Assembly (NCBI RefSeq): GCF_030811115.1
Contig: NZ_JAUSQK010000001.1
Span: 2,418,001-2,482,000 of the forward strand
Length of the DNA stretch: 64,000 bases
Source: Olsenella profusa DSM 13989
GTDB lineage: Bacteria; Actinomycetota; Coriobacteriia; Coriobacteriales; Atopobiaceae
Direction of reading: 5' to 3'
Shown: positions 1 to 64,000 of the stretch, in pieces
Layout: every line of letters begins with the position of its first letter
How positions within the stretch are numbered: the stretch's first letter is position 1
Notes under the pieces: generated by a model
What the model was told of the DNA's origin: nothing
The model's input: the letters and a program-made list of their open reading frames with translations, nothing else
Database searches by the model: none
Position numbers and translations under genes: made by a program

Positions 1-102
1 ATCCACCATCCCTGACTCCCAGAGGCCCTGGGCCATCGTGAGCTCGTAGAGGTCCGTGTTGAGCGCGACGTCGCTCGGATGGGTGCCATCGGTGAGTGCC
101 AT
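1..102 (-). CDS. pncB: Nicotinate phosphoribosyltransferase, N-terminal fragment (partial at left edge)
   Basis: Only the first 34 codons lie in the window; the gene continues off the left edge. The fragment reads MALTDG..., then NTDLYELTMAQGLWESG, which is the conserved start of nicotinate phosphoribosyltransferases (TDLYELTMAQ near the N-terminus). The enzyme makes nicotinate mononucleotide from nicotinate and PRPP in NAD salvage. ATG at 102-100 is preceded by an AGGGGA ribosome site. The catalytic region is outside the window, so activity cannot be judged. A degenerate NAD-synthetase homologue lies about 6 kb away on the same strand, but nothing here links the two. Confidence 0.85.
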   Translation of the reverse strand, partial: MALTDGTHPSDVALNTDLYELTMAQGLWESGMVD

Positions 103-181
103 GTGCGTGTCCCCTCTGCAGGTGGCGTACTGCCTCGGCGCAGGTGCCGCAGGCGTGCTCCCCCAAGGGTAGCACTTGGGT

Positions 182-196
182 CAAGGCTTCGCCTTG
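182..196. other. Small hairpin in the pncB upstream region
   Basis: CAAGGC-TTC-GCCTTG is a perfect 6-bp stem with a 3-base loop, in the 215-base gap between pncB and the 103-aa coiled-coil protein. A looser inverted repeat, CCCAAG...CTTGGG, lies just before it. There is no T tract on either strand. It could terminate transcription of the coiled-coil gene or sit in the pncB leader; the sequence does not decide. Confidence 0.3.
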
Positions 197-317
197 AAGG
201 CGCAGCGGCATGCCCCGCATGCGCCGGCGGGCCCTGGGCGCGTTGGATGAGGCGCGACGTGCCATCCCTGGCAGCCCCTTCCGTCTCCGACAGGGGACGG
301 ACGCGGAGAGGTCTGCC

Positions 318-629
318 CTAGTGGCCCAGCCACAGGGTCGTGAGAACCACGAGAACGATGATGGCCAGCACGATGAGGACGACCTTCTGGCCCACGGGCA
401 TCCTCAGATCGTCATCCGGTTCCATGAGCCGGGCATTCTTGGCGCGCAGGCGCGCCGCCCGCTCGTCCGCGGCCTGCTCGCGCTCCATGGCGGCGCGCTC
501 GGACTTGAGGCGCTCGAGCTCCCTGCGCTCGTGGGCCGCCTGGGCAGCCTCGGCTCGCTGGGCCCTCTCCCTGCGAAGCTCCTCCAGCTCCGCACGCTCC
601 TCATCGCTCAGTGGCGCGATGTCACGCAT
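318..629 (-). CDS. Small tail-anchored coiled-coil membrane protein
   Basis: This is a 103-aa protein of unknown function. Residues 8-70 are a run of Glu, Arg and Ala with heptad spacing, predicting one long coiled coil. After an acidic patch (EPDDDLRMP) there is one strong membrane segment (VVLIVLAIIVLVVLTTLWL) ending in a two-residue tail, so the bulk should face the cytoplasm. I chose ATG at 629 because GGGGGG sits 5-6 bases upstream; a GTG at 644 is in frame but lacks such a site. It overlaps the end of the upstream radical-SAM gene by 8 bases, so translational coupling is likely. No homologous family is recognised. Confidence 0.7.
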   Translation of the reverse strand: MRDIAPLSDEERAELEELRRERAQRAEAAQAAHERRELERLKSERAAMEREQAADERAARLRAKNARLMEPDDDLRMPVGQKVVLIVLAIIVLVVLTTLWLGH

Positions 630-1599
630 GCTGTCCCCCCTCACTTGACGGGCCTGCCATCATGGGTGCGAGCTCCGGCCCCTCGACGCCCGTGGCGTCG
701 AAGGCGGGAACGAAGCTCTCGGAAACGGTGCCTCCCTGCTGCCACCAGAGCCGCTCGAAGCCCAGGTCGTCAGCATGGTCGAGCACGCGCTCGTACTCGT
801 CGTCCGTGAGGGCTCGCGCGAGGTCCCCACCCATCCTCAGGCAGCGCCCGGTGGGTGTGTACTGGTTCATGACGGAGAGGTCCGCCTCGTTGCCACAGGC
901 CTCCCATACACGGTCGAGCACGGCGAGCGAGTCGTCCACGTGGCCTGGCATCACGAGATGGCGTACGATGATCCCCTGCTCCATGCACCCATCCGCGCCC
1001 TCGCGGCGGCCACCCCGCTCGCGCAGCGAGGCGAGCATGTGCGCAAGGGCCTCAAAGGCCACCGCGGGGTAGTCCCCCGCGCAAGAGAGCTCGCGCGCCA
1101 GCGCGGGCGAGGCGTACTTGAAGTCCGTGAGCCACACGTCCACCACGTCGGCCATGGCGTCCACCGTGGTGGGCAGCTCGTAGCCCGAGGTGTTGCACAC
1201 CACGGGAAGGCCCATCCCAGCCTCGCGTGCCAACAGTACGGCATCGCGCACCTGCGGCGCGGCGTGCAGGGGCGTCACGAGGTTGATGTTGAGCGCCCCC
1301 TGCCCCGCCAGCTCGAGCATCATCTGGGCCAGGCGCCCCACGCTCACGTCCAGGCCAAAGCCTCCCTGCGAGATGTCCTGGTTCTGACAGAACACGCAGC
1401 GCAGGGGACAGCCCGTAAAGAATATCGCACCGGAACCCGTCTCGCCCGAGATGGGCGGCTCCTCCCAGTGGTGCAGGGCCGCGCGGGCGACCCTCAACGC
1501 CGACGAGGCACCACAGAGGCCCCTCCGCCCCGCGTTGCGCAGGGCGTGGCAGCGACGCGGACAGAGCTCGCAGCGGTCGTATGCCGCATAGGTCGACAC
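622..1599 (-). CDS. Radical SAM protein, PflX/COG1313-like
   Basis: A 325-aa protein with the radical-SAM cluster motif GCPLRCVFCQN (C64-x3-C68-x2-C71). It is preceded by a Cys-rich N-terminus (C10, C13, C17, C29) typical of the PflX-type group of uncharacterised iron-sulfur proteins related to pyruvate formate-lyase activating enzyme. The family should cleave S-adenosylmethionine reductively; its substrate is unknown. The extra cysteines may hold a second metal site. The start is GTG with AGGG about 8 bases upstream, 9 bases after the dipeptidase stop codon, so it is co-transcribed with pepV. No glycyl-radical enzyme gene is nearby, which argues against assuming a Pfl partner. Confidence 0.8.
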   Translation of the reverse strand: MSTYAAYDRCELCPRRCHALRNAGRRGLCGASSALRVARAALHHWEEPPISGETGSGAIFFTGCPLRCVFCQNQDISQGGFGLDVSVGRLAQMMLELAGQGALNINLVTPLHAAPQVRDAVLLAREAGMGLPVVCNTSGYELPTTVDAMADVVDVWLTDFKYASPALARELSCAGDYPAVAFEALAHMLASLRERGGRREGADGCMEQGIIVRHLVMPGHVDDSLAVLDRVWEACGNEADLSVMNQYTPTGRCLRMGGDLARALTDDEYERVLDHADDLGFERLWWQQGGTVSESFVPAFDATGVEGPELAPMMAGPSSEGGQHA

Positions 1600-1608
1600 G
1601 ATGCGACC

Positions 1609-3036
1609 CTAGTACTCGATCCGCATGAGGCGGGCGATGGAGACGATGTAGATCTCGAGCGCCCGCCGCAGGCTCTCCTCGCTCACGGCCTCATCGGGGC
1701 CGTGCTCCGGCCCAACCCACGCCGGCACGTCCTCCGCAGGCTCATGCGGACCGAAGGCGCAGGCGCGGGGGAACATGCGCGCATAGGTGCCGCCACCGAT
1801 GACGAAGGCCTCGGACCTCCCGCCCGTGAGCTCGTCGTACGTCGTGAGCAGGCATGTGACCTCCGGCGAGGATGGGTCGGTGTAGAAGGGCTCCTTCACC
1901 TGGATGGGCTCGAACGTGGCCCCATGCTCCCGCGCCGCCTGGCAGAGCGCCTGCGCGATGGCCTCGTGCGTGGTGGCGTCGGGATAGCGTGCGTCACAGG
2001 ACTGCACGAGCCGCGCACCCTCGGTGTGGATGGTGCCACCCACGAGCGTGAGCGCGCCAAAGCGGTCGTTGGAGCTTGCGATGCCCAGGGCCGCACCGTC
2101 GTGGCCCGAGGCGCACAGCAGTCGCTCGAGCTCGAGAAAGGCGCGCTCTGCCGCAGAGCAGACGTCACTTCCCAGCAGGTAGCTGGCAAGCATGCCGATG
2201 GCATTGACGGTGCCCTCGGGCAGCGACGCATGGCCGCCCCTGCCATGGGCCGTGAGCGTGGCCAGGCCATTGCCGGCGGGCTCGGCGTCGATGCCCTCGG
2301 CGACGGGCAGCGTGCCCGCGTCCGCGCGCACCGTTGCCGTTGCAAGTCCGCAGATGGCGTTGGACACGGTGCCGCCGTCCATCGTCACGATGCGACTGTC
2401 GGGTGTGCCCAGGATGTCCCCGGACGTGAAGCGCCCCTCGAAGACGCCCTTCTCGCCACAGATGAGCGGAAAGTCGGCGTCGGGCGTGAAGGCAAAGAGG
2501 GGGGCGGGATAGTGGGCGAGGTAGTGGGCGAGGTCGCCCATGGAGGTCTCCTCCTCGGCGCCGATGAGGCAGCGCAGGGTATAGGGCAGACGCTCGCCCG
2601 TACGGGCAACCTGGCGCACGAAGAAGTGCGCCGCATAGAGCGAGAGCACGAGCGGACCCTTGTCGTCCAGGACGCCGCGACCCATGAGGAAGCCATCCCT
2701 GCGCGTCACGTCAAAGGGGCTGACCGTCCATCCCAGCCCCTCGGGCACGACGTCGCTGTGGGCAATGGTGGCAAGGTAGCGCTCGTCCGCACCGGGAAGG
2801 TCACCAAAGCCGATATAGCCATCGACATCCGTGGTGGCAAGGCCCAGGCGCCCGGCGATCGCGAGTGCGCGCGAGAGTGACGCGCGTGGGCCGGGACCCC
2901 ACGGGGCGCCCTCGGAGGCTTGGGAGAGATCCTCCACGGAGCGCACCTTCACAAGCATGCGAATGTCCGCGACGACATCCTCCCACACCTCGTCCACGTA
3001 TGCCTCGACCTCGTGCCAGAGGGCGTCATCAGCCAT
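1609..3036 (-). CDS. pepV: M20-family dipeptidase, PepV/Sapep type
   Basis: A 475-aa metallopeptidase, close to the usual PepV length of about 470. The binuclear zinc site is visible: H93-S-D95 in IAHSDVVPEG, the bridging Asp in GVLDDKGP (124/125), and the catalytic Glu pair in GAEEETSMGD (about 161/162). The family cleaves dipeptides with unblocked N-termini in the cytoplasm, finishing peptide catabolism. The lid domain lies between the two halves of the catalytic domain (roughly residues 190-370). It is the first gene of a short minus-strand run with the radical-SAM gene and the small coiled-coil gene. Confidence 0.85.
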   Translation of the reverse strand: MADDALWHEVEAYVDEVWEDVVADIRMLVKVRSVEDLSQASEGAPWGPGPRASLSRALAIAGRLGLATTDVDGYIGFGDLPGADERYLATIAHSDVVPEGLGWTVSPFDVTRRDGFLMGRGVLDDKGPLVLSLYAAHFFVRQVARTGERLPYTLRCLIGAEEETSMGDLAHYLAHYPAPLFAFTPDADFPLICGEKGVFEGRFTSGDILGTPDSRIVTMDGGTVSNAICGLATATVRADAGTLPVAEGIDAEPAGNGLATLTAHGRGGHASLPEGTVNAIGMLASYLLGSDVCSAAERAFLELERLLCASGHDGAALGIASSNDRFGALTLVGGTIHTEGARLVQSCDARYPDATTHEAIAQALCQAAREHGATFEPIQVKEPFYTDPSSPEVTCLLTTYDELTGGRSEAFVIGGGTYARMFPRACAFGPHEPAEDVPAWVGPEHGPDEAVSEESLRRALEIYIVSIARLMRIEY

Positions 3037-3132
3037 ATGCCCCTCCTTCCGTGAGACGGCATCCGCGCCACGGTAGGCAGTCTACCCCTCCGTAGGGCGA
3101 GGGCCGCCGAGGCATCGGGAAACCATATGAGA

Positions 3133-3156
3133 GGAGGCCGCACGCGTGCGGCCTCC
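3133..3156 (-). terminator. Perfect 24-bp palindrome after the cold-shock gene
   Basis: GGAGGCCGCACG followed by its exact reverse complement lies 25 bases past the csp stop codon and 97 bases before pepV. A stem this GC-rich fits an intrinsic terminator, but no T run follows on either strand, so it may act weakly or in both directions. Confidence 0.55.
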
Positions 3157-3180
3157 CATCATGCGCTATGGGCCTTTGGA

Positions 3181-3387
3181 CTAGATCCTCCTCACGTTGG
3201 AGGCCTGATCCTTGCCCTTCTCCTCGTTGCGGGTGACGTCAAACTCGACCGCCTGGCCCTCCTCGAGGGTCTTGAAGCCATCCATCTTGATCTCGGAGAA
3301 GTGAACGAACAGGTCATCGCCATCCTCACGAGAGATGAAGCCATAGCCCTTGTCTGGGTTGAACCACTTAACAGTACCCTTTGCCAT
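3181..3387 (-). CDS. csp: Cold-shock domain protein
   Basis: A 68-aa single CSD protein. Both RNA-binding motifs are intact: RNP1 KGYGFIS and RNP2 LFVHFSEI. The N-terminus [11 protein letters not shown] is the family signature. Such proteins bind single-stranded RNA and DNA and act as RNA chaperones or antiterminators, often constitutively in actinobacteria. It is flanked by its own leader and a palindrome terminator, so it is probably monocistronic. AAAGG lies about 6 bases before the ATG. Confidence 0.95.
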
Positions 3388-3471
3388 GTCGTGCCTTTCT
3401 TCCTACCCCTAGGGGTATAAACGCTGCGCCGAGGCGCTCTAACCGTGGCGTGAGCCACGACCGCTATTCTA
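3388..3471 (-). promoter_or_regulatory. csp leader: -10 element, hairpin and 14-base palindrome
   Basis: A TAGAAT -10 match lies at 3466-3471. Downstream come a hairpin, CGTGGC-GTGA-GCCACG (3444-3459), and a perfect palindrome, TACCCCTAGGGGTA (3404-3417), just before the ribosome site. This gives a leader of about 75 bases; structured leaders are common in cold-shock genes and control translation or mRNA stability. No good -35 was found. Confidence 0.45.
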
Positions 3472-3543
3472 CCGTACGGGACGGGCCAGGGCGTTGAGTA
3501 TTTTCAAACGACAGAACAAATTGGGGCAGAGGGCCTTCAGGCA

Positions 3544-3555
3544 TGTGGCGCCACA
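3544..3555. other. 12-base palindrome downstream of the 129-aa gene
   Basis: TGTGGCGCCACA lies 17 bases past the stop codon of the minus-strand gene ending at 3572, in the gap before the csp promoter. It may be a small terminator stem. No T run follows. Confidence 0.3.
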
Positions 3556-3571
3556 GGTTGCCCACCCCTTC

Positions 3572-3961
3572 CTACAGCTGCTTGTCCAACCCTCTGAGCT
3601 CGGGGGGGACACTGTGCTCCTCGAGCCCGAACGACCCGTAGACAGCCTGGGCCTGGGCATGGCGCACCTCCGCCAGCTCACCCCTTCCCGCGGTGGCGTA
3701 GGCATCGCCCACCTTGTCGAGCGCATACCCCACATATTCCGCAACCGAGTCGCCCACACCGGAGAGCACCATCATGGTGACGAGCGAGTCGGGCGAGAGC
3801 TGCAAGGCGATCACGGGGTCGATGTCCAGCAGGCCGGCGATGGCCTCCTCGACCTCACCGGCCGCCGAGAGATCCCCCGAACCGAGCGCACGTCTGAGCG
3901 CAGAGCTGACCACCTCCACAAACTGGGCGATGAGCTCGAGCAGATAGTCGTGCTGCAACAT
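3572..3961 (-). CDS. Helical protein of unknown function (possibly DUF6483-like)
   Basis: A 129-aa soluble, acidic, probably all-helical protein beginning MLQHDYLLELIAQFVEVV. The opening (DY, then LI and a hydrophobic helix) recalls proteins labelled DUF6483 in Firmicutes and Coriobacteria, but that is from memory. No catalytic motif, signal peptide or membrane segment is visible. It lies 40 bases after ruvB on the same strand and may be the last gene of the ruvCAB run; a role in DNA repair cannot be claimed from position alone. Confidence 0.6.
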   Translation of the reverse strand: MLQHDYLLELIAQFVEVVSSALRRALGSGDLSAAGEVEEAIAGLLDIDPVIALQLSPDSLVTMMVLSGVGDSVAEYVGYALDKVGDAYATAGRGELAEVRHAQAQAVYGSFGLEEHSVPPELRGLDKQL

Positions 3962-4001
3962 GTGGTCTCCCTTTGATGGTCATGACGCTGCCCTGGGGCA
4001 C

Positions 4002-5072
4002 TCAGGCCCCGCCGCCTTCCGCGGGCGGCACGATGCCGAGATGCTCGTAAGCGAGGGCCGTGGCCTGCCTGCCCTGCGGCGTGCGGACGATGAGGCCACG
4101 CTGGATTAGGTAGGGCTCATAGACGTCCTCGAGCGTGGAGGAGTCCTCCCCCACCGCCGAGGCGATGGTGGCGAGCCCCACGGGTCGGCCACGGAACGTG
4201 CGCGTGAGCGCATCGAGGATCCTGGCATCCATCCAGTCGAGTCCCATCTCGTCTATCTCGAAGAACGAGAGGGCCTCCGCCGCGACCTCCCACGTGACGC
4301 TGCCGTCGGCGCGCACCTGGGCATAGTCACGCACGCGCTTGAGCAGGCGGTTGGCCAGGCGCGGCGTGCCGCGCGCGCGGCTGGCGATCTCCTGGGCACC
4401 TTGGTGGTCCACCTCGACGCCAAGGATGGAGGCAGAGCGCTCCACGATGCGGGCGAGCTCGTCCGTGCCGTAGTAGTCGAGCCGATACGAGATGCCAAAG
4501 CGGTCCCGCAGGGGGCCCGTGAGGAGGCCCGTGCGCGTGGTGGCCCCCACAAGGGTGAAGCATGGGATGTCCAGCCTGATGGAGCGGGCAGCCGGGCCCT
4601 TGCCGATGACGATGTCGAGGGCGAAGTCCTCCATCGCCGGATAGAGGACCTCCTCGACCTGATGGTTGAGACGGTGGATCTCGTCCACGAAGAGGACGTC
4701 CCCCTCTTCGAGATTGGTGAGGATGGCCGCGAGGTCCCCCGTGCGCGCGATGGCTGGGCCCGAGGTGGTCTTGAGGCGCGCGCCCATCTCGGTGGCGACG
4801 ACGCCGGCGAGCGTGGTCTTGCCCAGGCCCGGAGGACCCGAGAAGAGCACGTGATCCAACGTCTCATTGCGCTCCCTGGCGGCAGCGATGAGCACGCGCA
4901 GGTTGGATCGGACGCGCTCCTGGCCGATGTAGCCATCGAGCGTGGTGGGCCTCAGGCTGTGCTCGACGTCGATGTCGTCCGCCGTGAGCTCGCCGGTGAC
5001 CATGCGCTCGCGCTCGTGGGACGGGGTCCCCACGGCATCCGCAAAGAGGTCGTCATCGGGGGCCTCCCACAT
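4002..5072 (-). CDS. ruvB: Holliday junction branch-migration motor RuvB
   Basis: A 356-aa AAA+ ATPase of normal length. Walker A is GPPGLGKTT (about 79-87), Walker B is VDEIH (about 129-133), sensor 1 is GATTR (about 177-181), and RDRFG provides the arginine-finger region. The C-terminal winged helix ends [12 protein letters not shown]. Two RuvB hexamers, loaded by RuvA, pump DNA through Holliday junctions. The N-terminal 30 residues are acidic and variable. The start ATG shares one base with the ruvA stop (TGATG), so translation is coupled. Confidence 0.97.
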
Positions 5073-5704
5073 CAGGCACCACCTCCCAGACGCCTGAGCG
5101 CGTAGGCGATGGTCTGCTCGAGCGTGGTCGCGCCCGCCTCGTCATGCCCCTTGAGGGCAAGGTCGCACTCCTGTGGGGTAAAGCCCATGGAGAGGAGCGC
5201 CGAGGTGGCCTCCTCGGCAGTCGATTCGGACGCATCGGGCTGGGATGGCGCACCGGATGGCACGTCCTGGCCGCCAGTCAACCCCCGCAACGTGGCGTCC
5301 TTGGCAAACACGTCAGAGAGCTCCATGAGCAGGCGCTGTGCCTTCTTCTTGCCCACACCGGGCACCTGGGCCATGCGACTGACGTCCTGCATCGTGACGA
5401 TGGTGGCCAGCGCCGCCGGGGCGAAGGAGGAGAGGACGGCAAGGGCAAGCTTGGGTCCCACGCCAGAGATGGTGATGAGCCTGTCGAAGACGGCGCGTTC
5501 GTCGTCGGAGGCAAAGCCATAGAGCTCCATGGCATTCTCCTTCACGACCATGCGTGTGAGGAGGGTGATGCCGGCGCTGCCCGCCTGTGGCAGCGCGGCC
5601 ACAGTGGTGGCCGAGACGCCTAGGACAAAGCCGATGCCGCCGACATCGAGCACGACAGACGTTGGAGACACGTCCACGAGCGATCCAGTGAGCTGGGAAA
5701 TCAT
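5072..5704 (-). CDS. ruvA: Holliday junction recognition protein RuvA
   Basis: A 210-aa protein starting [12 protein letters not shown]. An N-terminal OB fold is followed by two helix-hairpin-helix elements ([10 protein letters not shown] and [11 protein letters not shown]) that grip the junction. After a flexible acidic linker (about 140-165), the C-terminal domain ([15 protein letters not shown]...) contacts RuvB. The ATG at 5704 overlaps the ruvC stop as ATGA; upstream codons in this frame are the antisense of ruvC and were discounted. Middle gene of the ruvC-ruvA-ruvB operon. Confidence 0.96.
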
Positions 5705-6363
5705 TGCGTGCTCCTCCTGCTCTGCCGCGCCCGGGACACAGCCGGACGCGCCTGGGGGCCTGCCGAGCGCAGCGCCACCGCCGCTGCCGTGGCGGCGGCG
5801 GTCTCCTCGCTGGCCCGTTTGCGTGCCTGGTCGCGTTGCGCCTGCTCGGCCTCGAAGACCGCGACGGAGGCAACGTTGCGGGCGACGCGCTGGGTGGTGG
5901 TGAGGTTGGCATGGCACACCGCCGCCGCGAGCGCGTCGGCACAGTGGTCGGGGCGTGGGTCGTGGTCGAGGGAGAGGATGGTGCGCACCATGAAGATGAC
6001 CTGGCGCTTGTCGGCAGAGCCCGTACCCACCACGGCCTGCTTGATCTGCATGGGGGTGTACTCCCCCATCTGCAGCCCCGCCTCGGCGCACGCGACGATG
6101 GCGGCACCGCGCGCGTGTGCCGTCGCGATGGCGGAGCGCGTGTTCTCGCCAAAGAAGACCTTCTCTATGGCGAGCTCTGAAGGTGCGTAGGCGACGATGA
6201 CCCGCGAGACCTCGTCGTAGATCCTCCCCAGACGGCGTGCGAGGTCGAGAGACGTGTCACTTGCGATGCACCCATAGGCGCGCGTCCGGCAGGTCGCACC
6301 ACGCGTCTCGATGATCCCCCAGCCCGTATGGGCGAGGCCTGGGTCTATGCCGAGGATAACCAT
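5701..6363 (-). CDS. ruvC: Crossover junction endodeoxyribonuclease RuvC
   Basis: A 220-aa resolvase with an RNase-H fold. Acidic residues D7 (GIDPGLAHTGWG), E67 (LAIEKVFFG) and D143 (ADALAAAVCH) are present. The fourth ligand position holds H140 rather than the Asp of E. coli; a His at this place is known in Thermus RuvC, so activity is expected. The last 60 residues form an Ala/Arg-rich tail beyond the usual end, probably disordered and DNA-binding. AGGGAG precedes the ATG. The promoter region carries an SOS-box match. Confidence 0.95.
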   Translation of the reverse strand: MVILGIDPGLAHTGWGIIETRGATCRTRAYGCIASDTSLDLARRLGRIYDEVSRVIVAYAPSELAIEKVFFGENTRSAIATAHARGAAIVACAEAGLQMGEYTPMQIKQAVVGTGSADKRQVIFMVRTILSLDHDPRPDHCADALAAAVCHANLTTTQRVARNVASVAVFEAEQAQRDQARKRASEETAAATAAAVALRSAGPQARPAVSRARQSRRSTQ

Positions 6364-6382
6364 GCGTCTCCCTCTGCGGACA

Positions 6383-6402
6383 CGAACGTCCGTTCTATGG
6401 TA
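6383..6402 (-). promoter_or_regulatory. LexA-type SOS box with -10 element in front of ruvCAB
   Basis: CGAACGTCCGTTCT (6383-6396) contains GAAC-N4-GTTC, the core recognised by Gram-positive and actinobacterial LexA. It abuts a TACCAT -10 match (6397-6402, minus strand) and ends about 20 bases before the ruvC ATG, so bound repressor would block initiation. The same TACCAT -10 occurs in the infC promoter of this window. ruvCAB is SOS-regulated in many bacteria. Confidence 0.65.
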
Positions 6403-6415
6403 GCACAGCCGGCAC

Positions 6416-8275
6416 TCAGTTCTCGGAGAAGGGATAGCGCCAGCCGGGATGGTCGTCGGTGCGACCGTCGTGCTCCGTCTCCCCCAGCTCCCGCTGGGTC
6501 ACGCTGATGTCAAGGCCCTGCGCCTGCGCGAAGTCGCGCAGCAGCGAAAGGGCCTCGGACATCTGGCGCGCGACGTCCTCCCGCGCCCCCTGCCCCAGGG
6601 GGGTGGCCCCATCAGATGGCGTCTGGGCATCGGTCGCATCCTCCTGCTGCCGCGATCGGTCAAGGTGCCGCTCGACCAGGTCCGAGAGTGTTGCCTGCAG
6701 CTCCCCCGGATGCGCGTGGGCGCCGTCACGCCAGGTCATGCCCGTGGGAAGCGCCGCCTCCCTGAGGGTGAGCGCGCCCGTGGCGAGCGTATGCGGCATC
6801 ACGAGACACAGGCCATTGGCGTCATCCAGGGCATCGAGCACATCAAGTACGAACTCGCGCGAGAACCCCGTGACGTCGATGACGTCCGCTATGGGTCGAG
6901 CGTTCTCGAGGTACTCGGCCAGCACGCGGTCAATGGCGCTCAGGCGCTCCTCGCGTTCCTGCGCACCGCGAACCGCATGTCCCCACGGATCGGGAAGATC
7001 CGCGGGCATGAGCGCCACATGCGGAATGACCGGGGAGATGGTGTTTCTGAAGTGCGCCAACGTCAGGAGATCGGAGCGATACACGTCATACAGCGGAACC
7101 ACGAAGGCCGCCGTCGCCTGGCGAGCATCGAGCCCCAGGGCGAGCGCCGTCTTGTCCTGAGATGAGAGCACGACGCCATCCAGCTCCGCTGCCCACGCGG
7201 CAAGCTGCGCCTCCACCTGGGAGGACTCGAGGACGTCCTCCGCGGACGCCCCCTGCGTGCGGGCATGCTCGGAGCGGCGGCTATCCACACGCAGGCGGGT
7301 CACCAGGTTGTCGGATGCCCGCTGTCCCGCCGCATCCGCCGCACAGAGCAGCGCGTGCACGTGCGTGGGACCGAGGGCATCCGAGGCAAGTATGGCCAGC
7401 ACCTGCGAGGACAGGGTCCCATCGAGCGCCAGCACCACCTCGGGGGCGGCGCCCGCGCGAGCGGTGAGCCCCTTGATACCCAAGGTGAGCAGCTGCCAGA
7501 GAAAGAGCCGCTCGTCAAGGACGGGGCGCTCCGGACGCGTGTCAGGGACGGCCGCACCCTCCTCGAGGGGCGCAACGAGCAGATGCTCCTCGAAGGCGGG
7601 CGCCACGGCCACGAGCCCGTCCGTCGGCGACAGCACAAAACTCCCGCCGCATGAGACCGACTCGCCGCTCACGCCCAGTGACGCCACGCCCACGACCCAG
7701 CTCCCGAGGTTGGCCGCGTCGTCCGCATAGCTGTTCTCCTCCAGGGCGGCACCCAGCAGGCTCATGGGATCGTCCATGCTCGCCCCCTCGGAGTCGAGCA
7801 GCACCACGACGTCCGCCGATGTACCCGCATAGACGATGGCATCATACTCGTCGAGGGTGCAGGCAAACTGGAACGTTCTCCCCCCATAGGACAGCACGCG
7901 CGAGCCTGGCGCGACAGGCCGCTCGGGGGTCTCCCCCATCTGGAAGCCATCGACTTCCATGTTGAGCAGGCGGACCCTGCCGTCCGCCACCAGGGCGACA
8001 TCGGCAAAGAGCGAATCCTCAAGCCCCAGGTAGACCGGTATGACACAGGGACAGGAAACGCGTTCGGAGAGGCCGCAGAGACAGCGGAAGACATCGACGT
8101 CAAAGTCCTGCTGGTCGCTCGGCCGCACGCCCTGGAAACCCGTCAGGGCGCCTGCCGAGAACAGGAGCAGGTCGACACCCTGCACCGCCGCAGCGCTCGC
8201 ATAGGAGCAGATGCGCTCCCCTGTGGTCGTGAGGTCACCGGGGCGAGTCTCGATCTGTGCGATGCCGATTCTCAT
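6416..8275 (-). CDS. Degenerate homologue of glutamine-dependent NAD+ synthetase
   Basis: A 619-aa protein with NadE layout: nitrilase-like domain (about 1-240) then ATP-pyrophosphatase-like domain (about 255-480). The framework is recognisable: MRIGIAQIETRPGD, ALTGF, SSQDKTALALG and VVPLYDVYRSDLLTLA. Key residues are gone. The nitrilase Glu of FPExALTGY is Ala41 in FSAGALTGF, the Lys region reads LLNMEVDGF, and only a Cys (C139) remains. The SGGxDS loop is DGTLSS (285-290). It therefore probably makes no NAD+. A Q-rich linker and an acidic tail (about 540-619) are extra. It lies 52 bases upstream of ruvC. AGGAAGGG precedes the ATG. Confidence 0.7.
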   Translation of the reverse strand: MRIGIAQIETRPGDLTTTGERICSYASAAAVQGVDLLLFSAGALTGFQGVRPSDQQDFDVDVFRCLCGLSERVSCPCVIPVYLGLEDSLFADVALVADGRVRLLNMEVDGFQMGETPERPVAPGSRVLSYGGRTFQFACTLDEYDAIVYAGTSADVVVLLDSEGASMDDPMSLLGAALEENSYADDAANLGSWVVGVASLGVSGESVSCGGSFVLSPTDGLVAVAPAFEEHLLVAPLEEGAAVPDTRPERPVLDERLFLWQLLTLGIKGLTARAGAAPEVVLALDGTLSSQVLAILASDALGPTHVHALLCAADAAGQRASDNLVTRLRVDSRRSEHARTQGASAEDVLESSQVEAQLAAWAAELDGVVLSSQDKTALALGLDARQATAAFVVPLYDVYRSDLLTLAHFRNTISPVIPHVALMPADLPDPWGHAVRGAQEREERLSAIDRVLAEYLENARPIADVIDVTGFSREFVLDVLDALDDANGLCLVMPHTLATGALTLREAALPTGMTWRDGAHAHPGELQATLSDLVERHLDRSRQQEDATDAQTPSDGATPLGQGAREDVARQMSEALSLLRDFAQAQGLDISVTQRELGETEHDGRTDDHPGWRYPFSEN

Positions 8276-8334
8276 GACGAACCCTTCCTGCTCGTATCGC
8301 TTCCCTCAGGATACGCCATACGACCCGGATCGTT

Positions 8335-8439
8335 GGGGCCAAGGGCCGTACGGCCCCGTCGCCGCATCGGTCCCCGCCCATCCGCAGGCCCACCGCACAC
8401 CTGCGTGAGATGGGGCCGCCGGTGTCAGGGGCCAAGGGC
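8335..8439. repeat. Short direct repeat and palindrome upstream of the NAD-synthetase homologue
   Basis: GGGGCCAAGGGC occurs at 8335-8346 and again at 8428-8439. A 14-base palindrome, GGGCCGTACGGCCC, follows the first copy (8343-8356). The 250-base gap holds the promoter of the gene starting at 8275 and the terminator of the superoxide reductase gene. I see no recognised operator. Confidence 0.3.
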
Positions 8440-8467
8440 ACCTGCCGGAGCGAGGGGCACGCCTATG

Positions 8468-8499
8468 AAAAGGCGGGCACCGGTCGAACCGGTGCCCGC
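8468..8499 (-). terminator. Intrinsic terminator of the superoxide reductase gene
   Basis: GCGGGCACCGGT-CGA-ACCGGTGCCCGC (8473-8499) is a perfect 12-bp stem with a 3-base loop, followed on the minus strand by CTTTT (8468-8472). It starts 29 bases past the gene's stop codon: a canonical strong terminator. Confidence 0.9.
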
Positions 8500-8527
8500 G
8501 CACAGACGCTCGCCAAACGCCGTGGCC

Positions 8528-8911
8528 CTAGGCCCCTGCCTTCCACAGCCCGTGAAGGTTGCAGTGCTCAAAGGCCACAACCTTGGCGTCCGCGGGCACA
8601 CCCGCAAACGTTGCGACGGGCTCCTCGCCAGGCTCGAGATGGTGGAACGACACGGCCTCGCCGTATGCCAGCGCGATCCACTGGATGAAGTGGGCCTCAA
8701 GCATGGGATGCGCGATCTCGCCGACCTTGACGGTCACGGTCTCGCCGGAACGTTCGATGACAGGCACGTGCTTCTCGGTTGCGGCATCGGTGGAGTCAGC
8801 GACCAGCTCCTCCATCGGCTCGCCACAACATTCGGGCGTGCAGGTTCCCTCGTTGACCACATAGACCAGATTGCCGCACGTATTGCAGCGATAGAAGGTA
8901 GGCTCGGACAT
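8528..8911 (-). CDS. Superoxide reductase (desulfoferrodoxin, two-centre type)
   Basis: A 127-aa protein with both iron sites. The rubredoxin-like centre has C9-x2-C12 and the pair C28-C29. The catalytic centre has His residues in EKHVP and EIAHPMLEAH, then Cys and His in EHCNLHGLW. Superoxide reductase turns superoxide into hydrogen peroxide without making oxygen, the usual defence in strict anaerobes; electrons normally come from rubredoxin. I chose ATG at 8911 because GAGAGGA precedes it and it starts the conserved domain. It has its own promoter region and terminator, so it is monocistronic. Confidence 0.95.
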   Translation of the reverse strand: MSEPTFYRCNTCGNLVYVVNEGTCTPECCGEPMEELVADSTDAATEKHVPVIERSGETVTVKVGEIAHPMLEAHFIQWIALAYGEAVSFHHLEPGEEPVATFAGVPADAKVVAFEHCNLHGLWKAGA

Positions 8912-8937
8912 GTTGGTTCCTCTCACTCGTCTGTGGC

Positions 8938-8957
8938 GCGATGGTCCCCACCATCGC
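8938..8957 (-). other. Hairpin in the superoxide reductase leader
   Basis: GCGATGGT-CCCC-ACCATCGC is a perfect 8-bp stem lying 27-46 bases before the start codon. It may stabilise the leader, or act as the terminator of dnaE, which stops at 9013; no T run follows. Confidence 0.45.
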
Positions 8958-8966
8958 ATGCCCTCA

Positions 8967-8987
8967 TTATTGCCATCATGTCAATAA
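8967..8987 (-). promoter_or_regulatory. AT-rich palindromic operator upstream of superoxide reductase
   Basis: TTATTG-N9-CAATAA with a paired CAT-C-ATG core gives a 21-base palindrome with one mismatched pair. It stands out in a GC-rich background and lies 56 bases before the ATG, in the only gap from which the gene can be transcribed. The minus-strand copy includes TTGACA. Fur-family repressors such as PerR use AT-rich palindromes of this size, so peroxide or metal control is a reasonable guess, but the sequence is not a textbook PerR or Fur box. Confidence 0.5.
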
Positions 8988-9012
8988 CATATACGGTCGT
9001 CCGGAAACTTAT

Positions 9013-12000
9013 CTAGACCAGCTGTACGTGACCATCATGCCCCATCAGATCCCTGACCTCAGCGATGAGCACCATGTTGCGCGCGTCCACCTTCACGGGC
9101 AGGGCCATGCGCATGGTGCCGCCACTCGCCCCCTCGACAAGCAACTCGACATGGTCAAACCCGTTATAGCGGGAAAGGATGGACTGCAGCGTCTCGATGC
9201 GATCCTGCGAGAGCTGACGTGGCGTCATGCACACCTCCAGGACCTTGGGACGGTTGGATCTCTCGTTGAGCTCCATGCCCTCGACCGTCGAGGCGATGAC
9301 CTGTATGCCCCTGTCGCCTCGCTCCAGCTTGCCCGTGACCTTGATGAACACATCCCCCACGCGCTCGCCCGTCTCGAGGTCGACCTCACCCTCCAGGGCG
9401 GCGGCGCACTCCTTGTAGGTCTTGGGAAAGACGACGACGGGCACCTCGCCCTCCATGTCCTCGAGCGTGACGATGGCCATCTGGTCACCACGCTTGGTGA
9501 CCTTCTTGGCGACGCCACCCGTGGGGACCATGCCCGCGAGGCGAATGACCTTGCCATCGGGCACCTGGGGATGCGTGCCCGCCTCACCCGACACGGGATC
9601 GACAAAGGGGACGGTCGTATCGAGGTCGGCAATGGTGCAGTCACGCGCCTTGGAGAGGGCGTACTCGAACGGGCGCAGCGGATGGTCGGAGACATAGATG
9701 CCGAGCACCTCATGCTCCTGCGCGAGCTTGGTGTGGCGATCCCATTCGTCGTCGTTTGGTTCGGGAACATCATCCTCGAAGCCGGAGCCCGCCACGTCGC
9801 CGAACATGTCGAAGAGGGAGCTCTGGCCAGCGGCACGATCCCTCTGGCGCTTTGCCGCCGCATCGATGATGTTGGAGGGATCGAGCTTGTCCACGAAGGA
9901 CATGCACTGCCTGCGTGGGTAGCCGGTGGCATCGAAGGCACCGGCCTTGATGAGCGCCTCCACGACGCGACGGTTTGCCTGGCCACCGTCCACGCGATCG
10001 ACGAAGTCATGCAGGTTCTTGAAGGGCCCACCCTCGGCGCGCTCGGTCATGATGGCCTCCGCCGGGCCCTCGCCCACGCCGCGGATGCCGGCAAAGCCAA
10101 AGCGTATGCCATCGGCCGTCGCCGTGAAGTCCCTGCCGGACTCGTTGATGTCGGGGGGGAGCACCTGGATGCCCTCGTGACGGCATGCGCTCACGTAGTG
10201 GACGATCTTGTCCGTCTTGCCCATGTAGGACGTGAGGACCGAGGCCATGTACTCGCGCGGGAAGTAGGCCTTGAGCCAGGCCGTCTGCATGACGAGGATG
10301 GCGTAGCCCGCCGAGTGGCTCTTGTTGAAGGCGTAGGAGGCGAACTCAAGGACGTTGTCCCAAAGCTCCTGGGCGACTTCGCGCCGGTAGCCATTGGTGA
10401 CGGCACCGTTCATCCAGTGGTCGTAGATGGTCTCGTCCGCACCGTTGCCCTCCCAGTGGAAGACCTCACCTGTCAGCATCTTGATCTTCTTCTTGGCCAC
10501 GGGCTTGCGCATGCGGGAGTCTGACTCGCCCGGCGTGAAGCCACTCATCTTGACCGAGATCTGCATGACCTGCTCCTGGTAGACCATGGTGCCGTAGGTC
10601 TCCTCCAGGATGGGGCGCAGTCGCTCGTCGTAGTACGAGATCCTCTCTTGGCCATGCATGCGCTTGATGTAGCTGTCCACCATGCCGGCGCCCAAGGGGC
10701 CCGGGCGATAGAGGGCGATGAGGGCCACGATCTGCTTGTACTCCGTGGGCTGCATGTTCTTGATGGTGGCCGTCATGCCGTCGGACTCCACTTGGAACAC
10801 GCCCGCCGTGTGGCCGCAGCCCAGCAGCTCGTAGATCTTGGGGTCTGCGAAGTCGATCTTGTCCACGTCGATGTCCACGCAGGTGGCATCGGGTTTGAGA
10901 CAGGCCCTGACGGCCCTTGGCATGGCCTCGATGTCGGCTGCGGCGGGATGGCTGTGGCGGATGTTGGCCAGCGCCTTGTCGATGACGGTGAGGGTGCGCA
11001 GACCCAGGAAGTCCATCTTGAGCAGGCCCATGTCGGCCACCGAGTGACCCTCGTACTGCGTGATGGTGACGTTGCCCTTGGTGTCGAGCTTGGTGGGCAC
11101 GTGGTCGGTGACGGGCGTGGGGGCGATGAGCGTGGCGCAGGCGTGCACGCCCTCGCCGCGCGTCAGCCCCTCGATGGAGAGGGCCGCATCGATGATGTGG
11201 TGCGCGTCGGGGTCCTTGTCGTAGGCGTCCTCAAAGTCGGGCGAATACTGGTCGGGCCTCTTCTCGTTCTTGTGCAGGGCATTCCCGAGCGCCAGCTTGG
11301 GGTCGTTCGAGAGCATCTTGGAGAGGCGCTGCCCCACGTAGACGGGCTGGCCCAGCACGCGGGCGGCATCGTTGATGGCCTGCTTGGCCTTGATGGTGGA
11401 GTAGGTGATGACCTTGCAGACGTGGTCCTCGCCGTAGACGTCGCGCACGTGTTGCAGGACGTCCTGCAGGTGCTCGTCATCGAAGTCCATGTCGATGTCG
11501 GGCATCTCGGAGCGCTGCGGCGAGAGGAAGCGTTCGAACATGAGGTTGTTCTCGAGCGGGTCGAAGCTCGTGATGTTCATGGCATAGGCCACGATGGCCC
11601 CTGCCGCCGAGCCGCGGCCCGGCCCCACGCCGATGCCGTTGTCCTTGGCCCACTGGACGTAGTCCTGCACGATGAGGAAGTAGTTGGCAAAGCCCTTGTC
11701 GCAGATGACCTTGTACTCGTACTCGAAGCGCTCCTGCACGTTGATGCCGTTGATGACCACGTTGCGCCAGTCGTTGCCATAGCGCCTTGCCAGGCCTCTC
11801 TCGCACTCCGTCCGGAAGCGTTCCTCTGCCGTCTCACCGGACTTGAGCCCTGGGAAGTTCGGCAGGTACATGCTGGACCAGTCAAGCTCGAAGTCGCACT
11901 TGTCTGCGATCTCGAGCGTGGTGTCACACGCCTCGGGAATCCAGGAGAAGAGCTCGCGCATCTCCTGTTCGCTCTTCATGTAGAACTCGCTGCCCTCCAT

Positions 12001-12918
12001 GCGCATGCGGTTGGGGTCATCGAGCGTGGTGGCCTTGCCGATGCAGGAGAGGATGTCCTGCGTGGGGGCGTCCTCGCGCGTGAGGTAGTGAAAGTCATTG
12101 GTGACGACGACCTTGATGTCCAGCTCGCGGGCGATCCTGACGAGGTACTCGTCGAGCTTGCGATCGTCCCAGCCGTTGCGGAAGCTGAGACCGTGGTCCT
12201 GTATCTCGATGTAGAAGTCATCGCCGTAGATGCCCCTGAAGGCACGCGCCCACTCGCGAGCCTCGTCCACGTTGCCCTCGAGGATGCGCTGGGGGATGAT
12301 GCCCTGCACGCAGGCGCTCTGGCAGATGACGCCCTCGCTGTAACGCCTGAGCATGTCGAGCGTGACGCGCGGCTTGTAGTAGTACATCTCGTGGCCCGCG
12401 GCGATGGACATGCACCTGAGCAGGTTGGCATAGCCCGTCTCGTTCTTGGCGAGCAGGATGAGGTGGTAGCGACGCTGCTTGGTGCCGCGCTCGATGCAGT
12501 CGTCCGTGATGAAGTAGGACTCGCAGCCGAAGATGGGCTTGATGCGCAGCGGGGCACGATGGGCCTGAACGGCGGAGAGGTCGTGGTCGGACCCCTCCCA
12601 CGCCCGGACGTCCCCCTCCCATTGGGCATGCGCGCACTGCCAGGGCTCCGCATCGGGACGGTCGGGCTCAGGTTCGTCCAGGTCCCAGCCCTTCTTGAAG
12701 CACTCCACATCGTGGCGCCACTGCACCATGGCGGGGGCGTCGTCGTTGTAGTGGCGGCACTCGAGGTCGAGGTTGGGGATGCCAAACATGTAGCCGTGAT
12801 CCGTGAGGGCGACGGCGGGCATCTTGAGGTCCACCGCACGCTTGACCATGTCGGGAATGCGCGTGGCGCCATCGAGGATCGAGAAGTCCGAGTGATTGTG
12901 GAGATGGACGAATGCCAT
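9013..12918 (-). CDS. dnaE: DNA polymerase III alpha subunit DnaE
   Basis: A 1301-aa C-family replicative polymerase. The PHP domain starts FVHLHNHSDFSILDG. The palm motif GPGRGSAAG (432-440) is followed by catalytic PDIDMDFDD (D474, D476). An OB fold (VIRLAGMVPTGGV...) and the C-terminal tau-binding region follow. Relative to E. coli DnaE, about 60-70 residues are inserted at 57-125, between NLDLECRHYNDD and IKPIFGCESYF in the PHP domain. GGAGG precedes the ATG. The 217-base upstream gap carries an SOS-box match. No second dnaE or imuB is in the window. Confidence 0.96.
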   Translation of the reverse strand: MAFVHLHNHSDFSILDGATRIPDMVKRAVDLKMPAVALTDHGYMFGIPNLDLECRHYNDDAPAMVQWRHDVECFKKGWDLDEPEPDRPDAEPWQCAHAQWEGDVRAWEGSDHDLSAVQAHRAPLRIKPIFGCESYFITDDCIERGTKQRRYHLILLAKNETGYANLLRCMSIAAGHEMYYYKPRVTLDMLRRYSEGVICQSACVQGIIPQRILEGNVDEAREWARAFRGIYGDDFYIEIQDHGLSFRNGWDDRKLDEYLVRIARELDIKVVVTNDFHYLTREDAPTQDILSCIGKATTLDDPNRMRMEGSEFYMKSEQEMRELFSWIPEACDTTLEIADKCDFELDWSSMYLPNFPGLKSGETAEERFRTECERGLARRYGNDWRNVVINGINVQERFEYEYKVICDKGFANYFLIVQDYVQWAKDNGIGVGPGRGSAAGAIVAYAMNITSFDPLENNLMFERFLSPQRSEMPDIDMDFDDEHLQDVLQHVRDVYGEDHVCKVITYSTIKAKQAINDAARVLGQPVYVGQRLSKMLSNDPKLALGNALHKNEKRPDQYSPDFEDAYDKDPDAHHIIDAALSIEGLTRGEGVHACATLIAPTPVTDHVPTKLDTKGNVTITQYEGHSVADMGLLKMDFLGLRTLTVIDKALANIRHSHPAAADIEAMPRAVRACLKPDATCVDIDVDKIDFADPKIYELLGCGHTAGVFQVESDGMTATIKNMQPTEYKQIVALIALYRPGPLGAGMVDSYIKRMHGQERISYYDERLRPILEETYGTMVYQEQVMQISVKMSGFTPGESDSRMRKPVAKKKIKMLTGEVFHWEGNGADETIYDHWMNGAVTNGYRREVAQELWDNVLEFASYAFNKSHSAGYAILVMQTAWLKAYFPREYMASVLTSYMGKTDKIVHYVSACRHEGIQVLPPDINESGRDFTATADGIRFGFAGIRGVGEGPAEAIMTERAEGGPFKNLHDFVDRVDGGQANRRVVEALIKAGAFDATGYPRRQCMSFVDKLDPSNIIDAAAKRQRDRAAGQSSLFDMFGDVAGSGFEDDVPEPNDDEWDRHTKLAQEHEVLGIYVSDHPLRPFEYALSKARDCTIADLDTTVPFVDPVSGEAGTHPQVPDGKVIRLAGMVPTGGVAKKVTKRGDQMAIVTLEDMEGEVPVVVFPKTYKECAAALEGEVDLETGERVGDVFIKVTGKLERGDRGIQVIASTVEGMELNERSNRPKVLEVCMTPRQLSQDRIETLQSILSRYNGFDHVELLVEGASGGTMRMALPVKVDARNMVLIAEVRDLMGHDGHVQLV

Positions 12919-13048
12919 GCGCGCTGCCTCCGGGAAAGCCGAACACCGTCAGGACAGATGATAGCCGAACGCCCCGACCGAATCCGCCGGCATCGCCCCA
13001 CGCATAGCTGCGGATTCACAGATATCCCCAGCTAAACCGCATTTCGAG

Positions 13049-13060
13049 GAACGCACGTTC
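13049..13060 (-). promoter_or_regulatory. SOS-box match upstream of dnaE
   Basis: GAACGCACGTTC fits GAAC-RNRY-GTTC exactly and extends to a 14-base palindrome (GG...CC, 13048-13061). It lies 131 bases upstream of dnaE and 75 bases past the addA stop. A TATCAT -10 match nearer dnaE (about 12957-12962) would put the box upstream of that start, so either a second promoter exists or the site lies in the addA terminator region by chance. Confidence 0.45.
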
Positions 13061-13135
13061 CCATACGACGTCCATCTCGTGCCGTGCCGACCGCCGCGGA
13101 TGCGAGCGCACGGGTCAGGAGGCCCCACTCCGTGG

Positions 13136-16100
13136 CTAGCCGCCGGTCTGCCCGATCCTCGGCTGGTGCTTTCCATCGAACGCATAGCGCACGACCACCG
13201 GCTCGCCGGGAGTGCCCCCCAGCTCGCCCGCATCGAGCTCGACGCAGCAGAAGGCGCACGTCACGCGCTCCATGCCGCACTGCATGAGCACGTAGGCATA
13301 GAAGTTGGCCTGCATGCGATGGCGCGCCTCGATCTCTGCGAGCGTGAGAGCGCGATCGCCCGTCTTGTAGTCCACCACGAGCGCATCGGGGGCGTCGGGG
13401 TCGGTGGCCAGAAGGTCGATGGCCCCCTCCACATAATCGCCGAACGAGGAGCCAACGGCCAGGAAGAACGGCACCTCGGCACGCACGAGGCCGTGGCGGC
13501 ACACCTCGCGTCGCAGCGAGGAGGCACACCAACGGGCAAGGGCCGCATCCAGGCGCGCCCCCGCACGCTCGGAGAGGTGCCAGAGGCGCTTGCTCGCGGC
13601 GACACGCTCCGCGCAGGGGACGTCCGCCCCACACTCCACAAGCGACTGCGCGAGTTCGTGGAAGGCGGAGCCCAGGTTGGTGGCCTTGTCCGCATCGTCC
13701 GGCGCGGCCGCGGCCTCGTCCTGGGCCGCGCGCCCCACCCGCACGGAGGGGGCGGGCGCACCGTCGTCCATGAGCGCATGGGCCGAGGAGTAGCTGAACA
13801 CCCCCTCACGCGGCGTCCACAGGGTCGTTGCGGGCAGGGCGGCATCGGACTCGACCCCAAAGAACGTGAAGGCGCGCGCCTCGGGCACATCGTTCGCGGA
13901 GCATGCCGTGCCCGACATCCCCCCCTCCGGCAGGGACAGCGTACCGGCGGAATCGACCACGGGACCACCGGTCGCCTTCGTGACCTCGACGCGGCGCACG
14001 GACGCCGCGGCCTTTCCCCCAAAGTCGAGGGAGGACCGTCCCACCCCAGGCAGCGTGCCTCCATAGAGGGCGTCCAGGAGGCCCCCCGCCAGCGTGGGTG
14101 CCAGTCCCCTCTTGGTGACGTTGCAGTAGACGCCCACGATCAGAGCCTCACGAGCCCTCGTGAGCGCGACGTACAGCAGGCGTGTCCTCTCCGCCTCCTC
14201 CTCGGCCCTCGAGCGCCCCCGCAGGCAGGAGAACCACTCCCCCAGCGTGCGGGGGTCATCGCAGGCAGACGCCGCGGACTGCCGAGGCACGCCCTTGGGC
14301 ATGAGCACCACGGGACACGTGCCCGCATCGCCTGGGCCGTCCATCATGACGCGCGAGCGCATCCTAGGATTGTCCCAGCACTCCGCCACGGCCACGATGG
14401 GGAACTCGAGGCCCTTGGAGGCATGGATGGTCATGACGCGCACGGCCGTGGTCTCCCCGCCCGAAAGCGACGCCGGGGGAACCTTTGCCAGCGCGAGCCA
14501 GCGGTCAAACTCCAGAGCCGCCCGTGCCGGCCCCAGGCCAAGGTCTTCCGTGAGCTCGCGCACGTAGCGGACGGCCGCGAGCACGTTCGCCTCGCGCGAC
14601 CTCCCCGCCGCACCCTCCCGCTCCAGGCGGGAGAGCCATCCCGACCCGCGGATGACCCGCAGGCACACGTCCGCGACCGGCAGCGCGGAGAGGAGCCGGC
14701 ACGCCTCGCAGAGCACCTCGTGGGCGCGGGAGAGGCGCCTGGAGGGCCTGTCCCCATGGAAGAAGACCATGTCACGCAGGCCGACGTCGATAGGTCGCTT
14801 GGTCGGTGCGTCAAGAACGGCCTGCGGGCGCGTGCCCAGCTGCACGAAGTCGTTGGCGTCGAGCTCGAACATCTCCGAGGACAGCAGCGGGAACAGACCC
14901 GTCTGGGTATCCCGCGGGTTCGCCAGGGCATGCAGGAGCGCCGCGACCACCCTGACCTCAGGGGCATCCGTGAACGTCGAGCCCCCCGTGACGATGCACT
15001 CGAGGCCACACGCCCGAATGGCGTCTATGTAGAGCTCGGCATGCGATGTGGTACCCAGGAGGAGCGCCATGTCCCCCGGCCGCTCGCCTGCCTGCCGGTA
15101 GCGCGCGAGACGATCGGCGATGCCCAGGGCAAGCACACGACGCCGGTCGGCCAGCGCGGCGGTACCACTCGCAATCTCGATGCTCACGCGCGGAATGTCC
15201 GGGCAGTGATACCCATCCGGACGCCCGGGATCGGCATCGAGGTGCATGAAGCCCCCCAGCAGGCCTCGGGCTCCCCCACAGACCCTGTCGACAAACGAGA
15301 GCACATCCGCATGGCTGCGATAGTTGGTCGAAAGGCGTATGTGCTCACGGGAAGGCAGCGCCTCCCCACGACCCCTGAACACACTCACGTCCGCCCCACG
15401 GAAGCGGTAGATGGACTGCTGGGCATCGCCCACGGTGGCGAGGTGCCGGGCGCCCTTCCCCGCAAGCATGGTTATGAGCTCAAGCTGCTGGGCGTCGGTG
15501 TCCTGGAACTCGTCCACCATCACGAGGTGGAAGCGGCCCTCATAGTCTCGCGCCACCTCGGGAGACGACGTTACCGCGCGCAGGGCCAGGGTGACGAGGT
15601 CATCGTCATCAAGCAGCGAGGCCTCGCGCTTGGCCTGCGCATAGCGCTCGTCCGCCGCACGGGCAAGCCCGATGAGCTCCTTGGCGACAGGACGCATGTC
15701 CATCAGCGCGAGCTCGAGCCTGGCGCGGGCGAGGTCGGCCCTGGCGGCGGACAGGGCCTCCTTGATGCAGGTGGGCCGACCCTTGGGAATGCTCACCCGC
15801 TCGAGAACGCGGCGTGCCTCCTCTGCCGTACGCCTGCCGGGCGGCAGCCGGGCGAAGGCGTCCAAGGCCTCAAGGGAGGGCCCTATGACCGCGCGGGCCT
15901 TGTCCGTGAGCCCGTCGGCCACCAGGGTCCCATAGCTCGCACGGAGGGAGCCCATGAGCTCGTCGACATCGGCGGCGGGCGGCACCGTCAGCGCATCGTA
16001 GCCACACCTCCGAGCCGCCTGCATGATGTCGTCCACCATGCCGAGGACGCCGGAGTCGCCGCGTGGCCCCTGTACGCCGAAGTCGAACTGGTCGAAGGCG

Positions 16101-16582
16101 GCTGCCAGCGCCGCGCTCTCGTTGGTGCCGCGATGGGCCTCGCCCACCACGTCCCAGAGCGCCCGACGGCGCAGCTCGTCCGCTGCGTTCGTGGACGCCA
16201 TGGAGAAGCCGGGGTCAAGCCCCAGGTCGAGCGCATGGCGCTTGAGGATGCGCGAGCACATGCCATGAATGGTGCTGATCCAGGCGGAGTCCACCGAGAG
16301 GGCCGCCTCCCGCAGGCCCAACGCACGCAGGCTGGAGCGTACGCGCTCCCTGATCTCACGCGCAGCGGCACGCGTGAACGTGATGACGAGCACCTGCGAG
16401 AGATCGTCCAGGAAGGGCCTGCCGTCTGGCCCGGACCCCTCCGAGAGTGCCCACGCTATGCGCTGCGTGAGCGTGAACGTCTTGCCCGAACCGGCACCCG
16501 CCTCGACGAAGAGAGGCTCGTCCAGCGTGGTGACGATGGACCGTTGGCCATCGTTGAGGCCCGAGAGGTCAAGGCCACTCAT
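13136..16582 (-). CDS. addA: ATP-dependent helicase-nuclease, AddA type
   Basis: A 1148-aa UvrD-family protein. Walker A is AGAGSGKT (28-35). Helicase motif II is MVDEFQDTDAQQLE; VGDAQQSIYRFRGAD and a late VRVMTIHASKGLEFP are further helicase motifs. The C-terminus has a RecB-type nuclease: AFHELAQSLV, GAIDLLA and VVDYKTGD with the Asp-x-Lys pair. With the partner encoded just upstream it should resect double-strand breaks for recombination. Its ATG overlaps the partner's stop as ATGA. Length is somewhat shorter than Bacillus AddA (about 1230). Confidence 0.88.
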   Translation of the reverse strand: MSGLDLSGLNDGQRSIVTTLDEPLFVEAGAGSGKTFTLTQRIAWALSEGSGPDGRPFLDDLSQVLVITFTRAAAREIRERVRSSLRALGLREAALSVDSAWISTIHGMCSRILKRHALDLGLDPGFSMASTNAADELRRRALWDVVGEAHRGTNESAALAAAFDQFDFGVQGPRGDSGVLGMVDDIMQAARRCGYDALTVPPAADVDELMGSLRASYGTLVADGLTDKARAVIGPSLEALDAFARLPPGRRTAEEARRVLERVSIPKGRPTCIKEALSAARADLARARLELALMDMRPVAKELIGLARAADERYAQAKREASLLDDDDLVTLALRAVTSSPEVARDYEGRFHLVMVDEFQDTDAQQLELITMLAGKGARHLATVGDAQQSIYRFRGADVSVFRGRGEALPSREHIRLSTNYRSHADVLSFVDRVCGGARGLLGGFMHLDADPGRPDGYHCPDIPRVSIEIASGTAALADRRRVLALGIADRLARYRQAGERPGDMALLLGTTSHAELYIDAIRACGLECIVTGGSTFTDAPEVRVVAALLHALANPRDTQTGLFPLLSSEMFELDANDFVQLGTRPQAVLDAPTKRPIDVGLRDMVFFHGDRPSRRLSRAHEVLCEACRLLSALPVADVCLRVIRGSGWLSRLEREGAAGRSREANVLAAVRYVRELTEDLGLGPARAALEFDRWLALAKVPPASLSGGETTAVRVMTIHASKGLEFPIVAVAECWDNPRMRSRVMMDGPGDAGTCPVVLMPKGVPRQSAASACDDPRTLGEWFSCLRGRSRAEEEAERTRLLYVALTRAREALIVGVYCNVTKRGLAPTLAGGLLDALYGGTLPGVGRSSLDFGGKAAASVRRVEVTKATGGPVVDSAGTLSLPEGGMSGTACSANDVPEARAFTFFGVESDAALPATTLWTPREGVFSYSSAHALMDDGAPAPSVRVGRAAQDEAAAAPDDADKATNLGSAFHELAQSLVECGADVPCAERVAASKRLWHLSERAGARLDAALARWCASSLRREVCRHGLVRAEVPFFLAVGSSFGDYVEGAIDLLATDPDAPDALVVDYKTGDRALTLAEIEARHRMQANFYAYVLMQCGMERVTCAFCCVELDAGELGGTPGEPVVVRYAFDGKHQPRIGQTGG

Positions 16583-19500
16583 GAGCTCAGCCTCCTCTCG
16601 CAGTTCATCACCGGACAGTACTCGCAGGCATACCGGTCCCTGGGCCGCGCCTCGATCCTTCCCTCGAGCAGCTCCTGCACCTTTGCCCCGATGAGCTCCT
16701 CGGTGGCATCAAGCAGGCCATCCATGCCCCGGGCCTCCCCCGCCCGGAAGGTCGCCCCCTCCGGCACCGCCATGCGCGCAAGCGCCTTGGCTCCGGGCAG
16801 GTGGGGGCCAAAGACCCTCTCGCACGCATCCTCGCGCACGGCCCCCGCGATCGCATGGTCCCCCCTGGTGGCCAGATAGACGGTACCCACCACCTTGAGA
16901 TCGGGGTGACGGCGGCGCACGACCTGGCCATAGATGAGCGACTGCACCCTGCGGGGAAGCTCGAGCGTGCCATCCTTTGCGGGGCCCTCCTTGGGAAAGG
17001 CGGCGTACTCGTCCCCGAACGTGGCAGGGCTCTTGTGCTTGTAGTCGATCACCACCGCCTGGCCATGGGCATCCACGTCCACGCGGTCGATGGTGCCGCT
17101 GAGGTAGGCTCCCGCATATTCCACAAGGTCGTCTCCTCGGCCGAAGTCCCACTCGAAGTGGCGCGGCTCGTACCCCACGAAGATCGTGGACTCGTAGTCG
17201 AGCAGCGAGAGGAGGTCCTTGTGCAGCGTGGCGAGCATGCCCTCCTCAGGCGCCGTATGCGGCACAAACGACTGCGGGCGCTTGCGCTTTCCCTCACGGA
17301 TGCCCTGATGGCGCAGGTGCGCCGCAAACTCCTCGTCCAGCACCTCGCGGGCACGTCCGAGCATAAGGGCATCGTGGTCGCTCACCCGCGATCCCGGCAC
17401 CCTGAGCTCCGGATGGGCGGCGACATCGGGCAGGGGCTCGCCCGCCGCGGCAAGAGCCTCGAGGGCGTCGTCGAGCAGCGCACGATGCGTGACCTCCAGC
17501 ACGCGATGTGCAAAGACGCCCATCTCCAGGGCGCCAAGGCCCGCATCGACCGTCCCCAGCCTCAGGCGACGGAGGCTGAACCACTTGTAGGGGCACTCGA
17601 GGTACGACTCGAGCTGCGAGGCGGAGAGCTGCGGCTTGCCATCGACCAGCCCCACGAGACTCCCCTCCTGGGGCACGACGATGAACGGCCGCTTGGAGGG
17701 ATCGATCCGCCCGGCGGGGGCGACCTGCTCCACCCCCTGCGGCGCAGGCGCACCGCAGGGTGAGACGTTCTCCGCGGCGCCCAGCTCGTCACGGGTCTCC
17801 ACAGGCAGTGCCCCTCGGGCGTCCTGCCCATAGCAGGCGAGCAGCTCGGTGAGCATCACGGAGGGGTATGCCTGCCTGGCGTCCGCGTCATTTGTGACGA
17901 ACTCGAGCGCGAACTGCCGCGTGGGTGCGGCGAGCGTGGCGGTAAAGCGGGCGCGCGACAGGTCCATGGGGCTCAGGGGCGGCTCGACGCCCAGCGTCTC
18001 GAGGAGCGCCGTCAGGACGTCGTCCCCGGTGCCGACGGGAGCCTCCTCGGATGTCTGGCCACAGCAGACGAGCGCGTCGACGGAGCCGGGGTCAAGGCGC
18101 GCCGCCGCGGGGGCATCCATCACATCCACGACGCACGATGCGCCGGGCACGACGACCTGCGGCCTGACCCGAAGGGGCCGGGCCTCGAGCGCACGGCAGC
18201 AGACGTCCACGAGCGTCTCGAGGCCGACGTCCCCCTCGGCCGCCGGACCGGCCATGATGCCCAGCTCCCTGAGGGTACCGGCCACATCCAGCACGGCCGT
18301 CAGGACGCCCGTCGCCTCGGCCTCCGCAAGGGCACCCGGGCCGTCGGGCACCGTCGCCGCCGCATCGGACGTGGCCCTGTCGCCAGCGCCACAGGGTGCG
18401 AGCAGCTTGGAGGCCATGGAACCCACACGGCCCCGTAGCAGCTCGCGTGTGGCATGGGCGACGGTGGCGGAGGTCAGCTTCCCGTTCTGCAGCTGGCCAA
18501 GGACATCGGCGGGCGTGAGCAGGCGATCCCTGCGCCACGAGGCGTCGAGCCGGTACGCCCTGCCCACGGGGACGCGGGAGACGCCCGAGAGCAGAAAGTC
18601 GATGAGGTTCGAGGGGGGCCACCACTCCATGCTGCCCAAGCGGACGAGCGTGCCCTCCTCCACGCGCTCGGGCGCCGGCCATGTGGCGTCAAGCGCGGCG
18701 AGACGGGCGACGCCTCGCATGAATCCGGTCAGCGCGCGTCCCGCCTCCGTCTGGCCACAGGGCCGCACAAGCCGAGCGCGCGCCGAGATGCCCCGCGCCT
18801 GGAGCTTGGGAGCCAGCTCCCGCCAGGCGCGCGCCGTGTCGGGCGCGCTCACGGCGATCCGCGCGGCACCCGCGCGGGCGAGCGCGGCACAGTGACGCGC
18901 GACGAGCTCGGCCTCCGCCGTTGGGCCCGCCGCCTCGAGCAGCGTGACCGCACCGGTGGGCCCCACACCGCCCTCCCCGCCAGAGAACAGCGACCGCAGC
19001 ACGCCTGTCAGCTCGTCCGCACGACGAGGATGCCACCCGGCGGCACACCTGCGCTCGGACACCTCCACGCCCCGCGAGCGCGCCGACGCCACGAGGTCGG
19101 CCAGGACCGCGTCGCCAGCGGCATCCACCTGGGAACCGTAGGCTCTCACCTGCAGGTGCACGGCCGTCAGCCGAGCAAGGCCGGCCAAGAGCTCGCGCTC
19201 TGCGCGCGGCAGCATGGCCATGCCCACCGCCACGATGGGGGGGACCGCAACGCCCTGCCGTACAAGCGTGTCGGGAAGGCTGGCCATGACCTCACCTTCC
19301 TCGACGAGGCCCTGCTCGCGCGCGCGGGTGGCATAGGTGCCCACCAGACGAATGACGCTCCGCTCCGCCTCGGTGCAGCGCTCGAGGGCGTCCGCGTGGG
19401 TGGCGGCGCGCGCGCCCATGGGAAGCCAGGGGAGCGCCCGCCGCGCAAGGTCCTGCATCAGATGCCCGGTGCCGGGGTTTGCCTCCACGCCACCCCGCTC

Positions 19501-19803
19501 CTCAGGGGTTGCCTGCGCAAGCACCTGGCCCACAAGAATGGCACGGGCGGTACCCTCGATGACCCTGGAACCGTCCCCCCACACCTCCCAGCGCTCACGG
19601 GCCCACGCGGAGGGCGTGGCTATGGTGACTCCCAGCGACAGCCCCGCATGCCGGGAGAGCTCGCGCGCGGCGACGAGCTGCGTCGTGAGGTCCGGCACCA
19701 GCAGGGTGGCGCGCCCCTGTGTCGCAAGCGCCTCCTTGAGCGTCGCCACCACGGCATCGCTCACCAGACGCTCGTCGGTCGTCCTCACTATGCACAGCGA
19801 CAT
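16579..19803 (-). CDS. addB: PD-(D/E)XK nuclease with helicase-like fold, AddB type
   Basis: A 1074-aa partner of AddA. The N-terminal half is a divergent helicase fold; residues near the start (LLVPDLTTQLVAAREL) replace a working Walker A, as in AddB. The C-terminal nuclease is clear: LSASQLESYLECPYKWF, then GTIDRVDVDAHGQAVVIDYKHKS split over the Asp...Asp-x-Lys site, and YACEYCPVMNCERR. Those Cys, with that in LECPYKWF, match the AddB 4Fe-4S cluster. I chose ATG at 19803 (GGGGGAG just before it, Met-Ser-Leu-Cys). It is the first gene of the addB-addA pair. Confidence 0.85.
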   Translation of the reverse strand: MSLCIVRTTDERLVSDAVVATLKEALATQGRATLLVPDLTTQLVAARELSRHAGLSLGVTIATPSAWARERWEVWGDGSRVIEGTARAILVGQVLAQATPEERGGVEANPGTGHLMQDLARRALPWLPMGARAATHADALERCTEAERSVIRLVGTYATRAREQGLVEEGEVMASLPDTLVRQGVAVPPIVAVGMAMLPRAERELLAGLARLTAVHLQVRAYGSQVDAAGDAVLADLVASARSRGVEVSERRCAAGWHPRRADELTGVLRSLFSGGEGGVGPTGAVTLLEAAGPTAEAELVARHCAALARAGAARIAVSAPDTARAWRELAPKLQARGISARARLVRPCGQTEAGRALTGFMRGVARLAALDATWPAPERVEEGTLVRLGSMEWWPPSNLIDFLLSGVSRVPVGRAYRLDASWRRDRLLTPADVLGQLQNGKLTSATVAHATRELLRGRVGSMASKLLAPCGAGDRATSDAAATVPDGPGALAEAEATGVLTAVLDVAGTLRELGIMAGPAAEGDVGLETLVDVCCRALEARPLRVRPQVVVPGASCVVDVMDAPAAARLDPGSVDALVCCGQTSEEAPVGTGDDVLTALLETLGVEPPLSPMDLSRARFTATLAAPTRQFALEFVTNDADARQAYPSVMLTELLACYGQDARGALPVETRDELGAAENVSPCGAPAPQGVEQVAPAGRIDPSKRPFIVVPQEGSLVGLVDGKPQLSASQLESYLECPYKWFSLRRLRLGTVDAGLGALEMGVFAHRVLEVTHRALLDDALEALAAAGEPLPDVAAHPELRVPGSRVSDHDALMLGRAREVLDEEFAAHLRHQGIREGKRKRPQSFVPHTAPEEGMLATLHKDLLSLLDYESTIFVGYEPRHFEWDFGRGDDLVEYAGAYLSGTIDRVDVDAHGQAVVIDYKHKSPATFGDEYAAFPKEGPAKDGTLELPRRVQSLIYGQVVRRRHPDLKVVGTVYLATRGDHAIAGAVREDACERVFGPHLPGAKALARMAVPEGATFRAGEARGMDGLLDATEELIGAKVQELLEGRIEARPRDRYACEYCPVMNCERRLSS

Positions 19804-19868
19804 GACTCCCCCACCACGGCCTCCCTCGTGAATCCTATGGGCATGGTAGCGCGACCGGGCGACACCGG

Positions 19869-20186
19869 TCAGCCGGCGCGTTCGCCGGATCGCTCCCCCA
19901 GGCGTTCCAGCACCAGGCGATAGCCGCCCGAACCGCCGTGGAGGCACTTGTTCACCCGGCTTACCGTCGTGGACGAGGCGCCCGTCTCGCCCGAGACGCT
20001 CGCGTAGGAGGCGCCCCGCGCCAGCAGCATCGCGACCTCGAGGCGCTGCGCGAGGTCATCGACCTCACGCGTGGTGCACAGGTCGCTCAGCAGGCTGCGC
20101 GCCGCGCCCTCGCTGTCCAGCGAGCACAGTGCGCGGCACAGGCGGACGAGGTTCCTCTCCCTGTTGCTTTGATGATGCTTTGGCAA
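19869..20186 (-). CDS. TrpR-fold regulator, YerC/YecD family
   Basis: A 105-aa protein with the TrpR-like helix-turn-helix: a four-helix region with LLSDLCTTREVDDLAQRLEV and the reader LARGASYASVSGETGASSTTVSRVNKCL. YerC-type proteins form dimers and are proposed tryptophan-independent repressors. The start is TTG at 20186, chosen because AAGGAGC sits just upstream and the first codons match the domain's usual distance from the N-terminus. It is divergent from a holin-like gene 132 bases away and 65 bases upstream of addB on the same strand. Confidence 0.8.
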   Translation of the reverse strand: MPKHHQSNRERNLVRLCRALCSLDSEGAARSLLSDLCTTREVDDLAQRLEVAMLLARGASYASVSGETGASSTTVSRVNKCLHGGSGGYRLVLERLGERSGERAG

Positions 20187-20318
20187 GCCCGCTCCTTGCG
20201 CCCGGAATGGTCAGCCACACTCTAGCGTAATGGAGCGCGCGATCGATGGGGCGCATCGGGCGACCATCCGACAGCCGGTAGGTATATCGTTGTGACAACA
20301 CACACGAAGGGAGCTTCC

Positions 20319-20684
20319 ATGTCCTCGATGAGCTTTTTTGGCCGCTGGATCGTGACGACCATCGCCGTCGCCGTGGCTGCCGTACTCGTCCCTGGCTTTG
20401 AGACCGTGGGGGGCAGCTTCATCGGCCCCCTCGCCTTCGCCCTGGTGCTCGCCCTCGTCAACGTGACGATCAAGCCGCTGGCGCAGGCACTTTCGATTCC
20501 CCTTACGATCGTCACGCTGGGCATCTTCTATGTGGTGGTCAATGCCCTCCTGCTCGAGCTGGCGAGCTTCCTCTCGCGCGGCCTCTTCCATGCGGGCATC
20601 TACATCGCATCGTTCGGCTCGGCGTTCGCGGCGGCCATCGTGATTTCGCTCGTCTCCCTCCTGCTTGGCGGCTTGGGGGACTGA
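20319..20684 (+). CDS. Holin-like small membrane protein (phage_holin_4 family)
   Basis: A 121-aa protein with four membrane segments: WIVTTIAVAVAAVLVPGF, FALVLALVNVTIKPL, a long TIVTLGIFYVVVNALLLEL stretch, and FAAAIVISLVSLLLGG. The NVTIKPLAQALSIPLTIVTLG motif belongs to the small four-TM family misnamed after a phage holin; these are chromosomal and of unknown function. GAAGGGAGC lies before the ATG at 20319. Its last 85 bases overlap the end of the convergent lipase-fold gene. GTTGT-G-ACAAC at 20289-20299 in its promoter region is a small inverted repeat. Confidence 0.8.
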   Translation: MSSMSFFGRWIVTTIAVAVAAVLVPGFETVGGSFIGPLAFALVLALVNVTIKPLAQALSIPLTIVTLGIFYVVVNALLLELASFLSRGLFHAGIYIASFGSAFAAAIVISLVSLLLGGLGD

Positions 20685-21919
20685 GCCGTCTCCGGAGTGG
20701 CGTCGGCCGTGCGCGCCAGGCGCTCGCCTGCCACCTCGCGCACGGCGCCCATCGCCTTGCCCAGCACGCGGGCCGGCATGTCGTGTGCCACCGTCATGGC
20801 GATCGACGCGGCAGTGCCCGCGGCCTCGCGGACGGTGTCGGTCGTGGCAGAGAGCGCCTGTCTCGCAAGGTCGTTGATGACGCGCCTGGTGAGGGGGTCG
20901 ATCTCCCCCATGGCGGCAAGCACCTTCTGCGCACCGCGCGGCGAGGACATGATCTCGTCGAAGGTGGTGGCCCCGCCCGCTCCCAGGGCGTCGAAGAGCT
21001 GGTCGGTGAGGGCGATGCGCCGCTCCATGGGCATGTCGCCAATCCAGTTCGCGAAGACCCTGTCGACCAGCACGCACTCGGGCAGCAACCCCTCGGCGAC
21101 GCACAGCCCATCGGGCGTCACCTGCCAGCTCATGGGATCGTGCTGCAGGGCGCCCCGGGCGTCACTGCGCACATAGAGCCGGGGCTCCTCCGGCCGGTCA
21201 AAGAGCTGCCCCACGACGCTGTAGGCTGGCTGTATGCGGCGAAGGCGGTTGCCCAGCAGGGCGAAGGGGCCATGGGGCATGATGGCCGGGTCCATGCCCG
21301 GGCCATCGTTGCTCCACACGACAAGGAGCCGATCGGAGAGCTCAGGCGGCACCGATGCTGCCGCGAACGAGGCGAGGTTGCCTCCCTTGGAGTGCCCGCC
21401 CACGTACAGGTGGGAGTCGCGTGCCACGGCGGCCTGCGCGGCAGCCGCAAGGTAGCGGGTGGCCTGACGCTGCGCCTCCGTCACCCGAAAGGACAGCATG
21501 AAGTCCTCCCGCCACCCCACGAGCGTGCCATCGGTGCCGCGGAACGAGACGAACGACAGCCCTGGCGCCACGTCCATGGTGAGCGCACCAAACTGGAGTG
21601 AACGGTCGGGATCGATGACGTCCACGTAGTCGTGGAGACCTGCGCCACCAAAGCGTGCCGATGAGCCCAGCGCCCTGAGGTAGGCGCTGCCCACCTTGGC
21701 AAACGAGTGCACGTAGGGCGTAAGGTCATCCCCTGCCCTGTCGAGCAGGATGCGACATGCCTCGGCCACCGTGATGGTGCCCGCGCCAGGCCGAGGAACG
21801 ATGCCCATGAAGTCAACATAGGACAGGACGGAGCAGACGAGGTTGTCCACGTCGTTGAAGGGACGCTCCGCGAGGGTGAGGTCCCCACGCCATGTGAGGT
21901 AGTCATTGATGTTTGCCAT
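20600..21919 (-). CDS. Lipase-fold alpha/beta hydrolase, DUF2974/Mbeg1-like
   Basis: A 439-aa protein. The family core is visible: ...GLSFVSFRGTDGTLVGWREDF (about 120-140) and the nucleophile elbow YVGGHSKGGNLA with S177. These motifs define the Mbeg1-like (DUF2974) lipase relatives; the substrate is unknown. There is no signal peptide, so it is cytoplasmic. The region after about 330 is a helical, Ala-rich tail ending in a low-complexity acidic stretch, the part that overlaps the holin-like gene. GGGAGGTC precedes the ATG at 21919. Divergent from thpR. Confidence 0.82.
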   Translation of the reverse strand: MANINDYLTWRGDLTLAERPFNDVDNLVCSVLSYVDFMGIVPRPGAGTITVAEACRILLDRAGDDLTPYVHSFAKVGSAYLRALGSSARFGGAGLHDYVDVIDPDRSLQFGALTMDVAPGLSFVSFRGTDGTLVGWREDFMLSFRVTEAQRQATRYLAAAAQAAVARDSHLYVGGHSKGGNLASFAAASVPPELSDRLLVVWSNDGPGMDPAIMPHGPFALLGNRLRRIQPAYSVVGQLFDRPEEPRLYVRSDARGALQHDPMSWQVTPDGLCVAEGLLPECVLVDRVFANWIGDMPMERRIALTDQLFDALGAGGATTFDEIMSSPRGAQKVLAAMGEIDPLTRRVINDLARQALSATTDTVREAAGTAASIAMTVAHDMPARVLGKAMGAVREVAGERLARTADATPETAQSPKPPSRRETSEITMAAANAEPNDAM

Positions 21920-22105
21920 GCCGACCTCCCGTCCGTGCACACCCCGACCCGCATGCGCCCGACCTCCAAGGGACGCGTCCGTCCGAGGAGGGAGCGACAG
22001 GGGGTGCCTGCGGCGCCGGTACTGCGTATGGTAGCCTTGAAGGGTACGTGATCGGCTGGCATGCAGTCGGCATTTCGCCGTATGGTCGTCCACTGGGAGC
22101 ACCCC

Positions 22106-22711
22106 ATGACTGATGATGGAAGCCCATCGACAAAGCGCCTCTTCGCGGCCCTGCGCTTCTCGGGCGAGGCGAGCGGTGAGCTCATGGCCTGCCAGGAGTG
22201 GATCCTCGCACAGCTGACCAAGGGCAGGCCCACCAGTCGCGATAATCTTCACCTCACCCTCTGCTACATCGGTCCCTGCGACGCCTGCCAGGAGCGGACG
22301 GCGCGCGAGGCCCTCGACCAGGCCGTGGCGACCTGGAACCGCCAGGTGGAGGATGCCCGGCAGGGCATCGAGCTCACGCTTGGCCGCATCGACACCTTCG
22401 AGAGGCGCCGCGACTCCATCGTCTGGTGTGGCCCTGTGGGCGACGCTCCCCAGGAGCTTGCCCTCCTTCGTGCCGACATCGCTCGCGAACTCGACGCACG
22501 CGGGCTGCCTTTTGGCAGCGAGACCTTCACGCCCCACGTGACGCTCGTACGTGGGGCGCGTGCCACCACAGACCAGCAGAGGCTCTCGGCCCAACGTGCG
22601 ACCTTCACGACGCACCATGACGAGGTGATCCTCATGTGGAGCCACCATCCCGAAGGCGGCTCGCTTACCTACACGCCCATCCACACGGTTGCCCTGGGAG
22701 CACGACCCTAG
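22106..22711 (+). CDS. thpR: RNA 2',3'-cyclic phosphodiesterase ThpR (LigT)
   Basis: A 201-aa 2H-phosphoesterase. Both catalytic motifs are intact: H49-L-T51 (NLHLTLCYIG) and H144-V-T146 (TPHVTLVRG). The family opens 2',3'-cyclic phosphates on RNA ends and was first found as a 2'-5' RNA ligase in extracts; the physiological substrate is not settled. ATG at 22106 was chosen for the GGGAGC site five bases upstream; in-frame starts upstream (22061, 22082) lack one. It converges on the Spx/ArsC gene with a 4-base overlap. Confidence 0.9.
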   Translation: MTDDGSPSTKRLFAALRFSGEASGELMACQEWILAQLTKGRPTSRDNLHLTLCYIGPCDACQERTAREALDQAVATWNRQVEDARQGIELTLGRIDTFERRRDSIVWCGPVGDAPQELALLRADIARELDARGLPFGSETFTPHVTLVRGARATTDQQRLSAQRATFTTHHDEVILMWSHHPEGGSLTYTPIHTVALGARP

Positions 22712-23094
22712 GACAGCAGCGCCTCTGACCACGGGGCCTCTCGGAAACCCACGAGCACGAACGGGGTCCCGTCAGCCCTCGTGCCCACCACCAGCGGGCG
22801 CCTGACCATCATGCCATCCGTTGCGAGCAGCGCCAAGGCATCCTCATCGCTCATGCCGGCGTCCAGCTGGGCCTTCACGTTCTGCTCGCGGTAGAGCCTC
22901 CCGCTCGTGTTGAAGAGGCGGCGCACCGGCAGGTCGGACGCCGCCTGCCAGGTGGCAAGCTCGTCTGCCGTGGGGTTGTCCCGGGAGATGTCGCGACAGG
23001 CGTAGGCGATGCCGTGGGCGTCCAGCCAGACGAGGGCCCTCTTGCAAGTGGAGCATCGGGGATGGCACAGCACGAGGAGCTTGTCGTGGGGCAT
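22708..23094 (-). CDS. Spx/ArsC-family thioredoxin-fold protein
   Basis: A 128-aa protein with an ArsC/Spx fold: LLVLCHPRCSTCKRALVWL carries C14-S-T-C17 plus C10, and the second half has VRRPLVV, where ArsC proteins keep a conserved Arg. It could be a reductase of the YffB/ArsC type or an Spx-like RNA polymerase partner; the CxxC favours redox activity, but no arsenic gene is nearby. GGAAGGA precedes the ATG. It sits 57 bases past gatB on the same strand and may share its transcript. Confidence 0.75.
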   Translation of the reverse strand: MPHDKLLVLCHPRCSTCKRALVWLDAHGIAYACRDISRDNPTADELATWQAASDLPVRRLFNTSGRLYREQNVKAQLDAGMSDEDALALLATDGMMVRRPLVVGTRADGTPFVLVGFREAPWSEALLS

Positions 23095-23151
23095 GGGGAG
23101 TCCTTCCTTCGGGGATGCCTGCACGTGACTCGAGGGGGTCGAGGCGCCCCT

Positions 23152-24720
23152 CTAGCCCTCCAGCCTGGCGGTCAGCAGCTCGTTGAAGAGCTTGGGGTTG
23201 CCCTTGACGCCAGTGGCCTTGGAGGCCTTCATGCACTGGCCCACGAGGTAGCCCACGACCTTCCTGTTGCCGTCGCGATACTGCCTCACCTGCTCGGTGC
23301 AGCGGGCGAGCACCGCATCCACCACGGGCTCGAGCGTCCCGGTGTCCGTGGACTGCCGCAGGCCCCGCTCGTCCACGACCCGCTCGGGATCCTCGTCCGT
23401 GCCGTCCACGGCATCGAGCACATCGCGCGCCTGGGCAAAGGTGATGGCATCGGCCGCCAGCAGTCGAGCGATGCCTGCCGTCTGCGCGGCCGTGATGGCA
23501 CCACATGCCGGCAGGAGGTTGACGACCACGTTGGCCACCGTCGGCGCCACCCCTTCGCCGGCCATCTCGGCCGCCTCCTCGAAGAGCGTCGCGACCGCAG
23601 GATCGCCCGCAATCTGGGCCGCATCGGCGCGCTTGAGGCCAAAGCTGGCCACATAGCGATTGCGCTTGGCGTCGGGCAGCTCGGGGATGCGGGCGGCAGC
23701 GTCATTGATGAACTCGTCCGTGAGGTCGAACGGTGCCAGGTCGGGGTCGGGGAACAGCCGGTAGTCATCCGCCGTCTCCTTCACGCGCATGACCACGGTG
23801 CGCCTGTTGCTGGGCTCCCAGTGGCGCGTCTCCTGATAGATGGTGCCACCCTCCTCGAGCACCTCGGCCTGGCGGCAGATCTCGTACGCGAGGGCGTCGT
23901 GCAGGCCCTTGAAGGAGTTGATGTTCTTCATCTCGGTCTTGGTGCCCAACGCGCTCGTGCCCCGGCGACGCAGGGAGATGTTGCCGTCGCAGCGCATGGA
24001 CCCCGACTCCAGGGAGCAGTCGGAGATGCCCAGCGTACGGAAGGTCTGTTGCAGCCTCTCCATGAAGAGGCGGGCCTCCTCGGGCGTGCGCAGGTCGGGC
24101 TCGGTGACGAGCTCGATGAGGGGCGTGCCGCAGCGGTTGTAGTCGATGAACGACTCGGAGGCGCCGGTGATGCGCCCCTCCTCGCCACCGGAGTGGACCA
24201 TCTTGGCGGCGTCCTCCTCCATGTGGATGCGCAGGATGCGGATGGGCACGGTGTAGGAGCCGTCCGCCGCCTTGTCCACGGTCAGGGGGGCGGCGGCGTC
24301 GTGGGCGGCCACGACATCGGTGCCCGTCATCACGTGGTCGGGACGCTCCCGGGCGCCCTCGCCCGTCACGTCCAGGTCCAGGTGTCCATACATGCAGAAT
24401 GCGACCGGCCCCTGCGTGGTCTGGAAGTTCTTGGCCATGTCGGGATAGAAGTAGTGCTTGCGGTAGAACAGGGAGTGGCGCTGGATCTGGCAGTTGGTGG
24501 CCAGCCCCGCCATCACGATGGACTGGACGGCCCTGCGGTTGGGCACGGGGAGCGCCCCCGGCATGCCCAGGCAGACGGGGCACACGTTGGTGTTGGGCTC
24601 GTCATCGTGGGAGAGACGGCAGTCGCAGAACATCTTGGTGTCGAGCGTGGTGAGTTCGGTGTGCACCTCGAGGCCGATGACGGCCTCCCAGTCCTCAAGG
24701 ACGTCCTGGAGCTTCCTCAT
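23152..24720 (-). CDS. gatB: Aspartyl/glutamyl-tRNA amidotransferase subunit B
   Basis: A 522-aa protein. The N-terminal cradle starts WEAVIGLEVHTEL and has the zinc cysteines C32, C34, C47 and C50 (CPVCLGMPGALPVPN). The C-terminal YqeY-like tail ends KLFNELLTARLEG. GatB binds misacylated Glu-tRNA(Gln) or Asp-tRNA(Asn) and phosphorylates the side-chain carboxylate before amidation. The start overlaps the gatA stop as ATGA. Somewhat longer than the usual 475-500 residues. Confidence 0.96.
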   Translation of the reverse strand: MRKLQDVLEDWEAVIGLEVHTELTTLDTKMFCDCRLSHDDEPNTNVCPVCLGMPGALPVPNRRAVQSIVMAGLATNCQIQRHSLFYRKHYFYPDMAKNFQTTQGPVAFCMYGHLDLDVTGEGARERPDHVMTGTDVVAAHDAAAPLTVDKAADGSYTVPIRILRIHMEEDAAKMVHSGGEEGRITGASESFIDYNRCGTPLIELVTEPDLRTPEEARLFMERLQQTFRTLGISDCSLESGSMRCDGNISLRRRGTSALGTKTEMKNINSFKGLHDALAYEICRQAEVLEEGGTIYQETRHWEPSNRRTVVMRVKETADDYRLFPDPDLAPFDLTDEFINDAAARIPELPDAKRNRYVASFGLKRADAAQIAGDPAVATLFEEAAEMAGEGVAPTVANVVVNLLPACGAITAAQTAGIARLLAADAITFAQARDVLDAVDGTDEDPERVVDERGLRQSTDTGTLEPVVDAVLARCTEQVRQYRDGNRKVVGYLVGQCMKASKATGVKGNPKLFNELLTARLEG

Positions 24721-26231
24721 CGGAGCTCACCCCCCTTCCCGGCGCATCCCGGTGCGACGGGGGCGCCCTGACCCAGCCCAAGGCCCGCGTCCACGCCCCG
24801 CTCGATGGCGCGCGCAAACGTGAGGAGCGAGCGGTCCTTGAAGGCCGGCCCCTGCAGCTGCGCGGAGACGGGCAGGCCCGAGGCGGACCCCAGGCCCAGG
24901 GGAACCGAGATGCCGCCGTTGCCCGCGATGTTGCTGGAGATCGTGAACATGTCCGACGCGTACATCTGCGTTGGGTCGCTGATCTCGCCGAACCTGAAGG
25001 CCGTGCGCGGGGACGTGGGCATGAGGATGACGTCACACTGCTCCCAGGCGCGCACGTAGTCCTGCGTGATGAGCGTGCGCACCTGCTGGGCCGGGTAGTA
25101 GTACTGGTCATAGACGCCGCTGGAGAGCAGGTAGGCGCCCAGCATCTGACGGCGCTTGGCCTCCTCGCCAAAGCCATGGGCGCGCGAGAGCGCCGTCTGC
25201 TCGGCCAGCGTAGAACAGCCCGGCTCCTGGTAGCCATAGCGCACGCCATCAAAGCGCGCGAGGTTGCTGAACGCCTCGCAGGGGGCGATCACGTAGTAGG
25301 CGGCAATGGAGGAGGCGATGTTGGGGAGCTCCACCTCGACGATGCGGGCGCCCTGATCCTCCAGGATGGCGCGGGCCTGCGCGACCGCCTCCCTGGCCTC
25401 GTCCGTGAGGCCGGCAACGTCCAGGAGCTCGGGCACCACGCCTATCCTACGGCCCCCGATGGGGTCATCGAGATGCTCCAGGAAGTCCACGGGGCAGTCC
25501 TGGCTCGTGGAGTCGAACGGGTCCCGACCGGGTCCGGTGAGCGCATTCATGGTCAGGGCCACATCCTCCACACGACGGCCGAGGGGTCCCACCTGGTCGA
25601 GCGAGGAGCCAAAGGCCACCACGCCGTAGCGGCTCACGGCACCGTAGGTGGGCTTCATGCCCACCACGCCGCACAGGCTCGCCGGCTGGCGGATGGAGCC
25701 GCCCGTGTCGGAGCCGAGGGAGACCGTGACCTCGCCGGCGGCCACGGCAGCGGCGGAGCCACCCGAGGAACCACCAGGGACGCGCGCGGTGTCCCAGGGG
25801 TTGCGCGTGGGATGGAAGGCGCTCGACTCGGTGGAGGAGCCAAAGGCGAACTCGTCCATGTTGGCCTTGCCCATGGGCGTCGCGCCCGCATCGAGCATGC
25901 GCTGGACGCAGGTGGCCGTGAAGGTGGACTCGTAGTGCTCGAGCATCCTGGAGGCGCAGGTCGTGCGCGTGCCCACAAGGTGCATGTTGTCCTTGAAGGC
26001 GACGGGGACGCCGGCAAGCGGACCGAGCGGCCTGCCCCCCGCGCGAGCGGCGTCGGTCGTGGCGGCAACGGAAAGGGCCAGGTCGGCAGACACCTGCAGG
26101 AATGCCTGCACCTCCCCATCGCGCGCCTCGATGGCATCGAGGGAGGCCTGGGCGACCTCGGTCGCCGAGAAGGCGCCCCCTGCGACGCCGGCCGCGATCT
26201 GCGCGGCGGAAAGGGCATCGAGGTTGGCCAT
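24717..26231 (-). CDS. gatA: Aspartyl/glutamyl-tRNA amidotransferase subunit A
   Basis: A 504-aa amidase-signature enzyme releasing ammonia from glutamine for GatB. The Ser-cisSer-Lys triad is intact: K80 in VPVAFKDNMHL, S155 in PGGSSGGSAA, and nucleophile S179 in GSDTGGSIRQPAS. GatA starts by sharing one base with the gatC stop (TGATG) and ends overlapping gatB by four bases, so the three subunits are translationally coupled, as expected for a stoichiometric complex. Confidence 0.97.
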   Translation of the reverse strand: MANLDALSAAQIAAGVAGGAFSATEVAQASLDAIEARDGEVQAFLQVSADLALSVAATTDAARAGGRPLGPLAGVPVAFKDNMHLVGTRTTCASRMLEHYESTFTATCVQRMLDAGATPMGKANMDEFAFGSSTESSAFHPTRNPWDTARVPGGSSGGSAAAVAAGEVTVSLGSDTGGSIRQPASLCGVVGMKPTYGAVSRYGVVAFGSSLDQVGPLGRRVEDVALTMNALTGPGRDPFDSTSQDCPVDFLEHLDDPIGGRRIGVVPELLDVAGLTDEAREAVAQARAILEDQGARIVEVELPNIASSIAAYYVIAPCEAFSNLARFDGVRYGYQEPGCSTLAEQTALSRAHGFGEEAKRRQMLGAYLLSSGVYDQYYYPAQQVRTLITQDYVRAWEQCDVILMPTSPRTAFRFGEISDPTQMYASDMFTISSNIAGNGGISVPLGLGSASGLPVSAQLQGPAFKDRSLLTFARAIERGVDAGLGLGQGAPVAPGCAGKGGELR

Positions 26232-26548
26232 CAGCGATCGCCTCCCCCATCACCCAGGATGGAGGGCACGCGGAAGTAGCGGCCGCTCGTGGAGCCGGCG
26301 TTGTCGAGTGCCACGTCGAGGGGCAGCGCGCGAACGGCATCGTCCACCACGTCCTCCCCCATCACGTTGGAGAGGTCGCCGATGGGATGGTAGGTGGGCT
26401 CCACGCCGTCCAGGTCGTACGTGCGGATGGGCCCGAGCATCCCGACCGCCTCGTTCAGGTAGGCGGTCATCTCCTCGAGCTCCTGGTCATCGAGGGCAAT
26501 GCGGGCGTAGTCGGCGATGCCGGCCACCGTCTCCTTGGAAAGTGCCAT
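26231..26548 (-). CDS. gatC: Aspartyl/glutamyl-tRNA amidotransferase subunit C
   Basis: A 105-aa belt subunit that holds GatA and GatB together. Family features: the N-terminal ADYARIALDDQELEEMTAYL helix and the later VEPTYHPIGDLSN...DDAVRALP segment, with a C-terminal YFRVPSIL that threads into GatA. GGAGGAG precedes the ATG. It is the first gene of gatC-gatA-gatB, so the promoter must lie in the 547-base gap upstream. Confidence 0.95.
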   Translation of the reverse strand: MALSKETVAGIADYARIALDDQELEEMTAYLNEAVGMLGPIRTYDLDGVEPTYHPIGDLSNVMGEDVVDDAVRALPLDVALDNAGSTSGRYFRVPSILGDGGGDR

Positions 26549-27095
26549 GTCTCCTCCGATACGGGCGGGACGACGCAGGCCCCTGGCCCGATCGCCGTCC
26601 CCTCCCCTGAAAGGCGTCTTTCGGGACCCCGGGAATGGGAGTCCCTGATCATTCTAGACAAGGACGCCCAGAAGCGCGACGTCTCGTTCCAGCCGAGACG
26701 GCACCGCAACATAAGGCGAGGCGCATCGCCTCGTTCCGTGGGCGCGATGTGTCCCACGACCGCGCCTCCCGGCCGTCCCACCACCCGCTCGGCGCGGGCC
26801 ACGTGCCGCCCACGAGGGACGGGGACGCCCCATCCCACGCCCGAAACCTTCGAGCAGGAGCGTTTGGGGCCCAAGTGCGTGCTGGGCGGCGCCACATCGC
26901 GTCCTTCCAGCACGTATGGCGGCAAGGTTCGGGCCTCCATGGAGGGAAATCGCCCCGCATACGTCCAAAATCCGGACGGTTCTCGCGCCCCGCAGGCCAC
27001 AGGGCCACGCACTTGGGCCCCAAACGCGCACTGCCGTGCGCCACGCCCATCGGGAGGCCCACCCCGCGCAGCAAGGCGACCCCGCGCGACGGCGC
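26549..27095. other. 547-base intergenic region with hairpins and a long inverted repeat
   Basis: No convincing gene is present; reading frames here lack coding-like openings. The region must hold the gatC promoter. From left to right: a hairpin with TGAAAG-GCGT-CTTTCG near 26608-26621; CGTCTCG-TTCCAGC-CGAGACG (26680-26700); CGAGGCG-CAT-CGCCTCG (26717-26733); and a 22-base perfect inverted repeat with arms at 26860-26881 and 27006-27027. The density of stems suggests structured RNA or a mobile-derived repeat. Confidence 0.6.
26860..27027. repeat. Long inverted-repeat element, copy A
   Basis: The arms are 22 bases each and match perfectly (26860-26881 and 27006-27027), beginning GCGTTTGGGGCCCAAGTGCG on the plus strand, with a 124-base spacer. 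The inner end of the left arm runs on into CTGG. It starts 68 bases past the stop codon of the gene ending at 27096. A related element with 21-base arms lies at 56352-56531; the arms agree at about 23 of 26 positions, while the spacers do not match. Confidence 0.75.
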
Positions 27096-27881
27096 CTAGC
27101 CCTCCCTGCGCGTGTGCGTCAGCAGGAGGCCCCCCAGCATGCCCAGCAACGAGACGAACATGCCCAGCAGCAGGTACCAGTACAGCGGCAGGGTGGCCAC
27201 CTCGATGTCAACGCCGTGGTAGAGCGCCAGCGTGAACAGGACCAGCACCATCTCGAGCAGGCCGGCCAAGGGGACCACGAGCCAGCGCCGCGGGCCCCAC
27301 ACATGCTGGGACCCCATGGCGGCCGATGCGGAAAAGCCAGCGACGGTCATCAGCCCATACAGGTACGTGAGCGCCCAGCGCAGGACCCCACCCGCAGGCG
27401 TGAGCTGCCAGAACCGTACGAGTGCGAGCACCCACACCACGGCATAGAGCACGATGGTCAGCAGGAGCACGGGATGCTCCCCAAGACGGAGGGAGTCACG
27501 CCCCCGAGGATCCGCATAGGCGTCATACGCATCAGAGTCGTAGCCGCCGTCGCCATACGCATCGTAGCCTTCGTAGCCCTGGTGGGTGGCGCGGTCATGG
27601 GAGCGCTCGTCGCGCTCCCGATCCGTCGACCCGTGTCCTGCGGAGCGCCGGGGGTGCGCCGTCTCCTGTCGAGGCCGCCGCGCACGGGCGGCGATGGTGC
27701 GCCTCTTGGCCGGGCCAGCCTGCCGGCGGGCGGTGCCAGCCTTCGATGGCGTCGGCCTTGGCTTTTGACGGGACGTCCCCTGTACAGAGCCAGATGGCCG
27801 TCGCGCCGTTGGCCGGGGGGCCGGCTTGCGCGATGCGGTGCGTGGGTGCGTGCTCCGCCTCCGAGGGGTTCCCTGTGCCAT
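27096..27881 (-). CDS. Membrane protein with basic disordered N-terminus and four TM segments
   Basis: A 261-aa protein of unknown function. Residues 1-100 are rich in Arg, Pro, Ala and Thr and should be disordered and strongly positive. A short Tyr/Asp/Gly repeat follows (GYEGYDAYGDGGYDSDAYDAY, about 102-122). Four membrane segments fill the rest (about 137-157, 167-187, 200-221, 231-255). The ATG at 27881 has no clear ribosome site, so the start is uncertain; a weak GGGACGAG lies about 12 bases upstream. It is divergent from tdk. The cationic head could bind nucleic acid or the inner membrane face. Confidence 0.6.
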   Translation of the reverse strand: MAQGTPRRRSTHPRTASRKPAPRPTARRPSGSVQGTSRQKPRPTPSKAGTARRQAGPAKRRTIAARARRPRQETAHPRRSAGHGSTDRERDERSHDRATHQGYEGYDAYGDGGYDSDAYDAYADPRGRDSLRLGEHPVLLLTIVLYAVVWVLALVRFWQLTPAGGVLRWALTYLYGLMTVAGFSASAAMGSQHVWGPRRWLVVPLAGLLEMVLVLFTLALYHGVDIEVATLPLYWYLLLGMFVSLLGMLGGLLLTHTRREG

Positions 27882-27982
27882 GACGCTATCGCTCGTCCCT
27901 GCTGGTAGTGAGGGGCGACGTGCTATGCATCCGAACCGCAAACAGAGAAGAGGCCATGGGAATTCGCTCCAGTCATCCGCAC

Positions 27983-27998
27983 GCGAGGGCGCCCTCGC
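27983..27998. promoter_or_regulatory. 16-base perfect palindrome between the divergent genes
   Basis: GCGAGGGC followed by GCCCTCGC lies in the 199-base gap between the membrane-protein gene and tdk. A TATCAT -10 match for tdk (28010-28015) begins 11 bases later, so a protein bound here would overlap the -35 region of tdk. No known family consensus is matched. Confidence 0.4.
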
Positions 27999-28080
27999 CC
28001 AAACGCGGCTATCATACCAAACGCACGTCGAAGGTGGCACGGTACGATGCGCCTCAGGCACGGGGGCCAGGAGGGCGACG

Positions 28081-28722
28081 GTGGCGAAGCTGTACTTCAT
28101 CTATGGGGCCATGAACTGCGGAAAGTCCACGAGTCTCCTGCAGGTTGCGCACAACTACGAGGAGCGCGGAATGCACGTGACCATCATGAAGCTCGTCACG
28201 GACACCAGGGGCAACACCAACGTGGTGAGCCGCCTGGGCGTCGTGCGCAAGGCGGACGTGCTCATGGGGCCGCACGGCGACACGTATGGGCTGATGCGCC
28301 GCGCCCTGCCCGAGTCGAGCTGCGTCCTTATGGACGAGGCACAGTTCATGTCGCCTCGTCAGGCGGAGCGCTTGCACCAGGCCGTCCACGAGCTGCACAT
28401 CCCCTGCATGTGCTACGGCCTCAAGATCGACTTCGCCGGACGGGGCTTCCCGGGCGCCTCGCGCCTGCTGGAGCTTGCCGACGAGATCCGCGAGATGCGC
28501 ACCATCTGCCGTTGCGGGCGCAAGGCCACGATGAACCTGCGCCTTGTGAGGGGGCGCGCCACCTTCGACGACAGGCAGGTGGAGGTCGATGACCAGAGCG
28601 ACATCAGGTACGTCTCCGTCTGCGCGGACTGCTTCTATCAGATCCGCGCGGGAAGGATGGCCTACGGCGGGAAGGATGGCCTACGGCGCATAGCGCTGCG
28701 AGTCGTCACAAGTCACCCTTAA
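28081..28722 (+). CDS. tdk: Thymidine kinase, type II, with altered C-terminus
   Basis: A 213-aa cytosolic kinase that phosphorylates thymidine for DNA salvage. P-loop GAMNCGKS (9-16), catalytic Glu in DEAQF (E86), zinc-site C143-x-C145 (TICRCGRKA) and C181-x2-C184 (VSVCADC), and the thymidine-binding region with CYGLKIDF are intact. The GTG start has AGGAGGG five bases upstream. A 19-base tandem duplication at 28651-28688 shifts the frame after Gly196. One copy would end the protein at residue 197 (...YGA); the present reading adds 17 residues, mostly basic and hydrophobic (GKDGLRRIALRVVTSHP). The change is outside the catalytic core, so activity is probably kept. Confidence 0.93.
   Translation: MAKLYFIYGAMNCGKSTSLLQVAHNYEERGMHVTIMKLVTDTRGNTNVVSRLGVVRKADVLMGPHGDTYGLMRRALPESSCVLMDEAQFMSPRQAERLHQAVHELHIPCMCYGLKIDFAGRGFPGASRLLELADEIREMRTICRCGRKATMNLRLVRGRATFDDRQVEVDDQSDIRYVSVCADCFYQIRAGRMAYGGKDGLRRIALRVVTSHP
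28651..28688 (+). repeat. 19-base perfect tandem duplication at the 3' end of tdk
   Basis: The unit GGAAGGATGGCCTACGGCG occurs twice back to back (28651-28669 and 28670-28688); period-19 identity extends back to 28648. Because 19 is not a multiple of three, it changes the reading frame of the last tdk codons. The copies are identical, which suggests a recent slip or duplication. Confidence 0.95.
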
Positions 28723-28745
28723 CCAATACGCACAGGAGTCGATCG

Positions 28746-29417
28746 TCAGTCGACAACGAAGCCAACTACTTTCCGTATGGGTGCTTTTGTAACAATAAAC
28801 TCATAGCTCCCCGCATCGAGTTCCGGTATGTACGTATCATCGATGGAGGATGGGAAGGGAGCATTCGTTCTGCCCGCGGCAAAGGGCACGTGCAGAAGGT
28901 AAGTCGTCTGTGGTTTGATGGATAGTCTGAATTCACCCTGAATCTGTGGAACAGAGCACTGGAGGAGGCCGTTCTCAACGCGAATCCATTGTTCGGGATG
29001 ACGGGCACTCGCGATGGACCACCCCAGAGAGTCCAGATATCCCCTCTCGTCATCCTGGGACTTGTTGTTGATGATTTCAACGTCAAGCACCAGCAACGTC
29101 TTGGCCTGGGAATCAGTCACATCATTGGGAATGGCATACGATGCCTCTTCTGTTGGGGAACTCACGGCGTAAGTGTCGAGGTACTCTTGGATCGACATGC
29201 GATGGGCAGCGTTGATGCGCAGGCTATATCCATCCGTGTTCTCCGTCTTGTACTCCGAGAAGGCCCCATCAAGAGAGACAGTCTCCCCCATACTGTACGC
29301 TTCCTTGGGAATCGTGATTGCCGTCGCATTGACGACCCATATACGCGCCACCAGGGCGATGACACATACAGACACTACAATGAGAATGGCAGCTATGCGC
29401 CTAGTGTTCCGCGCCAT
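28746..29417 (-). CDS. Membrane-anchored extracytoplasmic protein of the ABC island, copy 1
   Basis: A 223-aa protein with an Arg-rich start and one membrane segment (about 8-30), then an extracytoplasmic beta-rich domain. It shares YSMGET just after the anchor (41-46) and general layout with the 226-aa protein at the other end of the ABC genes, so the two are probably paralogues. It may belong to the small DUF5027/DUF5028-type families seen beside ABC transporters, but I cannot confirm this. It overlaps the ATPase gene by 17 bases and is the last gene of the island operon. Base composition is more AT-rich than in core genes. Confidence 0.65.
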   Translation of the reverse strand: MARNTRRIAAILIVVSVCVIALVARIWVVNATAITIPKEAYSMGETVSLDGAFSEYKTENTDGYSLRINAAHRMSIQEYLDTYAVSSPTEEASYAIPNDVTDSQAKTLLVLDVEIINNKSQDDERGYLDSLGWSIASARHPEQWIRVENGLLQCSVPQIQGEFRLSIKPQTTYLLHVPFAAGRTNAPFPSSIDDTYIPELDAGSYEFIVTKAPIRKVVGFVVD

Positions 29418-30129
29418 CGTGCTCCTCCCCTCTCACAAAGCTCTCGTGACCGTCCACGTGTCCCTCGGCCATAGCGTAGATTTCATCGGAAAGCTCATGC
29501 AGAATGGCAGAGGCGTGGCAGGCGAGCAGGATGGTCGCGCCACGCCCCTGTTCGCGTCGCACCAGCCGTGTCACCATCTCCACGCCAGATGCATCCAGCG
29601 CGTTCGTGGGCTCGTCGAGAATGATGAGGCTGGGTCGCTCCAAGAGTGCACCTGCGATGCCCAGACGCTGCTTCATCCCCAACGAGTACTTCCTGAAGGG
29701 ACGCCTGTCTCTGGGGTCAAGACCAACGTCACGCAACACGGCAAGGCAATCCTCCTCAGTCGCAACATCGCGCACCGAGGCAAGCAGTCGAAGGTTCTCA
29801 AGTCCGCTCCGCGATGCAAGGAAAGCTGGCCCTTCCAGAAGCACGCCAACACTTGGCGGAAAGGAGATGTCTTTCCCCACAACCTTTCCGTCCACGCGCA
29901 CCTCGCCGGAGTTTGGGCGGATGAGACCAAGCACCGCGCGCATGAGCATGGTCTTTCCCGAACCATTGGCACCGGAGAGGCCAACGGTGGAGCCCGGCGG
30001 CACCTCAAGGGAGATGTCCGAGAGCACCTCGACTCCACGGATACGCTTTGTGAGATGGGATACCACAACATGGACACCCCGGCCCGTACCCTCATGGGTA
30101 CCTGCAGTGGAGAAATGTGTGCCACTCAT
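29401..30129 (-). CDS. ABC transporter ATPase of the peptide-associated island
   Basis: A 242-aa single ABC domain. Walker A is GANGSGKT, the Q-loop region reads GVLLEGPAF, the signature is SLGMKQRLGIA, Walker B is LIILDEPTNALD, and the H-loop is LACHAS. The signature SLGMKQR is typical of the ABC-2/bacitracin-resistance and bacteriocin-immunity type of ATPases. It pairs with two ABC-2 permeases encoded immediately upstream. The start ATG overlaps the second permease stop as ATGA. Its N-terminal 20 residues are an extra polar stretch. Confidence 0.88.
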   Translation of the reverse strand: MSGTHFSTAGTHEGTGRGVHVVVSHLTKRIRGVEVLSDISLEVPPGSTVGLSGANGSGKTMLMRAVLGLIRPNSGEVRVDGKVVGKDISFPPSVGVLLEGPAFLASRSGLENLRLLASVRDVATEEDCLAVLRDVGLDPRDRRPFRKYSLGMKQRLGIAGALLERPSLIILDEPTNALDASGVEMVTRLVRREQGRGATILLACHASAILHELSDEIYAMAEGHVDGHESFVRGEEHDGAEH

Positions 30130-30962
30130 ATCGCATACTCCTTGTTGATGCAGTCCATACGAGAGAAGTACATGCCCCCTACCACGATGCTGATGAGGGC
30201 AATGCACGCGGCAAGGGCCATGCCACAAAACGGGCTCATTCCCTCCAAGACAGTCCCGTGCGTCCGGGCAGCCATGAGATAGTTGCCAGGAAGCAGAGGG
30301 TTGAACGCGTAGGCAGATGCCAGAAGAAGTGCCATGGTCGCGCCAAAGCTCAGTACGGGGCCAATCATGAGGGCAAGCGCCATCTGCATGAGGGAGAGCG
30401 CCACCAGCAGACAAGGCACAGACAGCACGAAACCCACGATGCCTACGGGTGGGTCAGCATCCATGGGCACGAGCAGCAGGTGCTCGAAGACGTCTTGATC
30501 GATGCCAAGAGAGAGTCTGCCCCGCAGAACAAGTGCGGAGAGCAGACAGACGATGCCCACGAGCAAGAAGCAGACAAGGGTAGAGACAGCTGTCCAGATG
30601 CACTTGGAGACCCACCACGTGCGTCGACCCCCGGACGCGATGAGCACACCTCTCCCAAAGCCCATGAGGTCACGATAGGGATATGAGAACGTCACGTAGA
30701 GTATCGAGCCGAGCATGAACAGCCAGGTGGTGGGAAATGGAAGGAAACGGTCGCGCGCCGGATCGAACACCCTGATGCCACCGAAGCATGCCACCAGTCC
30801 GTCTCCCCATGAGAGCGCTGGGATATCCAGCCCGAAGGACGCGATCCGCACGATCGAGACAACGATGATGCATAGGGCAACGAGCATGACAAGGATCATC
30901 CGCTTGTACGATTCGCGGAACCCCTCACTCAAATCCATGCGCATGCATGCGAGCAGCCTCAT
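30126..30962 (-). CDS. ABC-2 type permease, second of the pair
   Basis: A 278-aa polytopic membrane protein with about six hydrophobic segments (for example RMILVMLVALCIIVVSIV, WLFMLGSILYVTFSY and TLVCFLLVGIVCLLSALVL). The first residues (MRLLACMRMDLSEGFRESYK) form the amphipathic cytoplasmic start of ABC-2 permeases. It overlaps the first permease stop by four bases and the ATPase start by four. Direction of transport cannot be read, but ABC-2 pairs like this export peptides or lipids or give self-protection. Confidence 0.78.
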   Translation of the reverse strand: MRLLACMRMDLSEGFRESYKRMILVMLVALCIIVVSIVRIASFGLDIPALSWGDGLVACFGGIRVFDPARDRFLPFPTTWLFMLGSILYVTFSYPYRDLMGFGRGVLIASGGRRTWWVSKCIWTAVSTLVCFLLVGIVCLLSALVLRGRLSLGIDQDVFEHLLLVPMDADPPVGIVGFVLSVPCLLVALSLMQMALALMIGPVLSFGATMALLLASAYAFNPLLPGNYLMAARTHGTVLEGMSPFCGMALAACIALISIVVGGMYFSRMDCINKEYAI

Positions 30963-31807
30963 AGGACATCACTGTCCCTCTGGGCGCGAAGGATAGCTAC
31001 AGCTGTGGCAAGAAGGAACACAAGCACTATGCAAACCACAACCATACTTTTGGTGTATGTCAGGGACCAACTGCGCAGCATGTCAATGAGGTTGAAGCGG
31101 AACCCATTGATCCCCAACGCTCCGAACACATTTTCGTTAGCGTACTTGATCATCAACAGTGAGAGATAGGCACCAACCAACAGGAGCGCGCGATTGTCCA
31201 CCAGGCATGAGACGCCCAGCACAAACACGGCCCACAAGCCACAGAGGCAGCCGTCTATGAGGGTGTTCACGAGCACATAGGCCCATGGGGCCCCAAAGAA
31301 CAGAGAGACAAGCGCCTCACCCTCCGAGAGCCCAAAGTAGAGGTCGTCAATCACTTCAGGCGTATAGCCAGGCAGGGCACACGCCAAAACAACCAGATTC
31401 AACATGAGGGGCACAGCCGCAACGAGAAACCCTGCTACAAAGGCAGCGAGGCACTTGGCACAGAGATAGCGCCCCCGACTGCTCCGAACGTACATCTGAT
31501 TGAGCACCCCATCAATCGTCTCCGTGCGCAACGACATGGCATAGGGGACGAGAGCGAGCAGCGGCAGCACCTGAAAGAATATCTCACAGGACATGTTCGC
31601 GGACACAAAGACCCATTGCCCATACGCACCCATGGCAGACAGGCCATTCCACTCCCTGCTCAGGGGGTTGAGCGAGCTGCTGACCATAACCGTACTGATC
31701 GCCTCTATGGCAGAGGCGACGGCAAGGAGCGAGGCAACGACTAAGGCAATGACAAACCACCTGTTGCTGAGAGCCTTGCCCAGCTCAAGTCGAACGAGCC
31801 TAATCAT
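30959..31807 (-). CDS. ABC-2 type permease, first of the pair
   Basis: A 282-aa membrane protein beginning MIRLVRLELGKALSNRWF, the usual ABC-2 opening, with about six membrane segments ending in SMVVVCIVLVFLLATAVAIL. The ATG at 31807 overlaps the stop of the 226-aa anchored protein as ATGA and has AGGAGGG upstream. With the adjacent permease and ATPase it would form a heterodimeric exporter. Sequence similarity between the two permeases is low, so this is not a recent duplication. Confidence 0.78.
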   Translation of the reverse strand: MIRLVRLELGKALSNRWFVIALVVASLLAVASAIEAISTVMVSSSLNPLSREWNGLSAMGAYGQWVFVSANMSCEIFFQVLPLLALVPYAMSLRTETIDGVLNQMYVRSSRGRYLCAKCLAAFVAGFLVAAVPLMLNLVVLACALPGYTPEVIDDLYFGLSEGEALVSLFFGAPWAYVLVNTLIDGCLCGLWAVFVLGVSCLVDNRALLLVGAYLSLLMIKYANENVFGALGINGFRFNLIDMLRSWSLTYTKSMVVVCIVLVFLLATAVAILRAQRDSDVL

Positions 31808-32484
31808 GCTGCACCCTCCTGACGCTTGTCCGTGAACGTGCAGTTGACGCGGTATCCCCATCCCTCACCGTTTGAGAACGTGAATGAGTCCGCATCTGGC
31901 TGTACGACCACCCCAACCACAAATTCCCGCTCCTCTCCAGCGTCAAGGGAAAAGTAGCCGCTCTCGTCCCCATCCCTGTCGGGATCAAGGTAGACAATCT
32001 CGTTACTCGGACTGAGGTGCACGATTGAATCAAGAAAGAAAAGAACCTGGCCCGTTTCCGTAGAACTGAGGGGTCTGGCATCGATGTTCTTGATGGTGAC
32101 TCGAAAGACCAGTAGATTCGAGCTGTCACCTGATTCCGCATCGTCGGCAAAAAAGCTTGTCTCCCGATATGAGCTGTCCTTCCACCATGTGCCATCGCCC
32201 GCCGCCTGGGCTGGCCCCTGATAGAGCACGGCGTCAGTGATGCAGAGCTGAAGGCTGCCCTCAAAGGAACTCGAGCCCTCCCCGCCCTCATCAGAGGCCT
32301 CCGCATACGTAAACGTCTCGCCCATGCTATAGACGGGGGCCTCATCTCTCCGCTGTTCCATTTCCTGCTCATAGCTCATGGCCTGATATCGCTGAAAGCC
32401 CCAATAGCCCAGCCCACCGACAATGCACGCCACCGCCAGAATGAGAATGGCCACGACCTCTTTCCTTCTCACGAATCCCCCCAT
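31804..32484 (-). CDS. Membrane-anchored extracytoplasmic protein of the ABC island, copy 2
   Basis: A 226-aa protein: basic start, one membrane segment (about 11-30), a charged linker, then a domain beginning VYSMGET (51-57), shared with the 223-aa protein of the same island. The outer domain is acidic and rich in Asp and Ser (SFFADDAESGDSS, LDPDRDGDESGYF), possibly calcium-binding, though no strict motif is met. The start is uncertain: ATG at 32484 has no ribosome site because a hairpin occupies it, whereas GTG at 32472 (VRRKEVV) has GGGGGGA five bases upstream. Confidence 0.65.
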   Translation of the reverse strand: MGGFVRRKEVVAILILAVACIVGGLGYWGFQRYQAMSYEQEMEQRRDEAPVYSMGETFTYAEASDEGGEGSSSFEGSLQLCITDAVLYQGPAQAAGDGTWWKDSSYRETSFFADDAESGDSSNLLVFRVTIKNIDARPLSSTETGQVLFFLDSIVHLSPSNEIVYLDPDRDGDESGYFSLDAGEEREFVVGVVVQPDADSFTFSNGEGWGYRVNCTFTDKRQEGAA

Positions 32485-32489
32485 CAGAA

Positions 32490-32518
32490 GGGCTGAATGG
32501 CATGCTGCCATTCAGCCC
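32490..32518 (-). terminator. 13-bp stem hairpin between the secreted protein gene and the ABC genes
   Basis: GGGCTGAATGGCA-TGC-TGCCATTCAGCCC is a perfect 13-bp stem with a 3-base loop, 15 bases past the stop codon of the secreted protein gene and 6 bases before the next ATG. Only TTCT follows on the minus strand. It probably stops part of transcription or protects the upstream mRNA, giving more secreted protein than transporter. Confidence 0.75.
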
Positions 32519-32532
32519 GCGCTCGTTGGTGG

Positions 32533-32988
32533 CTAGTTCAAGTCAGCATAGTTTCCGGCACAGTCAGGACTCCAGGCTCCCGAAATGGAACCCCATCCGC
32601 TGTCTGCCCAGCCCGTCAGGCGTGCAAAGCGATACCCGCTCTCGCGTACGCTATTGTGAATCTCGTACTTACCAAGACCGGGGACCCGCACATAGCCGCC
32701 ATTCGTGCAGTTGTGCTCACCGTACCCCGAGCTGTAGCTTGACCCATCCACATACATGCGCGGAGCATTGCCCCTCATGTAAGTGACATTGATGTACGTA
32801 GAGCTGTAGGTATCTTTGCTTCGCCAATTAGTGCCTTGGGTGGTACCAGCTCCACTAAAATAGAAGGAGAAAACAGAGTCCTGCGTAGTCTCTACTTTTG
32901 CCTGTGCGGGCGTCGCAGGTTGTGCCAGGAGTGCCACAGCAAAGGCCACTGCCATGACAAGCACACCGAACCTTTTCCTGCCATACAT
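32533..32988 (-). CDS. Secreted protein of the ABC island (DUF2712-like)
   Basis: A 151-aa precursor. The signal peptide is clear: MYGRKRF, a hydrophobic core VLVMAVAFAVALLA, and a cleavage site AQA before Lys31. The mature 121 residues are Ser, Gly and Tyr-rich, with two Cys (HNCTNGGY and SPDCAGNY) that could form one disulfide, and no lipobox. The pattern (SFYFSG..., RSKDTYSSTYI, late SGAWSPDC) recalls proteins labelled DUF2712, many of which lie beside ABC transporters; this is from memory. I chose the internal ATG with GGAGGA five bases upstream. It is the first gene of the operon behind the regulator. Confidence 0.7.
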   Translation of the reverse strand: MYGRKRFGVLVMAVAFAVALLAQPATPAQAKVETTQDSVFSFYFSGAGTTQGTNWRSKDTYSSTYINVTYMRGNAPRMYVDGSSYSSGYGEHNCTNGGYVRVPGLGKYEIHNSVRESGYRFARLTGWADSGWGSISGAWSPDCAGNYADLN

Positions 32989-33101
32989 CTTGTCCTCCAT
33001 CTCTCTAACCATCGAAATGATTGGGCGCCCATGCCTCACAGTGACGGCCTATGGGCATCCCGTCTGTAGTCACGCGATATGAGAATGGGAAATGGGCCTG
33101 T

Positions 33102-35417
33102 TTACAAGCCGCTCAACTGGTGCAACGTGGCAATCAACTCGGAGCGGCTATGGACGTCAAGCCTCTTGTAGGCGGCAGCCCGTGCCGTGTTTATCGCCCC
33201 ACGCGAATAGTGGAGAGCCAACCCAATCTGAGCAGATGTCTGCCCACGGAGGATGCCGAGCACCACATCCTCTTGGATATGGGTGAGGCCTCGACCACGG
33301 AGCGTATAGCGGAGTCTTTCCTCGGAGGATGGCTGCTCGCCTAACAGCTCTAGCACCTGAGCATTGCGCTGGGTGCGCAGGCAGGCAGCGATACAGAGCA
33401 GGCCATACAGGCTCGAAAGCACATAACCAAGACTGGAGACGATGGCCCCAAAGGCAGCCCTCCCGCCGAAGGGGGCAGTAAGGACGTCATTTCCTACCAG
33501 ATAGAAGCCCAGGAGGTCCACCAGGAAGTCCCCACCAAGAATCCCCAGGGCACCGAAGGCAATGACGGCAGTCACGATCCTCGTGTCAAGGACACGGGCA
33601 CGAAGCCCTTCGCACAGCAGCCATATCAGCGCACAGAGGGCCCCAACAAAGAGCGCGACCCGTAGGTGAGCCGCCAGCACCAGAAGAATCATGATAGCCA
33701 GCAGGATAGCATGACAGCGATGCCGGCTAGACACCATGAGAATCAGGCCACCGACACAAAGGAGCTCAAACACCACAAGCTCGGTGGCAATCGAATACCA
33801 GGCGGTGCCGCGCCACAGCTCTTCCCACGAAAGCCCCACGACAAGGGAGAGCAATGGCAGCATGGTGCACAGTGGCACATCGATGTAACGAGAACGCACC
33901 CTATCGACCCGTGGCAGTATGTCCACAAGATATGGGACGCCTACAAGCAGGGTACCAACAAAGGCCAGCATCAGAACAACTGGCCCGTTCATGAGCCCAG
34001 CCCTCACGCCAGGCCAGGCAGCAAGAAAAAGGGTTATGAACCCCAATCCAAGACACACGCAACGGACAGCATCAAGCGTATCCCTCTCCTGTTGGCATCG
34101 TCCTCGAAACCACATCGGCAGGGGTGCCAGCAGGAAGAGCGCAAGGGCACAACCATACACGAATGGGCGCCAGGAGCCCCAGGGCAACCGGGAAACCTCG
34201 ACTGGCAAAAGCAGTATGGAGCCGCACAGCGCGGCAAGCATCAGCAATAGGCCGCTCCAGAGGCTACCATGCGCGAACCGGTCATTCTCATGCCCTCCTC
34301 CCAAATCATCCCTCCCATGTATAGTCGAGGCAGCACATTGGGGGACAGTTGGCCTGACCAGCTGCCGGAGTGCGGCAAGATTGGCCACGTGGGCCTTTCG
34401 GTACACACGCCGCATGGTAGCGCGTACCGTGGAAGGCCGTATGCCAAGACGCCGTGCCACATCCGATGAGGACAGATCCGCCAGGGAAAGGGAGGCGACC
34501 TCAAGTTCGCGCGGTGCCAGCCCATAGACGGATAGTATATCCCCTACCGACTGTCTCGCGTTTGGAGTGTGCGCAGAGCATGTTGGGTCACTCTCGCTCG
34601 ACCTAACCAGGAAAGGCCATCCGATAGCAACATGCGCACGGATAAGGCGTACGAGCGTCCAACATGCCGCTACGATCGCACAGGTCACGTAGAGCCACGA
34701 GTGCAGATTGCCCAGGGGAACGACACGAAGGAGAGCGGCCCATATCACAAGGCCAAGCGAAAGCCCCCACAAGGATGGAGTAACGGCAGCGTCCTGCACG
34801 ACGATGGCATCCCCTGCGTCTCCAGCGAGGGGAGCGTTCCATGCGAGGAGGCATACAAGCAGGGGCAAAGCCTCTGCCCCCAACAAGAGACGGACGTCAT
34901 ATGGCTGCTGCGAGACAATGGCAAAGAGGACGTAAGACACGAAGTTGACGAGATATCCCGTTGCTACGCCATCCAAAAATCGCAGCAATGAAGCTGACGG
35001 GATGGGTGATAAAACACTCTCGTTACCATCATCACCTTGGATGCCCCTGCGCATCGTAAGCGCGCAACAAGCCGATGCAACAAGCATCAACAGGGGTTGT
35101 ACATAAATCCCAACATTACGGAAGACATAATACCATTCCAAAGCAAAGATGCCCTGCGAGCGCTCCCCTATCACATCGCAAGGCACAAGCAGCCACTCTG
35201 GAAGGGCCCCGAGGACGAGAGACGCTACGCATGCCAGACCTACGGCTCTCCTCCCGAGGCTACTGTTCCTTCTCAGGGGAATGAGGCAACCAATCGCTAG
35301 GCCCATGGCAAGAAACGGCCTCACGCCTGCCAAGGCAGGATTTCTGCCCGAAACCAGACAGAACGGGGTAGACACCAACAAGCAAGGGAGCCCCTGGCAG
35401 AGCAGGGCTCTCCCCAT
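33102..35417 (-). CDS. Membrane protein with two LuxR-type HTH domains (tandem regulator)
   Basis: A 771-aa protein built as two similar halves. Half one has about eight membrane segments (20-275) and a LuxR helix-turn-helix at 298-353 (YGLAPRELEVASLSLADLSS...). Half two has about ten segments (385-690) and a second LuxR domain at 709-771 (GLTHIQEDVVLGILRGQTSA...). Coriobacteria are rich in single-unit proteins of this kind, about 450-500 aa; two fused in one chain is unusual. It likely senses a membrane or exported signal and controls the island genes just downstream. ATG at 35417 was chosen for the AGAGGGA site; TTG at 35462 is possible. Confidence 0.75.
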   Translation of the reverse strand: MGRALLCQGLPCLLVSTPFCLVSGRNPALAGVRPFLAMGLAIGCLIPLRRNSSLGRRAVGLACVASLVLGALPEWLLVPCDVIGERSQGIFALEWYYVFRNVGIYVQPLLMLVASACCALTMRRGIQGDDGNESVLSPIPSASLLRFLDGVATGYLVNFVSYVLFAIVSQQPYDVRLLLGAEALPLLVCLLAWNAPLAGDAGDAIVVQDAAVTPSLWGLSLGLVIWAALLRVVPLGNLHSWLYVTCAIVAACWTLVRLIRAHVAIGWPFLVRSSESDPTCSAHTPNARQSVGDILSVYGLAPRELEVASLSLADLSSSDVARRLGIRPSTVRATMRRVYRKAHVANLAALRQLVRPTVPQCAASTIHGRDDLGGGHENDRFAHGSLWSGLLLMLAALCGSILLLPVEVSRLPWGSWRPFVYGCALALFLLAPLPMWFRGRCQQERDTLDAVRCVCLGLGFITLFLAAWPGVRAGLMNGPVVLMLAFVGTLLVGVPYLVDILPRVDRVRSRYIDVPLCTMLPLLSLVVGLSWEELWRGTAWYSIATELVVFELLCVGGLILMVSSRHRCHAILLAIMILLVLAAHLRVALFVGALCALIWLLCEGLRARVLDTRIVTAVIAFGALGILGGDFLVDLLGFYLVGNDVLTAPFGGRAAFGAIVSSLGYVLSSLYGLLCIAACLRTQRNAQVLELLGEQPSSEERLRYTLRGRGLTHIQEDVVLGILRGQTSAQIGLALHYSRGAINTARAAAYKRLDVHSRSELIATLHQLSGL

Positions 35418-35521
35418 CCCACATGTCCCTCTAGCACGATGTGTCACGGATATTCGTCCCAACCACAGATCCCCATCAGGAGGCTCACGAGCATCCTACT
35501 CCATATGAAGAAAAGGATGGG

Positions 35522-36415
35522 TTACCCCCGCCCCTTCGCCCGCTCGGCCGTGAGCATCTGCGCGAAGGTCGTCTGGTCGAAGTCGGACGGCAGCACGATG
35601 GTCGAGGCGCCGTTGTGGCTGACGTCCGTCATCATCTCGGTCCACTGCGAGAACATGAAGAGGCTGTTGGCCTCCTGGCTCGAGACGCCGCTGTCGCGGA
35701 TGGTGTCGAGCGACTGCTTGATGCCCTCGGCGATGGCCGTGCGCTGGTTGGCGATGCCCTCGCCACGGGCGCGCATGGCCTCCGCCTCGGCTTGGGCGGC
35801 GATGACCGTCTTCTGGCGGGCGGCGTTGGCGTCGTTGGTGGCGCTCTCGAGGTTGTTCTTGGAGGCGACGATGCGGTTCATCGACTCTTGGACCTCCTGG
35901 GGCAGGCGGATGGCCGTGATGAGCGTGGCCACCACGGTGTAGCCGTAGGCCAGCATCTTGTCGGCCACGGAGTGGTCGATGGAGCTCGCGATGGCCTCCT
36001 TCTCGATGAAGACCTCCTCGAGCGTGCGTGCGGGGATCTCGGAGCGCAGCGCGTCAGCGAAGTAGTCCTTCATCTGTCCCACCGGGTCGGTGAGGGTGTA
36101 GATGCTGCGGTACACGCCGGACTGCATGATGTCCTGCACGGGCGTGCCATCCACGCGGAACTGGATGGAGACGTCCAGCTCGATGGTGACGTTGTCCTTG
36201 GTCTTGGCGTCGAAGGTCATGCGCTCGTCCTGCGTCATCATGCTGATGAGGCGCGCATGGTCGACGAAGGGGATCTTGAAGTTGAGGCCGGCGCTGCGGA
36301 TGGAGCTGAACCTGCCCAGGCGCTCGATGGCGGCGCAGTGCTGCTGGGGCACCACGAAGAGCCCGTTGGCGAGCACGAACAGGACGATGATGACGAGAAC
36401 GATGGTGGCGATCAT
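35522..36415 (-). CDS. SPFH/band-7 (stomatin-like) membrane protein
   Basis: A 297-aa protein. One N-terminal membrane anchor (about 1-20) is followed by a band-7 domain (VVPQQHCAAIERLGRFSS...GLNFKIPFVD) and a long Ala/Glu-rich coiled coil (about 190-250). Such stomatins assemble into rings at the inner membrane; the substrate is unknown. The usual NfeD partner is not adjacent. GGAGG lies about 8 bases before the ATG. It begins 34 bases after asd and may share the hom-lysC-asd transcript. Confidence 0.88.
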   Translation of the reverse strand: MIATIVLVIIVLFVLANGLFVVPQQHCAAIERLGRFSSIRSAGLNFKIPFVDHARLISMMTQDERMTFDAKTKDNVTIELDVSIQFRVDGTPVQDIMQSGVYRSIYTLTDPVGQMKDYFADALRSEIPARTLEEVFIEKEAIASSIDHSVADKMLAYGYTVVATLITAIRLPQEVQESMNRIVASKNNLESATNDANAARQKTVIAAQAEAEAMRARGEGIANQRTAIAEGIKQSLDTIRDSGVSSQEANSLFMFSQWTEMMTDVSHNGASTIVLPSDFDQTTFAQMLTAERAKGRG

Positions 36416-36449
36416 CTCATCTACCTCCAAGGGTACGGGAACAGGGTCA

Positions 36450-37466
36450 CTACAGCAGGTACTCGGCGATCTGCACGGCATTGGTGGCCGCGCCCTTGCG
36501 AATCTGGTCGCCCGCACAGAAGAGCGCGAGCGCGCTCGCCCCGTCGGGGGCGGAGAGGTCGCGACGAATGCGGCCCACGTACACGAGGTCCTGGTCGGAC
36601 GTGTCGATTGGCATGGGATAGCTCAGGCTGGCGGGGTCATCCACGACCTTCACGCCCGGTGTCCCGACGAGGATCTCGCGCGCCTCGTCGGGAGAGAGCG
36701 GCCGCTCGAACTCCACGGTGATGGACTCCGAGTGGCTGCGCGAGACGGGCACGCGCACGCAGGTGCAGTTGACGCGCAGCTCGGGCAGGTGCATGATCTT
36801 GCGCCCCTCGTTCTGCAGCTTCCACTCCTCGGAGGTGTAGGCCTCGTCCTTGAAGGAGCCGATCTGCGGGAAGAGGTTGTGCTCGAGCTGTGCCGGGAAG
36901 GGACCAAAGCCACCGGTCACGGGCTCGCCCGCGGCCACGAGCCTGGTCTCGCGCTCGAGCTCGTCGAGGCCCGACTTGCCGGAGCCCGACGCCGCCTGAT
37001 ACGTGGACACGATGAGACGAGTGACGTGCGCCGCCTGGTGCAGGGGCCACACAGGCACGAGACCGATGATGGTGGCACAGTTGGGGTTGGCAATGATGCC
37101 GGCGGGGTGGTCGGCAATGTCCGCGGCGTTGATCTCGGGCACGACCAGGGGCACGTCGTCGCGCAGGCGGAAGGCATGCGAGTTGTCCACGCATACCGCC
37201 CCACGCCTGACGGCCTCGGGGAGCAGCTCCCTGGCCTGGGCGTCACCGACGGCACCCAGCACGATGTCAACGCCCTCGAACGCCTCGGGTGTGGCCTCGC
37301 GCACCTCGACCTCACCGCCCCTGAAGGGCAGCCTCCTGCCTGCGGAGCGTGCGCTCGCCAGCGGCACGAGCTTCCCCACGGGGAAGTCACGCTCCTCGAG
37401 GCACTCCCGCATCTGGGTGCCCACGACGCCCGTGGCACCCAGTATGGCGACTACCCTGTCTGACAT
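36450..37466 (-). CDS. asd: Aspartate-semialdehyde dehydrogenase
   Basis: A 338-aa enzyme reducing aspartyl phosphate to aspartate semialdehyde with NADPH. The nucleotide loop is AILGATGVVGTQM (8-20) and the catalytic Cys is C130 in IIANPNCATI. It supplies the branch point to lysine, diaminopimelate, threonine and methionine. AAGGAGG precedes the ATG. It follows lysC by 36 bases, so hom-lysC-asd form one operon. Confidence 0.96.
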   Translation of the reverse strand: MSDRVVAILGATGVVGTQMRECLEERDFPVGKLVPLASARSAGRRLPFRGGEVEVREATPEAFEGVDIVLGAVGDAQARELLPEAVRRGAVCVDNSHAFRLRDDVPLVVPEINAADIADHPAGIIANPNCATIIGLVPVWPLHQAAHVTRLIVSTYQAASGSGKSGLDELERETRLVAAGEPVTGGFGPFPAQLEHNLFPQIGSFKDEAYTSEEWKLQNEGRKIMHLPELRVNCTCVRVPVSRSHSESITVEFERPLSPDEAREILVGTPGVKVVDDPASLSYPMPIDTSDQDLVYVGRIRRDLSAPDGASALALFCAGDQIRKGAATNAVQIAEYLL

Positions 37467-37502
37467 GTGGCCTCCTTGTCCTGGCGCGCGGGCGCGCCGT
37501 CG

Positions 37503-38849
37503 CTACCTGTTGAGCTCCTCGGGCTTGAGCAGCACCTCGTTCTTGACGAACTGGTCATAGATCACGTTGATGGCGCGGTCGAAGTCCGAGTTGTTGACGC
37601 CCAGGATGATGGAGATCTCCTGCGAGCTCTGCGTGATCATGCGGATGTTGATGCCCGCCTCGCCGAGCGCGCCAAAGATGCGCCCAGAGGTGCCGGCGCG
37701 GCGGCTCATGTTGCGGCCGACGACCGAGATGAGCGCCAGCTGGTCGACGACGTTGACGCTATCGGGCTTGAGCTCGTGCTGCAGGTCGTTGACGATGGAG
37801 TAGATGGAGTCCTGCACGTCATCGCCGTTGATGACGATGCCGAAGGAGTCAACGCCCGTGGGGATGTGCTCGACGGAGACGTCGTACTTCTCGAAGATGG
37901 AGAGCGCGCGACGTACGAAGCCCACCTTGTTGGACATGTGGGCACGCATCACGTGCACGGCCATGAAGTCCCTCTTGCCGGCGATGCCGGTGATGAGGTG
38001 CTCGCTTCGCCCCTCCTCGGCGGTCTCGCGGATGATGGTGCCCCGCTTGTCGGGCCGGTTGGTGTTCTTGATCTGGATGGGAATGCCCACCTCGCGCACG
38101 GGGAAGATGGAGTCCTCCTGCAGGACCGAGGCGCCCATGTAGGAGAGCTCGCGCATCTCGTCAAAGGTGATGCGGTGGATGGTGCGCGGGTTCTCCACGA
38201 TGCGTGGGTCGGCGGACAAGAAGCCCGAAACGTCCGTCCAGTTCTCGTAGAGGTTGGCGTCGATGCAGCGGGCGAGGATGGCACCCGTGATGTCGCCGCC
38301 GCCACGCTCGAAGAGCTTGATGGTGCCATCCACCGTGGAACCGTAGAAGCCCGGCAGCACGAAGCTGCCCAGACGCTGGACGGCCTCGCGCAGGCGCGCC
38401 TGCGTGCGGTCCATGTCCACCTTGCCGTCGTGGTGGAACACGATGACGTCGGCGGCGTCCACGAAGGGGCGACCCAGGTACTCGGCCATGAACTGGGCCG
38501 TGAAGAACTCCCCGCGGCTCACGATGTACTCGGCGGAGTGCCTGTGGATGCCTGCGATGAGCTCCTCGAACCTCTCGCGCACGGGATAGGAGAGCCCCAG
38601 CTCGCTGGCGATGTCCACAAAGCGCTGCTCGATGTCGCGCAGAAGGTCGGTGCCATCCACGTGGTACTGGATGTGGGCGTTCACAAGCAGCAGCAGGTCC
38701 GTGACCTTGTTGTCACTTGAGAACCGCTTGCCCGACGCAGACACGACCACGAACGCGCGGTCTGGGTCGGACAGGACCACATCGCGCACCTTCTTGAACT
38801 GGCCGGCATCGGCAACGCTTGACCCACCAAACTTGGCTACCTTGATCAT
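37503..38849 (-). CDS. lysC: Aspartokinase with C-terminal ACT domains
   Basis: A 448-aa monofunctional aspartokinase. The kinase domain opens MIKVAKFGGSSVADAGQF, with SVDG/ERGGGDITGA-type motifs at about 175-190. Two ACT modules follow (VHVMRAHMSNKVGFVRR and LALISVVGRNMSRR), the sites of feedback control by lysine or threonine. The ATG follows the hom stop codon directly with no spacer. It is the longer type that starts at the kinase domain, with no internal restart evident. Confidence 0.93.
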   Translation of the reverse strand: MIKVAKFGGSSVADAGQFKKVRDVVLSDPDRAFVVVSASGKRFSSDNKVTDLLLLVNAHIQYHVDGTDLLRDIEQRFVDIASELGLSYPVRERFEELIAGIHRHSAEYIVSRGEFFTAQFMAEYLGRPFVDAADVIVFHHDGKVDMDRTQARLREAVQRLGSFVLPGFYGSTVDGTIKLFERGGGDITGAILARCIDANLYENWTDVSGFLSADPRIVENPRTIHRITFDEMRELSYMGASVLQEDSIFPVREVGIPIQIKNTNRPDKRGTIIRETAEEGRSEHLITGIAGKRDFMAVHVMRAHMSNKVGFVRRALSIFEKYDVSVEHIPTGVDSFGIVINGDDVQDSIYSIVNDLQHELKPDSVNVVDQLALISVVGRNMSRRAGTSGRIFGALGEAGINIRMITQSSQEISIILGVNNSDFDRAINVIYDQFVKNEVLLKPEELNR

Positions 38850-39989
38850 CTAGAGCCCCTCCTTGGCAAGCGCGGCCATGAACGTGCTGGGGTCGCTCTC
38901 GCATGCCCTCTCGAACAGCGAGCGCGCCTCGACCGCAGTGACGCCGCGCACGATCTTGGATCCCTCGTCACCCTCCCAGGCGCCCGCATGGGGCACGGAT
39001 GCCATGGTGCGGAAGACGTAGTCCCCCGTCAGGAGGCTGGGATCCCAGGCGAGGCCTCGGCTGAGGTCATAGGTGGGCCGCATGCCCGCGGTGGCGTCCA
39101 GCACGTCCTGCACCATGGCGTTGCCCGTGGGCAGCATGCCCGCACCCTGGCCGTAGAACTTGAGCGGGCCCACCGTGGTGGCATCGAGTGACATCAGGTT
39201 GAAGTTGGCGGGGACGTTCGCCTCGAGCGTATGACGCGAGAGCGCGACTGGTTCGACGACGGCGGCATAGCGACCATCCCCCTGCACGCCGCGGCCCAGC
39301 AGCTTGACGGTGCGGCCATGCGCACGGAAGCGCTCGAGGTCGACGCGGGTGAGGTTGCGAATGCCCGTGACGGGCAGCTCTGCGGTGCAGGCCGCGTCGA
39401 AGGCGACGCCCACGGCGATGATGGTCTTGTTCTTGACGTCGATGCCGTCGATGTCGGCGGATGGGTCGCGTTCGGCATAGCCCAGCTCCTGGGCGCGCAG
39501 GAGCGTCTCGTCGAAGTCGGCCCCGTTCTTGGACATGGCATCCACGATGTAGTTGGTGGTGCCGTTCATGATGCCCGAGAACGAGCGCACGTCATCGATG
39601 CGGCGCACCTTCCTGATGCTTGCGATCCAAGGGATGCCGCCCCCACAGGTGGCCTCGATGAAGAGGCCGGCGCCACCGGCAGCGGCCGCAGCGGCGAACT
39701 CCCGGAAGTATGCGGCCACCACCGCCTTGTTGGAGGTCACCACGCTCTTGCCTGCCGCAAGGGCACGCAGGATGAAGCCGTGCGCCGGCTCGAGGCCGCC
39801 CATGCACTCCACGACGAGCGCAATCTCGGGGTCGTTCGCAATGTCCTCGAAGCTCGAGGTCATGCGTGGGTCCGTCAGGCGGTCGGGAAGCTCGAGGATG
39901 CGGGTTACCTCAACGCCACCGACCCGCTCCGAGATGATCCGGTCCACGCCCTGTCCAACGGTTCCGTGGCCGAGCAAGGCAATCTTCAT
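38850..39989 (-). CDS. hom: Homoserine dehydrogenase, short form without ACT domain
   Basis: A 379-aa enzyme reducing aspartate semialdehyde to homoserine. The nucleotide-binding motif is LLGHGTVGQGV and the substrate region includes FSGIMNGTTNYIVDAM and DPSADIDGIDVKNK. Typical Gram-positive Hom has about 430 residues with a C-terminal ACT domain; here the chain ends soon after the catalytic domain, so allosteric threonine control through ACT is missing. It is first in hom-lysC-asd and divergent from thrC across a 102-base gap. Confidence 0.92.
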   Translation of the reverse strand: MKIALLGHGTVGQGVDRIISERVGGVEVTRILELPDRLTDPRMTSSFEDIANDPEIALVVECMGGLEPAHGFILRALAAGKSVVTSNKAVVAAYFREFAAAAAAGGAGLFIEATCGGGIPWIASIRKVRRIDDVRSFSGIMNGTTNYIVDAMSKNGADFDETLLRAQELGYAERDPSADIDGIDVKNKTIIAVGVAFDAACTAELPVTGIRNLTRVDLERFRAHGRTVKLLGRGVQGDGRYAAVVEPVALSRHTLEANVPANFNLMSLDATTVGPLKFYGQGAGMLPTGNAMVQDVLDATAGMRPTYDLSRGLAWDPSLLTGDYVFRTMASVPHAGAWEGDEGSKIVRGVTAVEARSLFERACESDPSTFMAALAKEGL

Positions 39990-40091
39990 GCGCTGATCCA
40001 ATCTTTCCACTCTGTGACGCACCGTCCACCCGCCTGTGCGGCGAGGTTATCATGGGCATGCACGCCCTTCAAGACAACAAGGAGCGCACAC

Positions 40092-41576
40092 GTGAACCCT
40101 TTCTACCACAGCACGCGCGACAACAGCCGATTGGTAACAAGCAAGCAAGCTATCCTCACCGGCATCGCACCCGATGGGGGCCTCTTCGTCAGCGATGCCG
40201 TGGGTGAGACCAAGCTCGACGTGGCCGCGCTCCCCAGCCAGACCTATCATCAGACGGCACGCCAGATCCTTGGGATGCTGCTGGGCGACTATGCGGATGA
40301 GGAGCTCGCCTCCTGCGTGGGGAGCGCCTACGCCGCCAACTTCGACACGCCCGCCGTCACGCCGCTCTCCCCCTTGGGAGACGATTGGCTCCTTGAGCTC
40401 TACCATGGCCCCACCTGCGCCTTCAAGGACGTGGCACTCCAGATGCTGCCCCGTCTGATGTCCGTGGCGCGCGCGGAGGGCGGCAGGGACATCATGATCG
40501 TCACCGCCACCTCCGGCGACACCGGCAAGGCGGCGCTCGCAGGCTTTGCGGGCGTGGAGGGCACGGGCGTCACGGTGTTCTATCCCGAGGGCAAGGTGTC
40601 CGAGATCCAGCATCTCCAGATGGCCACGCAGACCGGCGCCAACGTCGCCGTGTGCGGCGTCAACGGCACCTTTGACGACTGCCAGACCGAGGTCAAGCGC
40701 ATCTTTGCCAATCGTAAGGTCGCCGGGCGCCTGGCAGGGCGCGGCGTGACGCTCTCCAGTGCCAACTCCATCAACGTGGGTCGCCTGGTGCCCCAGGTGG
40801 TCTACTATGCGGACGCCTATGCCCAGCTCGCGCGCCGTAGCGCCATCGCCGTGGGAGACGTGGTGGACTTCTGCGTCCCCACCGGCAACTTTGGCGACGT
40901 GCTCGCCGGCTACTATGCCAAGCGCATGGGCCTGCCCGTGGGCACGCTCACCGTGGCCTCGAACTCCAACAGGGTGCTCACGGACTTTTTCGAGACGGGC
41001 GTGTACGACCGCCGGCGCGACTTCATCCAGACCATCTCGCCTTCCATGGACATCCTGGTCTCCTCCAATCTGGAGCGCATGCTCTACTACCTCACCGAGG
41101 GTGACTGCGAGCGCGTGGCCGCATGGATGAGGGAGCTCGCCGACACGGGAGCCTACAGCATCGGCGACGACCTGCTCGCCAAGCTGCGGGAGACGTTCCG
41201 CTGTGGCTGTGCGACGGATGACGAGACGCGTGCGACCATACGGGCGACCTGGGAGGGGAACCATGTGCTCGTCGACACGCATACCGCCGTCGCCACGTGC
41301 GTGATGGGACGAGAGGCCCACAGGGGGCACCAGCGGGTGTGCCTCTCCACGGCCAACCCCTACAAGTTCTCCCCGGACGTGCTGGCGGCCCTGGGCGAGG
41401 ACACCGCCGCCCTGGACGACTTCGCCTGCATGGATCGCCTGCAGGAGCTGACGGGCACCTGTGCGCCGCCCCAGCTCTCGGGCCTGCGCGACGCCCCCAT
41501 CACGCATGACTCCCTCTGCGAGCGGGACGAGATGACGTCGTTCGTGGAGCGTGCCTGCGCGAGGGTCTTCTCATGA
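40092..41576 (+). CDS. thrC: Threonine synthase
   Basis: A 494-aa PLP enzyme converting O-phosphohomoserine to threonine. The opening FYHSTRDNS is typical of the long class. The cofactor lysine is K112 in PTCAFKDVALQML, and the phosphate-binding loop is TSGDTGKAA. GTG start at 40092 with AAGGAGCG upstream; the extended reading frame further upstream is antisense to hom. It overlaps thrB by four bases. Confidence 0.95.
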   Translation: MNPFYHSTRDNSRLVTSKQAILTGIAPDGGLFVSDAVGETKLDVAALPSQTYHQTARQILGMLLGDYADEELASCVGSAYAANFDTPAVTPLSPLGDDWLLELYHGPTCAFKDVALQMLPRLMSVARAEGGRDIMIVTATSGDTGKAALAGFAGVEGTGVTVFYPEGKVSEIQHLQMATQTGANVAVCGVNGTFDDCQTEVKRIFANRKVAGRLAGRGVTLSSANSINVGRLVPQVVYYADAYAQLARRSAIAVGDVVDFCVPTGNFGDVLAGYYAKRMGLPVGTLTVASNSNRVLTDFFETGVYDRRRDFIQTISPSMDILVSSNLERMLYYLTEGDCERVAAWMRELADTGAYSIGDDLLAKLRETFRCGCATDDETRATIRATWEGNHVLVDTHTAVATCVMGREAHRGHQRVCLSTANPYKFSPDVLAALGEDTAALDDFACMDRLQELTGTCAPPQLSGLRDAPITHDSLCERDEMTSFVERACARVFS

Positions 41577-42478
41577 CGCAGCAGGCCCCCTTTGCGGTAG
41601 AGGTGCCTGCCACCACGGCGAACGTGGGCGTGGGCTTTGACTGTCTGGGCCTGGCGCTCGATCTGTGGGCTCGCTTCACGTTCGAGACGGCAAGCGAGAC
41701 TGCGATCGATGGGTGCCCCGAGCGATTCCGGGGGCGGGACAACCTCGTGTGGACGAGCTACGTGGACACCTGCCACCACCTCCATGAGGAGCCCCTCGCG
41801 CTGCACGTCACCATCGAGTCGCCCATCCCCCTCTCGGGAGGCCTGGGATCGAGCTCCGCCTGCGTGGTCGCGGGCATCATCGCGGCACAGGTGCTCCACA
41901 GCGGTGCGATGGACGCCGCGTGCGCGCTCGACATCGCCTGCGAGCTGGAGGGACATCCCGACAACGTCGCCCCGGCCCTGCTGGGCGGCCTCGTGAGCTC
42001 GTTCGTCGATGGCAAGCGCACCCAGACGCTGCGCCTAGACGTCGCGGACGGCGTACGCATGGTCGCCATCGCACCCCCCTACGAGGTGCGCACGGCGGAC
42101 GCGCGCAAGGTGATGCCGCACGAGGTGCCGCTTGAGACCGTCGTATGGCAGACGGGACGCGCCATCGCAGCCGTCCACGCCCTCGAGGTAGGAAACCTGG
42201 ACCTCTTCTCGCGTGCCGCTCAGGACAGGCTGCACGAGCCGTACCGTGCTCCGCTCATCGAGGACTATGCGCCGCTGCGCCGCTGCGCGCTGGCGGCAGG
42301 GGCGGCGGCCTACCTCATCAGTGGGTCTGGCTCCACCATGCTCGCCGTCTGCGCCGGCGAGGAGGTGGCGGCGCGCGTCGAGCGCACCGTGCGGTGCATG
42401 GCGGAGGGGCACCTCGATGGCCTCTGGACGCGCGTGCTCCCCGTGAGTCCCACAGGGGCCTGGGTCGGCGAGGCGTAG
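41573..42478 (+). CDS. thrB: Homoserine kinase
   Basis: A 301-aa GHMP kinase that phosphorylates homoserine for ThrC. The family motifs are visible: PATTANVGVGFDCLGLAL near the start, the ATP loop IPLSGGLGSSSACV (about 84-97), and the C-terminal GSGSTMLAV. The start ATG overlaps the thrC stop as ATGA. No terminator hairpin with a T run was found in the 200-base convergent gap before livF. Confidence 0.95.
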   Translation: MTQQAPFAVEVPATTANVGVGFDCLGLALDLWARFTFETASETAIDGCPERFRGRDNLVWTSYVDTCHHLHEEPLALHVTIESPIPLSGGLGSSSACVVAGIIAAQVLHSGAMDAACALDIACELEGHPDNVAPALLGGLVSSFVDGKRTQTLRLDVADGVRMVAIAPPYEVRTADARKVMPHEVPLETVVWQTGRAIAAVHALEVGNLDLFSRAAQDRLHEPYRAPLIEDYAPLRRCALAAGAAAYLISGSGSTMLAVCAGEEVAARVERTVRCMAEGHLDGLWTRVLPVSPTGAWVGEA

Positions 42479-42678
42479 GGATCGGACATCGCGTTCCCCT
42501 CTTCGAGTCGTTCGCACTTCCGGCCCGAGTCGTCCGCGAATTATCAGGCTTGATTTCTCCTAAGTGACACAGTAACAAGTTGTTTGCCTGCATCGACGCA
42601 ACTGGGAAGACACCCTCAATTGCGCATGACTCCCTGTGCCCACGCAGAGAGGTGCGAACGACTCACCCATTGGGAGAT

Positions 42679-43386
42679 TCAGCCGCCGAGGTAGGCCTTG
42701 CGCACGTCGTCATCGTGCAACAGCTCGTCGCCCGTACCGGTCTTGGTGATGGTGCCCGTCTCCAGCACGTAGCCACGGTTGGCGATGGAGAGCGCCATGG
42801 AGGCGTTCTGCTCCACGAGCAGGATCGTGGTTCCCTGCTGGTTGAGCTCCTGGATGATGCTGAAGATCTCCTCCACGAGGATGGGCGCGAGGCCCATGGA
42901 GGGCTCGTCGAGCATGAGCAGCTTGGGCTTGCTCATGAGCGCGCGTCCCATGGCCAGCATCTGCTGCTCGCCACCGGACATGGTGCCCGCCGACTGCCCC
43001 TGCCGCTCCCTGAGACGTGGGAAGTGCCTGAAGACCTTCTGGATCGTCTCCGCGTTCTCCGCATCGGAGCGCACATATCCGCCCATGTCGAGGTTCTCGG
43101 CAACGGTCAGCTGCGTGAACACGCGCCTGCCCTCGGGACACAGCGCCAGGCCGCTCTGCACGATCCTGTGGGGCCTCATGCCCACGAGGCTCTGGCCATC
43201 GAACTCGATGCCACCCTCCGTTGGCCTGAGAAGTCCCGCGATCGTGTTCAGCGTGGTGGACTTGCCGGCGCCGTTGGCGCCGATGAGGGTGACGATCTCG
43301 CCCTCGTCGATGGCAAACGAGATGCCACGGACGGCCTTGATGGCACCGTATGACACGTGAAGGTTGTCGATCGAGAGGATGGCCAT
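42679..43386 (-). CDS. livF: Branched-chain amino acid ABC transporter ATPase LivF
   Basis: A 235-aa ATPase. Walker A GANGAGKST, signature TMSGGEQQMLA, Walker B LLMLDEPSMGLAP and the H-loop VEQNA are intact. It ends with KAYLGG, the LivF C-terminus. With LivG it powers high-affinity uptake of leucine, isoleucine and valine or related substrates. It begins immediately after the livG stop codon and is the last gene of livJHMGF. Confidence 0.94.
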   Translation of the reverse strand: MAILSIDNLHVSYGAIKAVRGISFAIDEGEIVTLIGANGAGKSTTLNTIAGLLRPTEGGIEFDGQSLVGMRPHRIVQSGLALCPEGRRVFTQLTVAENLDMGGYVRSDAENAETIQKVFRHFPRLRERQGQSAGTMSGGEQQMLAMGRALMSKPKLLMLDEPSMGLAPILVEEIFSIIQELNQQGTTILLVEQNASMALSIANRGYVLETGTITKTGTGDELLHDDDVRKAYLGG

Positions 43387-44250
43387 CTACTTCGCCCCCT
43401 GCTTGCCCAGATAGGCCTCGATGACCCTGGGGTCGTTCTGGATCTCCTCCGGCGTGCCCTTGGCGATGATCCTGCCGTAGTCCAGCACGCCCACCCCCTC
43501 GCAGACGCCCATGACCAGGCTCATGTCGTGCTCGATGAGCAGGATGGCGATCTGAAACTCGTCGCGGATCTTGAGGATGTTCTCCATGAGCTCCGCGGTC
43601 TCGTTGGGGTTCATGCCAGCGGCGGGCTCGTCCAGCAGCAGCACCTTGGGATGGGTCGCCAGCGCACGGAGAATCTCCAGCCTTCGCTGGGCGCCATACG
43701 GAAGGTTGCCCGCCCGCTCGTCGGCGAGTGCGCGCATGTCGAAGATGTCCAGGAGACCCAGCGCCTGCGCGCGGAACTCAGCCTCCTGCCGCCAGTGGCT
43801 CGGAAGCCTGAGGACGTCGCCCACCAGGTGCGTGGACATGGAGTTGGTGAGGCCCACCAGCACGTTCTCGGCCACCGTCATCTGGGTGAAGAGACGGATA
43901 TTCTGGAAGGTGCGGGCGATGCCCATCTTGTTGACCTGCACCATGGACTTCCCGGCCGTGTCGTAGCCATCAAGCAGGATGGTGCCACGCGTGGGCCTGT
44001 ACACGTTGGTGAGCAGGTTGAAGATCGTGGTCTTGCCGGCACCGTTTGGCCCGATGATGCCTGAGATCTCCGTGCGGCCCATGGCAATGTTGAAGTCGTC
44101 CACGGCCGTGAGGCCCCCGAAGTCGATGCCCAGGTGCTCCGCCTGCAGCACGGGAATCTCGCCCAGATCCCTCTCGGGAATGAGGTTGGGCGTCTCCACC
44201 TGCACGAGGACGGAGCGGTTCCTCTTGGCTGCCACCTTCTCGCTAGGCAT
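43387..44250 (-). CDS. livG: Branched-chain amino acid ABC transporter ATPase LivG
   Basis: A 287-aa ATPase. Walker A GPNGAGKTT, the LivG-type signature LPYGAQRRLEI, Walker B LLLDEPAAGMNP, and the H-loop IEHDM are present, plus the GMARTFQN-like Q-loop GIARTFQNIRLF. An extra polar N-terminus of about 35 residues precedes the domain. It overlaps the livM end by eight bases. Confidence 0.94.
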   Translation of the reverse strand: MPSEKVAAKRNRSVLVQVETPNLIPERDLGEIPVLQAEHLGIDFGGLTAVDDFNIAMGRTEISGIIGPNGAGKTTIFNLLTNVYRPTRGTILLDGYDTAGKSMVQVNKMGIARTFQNIRLFTQMTVAENVLVGLTNSMSTHLVGDVLRLPSHWRQEAEFRAQALGLLDIFDMRALADERAGNLPYGAQRRLEILRALATHPKVLLLDEPAAGMNPNETAELMENILKIRDEFQIAILLIEHDMSLVMGVCEGVGVLDYGRIIAKGTPEEIQNDPRVIEAYLGKQGAK

Positions 44251-45379
44251 GCTCGCTCATCTCCTGATCCCCTGTCGCGCCATTCGCACGCCTCCAGGGA
44301 AGCCGACCGTTCATGACCCTCTCGATGATGCGCGAGAGCGAGAAGTCATACGAACCCAGCAAGCCCTGCGGACGGAAGATCATGACCACGACGAGCACGA
44401 CGGCGTAGGTGATCATGCGGTAGTCGGCGAAGGCGCGCAGCACCTCGGGCAGGATGGTGAGCACCGTCGCGGAGATGACGGAGCCCAACATGGAGCCCAT
44501 GCCACCGAGCACGACCATGACCAGGATCTCGATTGACTTCATGAAGCCGAACTTCGCCGGTGCCATGACGCCCACGACGCCCGCGTAGAGGCCCCCGCCC
44601 ACACCCGCGAAGAACGCGGAGACGACGAAGGCCAGCGTCTTGTAGTAGGTGATGTTGACGCCCGAGGCCTCGGCGGCGATCTCGTTGTCGCGCACCGCAA
44701 GGATGGCGCGCCCATGGCGCGACTTCATCATGGTGTGGATGAGGAAGAGCGAGATGGCCACCACCACGAAGGTGTTGAGGAAGGTGGTGTAGGCCGGTAT
44801 GCCCGTGAGGCCCTTGGCTCCTCCCGTGAGGTCGAACCCCAGGGCGCCATCGATGTTGAGTATGACCACTCGGATGATCTCCGCGAAGCCCAGCGTGATG
44901 ATGGCCAGGTAGTCGCCCTTGAGGCGCAGCGCCGGCACACCGATGACGAGACCCGCGAGCGCGGCCATGAGCCCCCCGAACAGGATCCCCAGCACAAAGA
45001 GGAGCGTTGGCGCAGGACCTCCCAGGGTGAAGTCGCGCGCCGCGAGGCCAAGGACGGGAGCCATGCGCATGATGAAGATGGCGCAGGCGTAGCCGCCGAT
45101 GGACATGAAGCCCGCATGGCCCAGGGGAAGCTGCCCCAGATAGCCCGTGGCGATGTTGAGCGAGACCGCCATGATGATGTAGACGCCCACCTGCTCGACC
45201 ACGCCCGTCTGATAGCGCGAGAAGACGCCACCCGTGACGAGGGCTTGGCCGATGGCGAGCAGGGCCACCACAAGGGCGGTGTTGATCGCATAGCGCACGG
45301 GCATGGAGAGCCTGCGCACACCCGCGGGCGAGGCCGTCCCACCCGCAGCGGGAGCCGTTGCGTTTCGCGTGTCTGCCAT
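44243..45379 (-). CDS. livM: Branched-chain amino acid ABC transporter permease LivM
   Basis: A 378-aa membrane protein with about nine hydrophobic segments and the permease motif AVRDNEIAAEASGVNITYYK that docks the ATPase. The first 25 residues are Ala/Gly-rich and polar, and the last 20 carry basic and acidic residues. Nine bases separate it from livH, and it overlaps livG. Confidence 0.92.
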   Translation of the reverse strand: MADTRNATAPAAGGTASPAGVRRLSMPVRYAINTALVVALLAIGQALVTGGVFSRYQTGVVEQVGVYIIMAVSLNIATGYLGQLPLGHAGFMSIGGYACAIFIMRMAPVLGLAARDFTLGGPAPTLLFVLGILFGGLMAALAGLVIGVPALRLKGDYLAIITLGFAEIIRVVILNIDGALGFDLTGGAKGLTGIPAYTTFLNTFVVVAISLFLIHTMMKSRHGRAILAVRDNEIAAEASGVNITYYKTLAFVVSAFFAGVGGGLYAGVVGVMAPAKFGFMKSIEILVMVVLGGMGSMLGSVISATVLTILPEVLRAFADYRMITYAVVLVVVMIFRPQGLLGSYDFSLSRIIERVMNGRLPWRRANGATGDQEMSEHA

Positions 45380-45388
45380 GCTGACCCC

Positions 45389-46264
45389 CTACACCTTCTC
45401 GTTCATCGTGCGGCCGAGGATGCCCGTGGGCCGGAAGATCAGCACGACGATGAGGAGCAGGAACACGACGGCGTCCTTCCACACGGACAGGCCGATGGCG
45501 GAGACGAACACCTCAGCCATGCCCACGAGCAGGCCGCCGATGACGGCGCCGGGAAGCGAGCCGATGCCTCCGAGCACGGCGGCCACGAAGGCCTTGGTGC
45601 CCAGCATGATGCCCATGGTGGGCGTTGCCTGCGTGTAGGCCATGGAGTACAGCACCGAGCCGATGCCTGCGAGCGCCGAGCCCATGGCAAAGGTGAAGGA
45701 GATGGTGTTGTTGACATTGATGCCCATGAGACGCGCGGCGCCCATGTCCTCGGAGACGGCGCGCATGGCCTTGCCGAGCTTGGTCTTCTGCACCAGCAGC
45801 GTGACCGCGATGGTCGAGAGGGCCGTCACGACGATGGTGAGGATGGCGGTGAACGAGAGCGACATGCCACCGAGGGTGATGGTGGACGCATCGATGAAGG
45901 CCGGCACGACCTTGGCGTCGGCGCCGAAGATGAGCTGGGAGCCATTCTCGAGGAAGTACGACACGCCGATGGCGGTGATGAGGATGGACAGGCGCGGCGC
46001 GTTGCGCAGGGGCGCATAGGCCACCTTGTCGATGAGCACGCCGAGCAGGGTGCAGCCCGCGACCGCGAGCACCGCGGCGAGGACGGGGTGAAGACCCAGC
46101 TGCGCGAGCGCGATCCACGAGATGTACGCACCAACCATGATGATGTCGCCATGGGCGAAGTTGAGCAGCAGGATGATGCCATACACCATCGTGTAGCCCA
46201 AGGCGACGAGAGCATAGACGCTACCCAGCTGCAGCCCATTGAGCAGCTGCGTCAGAACCGTCAT
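45389..46264 (-). CDS. livH: Branched-chain amino acid ABC transporter permease LivH
   Basis: A 291-aa permease, the usual LivH length. It opens with TQLLNGLQLGSVYALVALGYTMVYG and carries the EAA-type loop MRAVSEDMGAARLMGINVN. GAGAGGAG precedes the ATG. It lies 175 bases downstream of livJ, across a hairpin that probably attenuates transcription. Confidence 0.93.
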   Translation of the reverse strand: MTVLTQLLNGLQLGSVYALVALGYTMVYGIILLLNFAHGDIIMVGAYISWIALAQLGLHPVLAAVLAVAGCTLLGVLIDKVAYAPLRNAPRLSILITAIGVSYFLENGSQLIFGADAKVVPAFIDASTITLGGMSLSFTAILTIVVTALSTIAVTLLVQKTKLGKAMRAVSEDMGAARLMGINVNNTISFTFAMGSALAGIGSVLYSMAYTQATPTMGIMLGTKAFVAAVLGGIGSLPGAVIGGLLVGMAEVFVSAIGLSVWKDAVVFLLLIVVLIFRPTGILGRTMNEKV

Positions 46265-46359
46265 GGCAAACGCTCCTCTCTAGAGAGCCAATCGAACAAG
46301 GCAGCGGCACCAGGGGCCGCATGCGTCGGCCTGCGCGCGCCTGCCGGCATGACGCACCC

Positions 46360-46388
46360 AAAAGGTGCCTGGACGTACCCGGGCACCT
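46360..46388 (-). terminator. Attenuating terminator between livJ and livH
   Basis: On the minus strand AGGTGCC, an 11-12 base loop, then GGCACCT, is followed directly by TTT. It lies 52 bases past the livJ stop and about 100 bases before livH. A leaky terminator here would leave more binding protein than membrane components, the pattern usual in such importers. Confidence 0.65.
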
Positions 46389-46439
46389 CGCGACGGCCAG
46401 TTACCGCGATGCGGGCCCACCGGCCTCGGGATGCGTTGG

Positions 46440-47624
46440 CTAGTCGGCCGAAATCGTGGAGTACACGTTCGTGGAGCCGTCGGTGGCGAACGAGACGATC
46501 AGCGTGGACTTGTCTGGATCGCCCGTGCCCTTGTAGGAGATCGTGCCCGTCACACCCTCGACCTCGTTCGAGGCGATGGCGCTCACGACCTTGTCGGGGA
46601 AGTCCTTGTCGGAGGGCTTGGCCCCCGCATCGAGCGCGGACGCGATGCCACAGGCGAGCACCATGGCGGCGTCGTACCCCAAGGCACAGAAGTTGGTGGG
46701 CCCGTCGCCGAACTTTGCCTTGTAGTCCGAGACGAACTGCTGGACCTTGGCATCGCTGTTGGTGGCGACGAAGGAGCAGCAGTAGTAGCAGCCCTGCAGG
46801 TCATCTGCGGAGGCGTAGTTGCCGGACGCGATGCCGTCCCAGCCGTCCACGCCAAAGATGGGGCCGGCGTAGCCCTGCTGACGGGCCTGGGTGATGATCT
46901 TGCCATCGTCACTGTAGTAGTTAGGGCAGAAGATGGCATCCACCTTGGCCGAGATGATGGTCGTGAGCTGGCCGTTGAAGTCGACGTCACCCGCAGAATA
47001 GCCCTGCTGGGTGGCGACGGTGATGCCCCGGGCGGAGGCCTCGTCACAGAACGCCTGGTTGACACCCGTGGAGTAATCGTCACCCGAGTTGAAGATGGTG
47101 CCCACCGTCCCCCATCCCTGCTGGGAGGCGAAGTCCGCCATGACCTTGCCCTGGAACGGATCGGTGACGCAGGCGCGGAACGTGTTGCTGCCGTACGCGA
47201 TGACGTCCGCCGCGGTCGCGGAGGGCGTTACGCAGGGCAGGTTGTCATTCGCGGAGGCCTGGGCGACGGCGATGGTGGGCGTGGACGTAACGTCGCCGAT
47301 GATGCCCGCAACGCCGTCCTCGGTCATCTTGTTGTAGACGTTGACCGCCTCGGTGGCGTCGCCCTTCTCGTCCTGCTCGTCGAGATCGACGGTGTAGTCA
47401 CCAATCTTGGGGTTCTGCTCGAAGTAGAGCTCGACGCCGTTGCGGCACGCCGTGCCATACTGGGCGACATCGCCCGTGAACGGACCGAGCATGCCCAGCT
47501 TGATGGTGGTGGACCCTGCGTTAGGGGAGTTGCCGCATCCAGCGAGGAGCGACACCGCGCCCATGCCAGCCGCAGCCACACCACCGAGCCTCACGAAGTT
47601 GCGTCTGCTCATTGCGTCAGCCAT
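46440..47624 (-). CDS. livJ: Branched-chain amino acid binding lipoprotein LivJ
   Basis: A 394-aa substrate-binding protein of the type I periplasmic-binding fold: IKLGMLGPFTGDVAQYG and the later GVAGIIGDVTSTPT match the family. The signal is a lipobox LLAGC with C30 as the lipid site, and the leader SRRNFVRLGG looks like a twin-arginine signal, so folded export by Tat is possible. It has more Cys than usual (CYYCCSF). ATG at 47624 with GGGAGGG five bases upstream. Confidence 0.92.
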   Translation of the reverse strand: MADAMSRRNFVRLGGVAAAGMGAVSLLAGCGNSPNAGSTTIKLGMLGPFTGDVAQYGTACRNGVELYFEQNPKIGDYTVDLDEQDEKGDATEAVNVYNKMTEDGVAGIIGDVTSTPTIAVAQASANDNLPCVTPSATAADVIAYGSNTFRACVTDPFQGKVMADFASQQGWGTVGTIFNSGDDYSTGVNQAFCDEASARGITVATQQGYSAGDVDFNGQLTTIISAKVDAIFCPNYYSDDGKIITQARQQGYAGPIFGVDGWDGIASGNYASADDLQGCYYCCSFVATNSDAKVQQFVSDYKAKFGDGPTNFCALGYDAAMVLACGIASALDAGAKPSDKDFPDKVVSAIASNEVEGVTGTISYKGTGDPDKSTLIVSFATDGSTNVYSTISAD

Positions 47625-47790
47625 TTCACCCTCCCTGGGTACGCGCGTGGGTACATGGTGCCAGCCCATCCAGAGGACCAGCGGATACCTCGCTACCTTA
47701 TGCATGGGTGGCCCCCATCGCATCGACGGCGATGATACTTATTCCTTTCGTAACACTGAAGATGCCACCGACAACATGTCAGGGGGGACG

Positions 47791-48978
47791 CTACGCCATG
47801 CGCGCATCATTCAGCGGGGCGAGGTGCCTGGGACGATACTCCACCCTGCGCATACGTTGACGACGGGGGAGCGCGTCCGTGGACCTGAGCGCCTGTGAGC
47901 CACCCTCGATCAGGCGGAGGTAGTTGCGCGAGCTCGCGCGCGCGGCATCCGACTGGTTGCGCGAGAACTCGTCACTGATGAGGTAGTCGATATACGTCTC
48001 GGTGTCCACGACCTCAGGATGCCCCGCCGGCGCCTTGAAGGGCAGCGGCTCGGTGGCCTCCTCCTCGAACTCGTCGATGGCGGCGGACGTGGATCTCGGG
48101 GGTGCGACGGGCACGACGTAGCTGCCGATGCTCTCGTCCATGCCGGCAAGCGCCATGTCCCAGACGTCATCGTGGTCAAGCTCGGCGACGTTGCGCTTGA
48201 CGGGGAACACCCCCTCGTCCACCTCGGCGATGCGGCGGGCGACGAGCGCCGCACGGGCGCGGGCGCGACCGGTGGCACCGGATGCCGACGTACCCCGCAC
48301 ATCCCGTGCGCCACTGCCGGCGCCATTCACCCACGAGGGAACGGAGAGCTCGTCGCTCGGCGGGACGGCCTCGGCGTCCACGGACGGGACGCTCGCGCTC
48401 GACGTGGGGCCCACGGACACGACGGAGTCGCCCAGCCTTGCGTTCCACCAGGCGGTGCCCACGTCGCCCACCGTGCCATCCGCGCGCTCGATGATCGGCA
48501 GCCCCTCGAACTCGTCCGTGCCCAGGCGCTCTGTGAGCACGTCGCGCACGCCGCGCGCACGTGACCTCATGCGCTCGGAGATGGACTGGCCGCGCACGTA
48601 GCTCGCGGCGACGTCCTCGAGCTGGGTGGCCATGTGCCGTGGCACATAGGTCTCAAGCCCCGTTGGCTCCTCGTCGCCCTCCTTCGCCAGCCCCCCCACG
48701 CGATGGCGGATGTGCAGGGACCGGCGGGCAGAGGCGCTCAGCGTCGAGGTGCTGCCAAGCTCACGCTCCCTGCGCGCCCGCGCATGGCGCATCATGAGCG
48801 CCACGATGAGGGATGCCGTCGCCCCAATGAGGACACCGAGGGCAAAGGTCTCGGCAAGATTGGGCGAGGGCGGGCCTGCGATGACGTCCGTGGCACCAGA
48901 GGCACCGGTTATTGAGAACGCACATGGAGTCACCACGAGACCCGCTCGTATTGCAGCTGTGCCGTTTGCCCCAATCAT
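47791..48978 (-). CDS. Single-pass membrane protein of unknown function
   Basis: A 395-aa protein with one membrane segment (about 43-64), a short outer N-terminus, then a basic patch (RHARARRERE) and a long polar, probably flexible cytoplasmic region ending in a basic tail (RRQRMRRVEYRPRHL). No domain is recognised. GGGGAGT precedes the ATG at 48978. It lies between livJ and the bacteriocin module and shares their strand; a 166-base gap separates it from livJ, so it is likely independent. Confidence 0.65.
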   Translation of the reverse strand: MIGANGTAAIRAGLVVTPCAFSITGASGATDVIAGPPSPNLAETFALGVLIGATASLIVALMMRHARARRERELGSTSTLSASARRSLHIRHRVGGLAKEGDEEPTGLETYVPRHMATQLEDVAASYVRGQSISERMRSRARGVRDVLTERLGTDEFEGLPIIERADGTVGDVGTAWWNARLGDSVVSVGPTSSASVPSVDAEAVPPSDELSVPSWVNGAGSGARDVRGTSASGATGRARARAALVARRIAEVDEGVFPVKRNVAELDHDDVWDMALAGMDESIGSYVVPVAPPRSTSAAIDEFEEEATEPLPFKAPAGHPEVVDTETYIDYLISDEFSRNQSDAARASSRNYLRLIEGGSQALRSTDALPRRQRMRRVEYRPRHLAPLNDARMA

Positions 48979-49035
48979 GACCACACTCCCCGCTCGCCTT
49001 GGCCCATGCAGGGAATCGATGTGCCGCAGATGGCA

Positions 49036-49051
49036 AGGACCCTTGGGTCCT
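49036..49051. other. 7-bp hairpin upstream of the 395-aa gene
   Basis: AGGACCC-TT-GGGTCCT is a perfect stem in the 235-base gap between the bacteriocin ATPase stop (49214) and the 395-aa gene start. It probably terminates the bacteriocin module, although no T run follows on the minus strand. Confidence 0.4.
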
Positions 49052-49213
49052 CGCAGCATGAAGCACGGCTGGGTTCGATGTAGCTGCGTGTGCCGTTTGC
49101 CTTCCTTGCTGCATCATACGGCATGTCACGCCTGAAGCGAAGCGGAAAACGGGGATTTTCCGAACCAGTGGCAGTTTCTTGGCGCAGGCACCGGCCGCCA
49201 GGCCCACGACCGC

Positions 49214-49873
49214 CTATGCGAGCGTCCCTCCCGACATGCGCAGGATGCGGGCGCACTTCGCCGCCATGCCCATGTCATGGGTCACCACCACGAGCGTCTT
49301 GCCCGTGTCGCGGGTGGCCGAGACGAGCGCCTCCATGACGGTGGTTGCCATCCGCGCGTCCAGGGAGCCCGTCGGCTCGTCGGCCAGGATGAGGCCTCCC
49401 GGCTTCAGCATGGCCCGGGCGATCGCCACACGCTGCTTCTCCCCGCCAGAGAGCTCGCTCACCATGGAGTCCAGCTTGTCGCCGACGGAGAACCTCTCCA
49501 ACATCTGCTGGATGAGGGACAGCTTCCTGCCCTTGTCCAGCTTGGTGTAGTACAGGGAGAGCATGAGGTTGTCGCGCACCGCCCTCGAGTCGATGAGCGC
49601 GAAGGACTGAAAGAGGTAGTTGATCTCGTTGCGACGCAGGAGCATCGCCTGCCTGGTGTTGATTCCAGGATACCTCGTGCCCGCGAGGCGGATCTCGCCC
49701 GAGTCGGGGGTGTCGAGCAGCCCCAGCATGTTGAGCAGGGTGGTCTTGCCGCAGCCCGAGGGCCCGGTGATGGCGACCGTGTCCCCCTTTTGTACGGCCA
49801 GGTCGAGGCCCGAGAGGATCCTGTGCTGGCCGAAGGACTTGGAGAGGGACTCTACCTGGATGTACGGATGCAT
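49214..49873 (-). CDS. ABC transporter ATPase of the lactococcin 972-type module
   Basis: A 219-aa ATPase of the MacB/LolD type. Walker A GPSGCGKTT, Q-loop YLFQSFALI, signature LSGGEKQRVAIA, Walker B LILADEPTGSLD and H-loop VTHDM are all intact. Its permease is the FtsX-like protein encoded just upstream: its ATG shares one base with the permease stop (TGATG). In lactococcin 972 systems this pair accompanies the bacteriocin and is thought to give immunity. Confidence 0.88.
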   Translation of the reverse strand: MHPYIQVESLSKSFGQHRILSGLDLAVQKGDTVAITGPSGCGKTTLLNMLGLLDTPDSGEIRLAGTRYPGINTRQAMLLRRNEINYLFQSFALIDSRAVRDNLMLSLYYTKLDKGRKLSLIQQMLERFSVGDKLDSMVSELSGGEKQRVAIARAMLKPGGLILADEPTGSLDARMATTVMEALVSATRDTGKTLVVVTHDMGMAAKCARILRMSGGTLA

Positions 49874-52044
49874 CACTGCTCCTTTGAGACGGTTTCCAGC
49901 ACGACGGCCGTGGTCCTCTGGCGTGACGTGAGGACGATGACGAGGTTCGAGACGAGCAGCAGGGCGCCACCCACGAGCAGGCCTGCCTTGCACCGGAGTA
50001 GCGCGCAGATGGTAACACCCACCATAGTCGATATGGTCACGAACAGGATCTCCCGGCGGTACAGCTCCCAGGTGCCAAACCCCAGGACGTACTTCACGGA
50101 GATCTCCCGGGCGCTCACCCGGTTGACGACGTCGATGATGCACGCGACCATGACGGCGACGGTGGCAACCAGAAGGACAAGGACGATGGAGAAGAGGGCG
50201 AAGAGGTCCCTGAGGCTCTTCTGTATGCCGTCGATGTAGTTCTCCACGGTGACAAAGCGGGCGTTGAGGGACCCTTCGAGGGACGCCTCGCCGTCATCGC
50301 CAAGCAGCGTGGATGCAGCCTGCTCGTCCAGCTTCACGTACCCGTTCTCCAGGCCCGAGGCAACGAGGCTCTCCGACTCGAAGGGCACCATGTTCTCCGC
50401 CGTCACGACCGCTATGACAAAGTTTCCTGCCGTGACCGGCCGTCCCGAGTCCGTGCTCCACGTGAAGAGCTCCTTGCTTCCGTCATAGGGGACAAACTCG
50501 TACGTGGGGCTCTTCATGAAGGTCGTGACGATGTTGGAGTCGACCGACCCTCTGGAGGCAACGAGGAGCCTCTGCATTGCCTCGGCCTCGGAGGCGTCCA
50601 GGGACTCTGGCAGAAGGTAGACGCGCACGCCCTGCTCGGCCCTCTCGATGACGTCGCCCGGGAGGCCTATGCCGACCTTCCTCAGGTAGGAGGGGGATGC
50701 CGCAAGGTACCAGAACGGCTCTGGCTTGGAGTCGGAGCTCCCCTCCGTGTATGCGTCGATGGTCGCCTCCTCATAGCGGCTGACGTTCGCCAGATAGACG
50801 CCCTCGTCATGCTCGTGCTTGGCGTACCATGCATACAGGTCCTCGGAGTAGTCCATCGGGTTGCCCGTTAAGGGGGACCCGTTCAGCTCGAAGTCCCTCA
50901 CCACGTACCAGTCCTCGTATTCGCTCCATGTGGTGCGCGTGCGCGCCAGGTTGGCGTACATGGCGAGGGGCTGGTCGATGTACAGGCAACCCCCAAAGAT
51001 CGCGACCATGCACAGAAGGTAGACCGCCATGGCCAGCGCGTAGAACCCACGGCGCGAGTAGCGACCGCAGATGGCCTCGACCGGACGTGCGGTAAAGAGG
51101 GGGACGATGGAGATGACGGCGGCGACAAGCACCGCGACCACCGCCGGCAGCACGGATGCGAGGGCAAACCCCACAACGGCGGGGCGCAGGGCAAAGCCCT
51201 CGAGGATGGCGAGCGTCCCCAGCGCCCCTATGGGTAAGACGACGGGGAGCTGCCGTGCCTGGGCACCGAGCAGCTCACAGGCGAAGTCCCCCCTGCTCCA
51301 GCCCAGCATGAGGTGTACCCCCAGCGTCTTGAGCTCCAGCAGCGAGTGGGTCACCATGAGCAGGCAGAGCACGATGGCAAGCAGGATGAAGGCCCCAGCG
51401 CAGAACCAGTAGAGGAGTCCTAGCTCCGTGGTCGAACCCGACATCCTCGTGGTGAGGGTCTCCGCACTCACCCCTATGGTCGACGACAGGTCGTCAACCA
51501 ACGTCTGGGACTCGCTGTCGCTCAGGCCGACAAACGTGCAGGTGCTCCCGAGGTTTGCCCCCGAGTCCAGCCTGTCTATGCGAAAGTACAGCCCGGATCT
51601 GATGCTGGGAAGGCTCGCCACCCGCGAGAGGGCATCGTTCCCATAGCCCGCATAGCCATCAGGCCCTGCGTCGATCACGGCTCTCAACAGGGAATCGTCT
51701 ATCACCGTGGTGTCGAGGAGGGTCAGGGGGTCGAGGGAGGCGTTGCCTGTGCCCGGCGTGGCCAGCACGCTGAAGGTGTAGAGGGTGGCACCCGATTGCA
51801 GGGACTCCTTGTCCCGGCTCACTGCGATGAAGCCCCTCTCGCCGGAGAGCTCTTGGAGCGTTGAGACGAGCGCATCCTTCTGGTCGTCGGTCAGCTGTGT
51901 AGTGTATATGCTTGGTTGGTCTGACAGCCACGACTCGGCCGATCGTGCGGCCAAACCCTCCAGGATGCCCTTTGCGCAGATGAGGGATGTGATGCCAAGG
52001 AAGGCTATGACGACGAGGCTGATCGCAGAACGGATCTTCTTCAT
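49873..52044 (-). CDS. Bacteriocin-associated FtsX-like permease (putative immunity)
   Basis: A 723-aa protein with one N-terminal membrane segment (about 5-28), a large extracytoplasmic domain, three segments near the middle (about 205-330), another outer domain, and about three at the C-terminus (LFALFSIVLVLLVATVAVMV...). This layout and length match the bacteriocin-associated integral membrane proteins (TIGR01654/DUF1430) found beside lactococcin 972. The ATG at 52044 starts MKKIRSAISLVVIAFL; the ribosome site is weak (GGCGGTG). It lies 68 bases after the bacteriocin gene. Confidence 0.78.
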   Translation of the reverse strand: MKKIRSAISLVVIAFLGITSLICAKGILEGLAARSAESWLSDQPSIYTTQLTDDQKDALVSTLQELSGERGFIAVSRDKESLQSGATLYTFSVLATPGTGNASLDPLTLLDTTVIDDSLLRAVIDAGPDGYAGYGNDALSRVASLPSIRSGLYFRIDRLDSGANLGSTCTFVGLSDSESQTLVDDLSSTIGVSAETLTTRMSGSTTELGLLYWFCAGAFILLAIVLCLLMVTHSLLELKTLGVHLMLGWSRGDFACELLGAQARQLPVVLPIGALGTLAILEGFALRPAVVGFALASVLPAVVAVLVAAVISIVPLFTARPVEAICGRYSRRGFYALAMAVYLLCMVAIFGGCLYIDQPLAMYANLARTRTTWSEYEDWYVVRDFELNGSPLTGNPMDYSEDLYAWYAKHEHDEGVYLANVSRYEEATIDAYTEGSSDSKPEPFWYLAASPSYLRKVGIGLPGDVIERAEQGVRVYLLPESLDASEAEAMQRLLVASRGSVDSNIVTTFMKSPTYEFVPYDGSKELFTWSTDSGRPVTAGNFVIAVVTAENMVPFESESLVASGLENGYVKLDEQAASTLLGDDGEASLEGSLNARFVTVENYIDGIQKSLRDLFALFSIVLVLLVATVAVMVACIIDVVNRVSAREISVKYVLGFGTWELYRREILFVTISTMVGVTICALLRCKAGLLVGGALLLVSNLVIVLTSRQRTTAVVLETVSKEQ

Positions 52045-52112
52045 GGGGCACCGCCATTGAGAAGTTGCCTTACGTGACATGAGGGAGTGTTGCCTGGTAC
52101 TTCGCGAGGTTC

Positions 52113-52403
52113 CTATCCCCTGCAGTCCCAGTATGGTTGGAGGGTACTCGCACCTATAAAGCCCCACGCCTGCGACAGGACTCCCGGGTCCTTCCAACCG
52201 GACACATGCCCGTTGCAGGAGGAGCAGTGCTCGTAGGTCTGGGAGTTGCAGTCAGAGAATCCATACACTCCCGCGTTGCGCCCATAGTTCCAAAACACTG
52301 CACTACCCTTGTAGTACACGGTCCTCGCTAGGGCAGCGGTCGGTCCGCCGAAACACAGGGCGCAGCAGAGCAGAGCTCATATGACAGACTTCTTGCCTTT
52401 CAT
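52113..52403 (-). pseudogene. Lactococcin 972-like bacteriocin precursor with an in-frame TGA
   Basis: Read as one frame, 96 codons give MKGKKSVI, TGA, ALLCCALCFGGPTAALA, then RTVYYKGSAVFWNYG... The first 26 positions form a signal peptide (AALA before Arg27) broken at codon 9 by TGA (52377-52379). The mature part has the family pattern: W-x-YG near the start, then Tyr/His and SSCNGHVSGW, ending with PYWDCRG. Four extra Cys are unusual. GGAGA lies six bases before the ATG. Without readthrough, translation would have to restart at GTG 52319, inside the mature part, with no signal. The neighbouring permease and ATPase are intact. Confidence 0.75.
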
Positions 52404-52484
52404 GGCTGTCTCCGTTCTCGAGCAATGGCGGTGCCTGGGAAAAAGGTATGCATTTGAGAAGGCCAGCAGAGACCTTATCAGAGG

Positions 52485-52537
52485 ATAGTAGATAAATGGA
52501 ACTTAATTATCCGTAAGCGGTACCTTATCTGTAAGCG
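52485..52537 (-). promoter_or_regulatory. Promoter with paired direct repeats in front of the bacteriocin gene
   Basis: On the plus strand TTATCCGTAAGCG (52507-52519) and TTATCTGTAAGCG (52525-52537) match at 12 of 13 positions, 18 bases apart. A TACTAT -10 match (52485-52490) lies downstream in the bacteriocin direction; the near repeat takes the place of a -35. This arrangement suggests an activator binding two sites. The region 52440-52600 is clearly AT-rich, unlike its surroundings. Confidence 0.55.
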
Positions 52538-52620
52538 ATAGAACATATAAATAACCATAATGAAAAGTAATAACTGAACATCCCCCAGTCAGTTGCCAGG
52601 TAGCACCCACAGCATCACAG

Positions 52621-52648
52621 GTGGCCCCCGCCCAAGGGCGGAGGCCAC
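52621..52648 (-). terminator. Terminator-like hairpin after rho
   Basis: GTGGCC-C-CCGCCC-AA-GGGCGG-A-GGCCAC forms a 12-bp stem with one C-A mismatch and a 2-base loop, starting 27 bases past the rho stop codon. No T run follows on the minus strand. Confidence 0.6.
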
Positions 52649-52675
52649 GAGAGGTGCACGTCTGCCGGGATGCCC

Positions 52676-54562
52676 CTAGGCCAAATACTCCGACTGCTGG
52701 GCCTTCTTGGCCGAACGGATGAGGAACTCCTGGTTGTCGTTGGTCTTCTTGAGGCCGCTGATCAGGGCCGTCGCCGCACGCTCGGTGTTGCTCATGTTGG
52801 CCAGGATGCGGCGGATGCCCCAGACGAACGGCTGCAGCTCGGGATCGATGAGCAGCTCCTCGTTGCGCGTGCCCGAGGCGACCGGGTCTATGGCCGGGAA
52901 GATGCGACGGTCGGCGAGGTCGCGGTCAAGCTTGAGCTCCATGTTGCCGGTGCCCTTGAACTCCTCGAAGATGACCTCGTCCATCTTGGAGCCCGTGTCC
53001 ACGAGGGCGGAGGCAAGGATGGTGAGCGAGCCGCCGCCCTCGATGTTGCGTGCGGCACCCAGGAACTTCTTGGGCGGGTAGAGTGCCGCGGAGTCAACGC
53101 CACCCGACAGGATGCGGCCCGAGGGAGGCTGGGCCAGGTTGTAGGCACGAGCGAGCCGCGTGATGGAGTCCAGCACCACCACGACGTCCTCCCCCATCTC
53201 CACCAGGCGCTTGGCGTGCTCGATGACGAGCTCCGAGACGGCCGTGTGGTTGGACGCCGGCATGTCGAACGTGGATGCGACGACCTCGCCCTTGATGGAG
53301 CGCTCCATGTCGGTGACCTCCTCGGGGCGCTCGTCCACGAGCAGGCAGAAGAGGTGCACCTCGGGGTTGTTCACGGCAATGGACTGGCAGATGTGCTTGA
53401 GCACCGTGGTCTTGCCCGCCTTGGGCGGCGAGACGATGAGGCCGCGCTGGCCCTTGCCGATGGGGGCCACCAGGTCGATGGCACGACCGGTGATGGAGTC
53501 CCTGCCATGCTCCATGACGAGACGCTCGTTGGGGAAGATCGGCGTGAGGTCGCGGAAGCGGGGACGGCCCTTGCCCTCCTCGGGATCACGGCCGTTGACG
53601 GCCCCCACCTTGTGCAGAGGAGGGTACTTGCTGTTGTTGCGCGCGGGCGCGATGCTGCCCGAGACGCAGTCCCCCGCACGCAGCCCATACTGGCGGATGA
53701 GCTGCTGGTGCACGAAGGCGTCGCTCTCGCCCTTCATGTAGTTGCCCGTGCGGAGGAAGCCGTACCCCTCGCTCTGGAGCTCCAGGACGCCCTCCACCCG
53801 GCGGAAGCCCTCCGCACGCGCGGCGGCCACATAGATGGCCTCCACGAGGGCGGCCTTCTTGAGGCCGAGGTACTCGACCTCAAGCTCCGCCGCCTTGGAG
53901 CGCAGCTCAGCCACCCTCATGGCCTGCAGCTCCTCGCGCGAGAGGCTGGGCTCCACATTCTGCGCCGGGCCACCTCGACGGTTTCGCCGGTTGCGGCCAC
54001 GCTGGCCGGGGCGGTCATCCCGGCGGAAGCCCTCATGATCGCGCCGGCTGCGCCGACCACGCGGCTGCGGCTCGGCGTGCTGCTCCTGGACGGGGGCGTT
54101 CCCCTCCCCCTCCTGTTGGGAGGACGCGTCCGCTGCGACATCCTGCGAGCCCTCCGTGTCCTCGGGGGCAGCCACGAGCTCGGGGAGGGGGTGTTTGCGT
54201 GGGCGACCCCGCCGCCTGGGAACGGGTGCCGCTGTGGCGTCGGAACCATCCAAGGTCATCGTCGGGGGCTCGCCGGGAACCGAGGAGGCCTGAGTGGACT
54301 CCTGTGTCGTCTTGGTCATGGCCTCGATGTCAGGCGTTGCCTGCTGCGATTGCTCCTCGCCAGGCCGCTTCTTGCGGGGCCTGCCCCGACGCCGCTTGAC
54401 GGGCGCCTCCTCGCCTGCCGCAGGCGCCTGATCGCCCTCCGTCACCTCGGGTGTGGGGGTCTCCTCCACCGGCTTCTTGCGCGGGCGGCCGCGCCGACGC
54501 TTGACGGGCGCCTCCTCTGTGGCGACTGCTTCCTGCGGTTGGGTCTCTGTCTCTTCTGCCAT
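52676..54562 (-). CDS. rho: Transcription termination factor Rho with AT-hook extension
   Basis: A 628-aa Rho. The core is complete: the RNA-binding cold-shock-like fold (GVLELQSEGYGFLR), Walker A SPPKAGKTT, VLDSITRLARAYN, the Q-loop and the GGSLTILASALVDTG R-loop. Before it lies a 190-residue extension, common in high-GC Gram-positives, with three AT-hooks: RRRGRPRKK at 22-30 and 57-65 and RRRGRPRK at 116-123. The unit EEAPVKRRRGRPRKK is repeated exactly (16-30 and 51-65). AGGGAAGAA precedes the ATG. Its mRNA leader is about 180 bases, fitting autoregulation. Confidence 0.95.
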   Translation of the reverse strand: MAEETETQPQEAVATEEAPVKRRRGRPRKKPVEETPTPEVTEGDQAPAAGEEAPVKRRRGRPRKKRPGEEQSQQATPDIEAMTKTTQESTQASSVPGEPPTMTLDGSDATAAPVPRRRGRPRKHPLPELVAAPEDTEGSQDVAADASSQQEGEGNAPVQEQHAEPQPRGRRSRRDHEGFRRDDRPGQRGRNRRNRRGGPAQNVEPSLSREELQAMRVAELRSKAAELEVEYLGLKKAALVEAIYVAAARAEGFRRVEGVLELQSEGYGFLRTGNYMKGESDAFVHQQLIRQYGLRAGDCVSGSIAPARNNSKYPPLHKVGAVNGRDPEEGKGRPRFRDLTPIFPNERLVMEHGRDSITGRAIDLVAPIGKGQRGLIVSPPKAGKTTVLKHICQSIAVNNPEVHLFCLLVDERPEEVTDMERSIKGEVVASTFDMPASNHTAVSELVIEHAKRLVEMGEDVVVVLDSITRLARAYNLAQPPSGRILSGGVDSAALYPPKKFLGAARNIEGGGSLTILASALVDTGSKMDEVIFEEFKGTGNMELKLDRDLADRRIFPAIDPVASGTRNEELLIDPELQPFVWGIRRILANMSNTERAATALISGLKKTNDNQEFLIRSAKKAQQSEYLA

Positions 54563-54746
54563 GTACTTCTTCCCTACGTTGTGTTGGACGTGGGCATGCG
54601 CTCAAGGGGACATGCATGCCTGCCTGCACCGTCTGCGCGCACGGGGCCCTTGTGCGGCAGTATGACGCCAAGCCCGCCTATCTGCTTAGACCTGAGTTTG
54701 GAAGTGAAGCTGCAACGGACGAATCGCCGTTCATACGTTCATATGC

Positions 54747-54774
54747 AGTATAGCAAGCCTTGCCGCAAGCGCAA
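54747..54774 (-). promoter_or_regulatory. Promoter of rho
   Basis: TTGCGC (54769-54774) and TATACT (54747-54752) on the minus strand, 16 bases apart, with TGC just before the -10 as in extended -10 promoters. It would give a leader of about 180 bases before the rho ATG. Confidence 0.6.
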
Positions 54775-54989
54775 GCATCGTTGAGAAGTCGCCCCCTGCA
54801 AGCCGCGAAATGAACCCACCTTCCACAGGTGGGTGCCCTTGTCGCCGGTTCCAGCTTCCTCAACATCGGAGGATGCCTGTACTAGAGAACGACATGCGGG
54901 CTCCCTCAAAACGCTTGTCGGTTCACCCAGTTGTAGCCGCAGGGGGACGACACCTTCACTATATGAGCTTACCGTTGGCTATACCAGTC

Positions 54990-55018
54990 TTGACCTCGAA
55001 AGAGATTTGGAAAAGAAT
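54990..55018 (+). promoter_or_regulatory. Possible promoter of the WecA-like gene
   Basis: TTGACC (54990-54995), 17 bases, then AAGAAT (55013-55018). The -35 is close to consensus and the -10 is fair; transcription would start about 70 bases before the ATG at 55093. Confidence 0.45.
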
Positions 55019-55092
55019 TGAAGGGATAGCTGCATGCGCATGGTTTTCCGCGCTGGGCGACAATAACGCGAAGGCAGGGTGTAATTCATCGA

Positions 55093-56280
55093 ATGAGCAG
55101 CGCATGGGCCATTCATCTCTACCTGTTCCTCGCCGCACTTCTCACCGCCGTTGCCACCACGCCCCTCGCACGGCGCATCGCCTGGCATATGGGGGCCGTC
55201 GATCGACCCAGCGCCCGACGCATCAACAAGACGACCGTCCCGCGCATGGGCGGCATCGCGGTCTTCCTGGGGCTGCTCGTCGCACTCATCGTCCAGTACC
55301 TGGGGACGGTCTACCTGGAGTGGCCCACGGTGTTCACGCCGGCACCCCACTTCAACGGCATGAACTACATGGCCATCGCGCTGAGCTTCCTCGTGATCTT
55401 CCTCACCGGTGCCATCGATGACGTGCTGACCCTCAGACCCTGGCAGAAGCTCCTGGGGCAGGTGGCGGCGGCGGCCGTGGCCGTGGCTGGGGGACTCGTC
55501 ATCGGCGTGGTCATCAACCCGCTCACCGGAGGGGATATCGTGCTCGGGTGGCTCGCCTACCCCATCACCATCGTCTACCTGGTTGCCTACACCAACATCA
55601 TCAACCTCATCGACGGCCTGGACGGCCTGGCCTCAGGCATATCCGCCATCGCCGCCCTCACGATGTTCCTGCTGTCCGTGATGGGGGGGCACCTGGACGC
55701 CGCCGCGCTCTCCATCGCCCTCGCTGGTGCCACGTTGGGCTTCCTCTTCTACAACTTCAACCCGGCGTCCATCTTCCTGGGGGATTCGGGGTCGCTGCTC
55801 CTGGGCTTTGCCTTGGCCACGGTCTCCCTGCTCTCCGTGACGCGCGTGGCAGGCCTCACCACCATCATCGTGCCGCTCGTGATAGCCGCCGTCCCCATCC
55901 TCGACACGTTCTCCGCCATCGTGCGCCGCAGCCGTGCCCATGTGAGCATCGGCCAGGCGGATCGCGGCCACATCCATCACCGCCTCATAGACGAGGGCTT
56001 CAACCAGCGGGAGGCCGTGCTCATGGTCTATGCCTGGACGGGCCTGCTCTGCCTGGGCACCTTTGTGATGACCCAGGTGACAGTCAAGCCCCGCATCGCC
56101 ATCTTCGTCGCCCTGTTCGTCATCTCCGCCATCGTCGCCATGAAGCTCCACCTCTTCAGCCCCGTGCTGCTGCACCATCGCGACCCCAAGACCGGGGACG
56201 ACGAGCTCATAGGCCCCGGAGATCCCGCGTTCAGGGAGCAGAAGGAGAGGTTTGACGAGGGGCATCACCTTGGGGAGTGA
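55093..56280 (+). CDS. Undecaprenyl-phosphate sugar-1-phosphate transferase, WecA/TagO type
   Basis: A 395-aa polytopic protein (about ten or eleven segments) of the MraY/WecA family, which starts cell-wall glycopolymer synthesis by moving a sugar phosphate to undecaprenyl phosphate. Motifs: GAIDDVLTLRPWQKLLGQ, NLIDGLDGLA, FLGDSGSLLLGF and the cytoplasmic loop DRGHIHHRLIDEG, whose HIHH points to WecA/TagO/RgpG rather than MraY. The C-terminal 50 residues are polar and charged. The ribosome site is poor (AGGGTG about 11 bases away). It stands alone, with no sugar-transferase neighbours. Confidence 0.88.
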   Translation: MSSAWAIHLYLFLAALLTAVATTPLARRIAWHMGAVDRPSARRINKTTVPRMGGIAVFLGLLVALIVQYLGTVYLEWPTVFTPAPHFNGMNYMAIALSFLVIFLTGAIDDVLTLRPWQKLLGQVAAAAVAVAGGLVIGVVINPLTGGDIVLGWLAYPITIVYLVAYTNIINLIDGLDGLASGISAIAALTMFLLSVMGGHLDAAALSIALAGATLGFLFYNFNPASIFLGDSGSLLLGFALATVSLLSVTRVAGLTTIIVPLVIAAVPILDTFSAIVRRSRAHVSIGQADRGHIHHRLIDEGFNQREAVLMVYAWTGLLCLGTFVMTQVTVKPRIAIFVALFVISAIVAMKLHLFSPVLLHHRDPKTGDDELIGPGDPAFREQKERFDEGHHLGE

Positions 56281-56351
56281 CGCAGGCGACGTGCCGCGCA
56301 CCCATCCCCCTCGCCCGCAGCCTCGACAGAGGCGTCTCACGACCCCTTGGA

Positions 56352-56531
56352 AGCGATTCGGCCCCAAGTGCGTGCTGGTTCCTGCCAATCCGCGGGGAAT
56401 TGGGGGCGCAATCGGCCCGCCACGCGCCGTGCGCCCGTCCTTGAGCGCGTCGAGTGAGGAAGCCGGCGGCGAATAGGCCCCCCGCGGCCACGGAGACGAG
56501 AGGGGCAGCGCGCACTTGGGGCCGAATCGCT
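56352..56531. repeat. Long inverted-repeat element, copy B
   Basis: The arms are 21 bases each and match perfectly (56352-56372 and 56511-56531), beginning AGCGATTCGGCCCCAAGTGC, with a 138-base spacer. The left arm runs on into GTGCTGG, as in copy A, so 13 bases (AAGTGCGTGCTGG) are identical at that end. It starts 71 bases past the WecA-like stop codon, in the same orientation relative to its neighbour as copy A (26860-27027). Confidence 0.75.
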
Positions 56532-56753
56532 CCCGTGACCGCGGAATGGGTGCATCAGCCCCGCCGCGGGCGCCCATCGTCGCGTCAGCGCCAACGACAC
56601 CGCCAGTCATGACCACCCGCGCAGCGGGTCGTCTGCCCTTCGGATATAACCCTAAGGCCCACGATCCAGGGCCTCAAGTCCCTCGCCCTCGCTGTCGTCC
56701 GGACACGATGGCCCCTCGGCTCGTGGCGAGCCGGCTAAACGGGCCGCGCCGGA

Positions 56754-56888
56754 CTACCTCTTGAACGGCTTCTCGCACTTCCTGGCGCCCAGCCTGTCCC
56801 GCGCGATGTCAATGCGCTCCTGCCCCCGGATGTACCTCCTGATGGCGGCCGCCTTCCCCTCGGGGCCCAAGACCCAGGCGATCGCCAT
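56754..56888 (-). other. Doubtful 44-codon reading frame, possible gene remnant
   Basis: ATG at 56888 to TAG at 56754 would give 44 residues starting MAIAWVLGPEGKAAAIRRY and ending in a basic tail (ARKCEKPFKR). Codon third positions are nearly all G or C, as in real genes here, but no ribosome site precedes the ATG. It could be the broken end of a lost gene. I do not recognise it. Confidence 0.25.
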
Positions 56889-56987
56889 GTTAGGGGGGTC
56901 TTCTGTCGCAGGGCGAAAGGGGGACCCGCCCGCTGAGCAGGTGGATTTCCCCGCCGTGCAGGAGCGCGACACAGGGCTGAGGACCCC

Positions 56988-57015
56988 GAAAAAGCACCGC
57001 CCCACGGGGCGGTGC
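56988..57015 (-). terminator. Intrinsic terminator of infC-rpmI-rplT
   Basis: GCACCGCCCC-AC-GGGGCGGTGC (56994-57015), a perfect 10-bp stem, is followed on the minus strand by TTTTT (56989-56993). It starts 25 bases past the rplT stop codon. Confidence 0.92.
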
Positions 57016-57039
57016 AGACGGGGTACGCTGTGCGTGAGC

Positions 57040-57402
57040 CTACTCGGCGTCGAGGGCCTTCCTGGCAATCTCGGCGAGATCGGCAAACGCGGGGTCGCCC
57101 TCGAAGGCGAGCTGGGCAAGCACCTTGCGATCGAGTTCGACGCCGGCAAGCCTCAGACCGTGCATGAACGTGCTATAGGACAGGCCGTTGATGCGGGCGG
57201 CGGCGTTGATGCGCTGAATCCACAGGCCGCGGATGTCGCGCTTCTTGTTGCGACGGTCGCGGTAGGCATACTGACCGGAGTGCTGGGACTGCTCCTTCAT
57301 GCCCCGGAAGGTGCGGGAGGAGGTGCCGTAGTATCCCTTGATGCGCTGGACCAGGGTCTGACGCTTCTTACGACCGGCAACTGCGCGCTTGACACGTGCC
57401 AT
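57040..57402 (-). CDS. rplT: 50S ribosomal protein L20
   Basis: A 120-aa protein of normal length. ARVKRAVAGRKKRQTLVQRIKGYYG and the RDRRNKKRDIRGLWIQRINAAAR segment are diagnostic. The basic N-terminal helix binds 23S rRNA during early 50S assembly; L20 represses its own operon in many bacteria. It follows rpmI by 45 bases and is last in the operon. Confidence 0.97.
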   Translation of the reverse strand: MARVKRAVAGRKKRQTLVQRIKGYYGTSSRTFRGMKEQSQHSGQYAYRDRRNKKRDIRGLWIQRINAAARINGLSYSTFMHGLRLAGVELDRKVLAQLAFEGDPAFADLAEIARKALDAE

Positions 57403-57447
57403 AGCTAATCAACTCCTTGATACTCAGGTGGAATGACGCGTGAGCGC

Positions 57448-57648
57448 CTAGTTCTTGCTGCCCATGCGCTGGGAGACCACGGCGGCGTCACCAGGGGTGA
57501 GCTCGGTCTCCTTGCGGAAGCCGCGGATGCGCTTCTGGGACTTCTTGGTGAGGATGTGGCTCTTGAACGCCTTGGCACGCAAGATCTTGCCAGTGCCGGT
57601 ACGGCGGAAGCGCTTTGCCGAACCCTTGTGCGTCTTCATCTTAGGCAT
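57448..57648 (-). CDS. rpmI: 50S ribosomal protein L35
   Basis: A 66-aa basic protein, [20 protein letters not shown], the full L35 signature. The ATG lies two bases after the infC stop codon. The longer frame reading in from upstream is the antisense-frame continuation of infC and was excluded. Confidence 0.97.
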
Positions 57649-57649
57649 G

Positions 57650-58219
57650 CTAGTTCTCCTTCTCGTTCTCTGCGTCGTCCTCGGTGGCCTTCTGGTCGAA
57701 GGCACCCTTGATGGGGGCGACGAGCATGTGCATGTTGCGGCCTTCCATCTTGGGCTGCGACTCGACGGTGGCATAGGGTGCCAGGTCGTCCGCCAGCCTG
57801 TCGAGCACCATCCTGCCCTGCTCGGGATGGACCATCTCGCGGCCACGGAACATGATGGTGATCTTGACACGTGCACCCCTTTTGAGGAAGCGCATGACAT
57901 GGTTCCTCTTGGTGGTGTAGTCGCCCACATCGATCTTGGGACGAAACTTCATCTCCTTGACCTCGACGCGCACCTGCCTCTTGCGCGCGGCCTTGGCCTT
58001 GCGATCCTGCTCGTACTTGTACTTGCGGTAGTCCATGACCTTGCACACGGGTGGATCTGCGTTAGGGGCAATCTCGACGAGGTCGAGGTTCTGGTCGTCC
58101 GCCACGCGCTGGGCGTCATTGATGCCAAAGAGCCCCAGCTGGGAGCCATCGACACCGATGAGACGGCAGGTCCTGGCGGTGATCTCGCCATTGATGCGAG
58201 GTCCATCGTTCTTGGCTAT
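57650..58219 (-). CDS. infC: Translation initiation factor IF-3, apparently with an AUA start
   Basis: A 189-aa IF-3. The N-domain begins [19 protein letters not shown] (residues 7-25 from the AUA) and runs through [16 protein letters not shown]; the C-domain starts [15 protein letters not shown]. The conserved N-domain continues well upstream of the first in-frame GTG (58105), and an in-frame TAG at 58223-58225 closes the frame. ATA at 58219 is the best start: AAGG lies eight bases upstream and the next codons read [16 protein letters not shown] and AUA starts in infC let IF-3 regulate itself. Confidence 0.9.
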
Positions 58220-58411
58220 CGTCTACACCTTCCCTTCCATATGTGGCCGCAGACGACTGCCCTTGGCCATAGAAAACTCCTGGTGCACCAGCAGGCATCC
58301 AGGAGACGGCATCCGCATGGAGCGGAGAGCACACGTTGTCTGACCAGACAGCTGCCGAGGCGCCGTATAGGTGGGGACATACGCTCTGCCCCGCTTTGTG
58401 GAACAGGGCGT

Positions 58412-58440
58412 ATGGTACGCTTTTGCGCTCGGGGGTGCAA
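58412..58440 (-). promoter_or_regulatory. Promoter of infC-rpmI-rplT
   Basis: TTGCAC (58435-58440), a 17-base spacer, then TACCAT (58412-58417) on the minus strand: a good sigma-70-type promoter. The leader of about 185 bases is long enough for the L20-type control known for this operon, but I could not fold a specific L20 leader by eye. Confidence 0.7.
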
Positions 58441-58511
58441 CCGGAGTCGGACATACCCCACGACGCCGTTGCCATGCCGGCAAAAGCCCCACAACTCACG
58501 AGCGAGAAAGA

Positions 58512-58532
58512 CGGCCGGGGGATGCCCGGCCG
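58512..58532 (-). terminator. Terminator downstream of tRNA-Leu
   Basis: CGGCCGGG-GGATG-CCCGGCCG is a perfect 8-bp GC stem, 14 bases past the tRNA CCA end, followed on the minus strand by TCTTTCTC. It separates the tRNA from the infC promoter. Confidence 0.75.
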
Positions 58533-58545
58533 CCATCGCCTTCCC

Positions 58546-58634
58546 TGGTGCCCGGAGTGGGGGTCGAACCCACACGCTGGTTTTCCAACTGCGGATTTTG
58601 AGTCCGCCGCGTCTGCCAATTCCGCCATCCGGGC
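58546..58634 (-). tRNA. tRNA-Leu (anticodon CAA, reads UUG)
   Basis: The acceptor stem GCCCGGA pairs with TCCGGGC; discriminator A and CCA are encoded (58546-58549). The anticodon stem-loop GCGGA-CTCAAAA-TCCGC puts CAA at positions 34-36. A long variable arm (AGTTGGAAAACCAGC...) marks a class II tRNA, and the T arm GTGGGTTCGACCCCCAC is normal. It starts 30 bases after the MBL-fold gene stop on the same strand and may be processed from that transcript. Confidence 0.95.
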
Positions 58635-58664
58635 GCGGAACGTATGCACTATAGCAAAAGTCAC

Positions 58665-59393
58665 CTACTGGAAGTAGGGGTTATGTTCCAGCTCGTCCCC
58701 CATGGTCGTCATCTCACCATGACCACAGAAGAGGCTGGTGCGCGGGTCGATCTCACGCTTGATGCGCGCAAGCGACGCGCGCAGGGCCGCTGGGTCTCCC
58801 CCGGTCAGGTCCGTGCGCCCACAGGAACCACGGAAGACCGTGTCGCCCATAAAGGCGATGCCCGCGGCCGTGCCCTGACCGATCAGGCACACGCAGCCCG
58901 GCGTGTGGCCCGGTGTCTCCATCACGCGAAAGGACGCCGTCCCCACCGTGATGACGTCACCCTCGGCATAGGTCTGGTCGGGACTGGGTGCGTTGTCGTC
59001 GTAGGCGCGACCCGTCTCACCCGGCTCGCCCGCATGGCGGGCGCGTTCGGCATCGGCAGGATGGATCACGTAGGTGCCGCCGACCGCCTCCCTGAGCTTC
59101 CTGACCCCACCCACATGGTCGCCATGACCATGGGTGGCCGCGATGTACCTGACCCTCACGCCCTCAGGCAGGTGCTCCGCGATGGAGACGCCTGAGTTGC
59201 CGGGATCCACCACCAGGCACTCGCCCTGGGAGGTGTAGGCGTAGCAGTTGGTCTCGAGCGGCCCCACGACGTACAGCGCGATCTGGTCCCGGTCGTCATC
59301 CGTGTCGTGGTCGCGGCGCCCCCCGTCGTGGGAGTCCGCAGGGGTCATGCCCCTTGAGGTGGTGGTTTGGCGCTTGATCGTATCGTCGGCCAT
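58665..59393 (-). CDS. MBL-fold metallo-hydrolase (glyoxalase II-like)
   Basis: A 242-aa metallo-beta-lactamase-fold hydrolase. The dinuclear site is intact: H88-x-H90-x-D92-H93 (THGHGDHVGG), a His in ETPGHTPGC, an Asp in FMGDTVF and a His in FCGHGE. The family splits thioesters or phosphodiesters; the short form without a C-terminal domain suggests general hydroxyacylglutathione-hydrolase-like activity, substrate unknown. The first 37 residues are a polar Asp/His/Arg-rich tail. AAGGAGGGG precedes the ATG, one base after the rel stop codon. Confidence 0.85.
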   Translation of the reverse strand: MADDTIKRQTTTSRGMTPADSHDGGRRDHDTDDDRDQIALYVVGPLETNCYAYTSQGECLVVDPGNSGVSIAEHLPEGVRVRYIAATHGHGDHVGGVRKLREAVGGTYVIHPADAERARHAGEPGETGRAYDDNAPSPDQTYAEGDVITVGTASFRVMETPGHTPGCVCLIGQGTAAGIAFMGDTVFRGSCGRTDLTGGDPAALRASLARIKREIDPRTSLFCGHGEMTTMGDELEHNPYFQ

Positions 59394-59394
59394 G

Positions 59395-61767
59395 TTAGCC
59401 CCTCCTTCTCTTCATCTGGTTGGCACCCTCCCCTGGCATGATGCGGCGGGCATCGAATACGGAGGGCACGCGGCTCACGACCGTAAGCAGGCCATTGAGC
59501 AGCGACGCGTCCGAGATGGCCACGAGAAAGCGCAGGCGTGCGACCCCCTGCGAGGTGGTCTGGGTCGCCGCGGAGAGGATGTTGCCGCCCGCATCGCCCA
59601 CGGCGATGATGACATCCTTGAGCAGCCCCATCCTGTCCGTGGCCTCGACGACGATCTCCACCTGGAACTCCGTGGCACCCGACGCGTCCCACTCCACGTC
59701 CACCATGCGCTCGGGATGCGTCCGCCTGAGCCCGATGGCATTGGGACAGCTCGCACGATGCACCGAGACGCCGCGGCCGCGCGTGATGAACCCAACGATA
59801 TCATCACCTGCGACGGGATTGCAGCAGTGAGCCAGATGCACCAACACATCGGGATCGCCCATGGCGACGACGCCACAGCTGCTGCGACGGCGTCGGTCGG
59901 ACGCACGGCGCGCCTGGACGTGCGCGAGCGGCATGTCCTCGCTGATGGCACGCTCCTTGGCCTGTGCCTCGGCCACCTGGCGCTCGCGCTGTGCCTGCTG
60001 CTCGGGAGAACCCTCCTCGAGCACGGCGACCACCTTGTTGCAGGCCGACCTGACGGACGTCTTGCCCGAGCCGATGCTGGCAAGCAGACCATCCACTTGA
60101 CGGAAGTCCATCTCGCCCGCCACGCGCGCGAGCGCCTTGGTCGTGCGCACGGTGGAGATGCCATAGCCATGCTTGCGCAGCTCGTGCGCCAGGTCGCTGC
60201 GGCCCTGCTCGGCGTCGTCGGTCTTGGAGAGCGTGGCGAAGTACTTGCGTATCTTGGCCTTGGCCGAGGGGGTGGCCACCAGGCTGAGCCAGTCATGGCT
60301 GGGCTTTGAGTTCTTGTTGGTGAGGATCTCCACGCGATCGCCACTCTCGAGATGATACGAGAGCGGCACCACCGACCCGTTGACCTTGGCGCCCACACAG
60401 TGGTTGCCCACCTCGGTGTGCACGGCATAGGCAAAGTCGAGCGGCGTGGAGTCGCGACGCAGGCTCATGACCTCGCCCTTGGGGGTGAACACGAAGATCT
60501 CGCCCTCGAAGAGGTCCACGCGCAGGTTGTGGAGGAACTCATGGGCGTCCTCCATGCTGTCGTCGTCCACGGTCCAGTCGAGGCTGCGACGAATCCAGTT
60601 GATCTGGGAGTCCACGCTCCTGTCGTCCGCGCTCATGCGGCCCTCGGAGTTACCCGAGCGCTTGTAGAGCCAGTGGGCGGCAATGCCGTACTCCGCCTGG
60701 CCGTGCATCTCATAGGTGCGAATCTGTATCTCGATGGGACGTGTGTCGAGCCCAATGACCGTGGTGTGCAACGACTGGTAGCCATTAGGCTTGGGCATGG
60801 CGATGTAGTCCTTGAAGCGCCCGGGCAAGGGGTGCCAGAGCGTGTGGACGGCCCCAAGGGCGGAGTAGCAGTCACCCACGGTACGGGTGATCACGCGCAG
60901 GGCAATGAGGTCGTGGATGTCCGAGAACTCCTTGCCCTTGCGGTGCATCTTCTGATGGATGGACCACAGGTGCTTGGGGCGGCCCGTGATCTGATAGCTC
61001 GAAAGCCCCACGGAGCGCAGCTCGCCATCGAGCGTCTTGATGGCGAGCGCGGTGGCCTCCTCGCGCTGAGCGCGAGAGTCCTGTACCATGCGGGCGACGC
61101 GCTCGTACTCGTCCGGCTCGAGGTAGAAGAAGGCCAGGTCCTCAAGCTCCCACTTGATGGAGCTGATGCCCAGACGGTCAGCGAGCGGGGCATAGACGTC
61201 CATGGTCTCGCGTGCCTTGAACGTGCGCCGGTCGGCGGGAAGCGCCGCGAGCGTGCGCATGTTGTGCAGGCGGTCGGCCAGCTTGATGATGACCACACGG
61301 ATGTCCTTGGACATGGCCAGAAACATCTTGCGCAGGTTGAGGGCCTGCTTCTCGTCCATGGAGGAGACCTGGATGGACGTGAGCTTTGTCACGCCGTCCA
61401 CAAGCTCCATGACGGTGGGACCAAAGAGTCCCTCGAGGTCTCCCAAGGTGGCCGGGGTGTCCTCGACGGTATCGTGAAGCAGCGCCGCACAGATGGGCTC
61501 CTCATCCATGTGCAGATCCTGTGCGAGAATGAGCGCCACCTCGACGGGATGGTTTATGTAGGGCTCACCCGAACGCCTGCGTTGGGTGGCATGAAAGCGC
61601 ACGGCGAAGTCATAGGCAAGGCACACCTGCCTCAGGGCATCGTCATCAAGGTAGGAGCGACACGTCTCCTTGAGGACGCGCCAGTTGTCCGCCTGGGGTG
61701 GCGCAAGGCGGGCGCTGTCCGTCCCCCCTGTCATCGTAGTGCCCATCGTGTCATCTACCTCGCACAT
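59395..61767 (-). CDS. rel: Bifunctional (p)ppGpp synthetase/hydrolase Rel
   Basis: A 790-aa stringent-response enzyme. The HD hydrolase is intact (HPVEVA, then LLHDTVEDT), the synthetase has GRPKHLWSIHQKM, FKDYIAMPKPNGYQSLHT and EIQIRTYEMHGQAEYG, then TGS (DIFVFTP-like EIFVFTPKGEV), a zinc-finger region with HCCNP, and a C-terminal ACT domain. It should both make and degrade (p)ppGpp. Start: ATG 61767 gives a 10-residue polar extension; ATG 61746 has GAGG 11 bases upstream and is also possible. It lies 34 bases after the RecJ-helicase gene. Confidence 0.95.
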   Translation of the reverse strand: MCEVDDTMGTTMTGGTDSARLAPPQADNWRVLKETCRSYLDDDALRQVCLAYDFAVRFHATQRRRSGEPYINHPVEVALILAQDLHMDEEPICAALLHDTVEDTPATLGDLEGLFGPTVMELVDGVTKLTSIQVSSMDEKQALNLRKMFLAMSKDIRVVIIKLADRLHNMRTLAALPADRRTFKARETMDVYAPLADRLGISSIKWELEDLAFFYLEPDEYERVARMVQDSRAQREEATALAIKTLDGELRSVGLSSYQITGRPKHLWSIHQKMHRKGKEFSDIHDLIALRVITRTVGDCYSALGAVHTLWHPLPGRFKDYIAMPKPNGYQSLHTTVIGLDTRPIEIQIRTYEMHGQAEYGIAAHWLYKRSGNSEGRMSADDRSVDSQINWIRRSLDWTVDDDSMEDAHEFLHNLRVDLFEGEIFVFTPKGEVMSLRRDSTPLDFAYAVHTEVGNHCVGAKVNGSVVPLSYHLESGDRVEILTNKNSKPSHDWLSLVATPSAKAKIRKYFATLSKTDDAEQGRSDLAHELRKHGYGISTVRTTKALARVAGEMDFRQVDGLLASIGSGKTSVRSACNKVVAVLEEGSPEQQAQRERQVAEAQAKERAISEDMPLAHVQARRASDRRRRSSCGVVAMGDPDVLVHLAHCCNPVAGDDIVGFITRGRGVSVHRASCPNAIGLRRTHPERMVDVEWDASGATEFQVEIVVEATDRMGLLKDVIIAVGDAGGNILSAATQTTSQGVARLRFLVAISDASLLNGLLTVVSRVPSVFDARRIMPGEGANQMKRRRG

Positions 61768-61801
61768 TTCACTGCGCCCGGGGCCCACCGTGGCCCGCGG
61801 G

Positions 61802-64000
61802 CTAGAGCCGCTGCCCAAAGCTCGGCATGATCGGGCGTGTGATGCGGCGCTCAAGTTCCTCCTGATTACAGGAGAGTACCCAATTTTTGAATGACTCGAA
61901 CTCGTCATAGGCGGCAAGCCCCGAGAGATAGCGGCTCGAATGCTCCAGGCAGGAGCGCCTGGGATGGGGCTCGAGCGTCACCAGGCGACCGTCACCCTCG
62001 GGCCGCATCCTCACAAAGCCCAGCTCCTCGAAGATGGCAAGCGCAGATGCGGCCTCGTCAGCCTGCACCCGTAGGCCGGGACGCACCCGCGCCGCGGCCT
62101 CTCCCACCTGCTCGGGCGTCAGCACGGCGCCATCTCCCGCGCACAGCCCACGCAGCGCCACGAAGATGTCGCGCAGCAGGTCACGCTGGGGTGCCGCGGC
62201 CATGAGGATGGACTCATTGAGGGTCACGTCACGCTGGCAGAAGCACAGGTGGACGAGGGCATCCTCGCCATCCCTGCCGGCGCGGCCGCTCATCTGGTTG
62301 AACTCGACCGCCCCAAAGGGCAGGTGATAGAGGACCACGTCGCGCACGTCGGGAAGGTTGACGCCTTCGCCAAACGCGCTTGTGGAGACGATGCAGGAGA
62401 TCTCGCCCGAGCGGAAGGCGCGCTCGATGCGCCCACGCTGAGCCCGTTGCATGCCCGCATGGTAGAAGGCGATGTGGGGGGCAAGGTCGGGCACGCTCTT
62501 CCTGAGCGTGCGGGCGAGCGTCGAGGCACCAGAGCGACTGTTGACGTAGACGATGGTCTTGTCCCCCGCGGCAACGACGCTGGCAACGGCGAGGTCGCGG
62601 TCGCGCACGTGACGCATGTCCCGCACGTGCAGGTTCTCGCGACTCGTGGCATCCACGATGACGCCATCCTCGGGAATGGAGAGGAGGCCCATGAGCTCAC
62701 GGGCTGCCTCGTCATCCGCCGTGGCGCTGACGGCGAGCACGGTGGGGTCACCCAGCTGCGCAAGCACGGGCGAGAGCTGGGCGTAGGCATCGCGACCGTG
62801 CCGCTGTGCCGTGCCCCCGTGGTGCGCCTCGTCCACCACCACAAAGCCAACGCGGCCCGTACGGGCAAAGCGCCCGGCATGGATGGCCAGGAACTCGGGC
62901 GTCGTGAGCACGATGGAGCAGGTGCCACAGGACAGTTCGGCAAAGGCCCGGGAGCGCTCGCCGCCGGGCGTCTCGCCCGTGAGCACCCGTACGCCCACGC
63001 CAAACGGCGCGAGGCGACCCGCGAGGTGGAAGATCTGATCGGCCACGAGGGCGCGCAGGGGATAGACGAAGATGCTCGCGCGGCCATGGGCAAGCGCCTC
63101 GCGCGCGGCATGCAGCTGGAAGATGAGCGACTTGCCGCGCCCGGTCGCCATGACGCATAGGGTGTTCCCTCCCCGCTCGAGACGATCGAGGGCGGCGCGC
63201 TGCGCGGGCAGGAGCGGATGCCCGCCGATGAGGGCATGGCGCAGGCAATCCGTGAGCTCGCCTGTGCCCATGGAGGAAAGGCCCTCGGGAACGGCGAGGC
63301 GTGACGGCTCGGTCGCGGCGGGCTCGGCCGACGGCGCATCAACCGTCGAGACGCCCTGCGGCACCGCACCGTCACGATAGAGGATGTCGTGCACCATGAG
63401 CTTGGGCTTGGTGTGGCCCTGCCAGGTCTCGCTGACCGGCTCGAACACGAGGTCGACCACCTCGTCGCATGCGACCGCACGGTTGATGTCGGGCGTGCGG
63501 AACATGATGCCCGGTACGCTCGACATGCCATCCGAGGCCAAAAAGCGCAGGTGATTGCCATTGGCACCCACCTTGGAGCGGTTGCGCATGAACACGCTGG
63601 GAACACAGAAGAGCGGCTTCTTGTTGCCCTGGCCAAAGGGCTGCAGGACCTCCAGGGAGTCGATTCCCTCCACCGTCATCTCGTCCAGCGAGACGAGGCC
63701 GCACACCTCTCCCCGATCCTCGAAGTCCTCTGCGGGAACCTGGGCAAGCACTTGCCGAAGACGCTCGCGAAACGCATCGAGCCGGGTCACCTCACAGGTG
63801 ACGCCCACGGCACCGGCGTGGCCGCCAAAGCGCACGAGCACGTCCGAGCACAGGTCAACGGCCTTGAAGAGGTCGACGGAGCCCACCGAGCGCCCCGATC
63901 CGCGCGCCACGCCACCCGTGACGGAGAAGACCAGCGACGGCACGTGGTAGCGACTGGCGAGCCTGCTGGCCACGATGCCCTTGACACCCTCGTGCCACCC
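61802..64000 (-). CDS. RecJ exonuclease fused to a RecQ-like helicase (partial at right edge)
   Basis: 732 residues are visible; the N-terminus is beyond the edge. The first residues GWHEGVKGIVASRL are RecJ motif VI, followed by the DHHA1 end (RFGGHAGAVGV) and the RecJ OB fold (DRGEVCGLVSLDEMTVEGI, MIRF-type ...). From about residue 240 a second enzyme starts: Walker A MATGRGKSLIFQ, DEAH-type VVVDEAHHGG, SATADD, and QMSGRAGRDGE, a RecQ-type superfamily 2 helicase. It would unwind and degrade one strand in a single chain. It is first in a run with rel and the MBL gene. Confidence 0.85.
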   Translation of the reverse strand, partial: GWHEGVKGIVASRLASRYHVPSLVFSVTGGVARGSGRSVGSVDLFKAVDLCSDVLVRFGGHAGAVGVTCEVTRLDAFRERLRQVLAQVPAEDFEDRGEVCGLVSLDEMTVEGIDSLEVLQPFGQGNKKPLFCVPSVFMRNRSKVGANGNHLRFLASDGMSSVPGIMFRTPDINRAVACDEVVDLVFEPVSETWQGHTKPKLMVHDILYRDGAVPQGVSTVDAPSAEPAATEPSRLAVPEGLSSMGTGELTDCLRHALIGGHPLLPAQRAALDRLERGGNTLCVMATGRGKSLIFQLHAAREALAHGRASIFVYPLRALVADQIFHLAGRLAPFGVGVRVLTGETPGGERSRAFAELSCGTCSIVLTTPEFLAIHAGRFARTGRVGFVVVDEAHHGGTAQRHGRDAYAQLSPVLAQLGDPTVLAVSATADDEAARELMGLLSIPEDGVIVDATSRENLHVRDMRHVRDRDLAVASVVAAGDKTIVYVNSRSGASTLARTLRKSVPDLAPHIAFYHAGMQRAQRGRIERAFRSGEISCIVSTSAFGEGVNLPDVRDVVLYHLPFGAVEFNQMSGRAGRDGEDALVHLCFCQRDVTLNESILMAAAPQRDLLRDIFVALRGLCAGDGAVLTPEQVGEAAARVRPGLRVQADEAASALAIFEELGFVRMRPEGDGRLVTLEPHPRRSCLEHSSRYLSGLAAYDEFESFKNWVLSCNQEELERRITRPIMPSFGQRL

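Follow-up and report, generated by a model that had tools for sequence, protein, structure and literature searches.

Genes and features of the locus

Olsenella profusa is a bacterium of the mouth. In a 64,000-nucleotide stretch of DNA from O. profusa DSM 13989, referred to here as the window, we found a chromosomal operon in which an interrupted gene for a small secreted peptide is followed by genes for a large membrane protein and an ABC ATPase. The rho gene lies upstream of the peptide locus and runs in the same direction. The features are given from upstream to downstream.

52423..52435, minus strand: leader arm GGCACCGCCATTG of a 13-bp pairing, identified by covariation
52401..52413, minus strand: start ATG (52401-52403) and ribosome-binding site GGAGA (52409-52413)
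52113..52403, minus strand: lactococcin-972-like precursor gene, broken at codon 9 (pseudogene), from frame reading and an HMM of its relatives
52377..52379, minus strand: in-frame TGA (codon 9) in the hydrophobic part of the signal peptide, also found in a second O. profusa genome (G002)
52116..52325, minus strand: mature part, 70 codons with four Cys, from a gap-free alignment with relatives of other genera
52113-52115, minus strand: stop TAG of the peptide frame
52047..52059, minus strand: partner arm CAATGGCGGTGCC of the pairing, containing the permease ribosome-binding site, identified by covariation
49873..52044, minus strand: intact permease of 723 aa with a weak match to TIGR01654 (bacteriocin-associated membrane protein)
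49214..49873, minus strand: intact ABC ATPase of 219 aa, top NCBIfam model TIGR03608 (L_ocin_972_ABC)

The peptide frame comprises 96 codons from the ATG at 52403 to the TAG at 52113, with GGAGA five bases 5' of the ATG and the TGA at codon 9 as its sole interruption. It translates as MKGKKSVI, the stop, ALLCCALCFGGPTAALA and then the mature part, RTVYYKG...YWDCRG. Since an HMM built from the relatives aligns to 96 of 96 peptide positions across the TGA (E=3e-56), the frame is not a chance reading, and both the coordinates and the continuity of one signal peptide and mature part across the stop, as proposed in a first-pass annotation, were borne out. The mature part of O. profusa is so far without any stop or frameshift, which speaks against loss of the gene. 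The same TGA, with no sense codon, is present in the independent assembly of O. profusa F0195 (G002; L004/L027; contig NZ_AWEZ01000045.1), which answers a proposed check on related strains. A sequencing or assembly error would have to change just one base triplet, and nothing further favors it; since both assemblies carry the identical TGA while differing at 23 other positions over 5169 bases, we consider this explanation excluded for practical purposes.

The two downstream genes are open throughout, as the annotation had stated, and the ATPase start overlaps the stop of the permease. The ATPase scores 234.9 bits against TIGR03608, below the 254.85-bit cut-off, and this is still the best match among all NCBIfam models. 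The permease matches positions 156-677 of 681 in TIGR01654 with 21.9 bits (E 5.1e-5), short of the cut-off of 189.35 bits. Separately, imperfect direct repeats, CGCTTACAGATAAGGTAC and CGCTTACGGATAATTAAG, lie 5' of the peptide gene (window 52503-52538) and overlap a weak sigma-70-like match; they are a possible regulator site.

Relation of the peptide to lactococcin 972

The annotation had ascribed the lactococcin 972 pattern to the mature part, and we compared it with the motifs W-x-[YH]-G and [FY]-S-[DN]...H-x-[SA]. The window peptide had no hit to Pfam or NCBIfam models. Among its relatives, PF09683 matches one of nine (best E 0.1) without reaching the curated cut-off, while TIGR01653 matches 7 of 11 (best E 5.9e-5), all under the cut-off, and is the leading sub-threshold family; the TIGR01653 bit scores shown for the peptide clade are 17.5-22.2 against a cut-off of 32.1 bits. 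Profile alignment (hhalign) of A6 with six lactococcin 972 sequences gave a probability of 63.8% (P 6.6e-5) with W/YG and FSD/H aligned, and the probability drops to 20.6% without bridging sequences. By inspection, the intact relatives have a K-rich n-region, a hydrophobic core, and ALA or AFA ahead of the mature part, that is, a Sec signal peptide ending in AxA, which in the window copy is interrupted. An AlphaFold model of the mature part had a mean pLDDT of 45.5, too low for a fold comparison with 2LGN, and a PDB sequence search using the peptide profile returned nothing relevant. Plasmid searches for lactococcin 972 gave no match with an actinobacterial member as query; when the lactococcin 972 core served as query, pBL1 and one Enterococcus plasmid were the only matches. 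Among papers that mention both O. profusa and bacteriocins, none deals with such a bacteriocin according to its title and abstract.

All four Cys annotated in the mature part are present; across the nine core alignment rows C52 and C94 never change, and C60 and C63 do. The annotation called these Cys unusual for the family, but other actinobacterial lactococcin 972-like peptides also contain Cys, which is thus nothing unusual among the actinobacterial relatives. We asked whether the peptide might be a different kind of secreted, Cys-containing peptide that shares only its transporter type with lactococcin 972. Scores under the Pfam and NCBIfam cut-offs and an hhalign probability no higher than 64% speak for this, but the lead of TIGR01653 among sub-threshold families, an operon order as in pBL1, and an ATPase of the L_ocin_972_ABC type speak against it, and we regard it as unlikely. 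Judged from sequence, the peptide is remotely related to lactococcin 972. The remote similarity and the operon type thus stand from the original claim; since neither the PF09683 nor the TIGR01653 cut-off is reached, we label the peptide lactococcin-972-like without assigning it to the family.

The closest model for comparison is lcn972-orf2-orf3 of Lactococcus lactis plasmid pBL1 (NC_004955, PDB 2LGN), which has the same order of peptide, large membrane protein and ABC ATPase, a Sec-type signal peptide, a small secreted peptide, and an ATPase that is 34% identical. In contrast to pBL1, the O. profusa locus is chromosomal, its peptide gene is stopped and scores below the family cut-offs, its mature part has four Cys where mature lactococcin 972 has none, the permeases barely align by BLASTP (E 0.029), and the leader pairing is missing from pBL1. 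A second operon of the same genome (L060) likewise encodes a PF09683 peptide, a permease and a TIGR03608-type ATPase, but its peptide frame is intact and of different sequence, a radical SAM/SPASM gene follows, and it has no leader/RBS pairing.

Several further peptide loci were observed. In L060 (3362-8355; G000:C1:2595000-2606000), the radical SAM/SPASM protein (436 aa) overlaps the ATPase stop and is followed by a 183-aa membrane protein, which suggests a modified bacteriocin; a related locus occurs in G051 (L057). G051 carries yet another lactococcin-972-like frame (L048), which differs in sequence and contains an in-frame TAG. The window itself has what looks like a further cluster for peptide export: a minus-strand stretch of lower GC (28746-35462) encoding a LuxR-type membrane regulator (33102-35462), a DUF2712-like secreted peptide (32533-33039), an ABC exporter, and two proteins that are secreted or membrane-bound.

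Related loci, selection and the leader pairing

Permease relatives were found in 19 of 140 genomes of the bacterial family. The peptide frame is open from its ATG in five relatives of other genera (L007, L009, L015, L017 and L018). At the position of the window TGA, relatives have Thr, Leu, Ala, Val or Ile and never Trp, Arg or Cys, so that an origin from TGG or CGA, as the annotation had suggested, is unsupported. In L011 and L013 the frame is open with ATA at the aligned start and a strong GGAGG before it. Elsewhere the gene is damaged: changes in A-run length near the peptide start throw the ATG out of frame in L008 and L010, only peptide remnants are left in L016 and L024, and no peptide was found upstream of the permease in L012 and L014. 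Permeases are mostly open among the relatives with peptide lesions, and the G077 permease is split. Taken as sequences, these relatives show stepwise decay in which the peptide is lost before the permease.

Individual relatives showed further features. The ATA start position (1130 in both L011 and L013) is common to two genera whose mature parts are under strong purifying selection (omega 0.04); either the rare ATA serves as the start, or an upstream in-frame ATG overlapping the pairing arm is used. The A-run differences in L008 (1138-1160) and in the L010 peptide (3742-4031, minus strand) are of a single base, both loci are close to the intact L009, and the differences could reflect phase variation or decay. 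Codon 445 of the L010 permease is an in-frame TGA at a site that encodes Trp in close relatives, and the peptide of that genome is frameshifted as well. More distant peptide relatives occur in another family of the order (L043 in G413 and L044 in G334), and in L044 an ABC ATPase sequence comes right after the peptide with no full permease between them.

Over the 5169 positions of the locus, the two O. profusa strains show 23 differences, and 10 of these fall within 243 bases that cover the mature part and the adjoining 3' spacer, a clustering that no shuffle of SNP positions matched. Eight changes lie in the peptide gene vs 10 in the seven-fold longer permease (Fisher P 5e-4). Those in the peptide gene, small counts from two strains, comprise six nonsynonymous and two synonymous nucleotide changes and result in five residue changes, one of them a G to R replacement in a column that shows no other variation. 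In other pairs, too, the synonymous rate is two to three times higher in the peptide than in the permease, so some of this excess is typical of the family and does not stem from the lesion. Omega is 0.03-0.19 for the mature part between genera, indicating purifying selection, and approximately 1 for the peptide between the two strains. The O. profusa branch since L007, which is longer than the strain split, is mostly synonymous in the peptide, so constraint was apparently lost late. These data fit a peptide gene that was constrained until late and then released. Permease omega is also raised (0.85 between the strains, 0.43 against L007), and therefore the whole locus may be relaxing. The loss had been described as recent; measured against the genus-level split this is correct, although the lesion is older than the split of the two known strains.

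We found that the leader arm GGCACCGCCATTG, which ends approximately 20 bases before the peptide ATG, is complementary to CAATGGCGGTGCC at the permease ribosome-binding site. By chance, the 12-base core of the pairing should turn up 0.04 times in the window; it is present there exactly two times, and these are the two arms. All thirteen pairs are retained in 10 of 11 loci, both sides are altered at five pairs by compensatory changes, and no shuffle scored as high. Furthermore, the minimum-free-energy fold of a 421-base stretch contains this helix (z -2.1). The leader element falls in different reading frames in the relatives and is thus conserved as nucleic acid. The pairing was not found in the three other lactococcin 972-type operons tested (pBL1, the Enterococcus locus and the second operon of the same genome), and Rfam gave no match at the peptide/permease locus. 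From its position, the pairing may couple permease translation to peptide initiation.

Readings of the interrupted gene

At the locus we directly observe initiation signals, a stop, open downstream genes and a conserved pairing. Our preferred reading, with a probability of about 0.78, is a chromosomal lactococcin-972-type operon whose peptide gene carries an inactivating nonsense codon within the signal peptide region and whose permease and ATPase remain as probable immunity genes. Ribosomes would still initiate at the intact peptide ATG and translation would end after eight residues, from which we infer that no bacteriocin is exported. The permease and ATPase would persist as immunity or export; by analogy of gene order and from work on lactococcin 972, in which orf2-orf3 are described as immunity genes (PMC4055356), they probably still protect against related bacteriocins and confer a non-producing, immune genotype. 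Pneumococcal streptococcin B offers a parallel, as a quarter of pneumococci retain scbBC without the peptide of scbABC (PMC11796350). Those strains have lost the functional peptide together with its competence regulatory region, whereas O. profusa has a single nonsense codon with the rest in place; furthermore, scbBC-only strains can still be inhibited, and the function of B and C is unverified (PMC11796350).

We considered three ways in which the frame could still yield a product. Low-level reading of UGA by a near-cognate tRNA would give little functional prepeptide and make the TGA a tolerated change or a regulatory throttle. The TGA is the sole lesion and is identical in both strains, and the remaining frame, ribosome-binding site and leader are all intact; however, the peptide looks unconstrained within the species (omega and the G to R change above), and the relatives have no stop at this position. 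Readthrough, which the annotation had allowed for, lacks positive support and is in our judgment unlikely. Internal restart would give a shortened product, and there are two starts to consider: a GTG at the mature start that begins a 68-codon frame, and an ATG overlapping the TGA. The GTG product would lack a signal peptide, and the closest SD-like AGG lies too near the GTG, while the ATG is in another frame that stops soon after in the window strain, which makes restart highly improbable. Decoding as selenocysteine is scarcely credible. The genome does encode tRNA-Sec (RF01852, 73.1 bits; ARAGORN anticodon tca) and SelB (TIGR00475, 367 bits), so UGA is decodable somewhere in the organism, but none of the relatives has Cys at this position, the residue would sit in a signal peptide that is cleaved off, and the RNA 3' of the TGA is no more stably folded than its shuffled versions (z=+0.78), with no SECIS-like fold.

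The best reading is thus that the nonsense lesion was fixed before the two O. profusa strains split and left an immunity/export-only locus; an immunity-only locus had been proposed at first and is supported by a TGA that cuts the precursor inside the signal peptide ahead of intact ABC genes. The TGA itself is an ordinary loss-of-function change. If the pairing acts as its position suggests, it would keep permease translation low until ribosomes load at the peptide start, where a ribosome would open the leader arm; since the stop at codon 9 leaves the start intact, permease expression could survive loss of the peptide. A further, rather doubtful extension is that the pairing is a switch tying immunity synthesis to bacteriocin initiation. 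Early lesions such as the TGA would then be favored as a route to an immune non-producer, because the toxin would be abolished while the initiating ribosome still opened the immunity genes.

A central expectation in bacteriocin ecology is that the toxin is lost while immunity is kept, and about a dozen loci in a single bacterial family display successive stages of this loss. Most worth pursuing are the conserved leader pairing and the unannotated peptide clade. The Cys-containing peptide clade of Atopobiaceae escapes present Pfam and NCBIfam cut-offs, and its intact members are therefore probably unannotated, while through the conserved pairing the translation of bacteriocin and of immunity may be linked in a specific way that can be tested.
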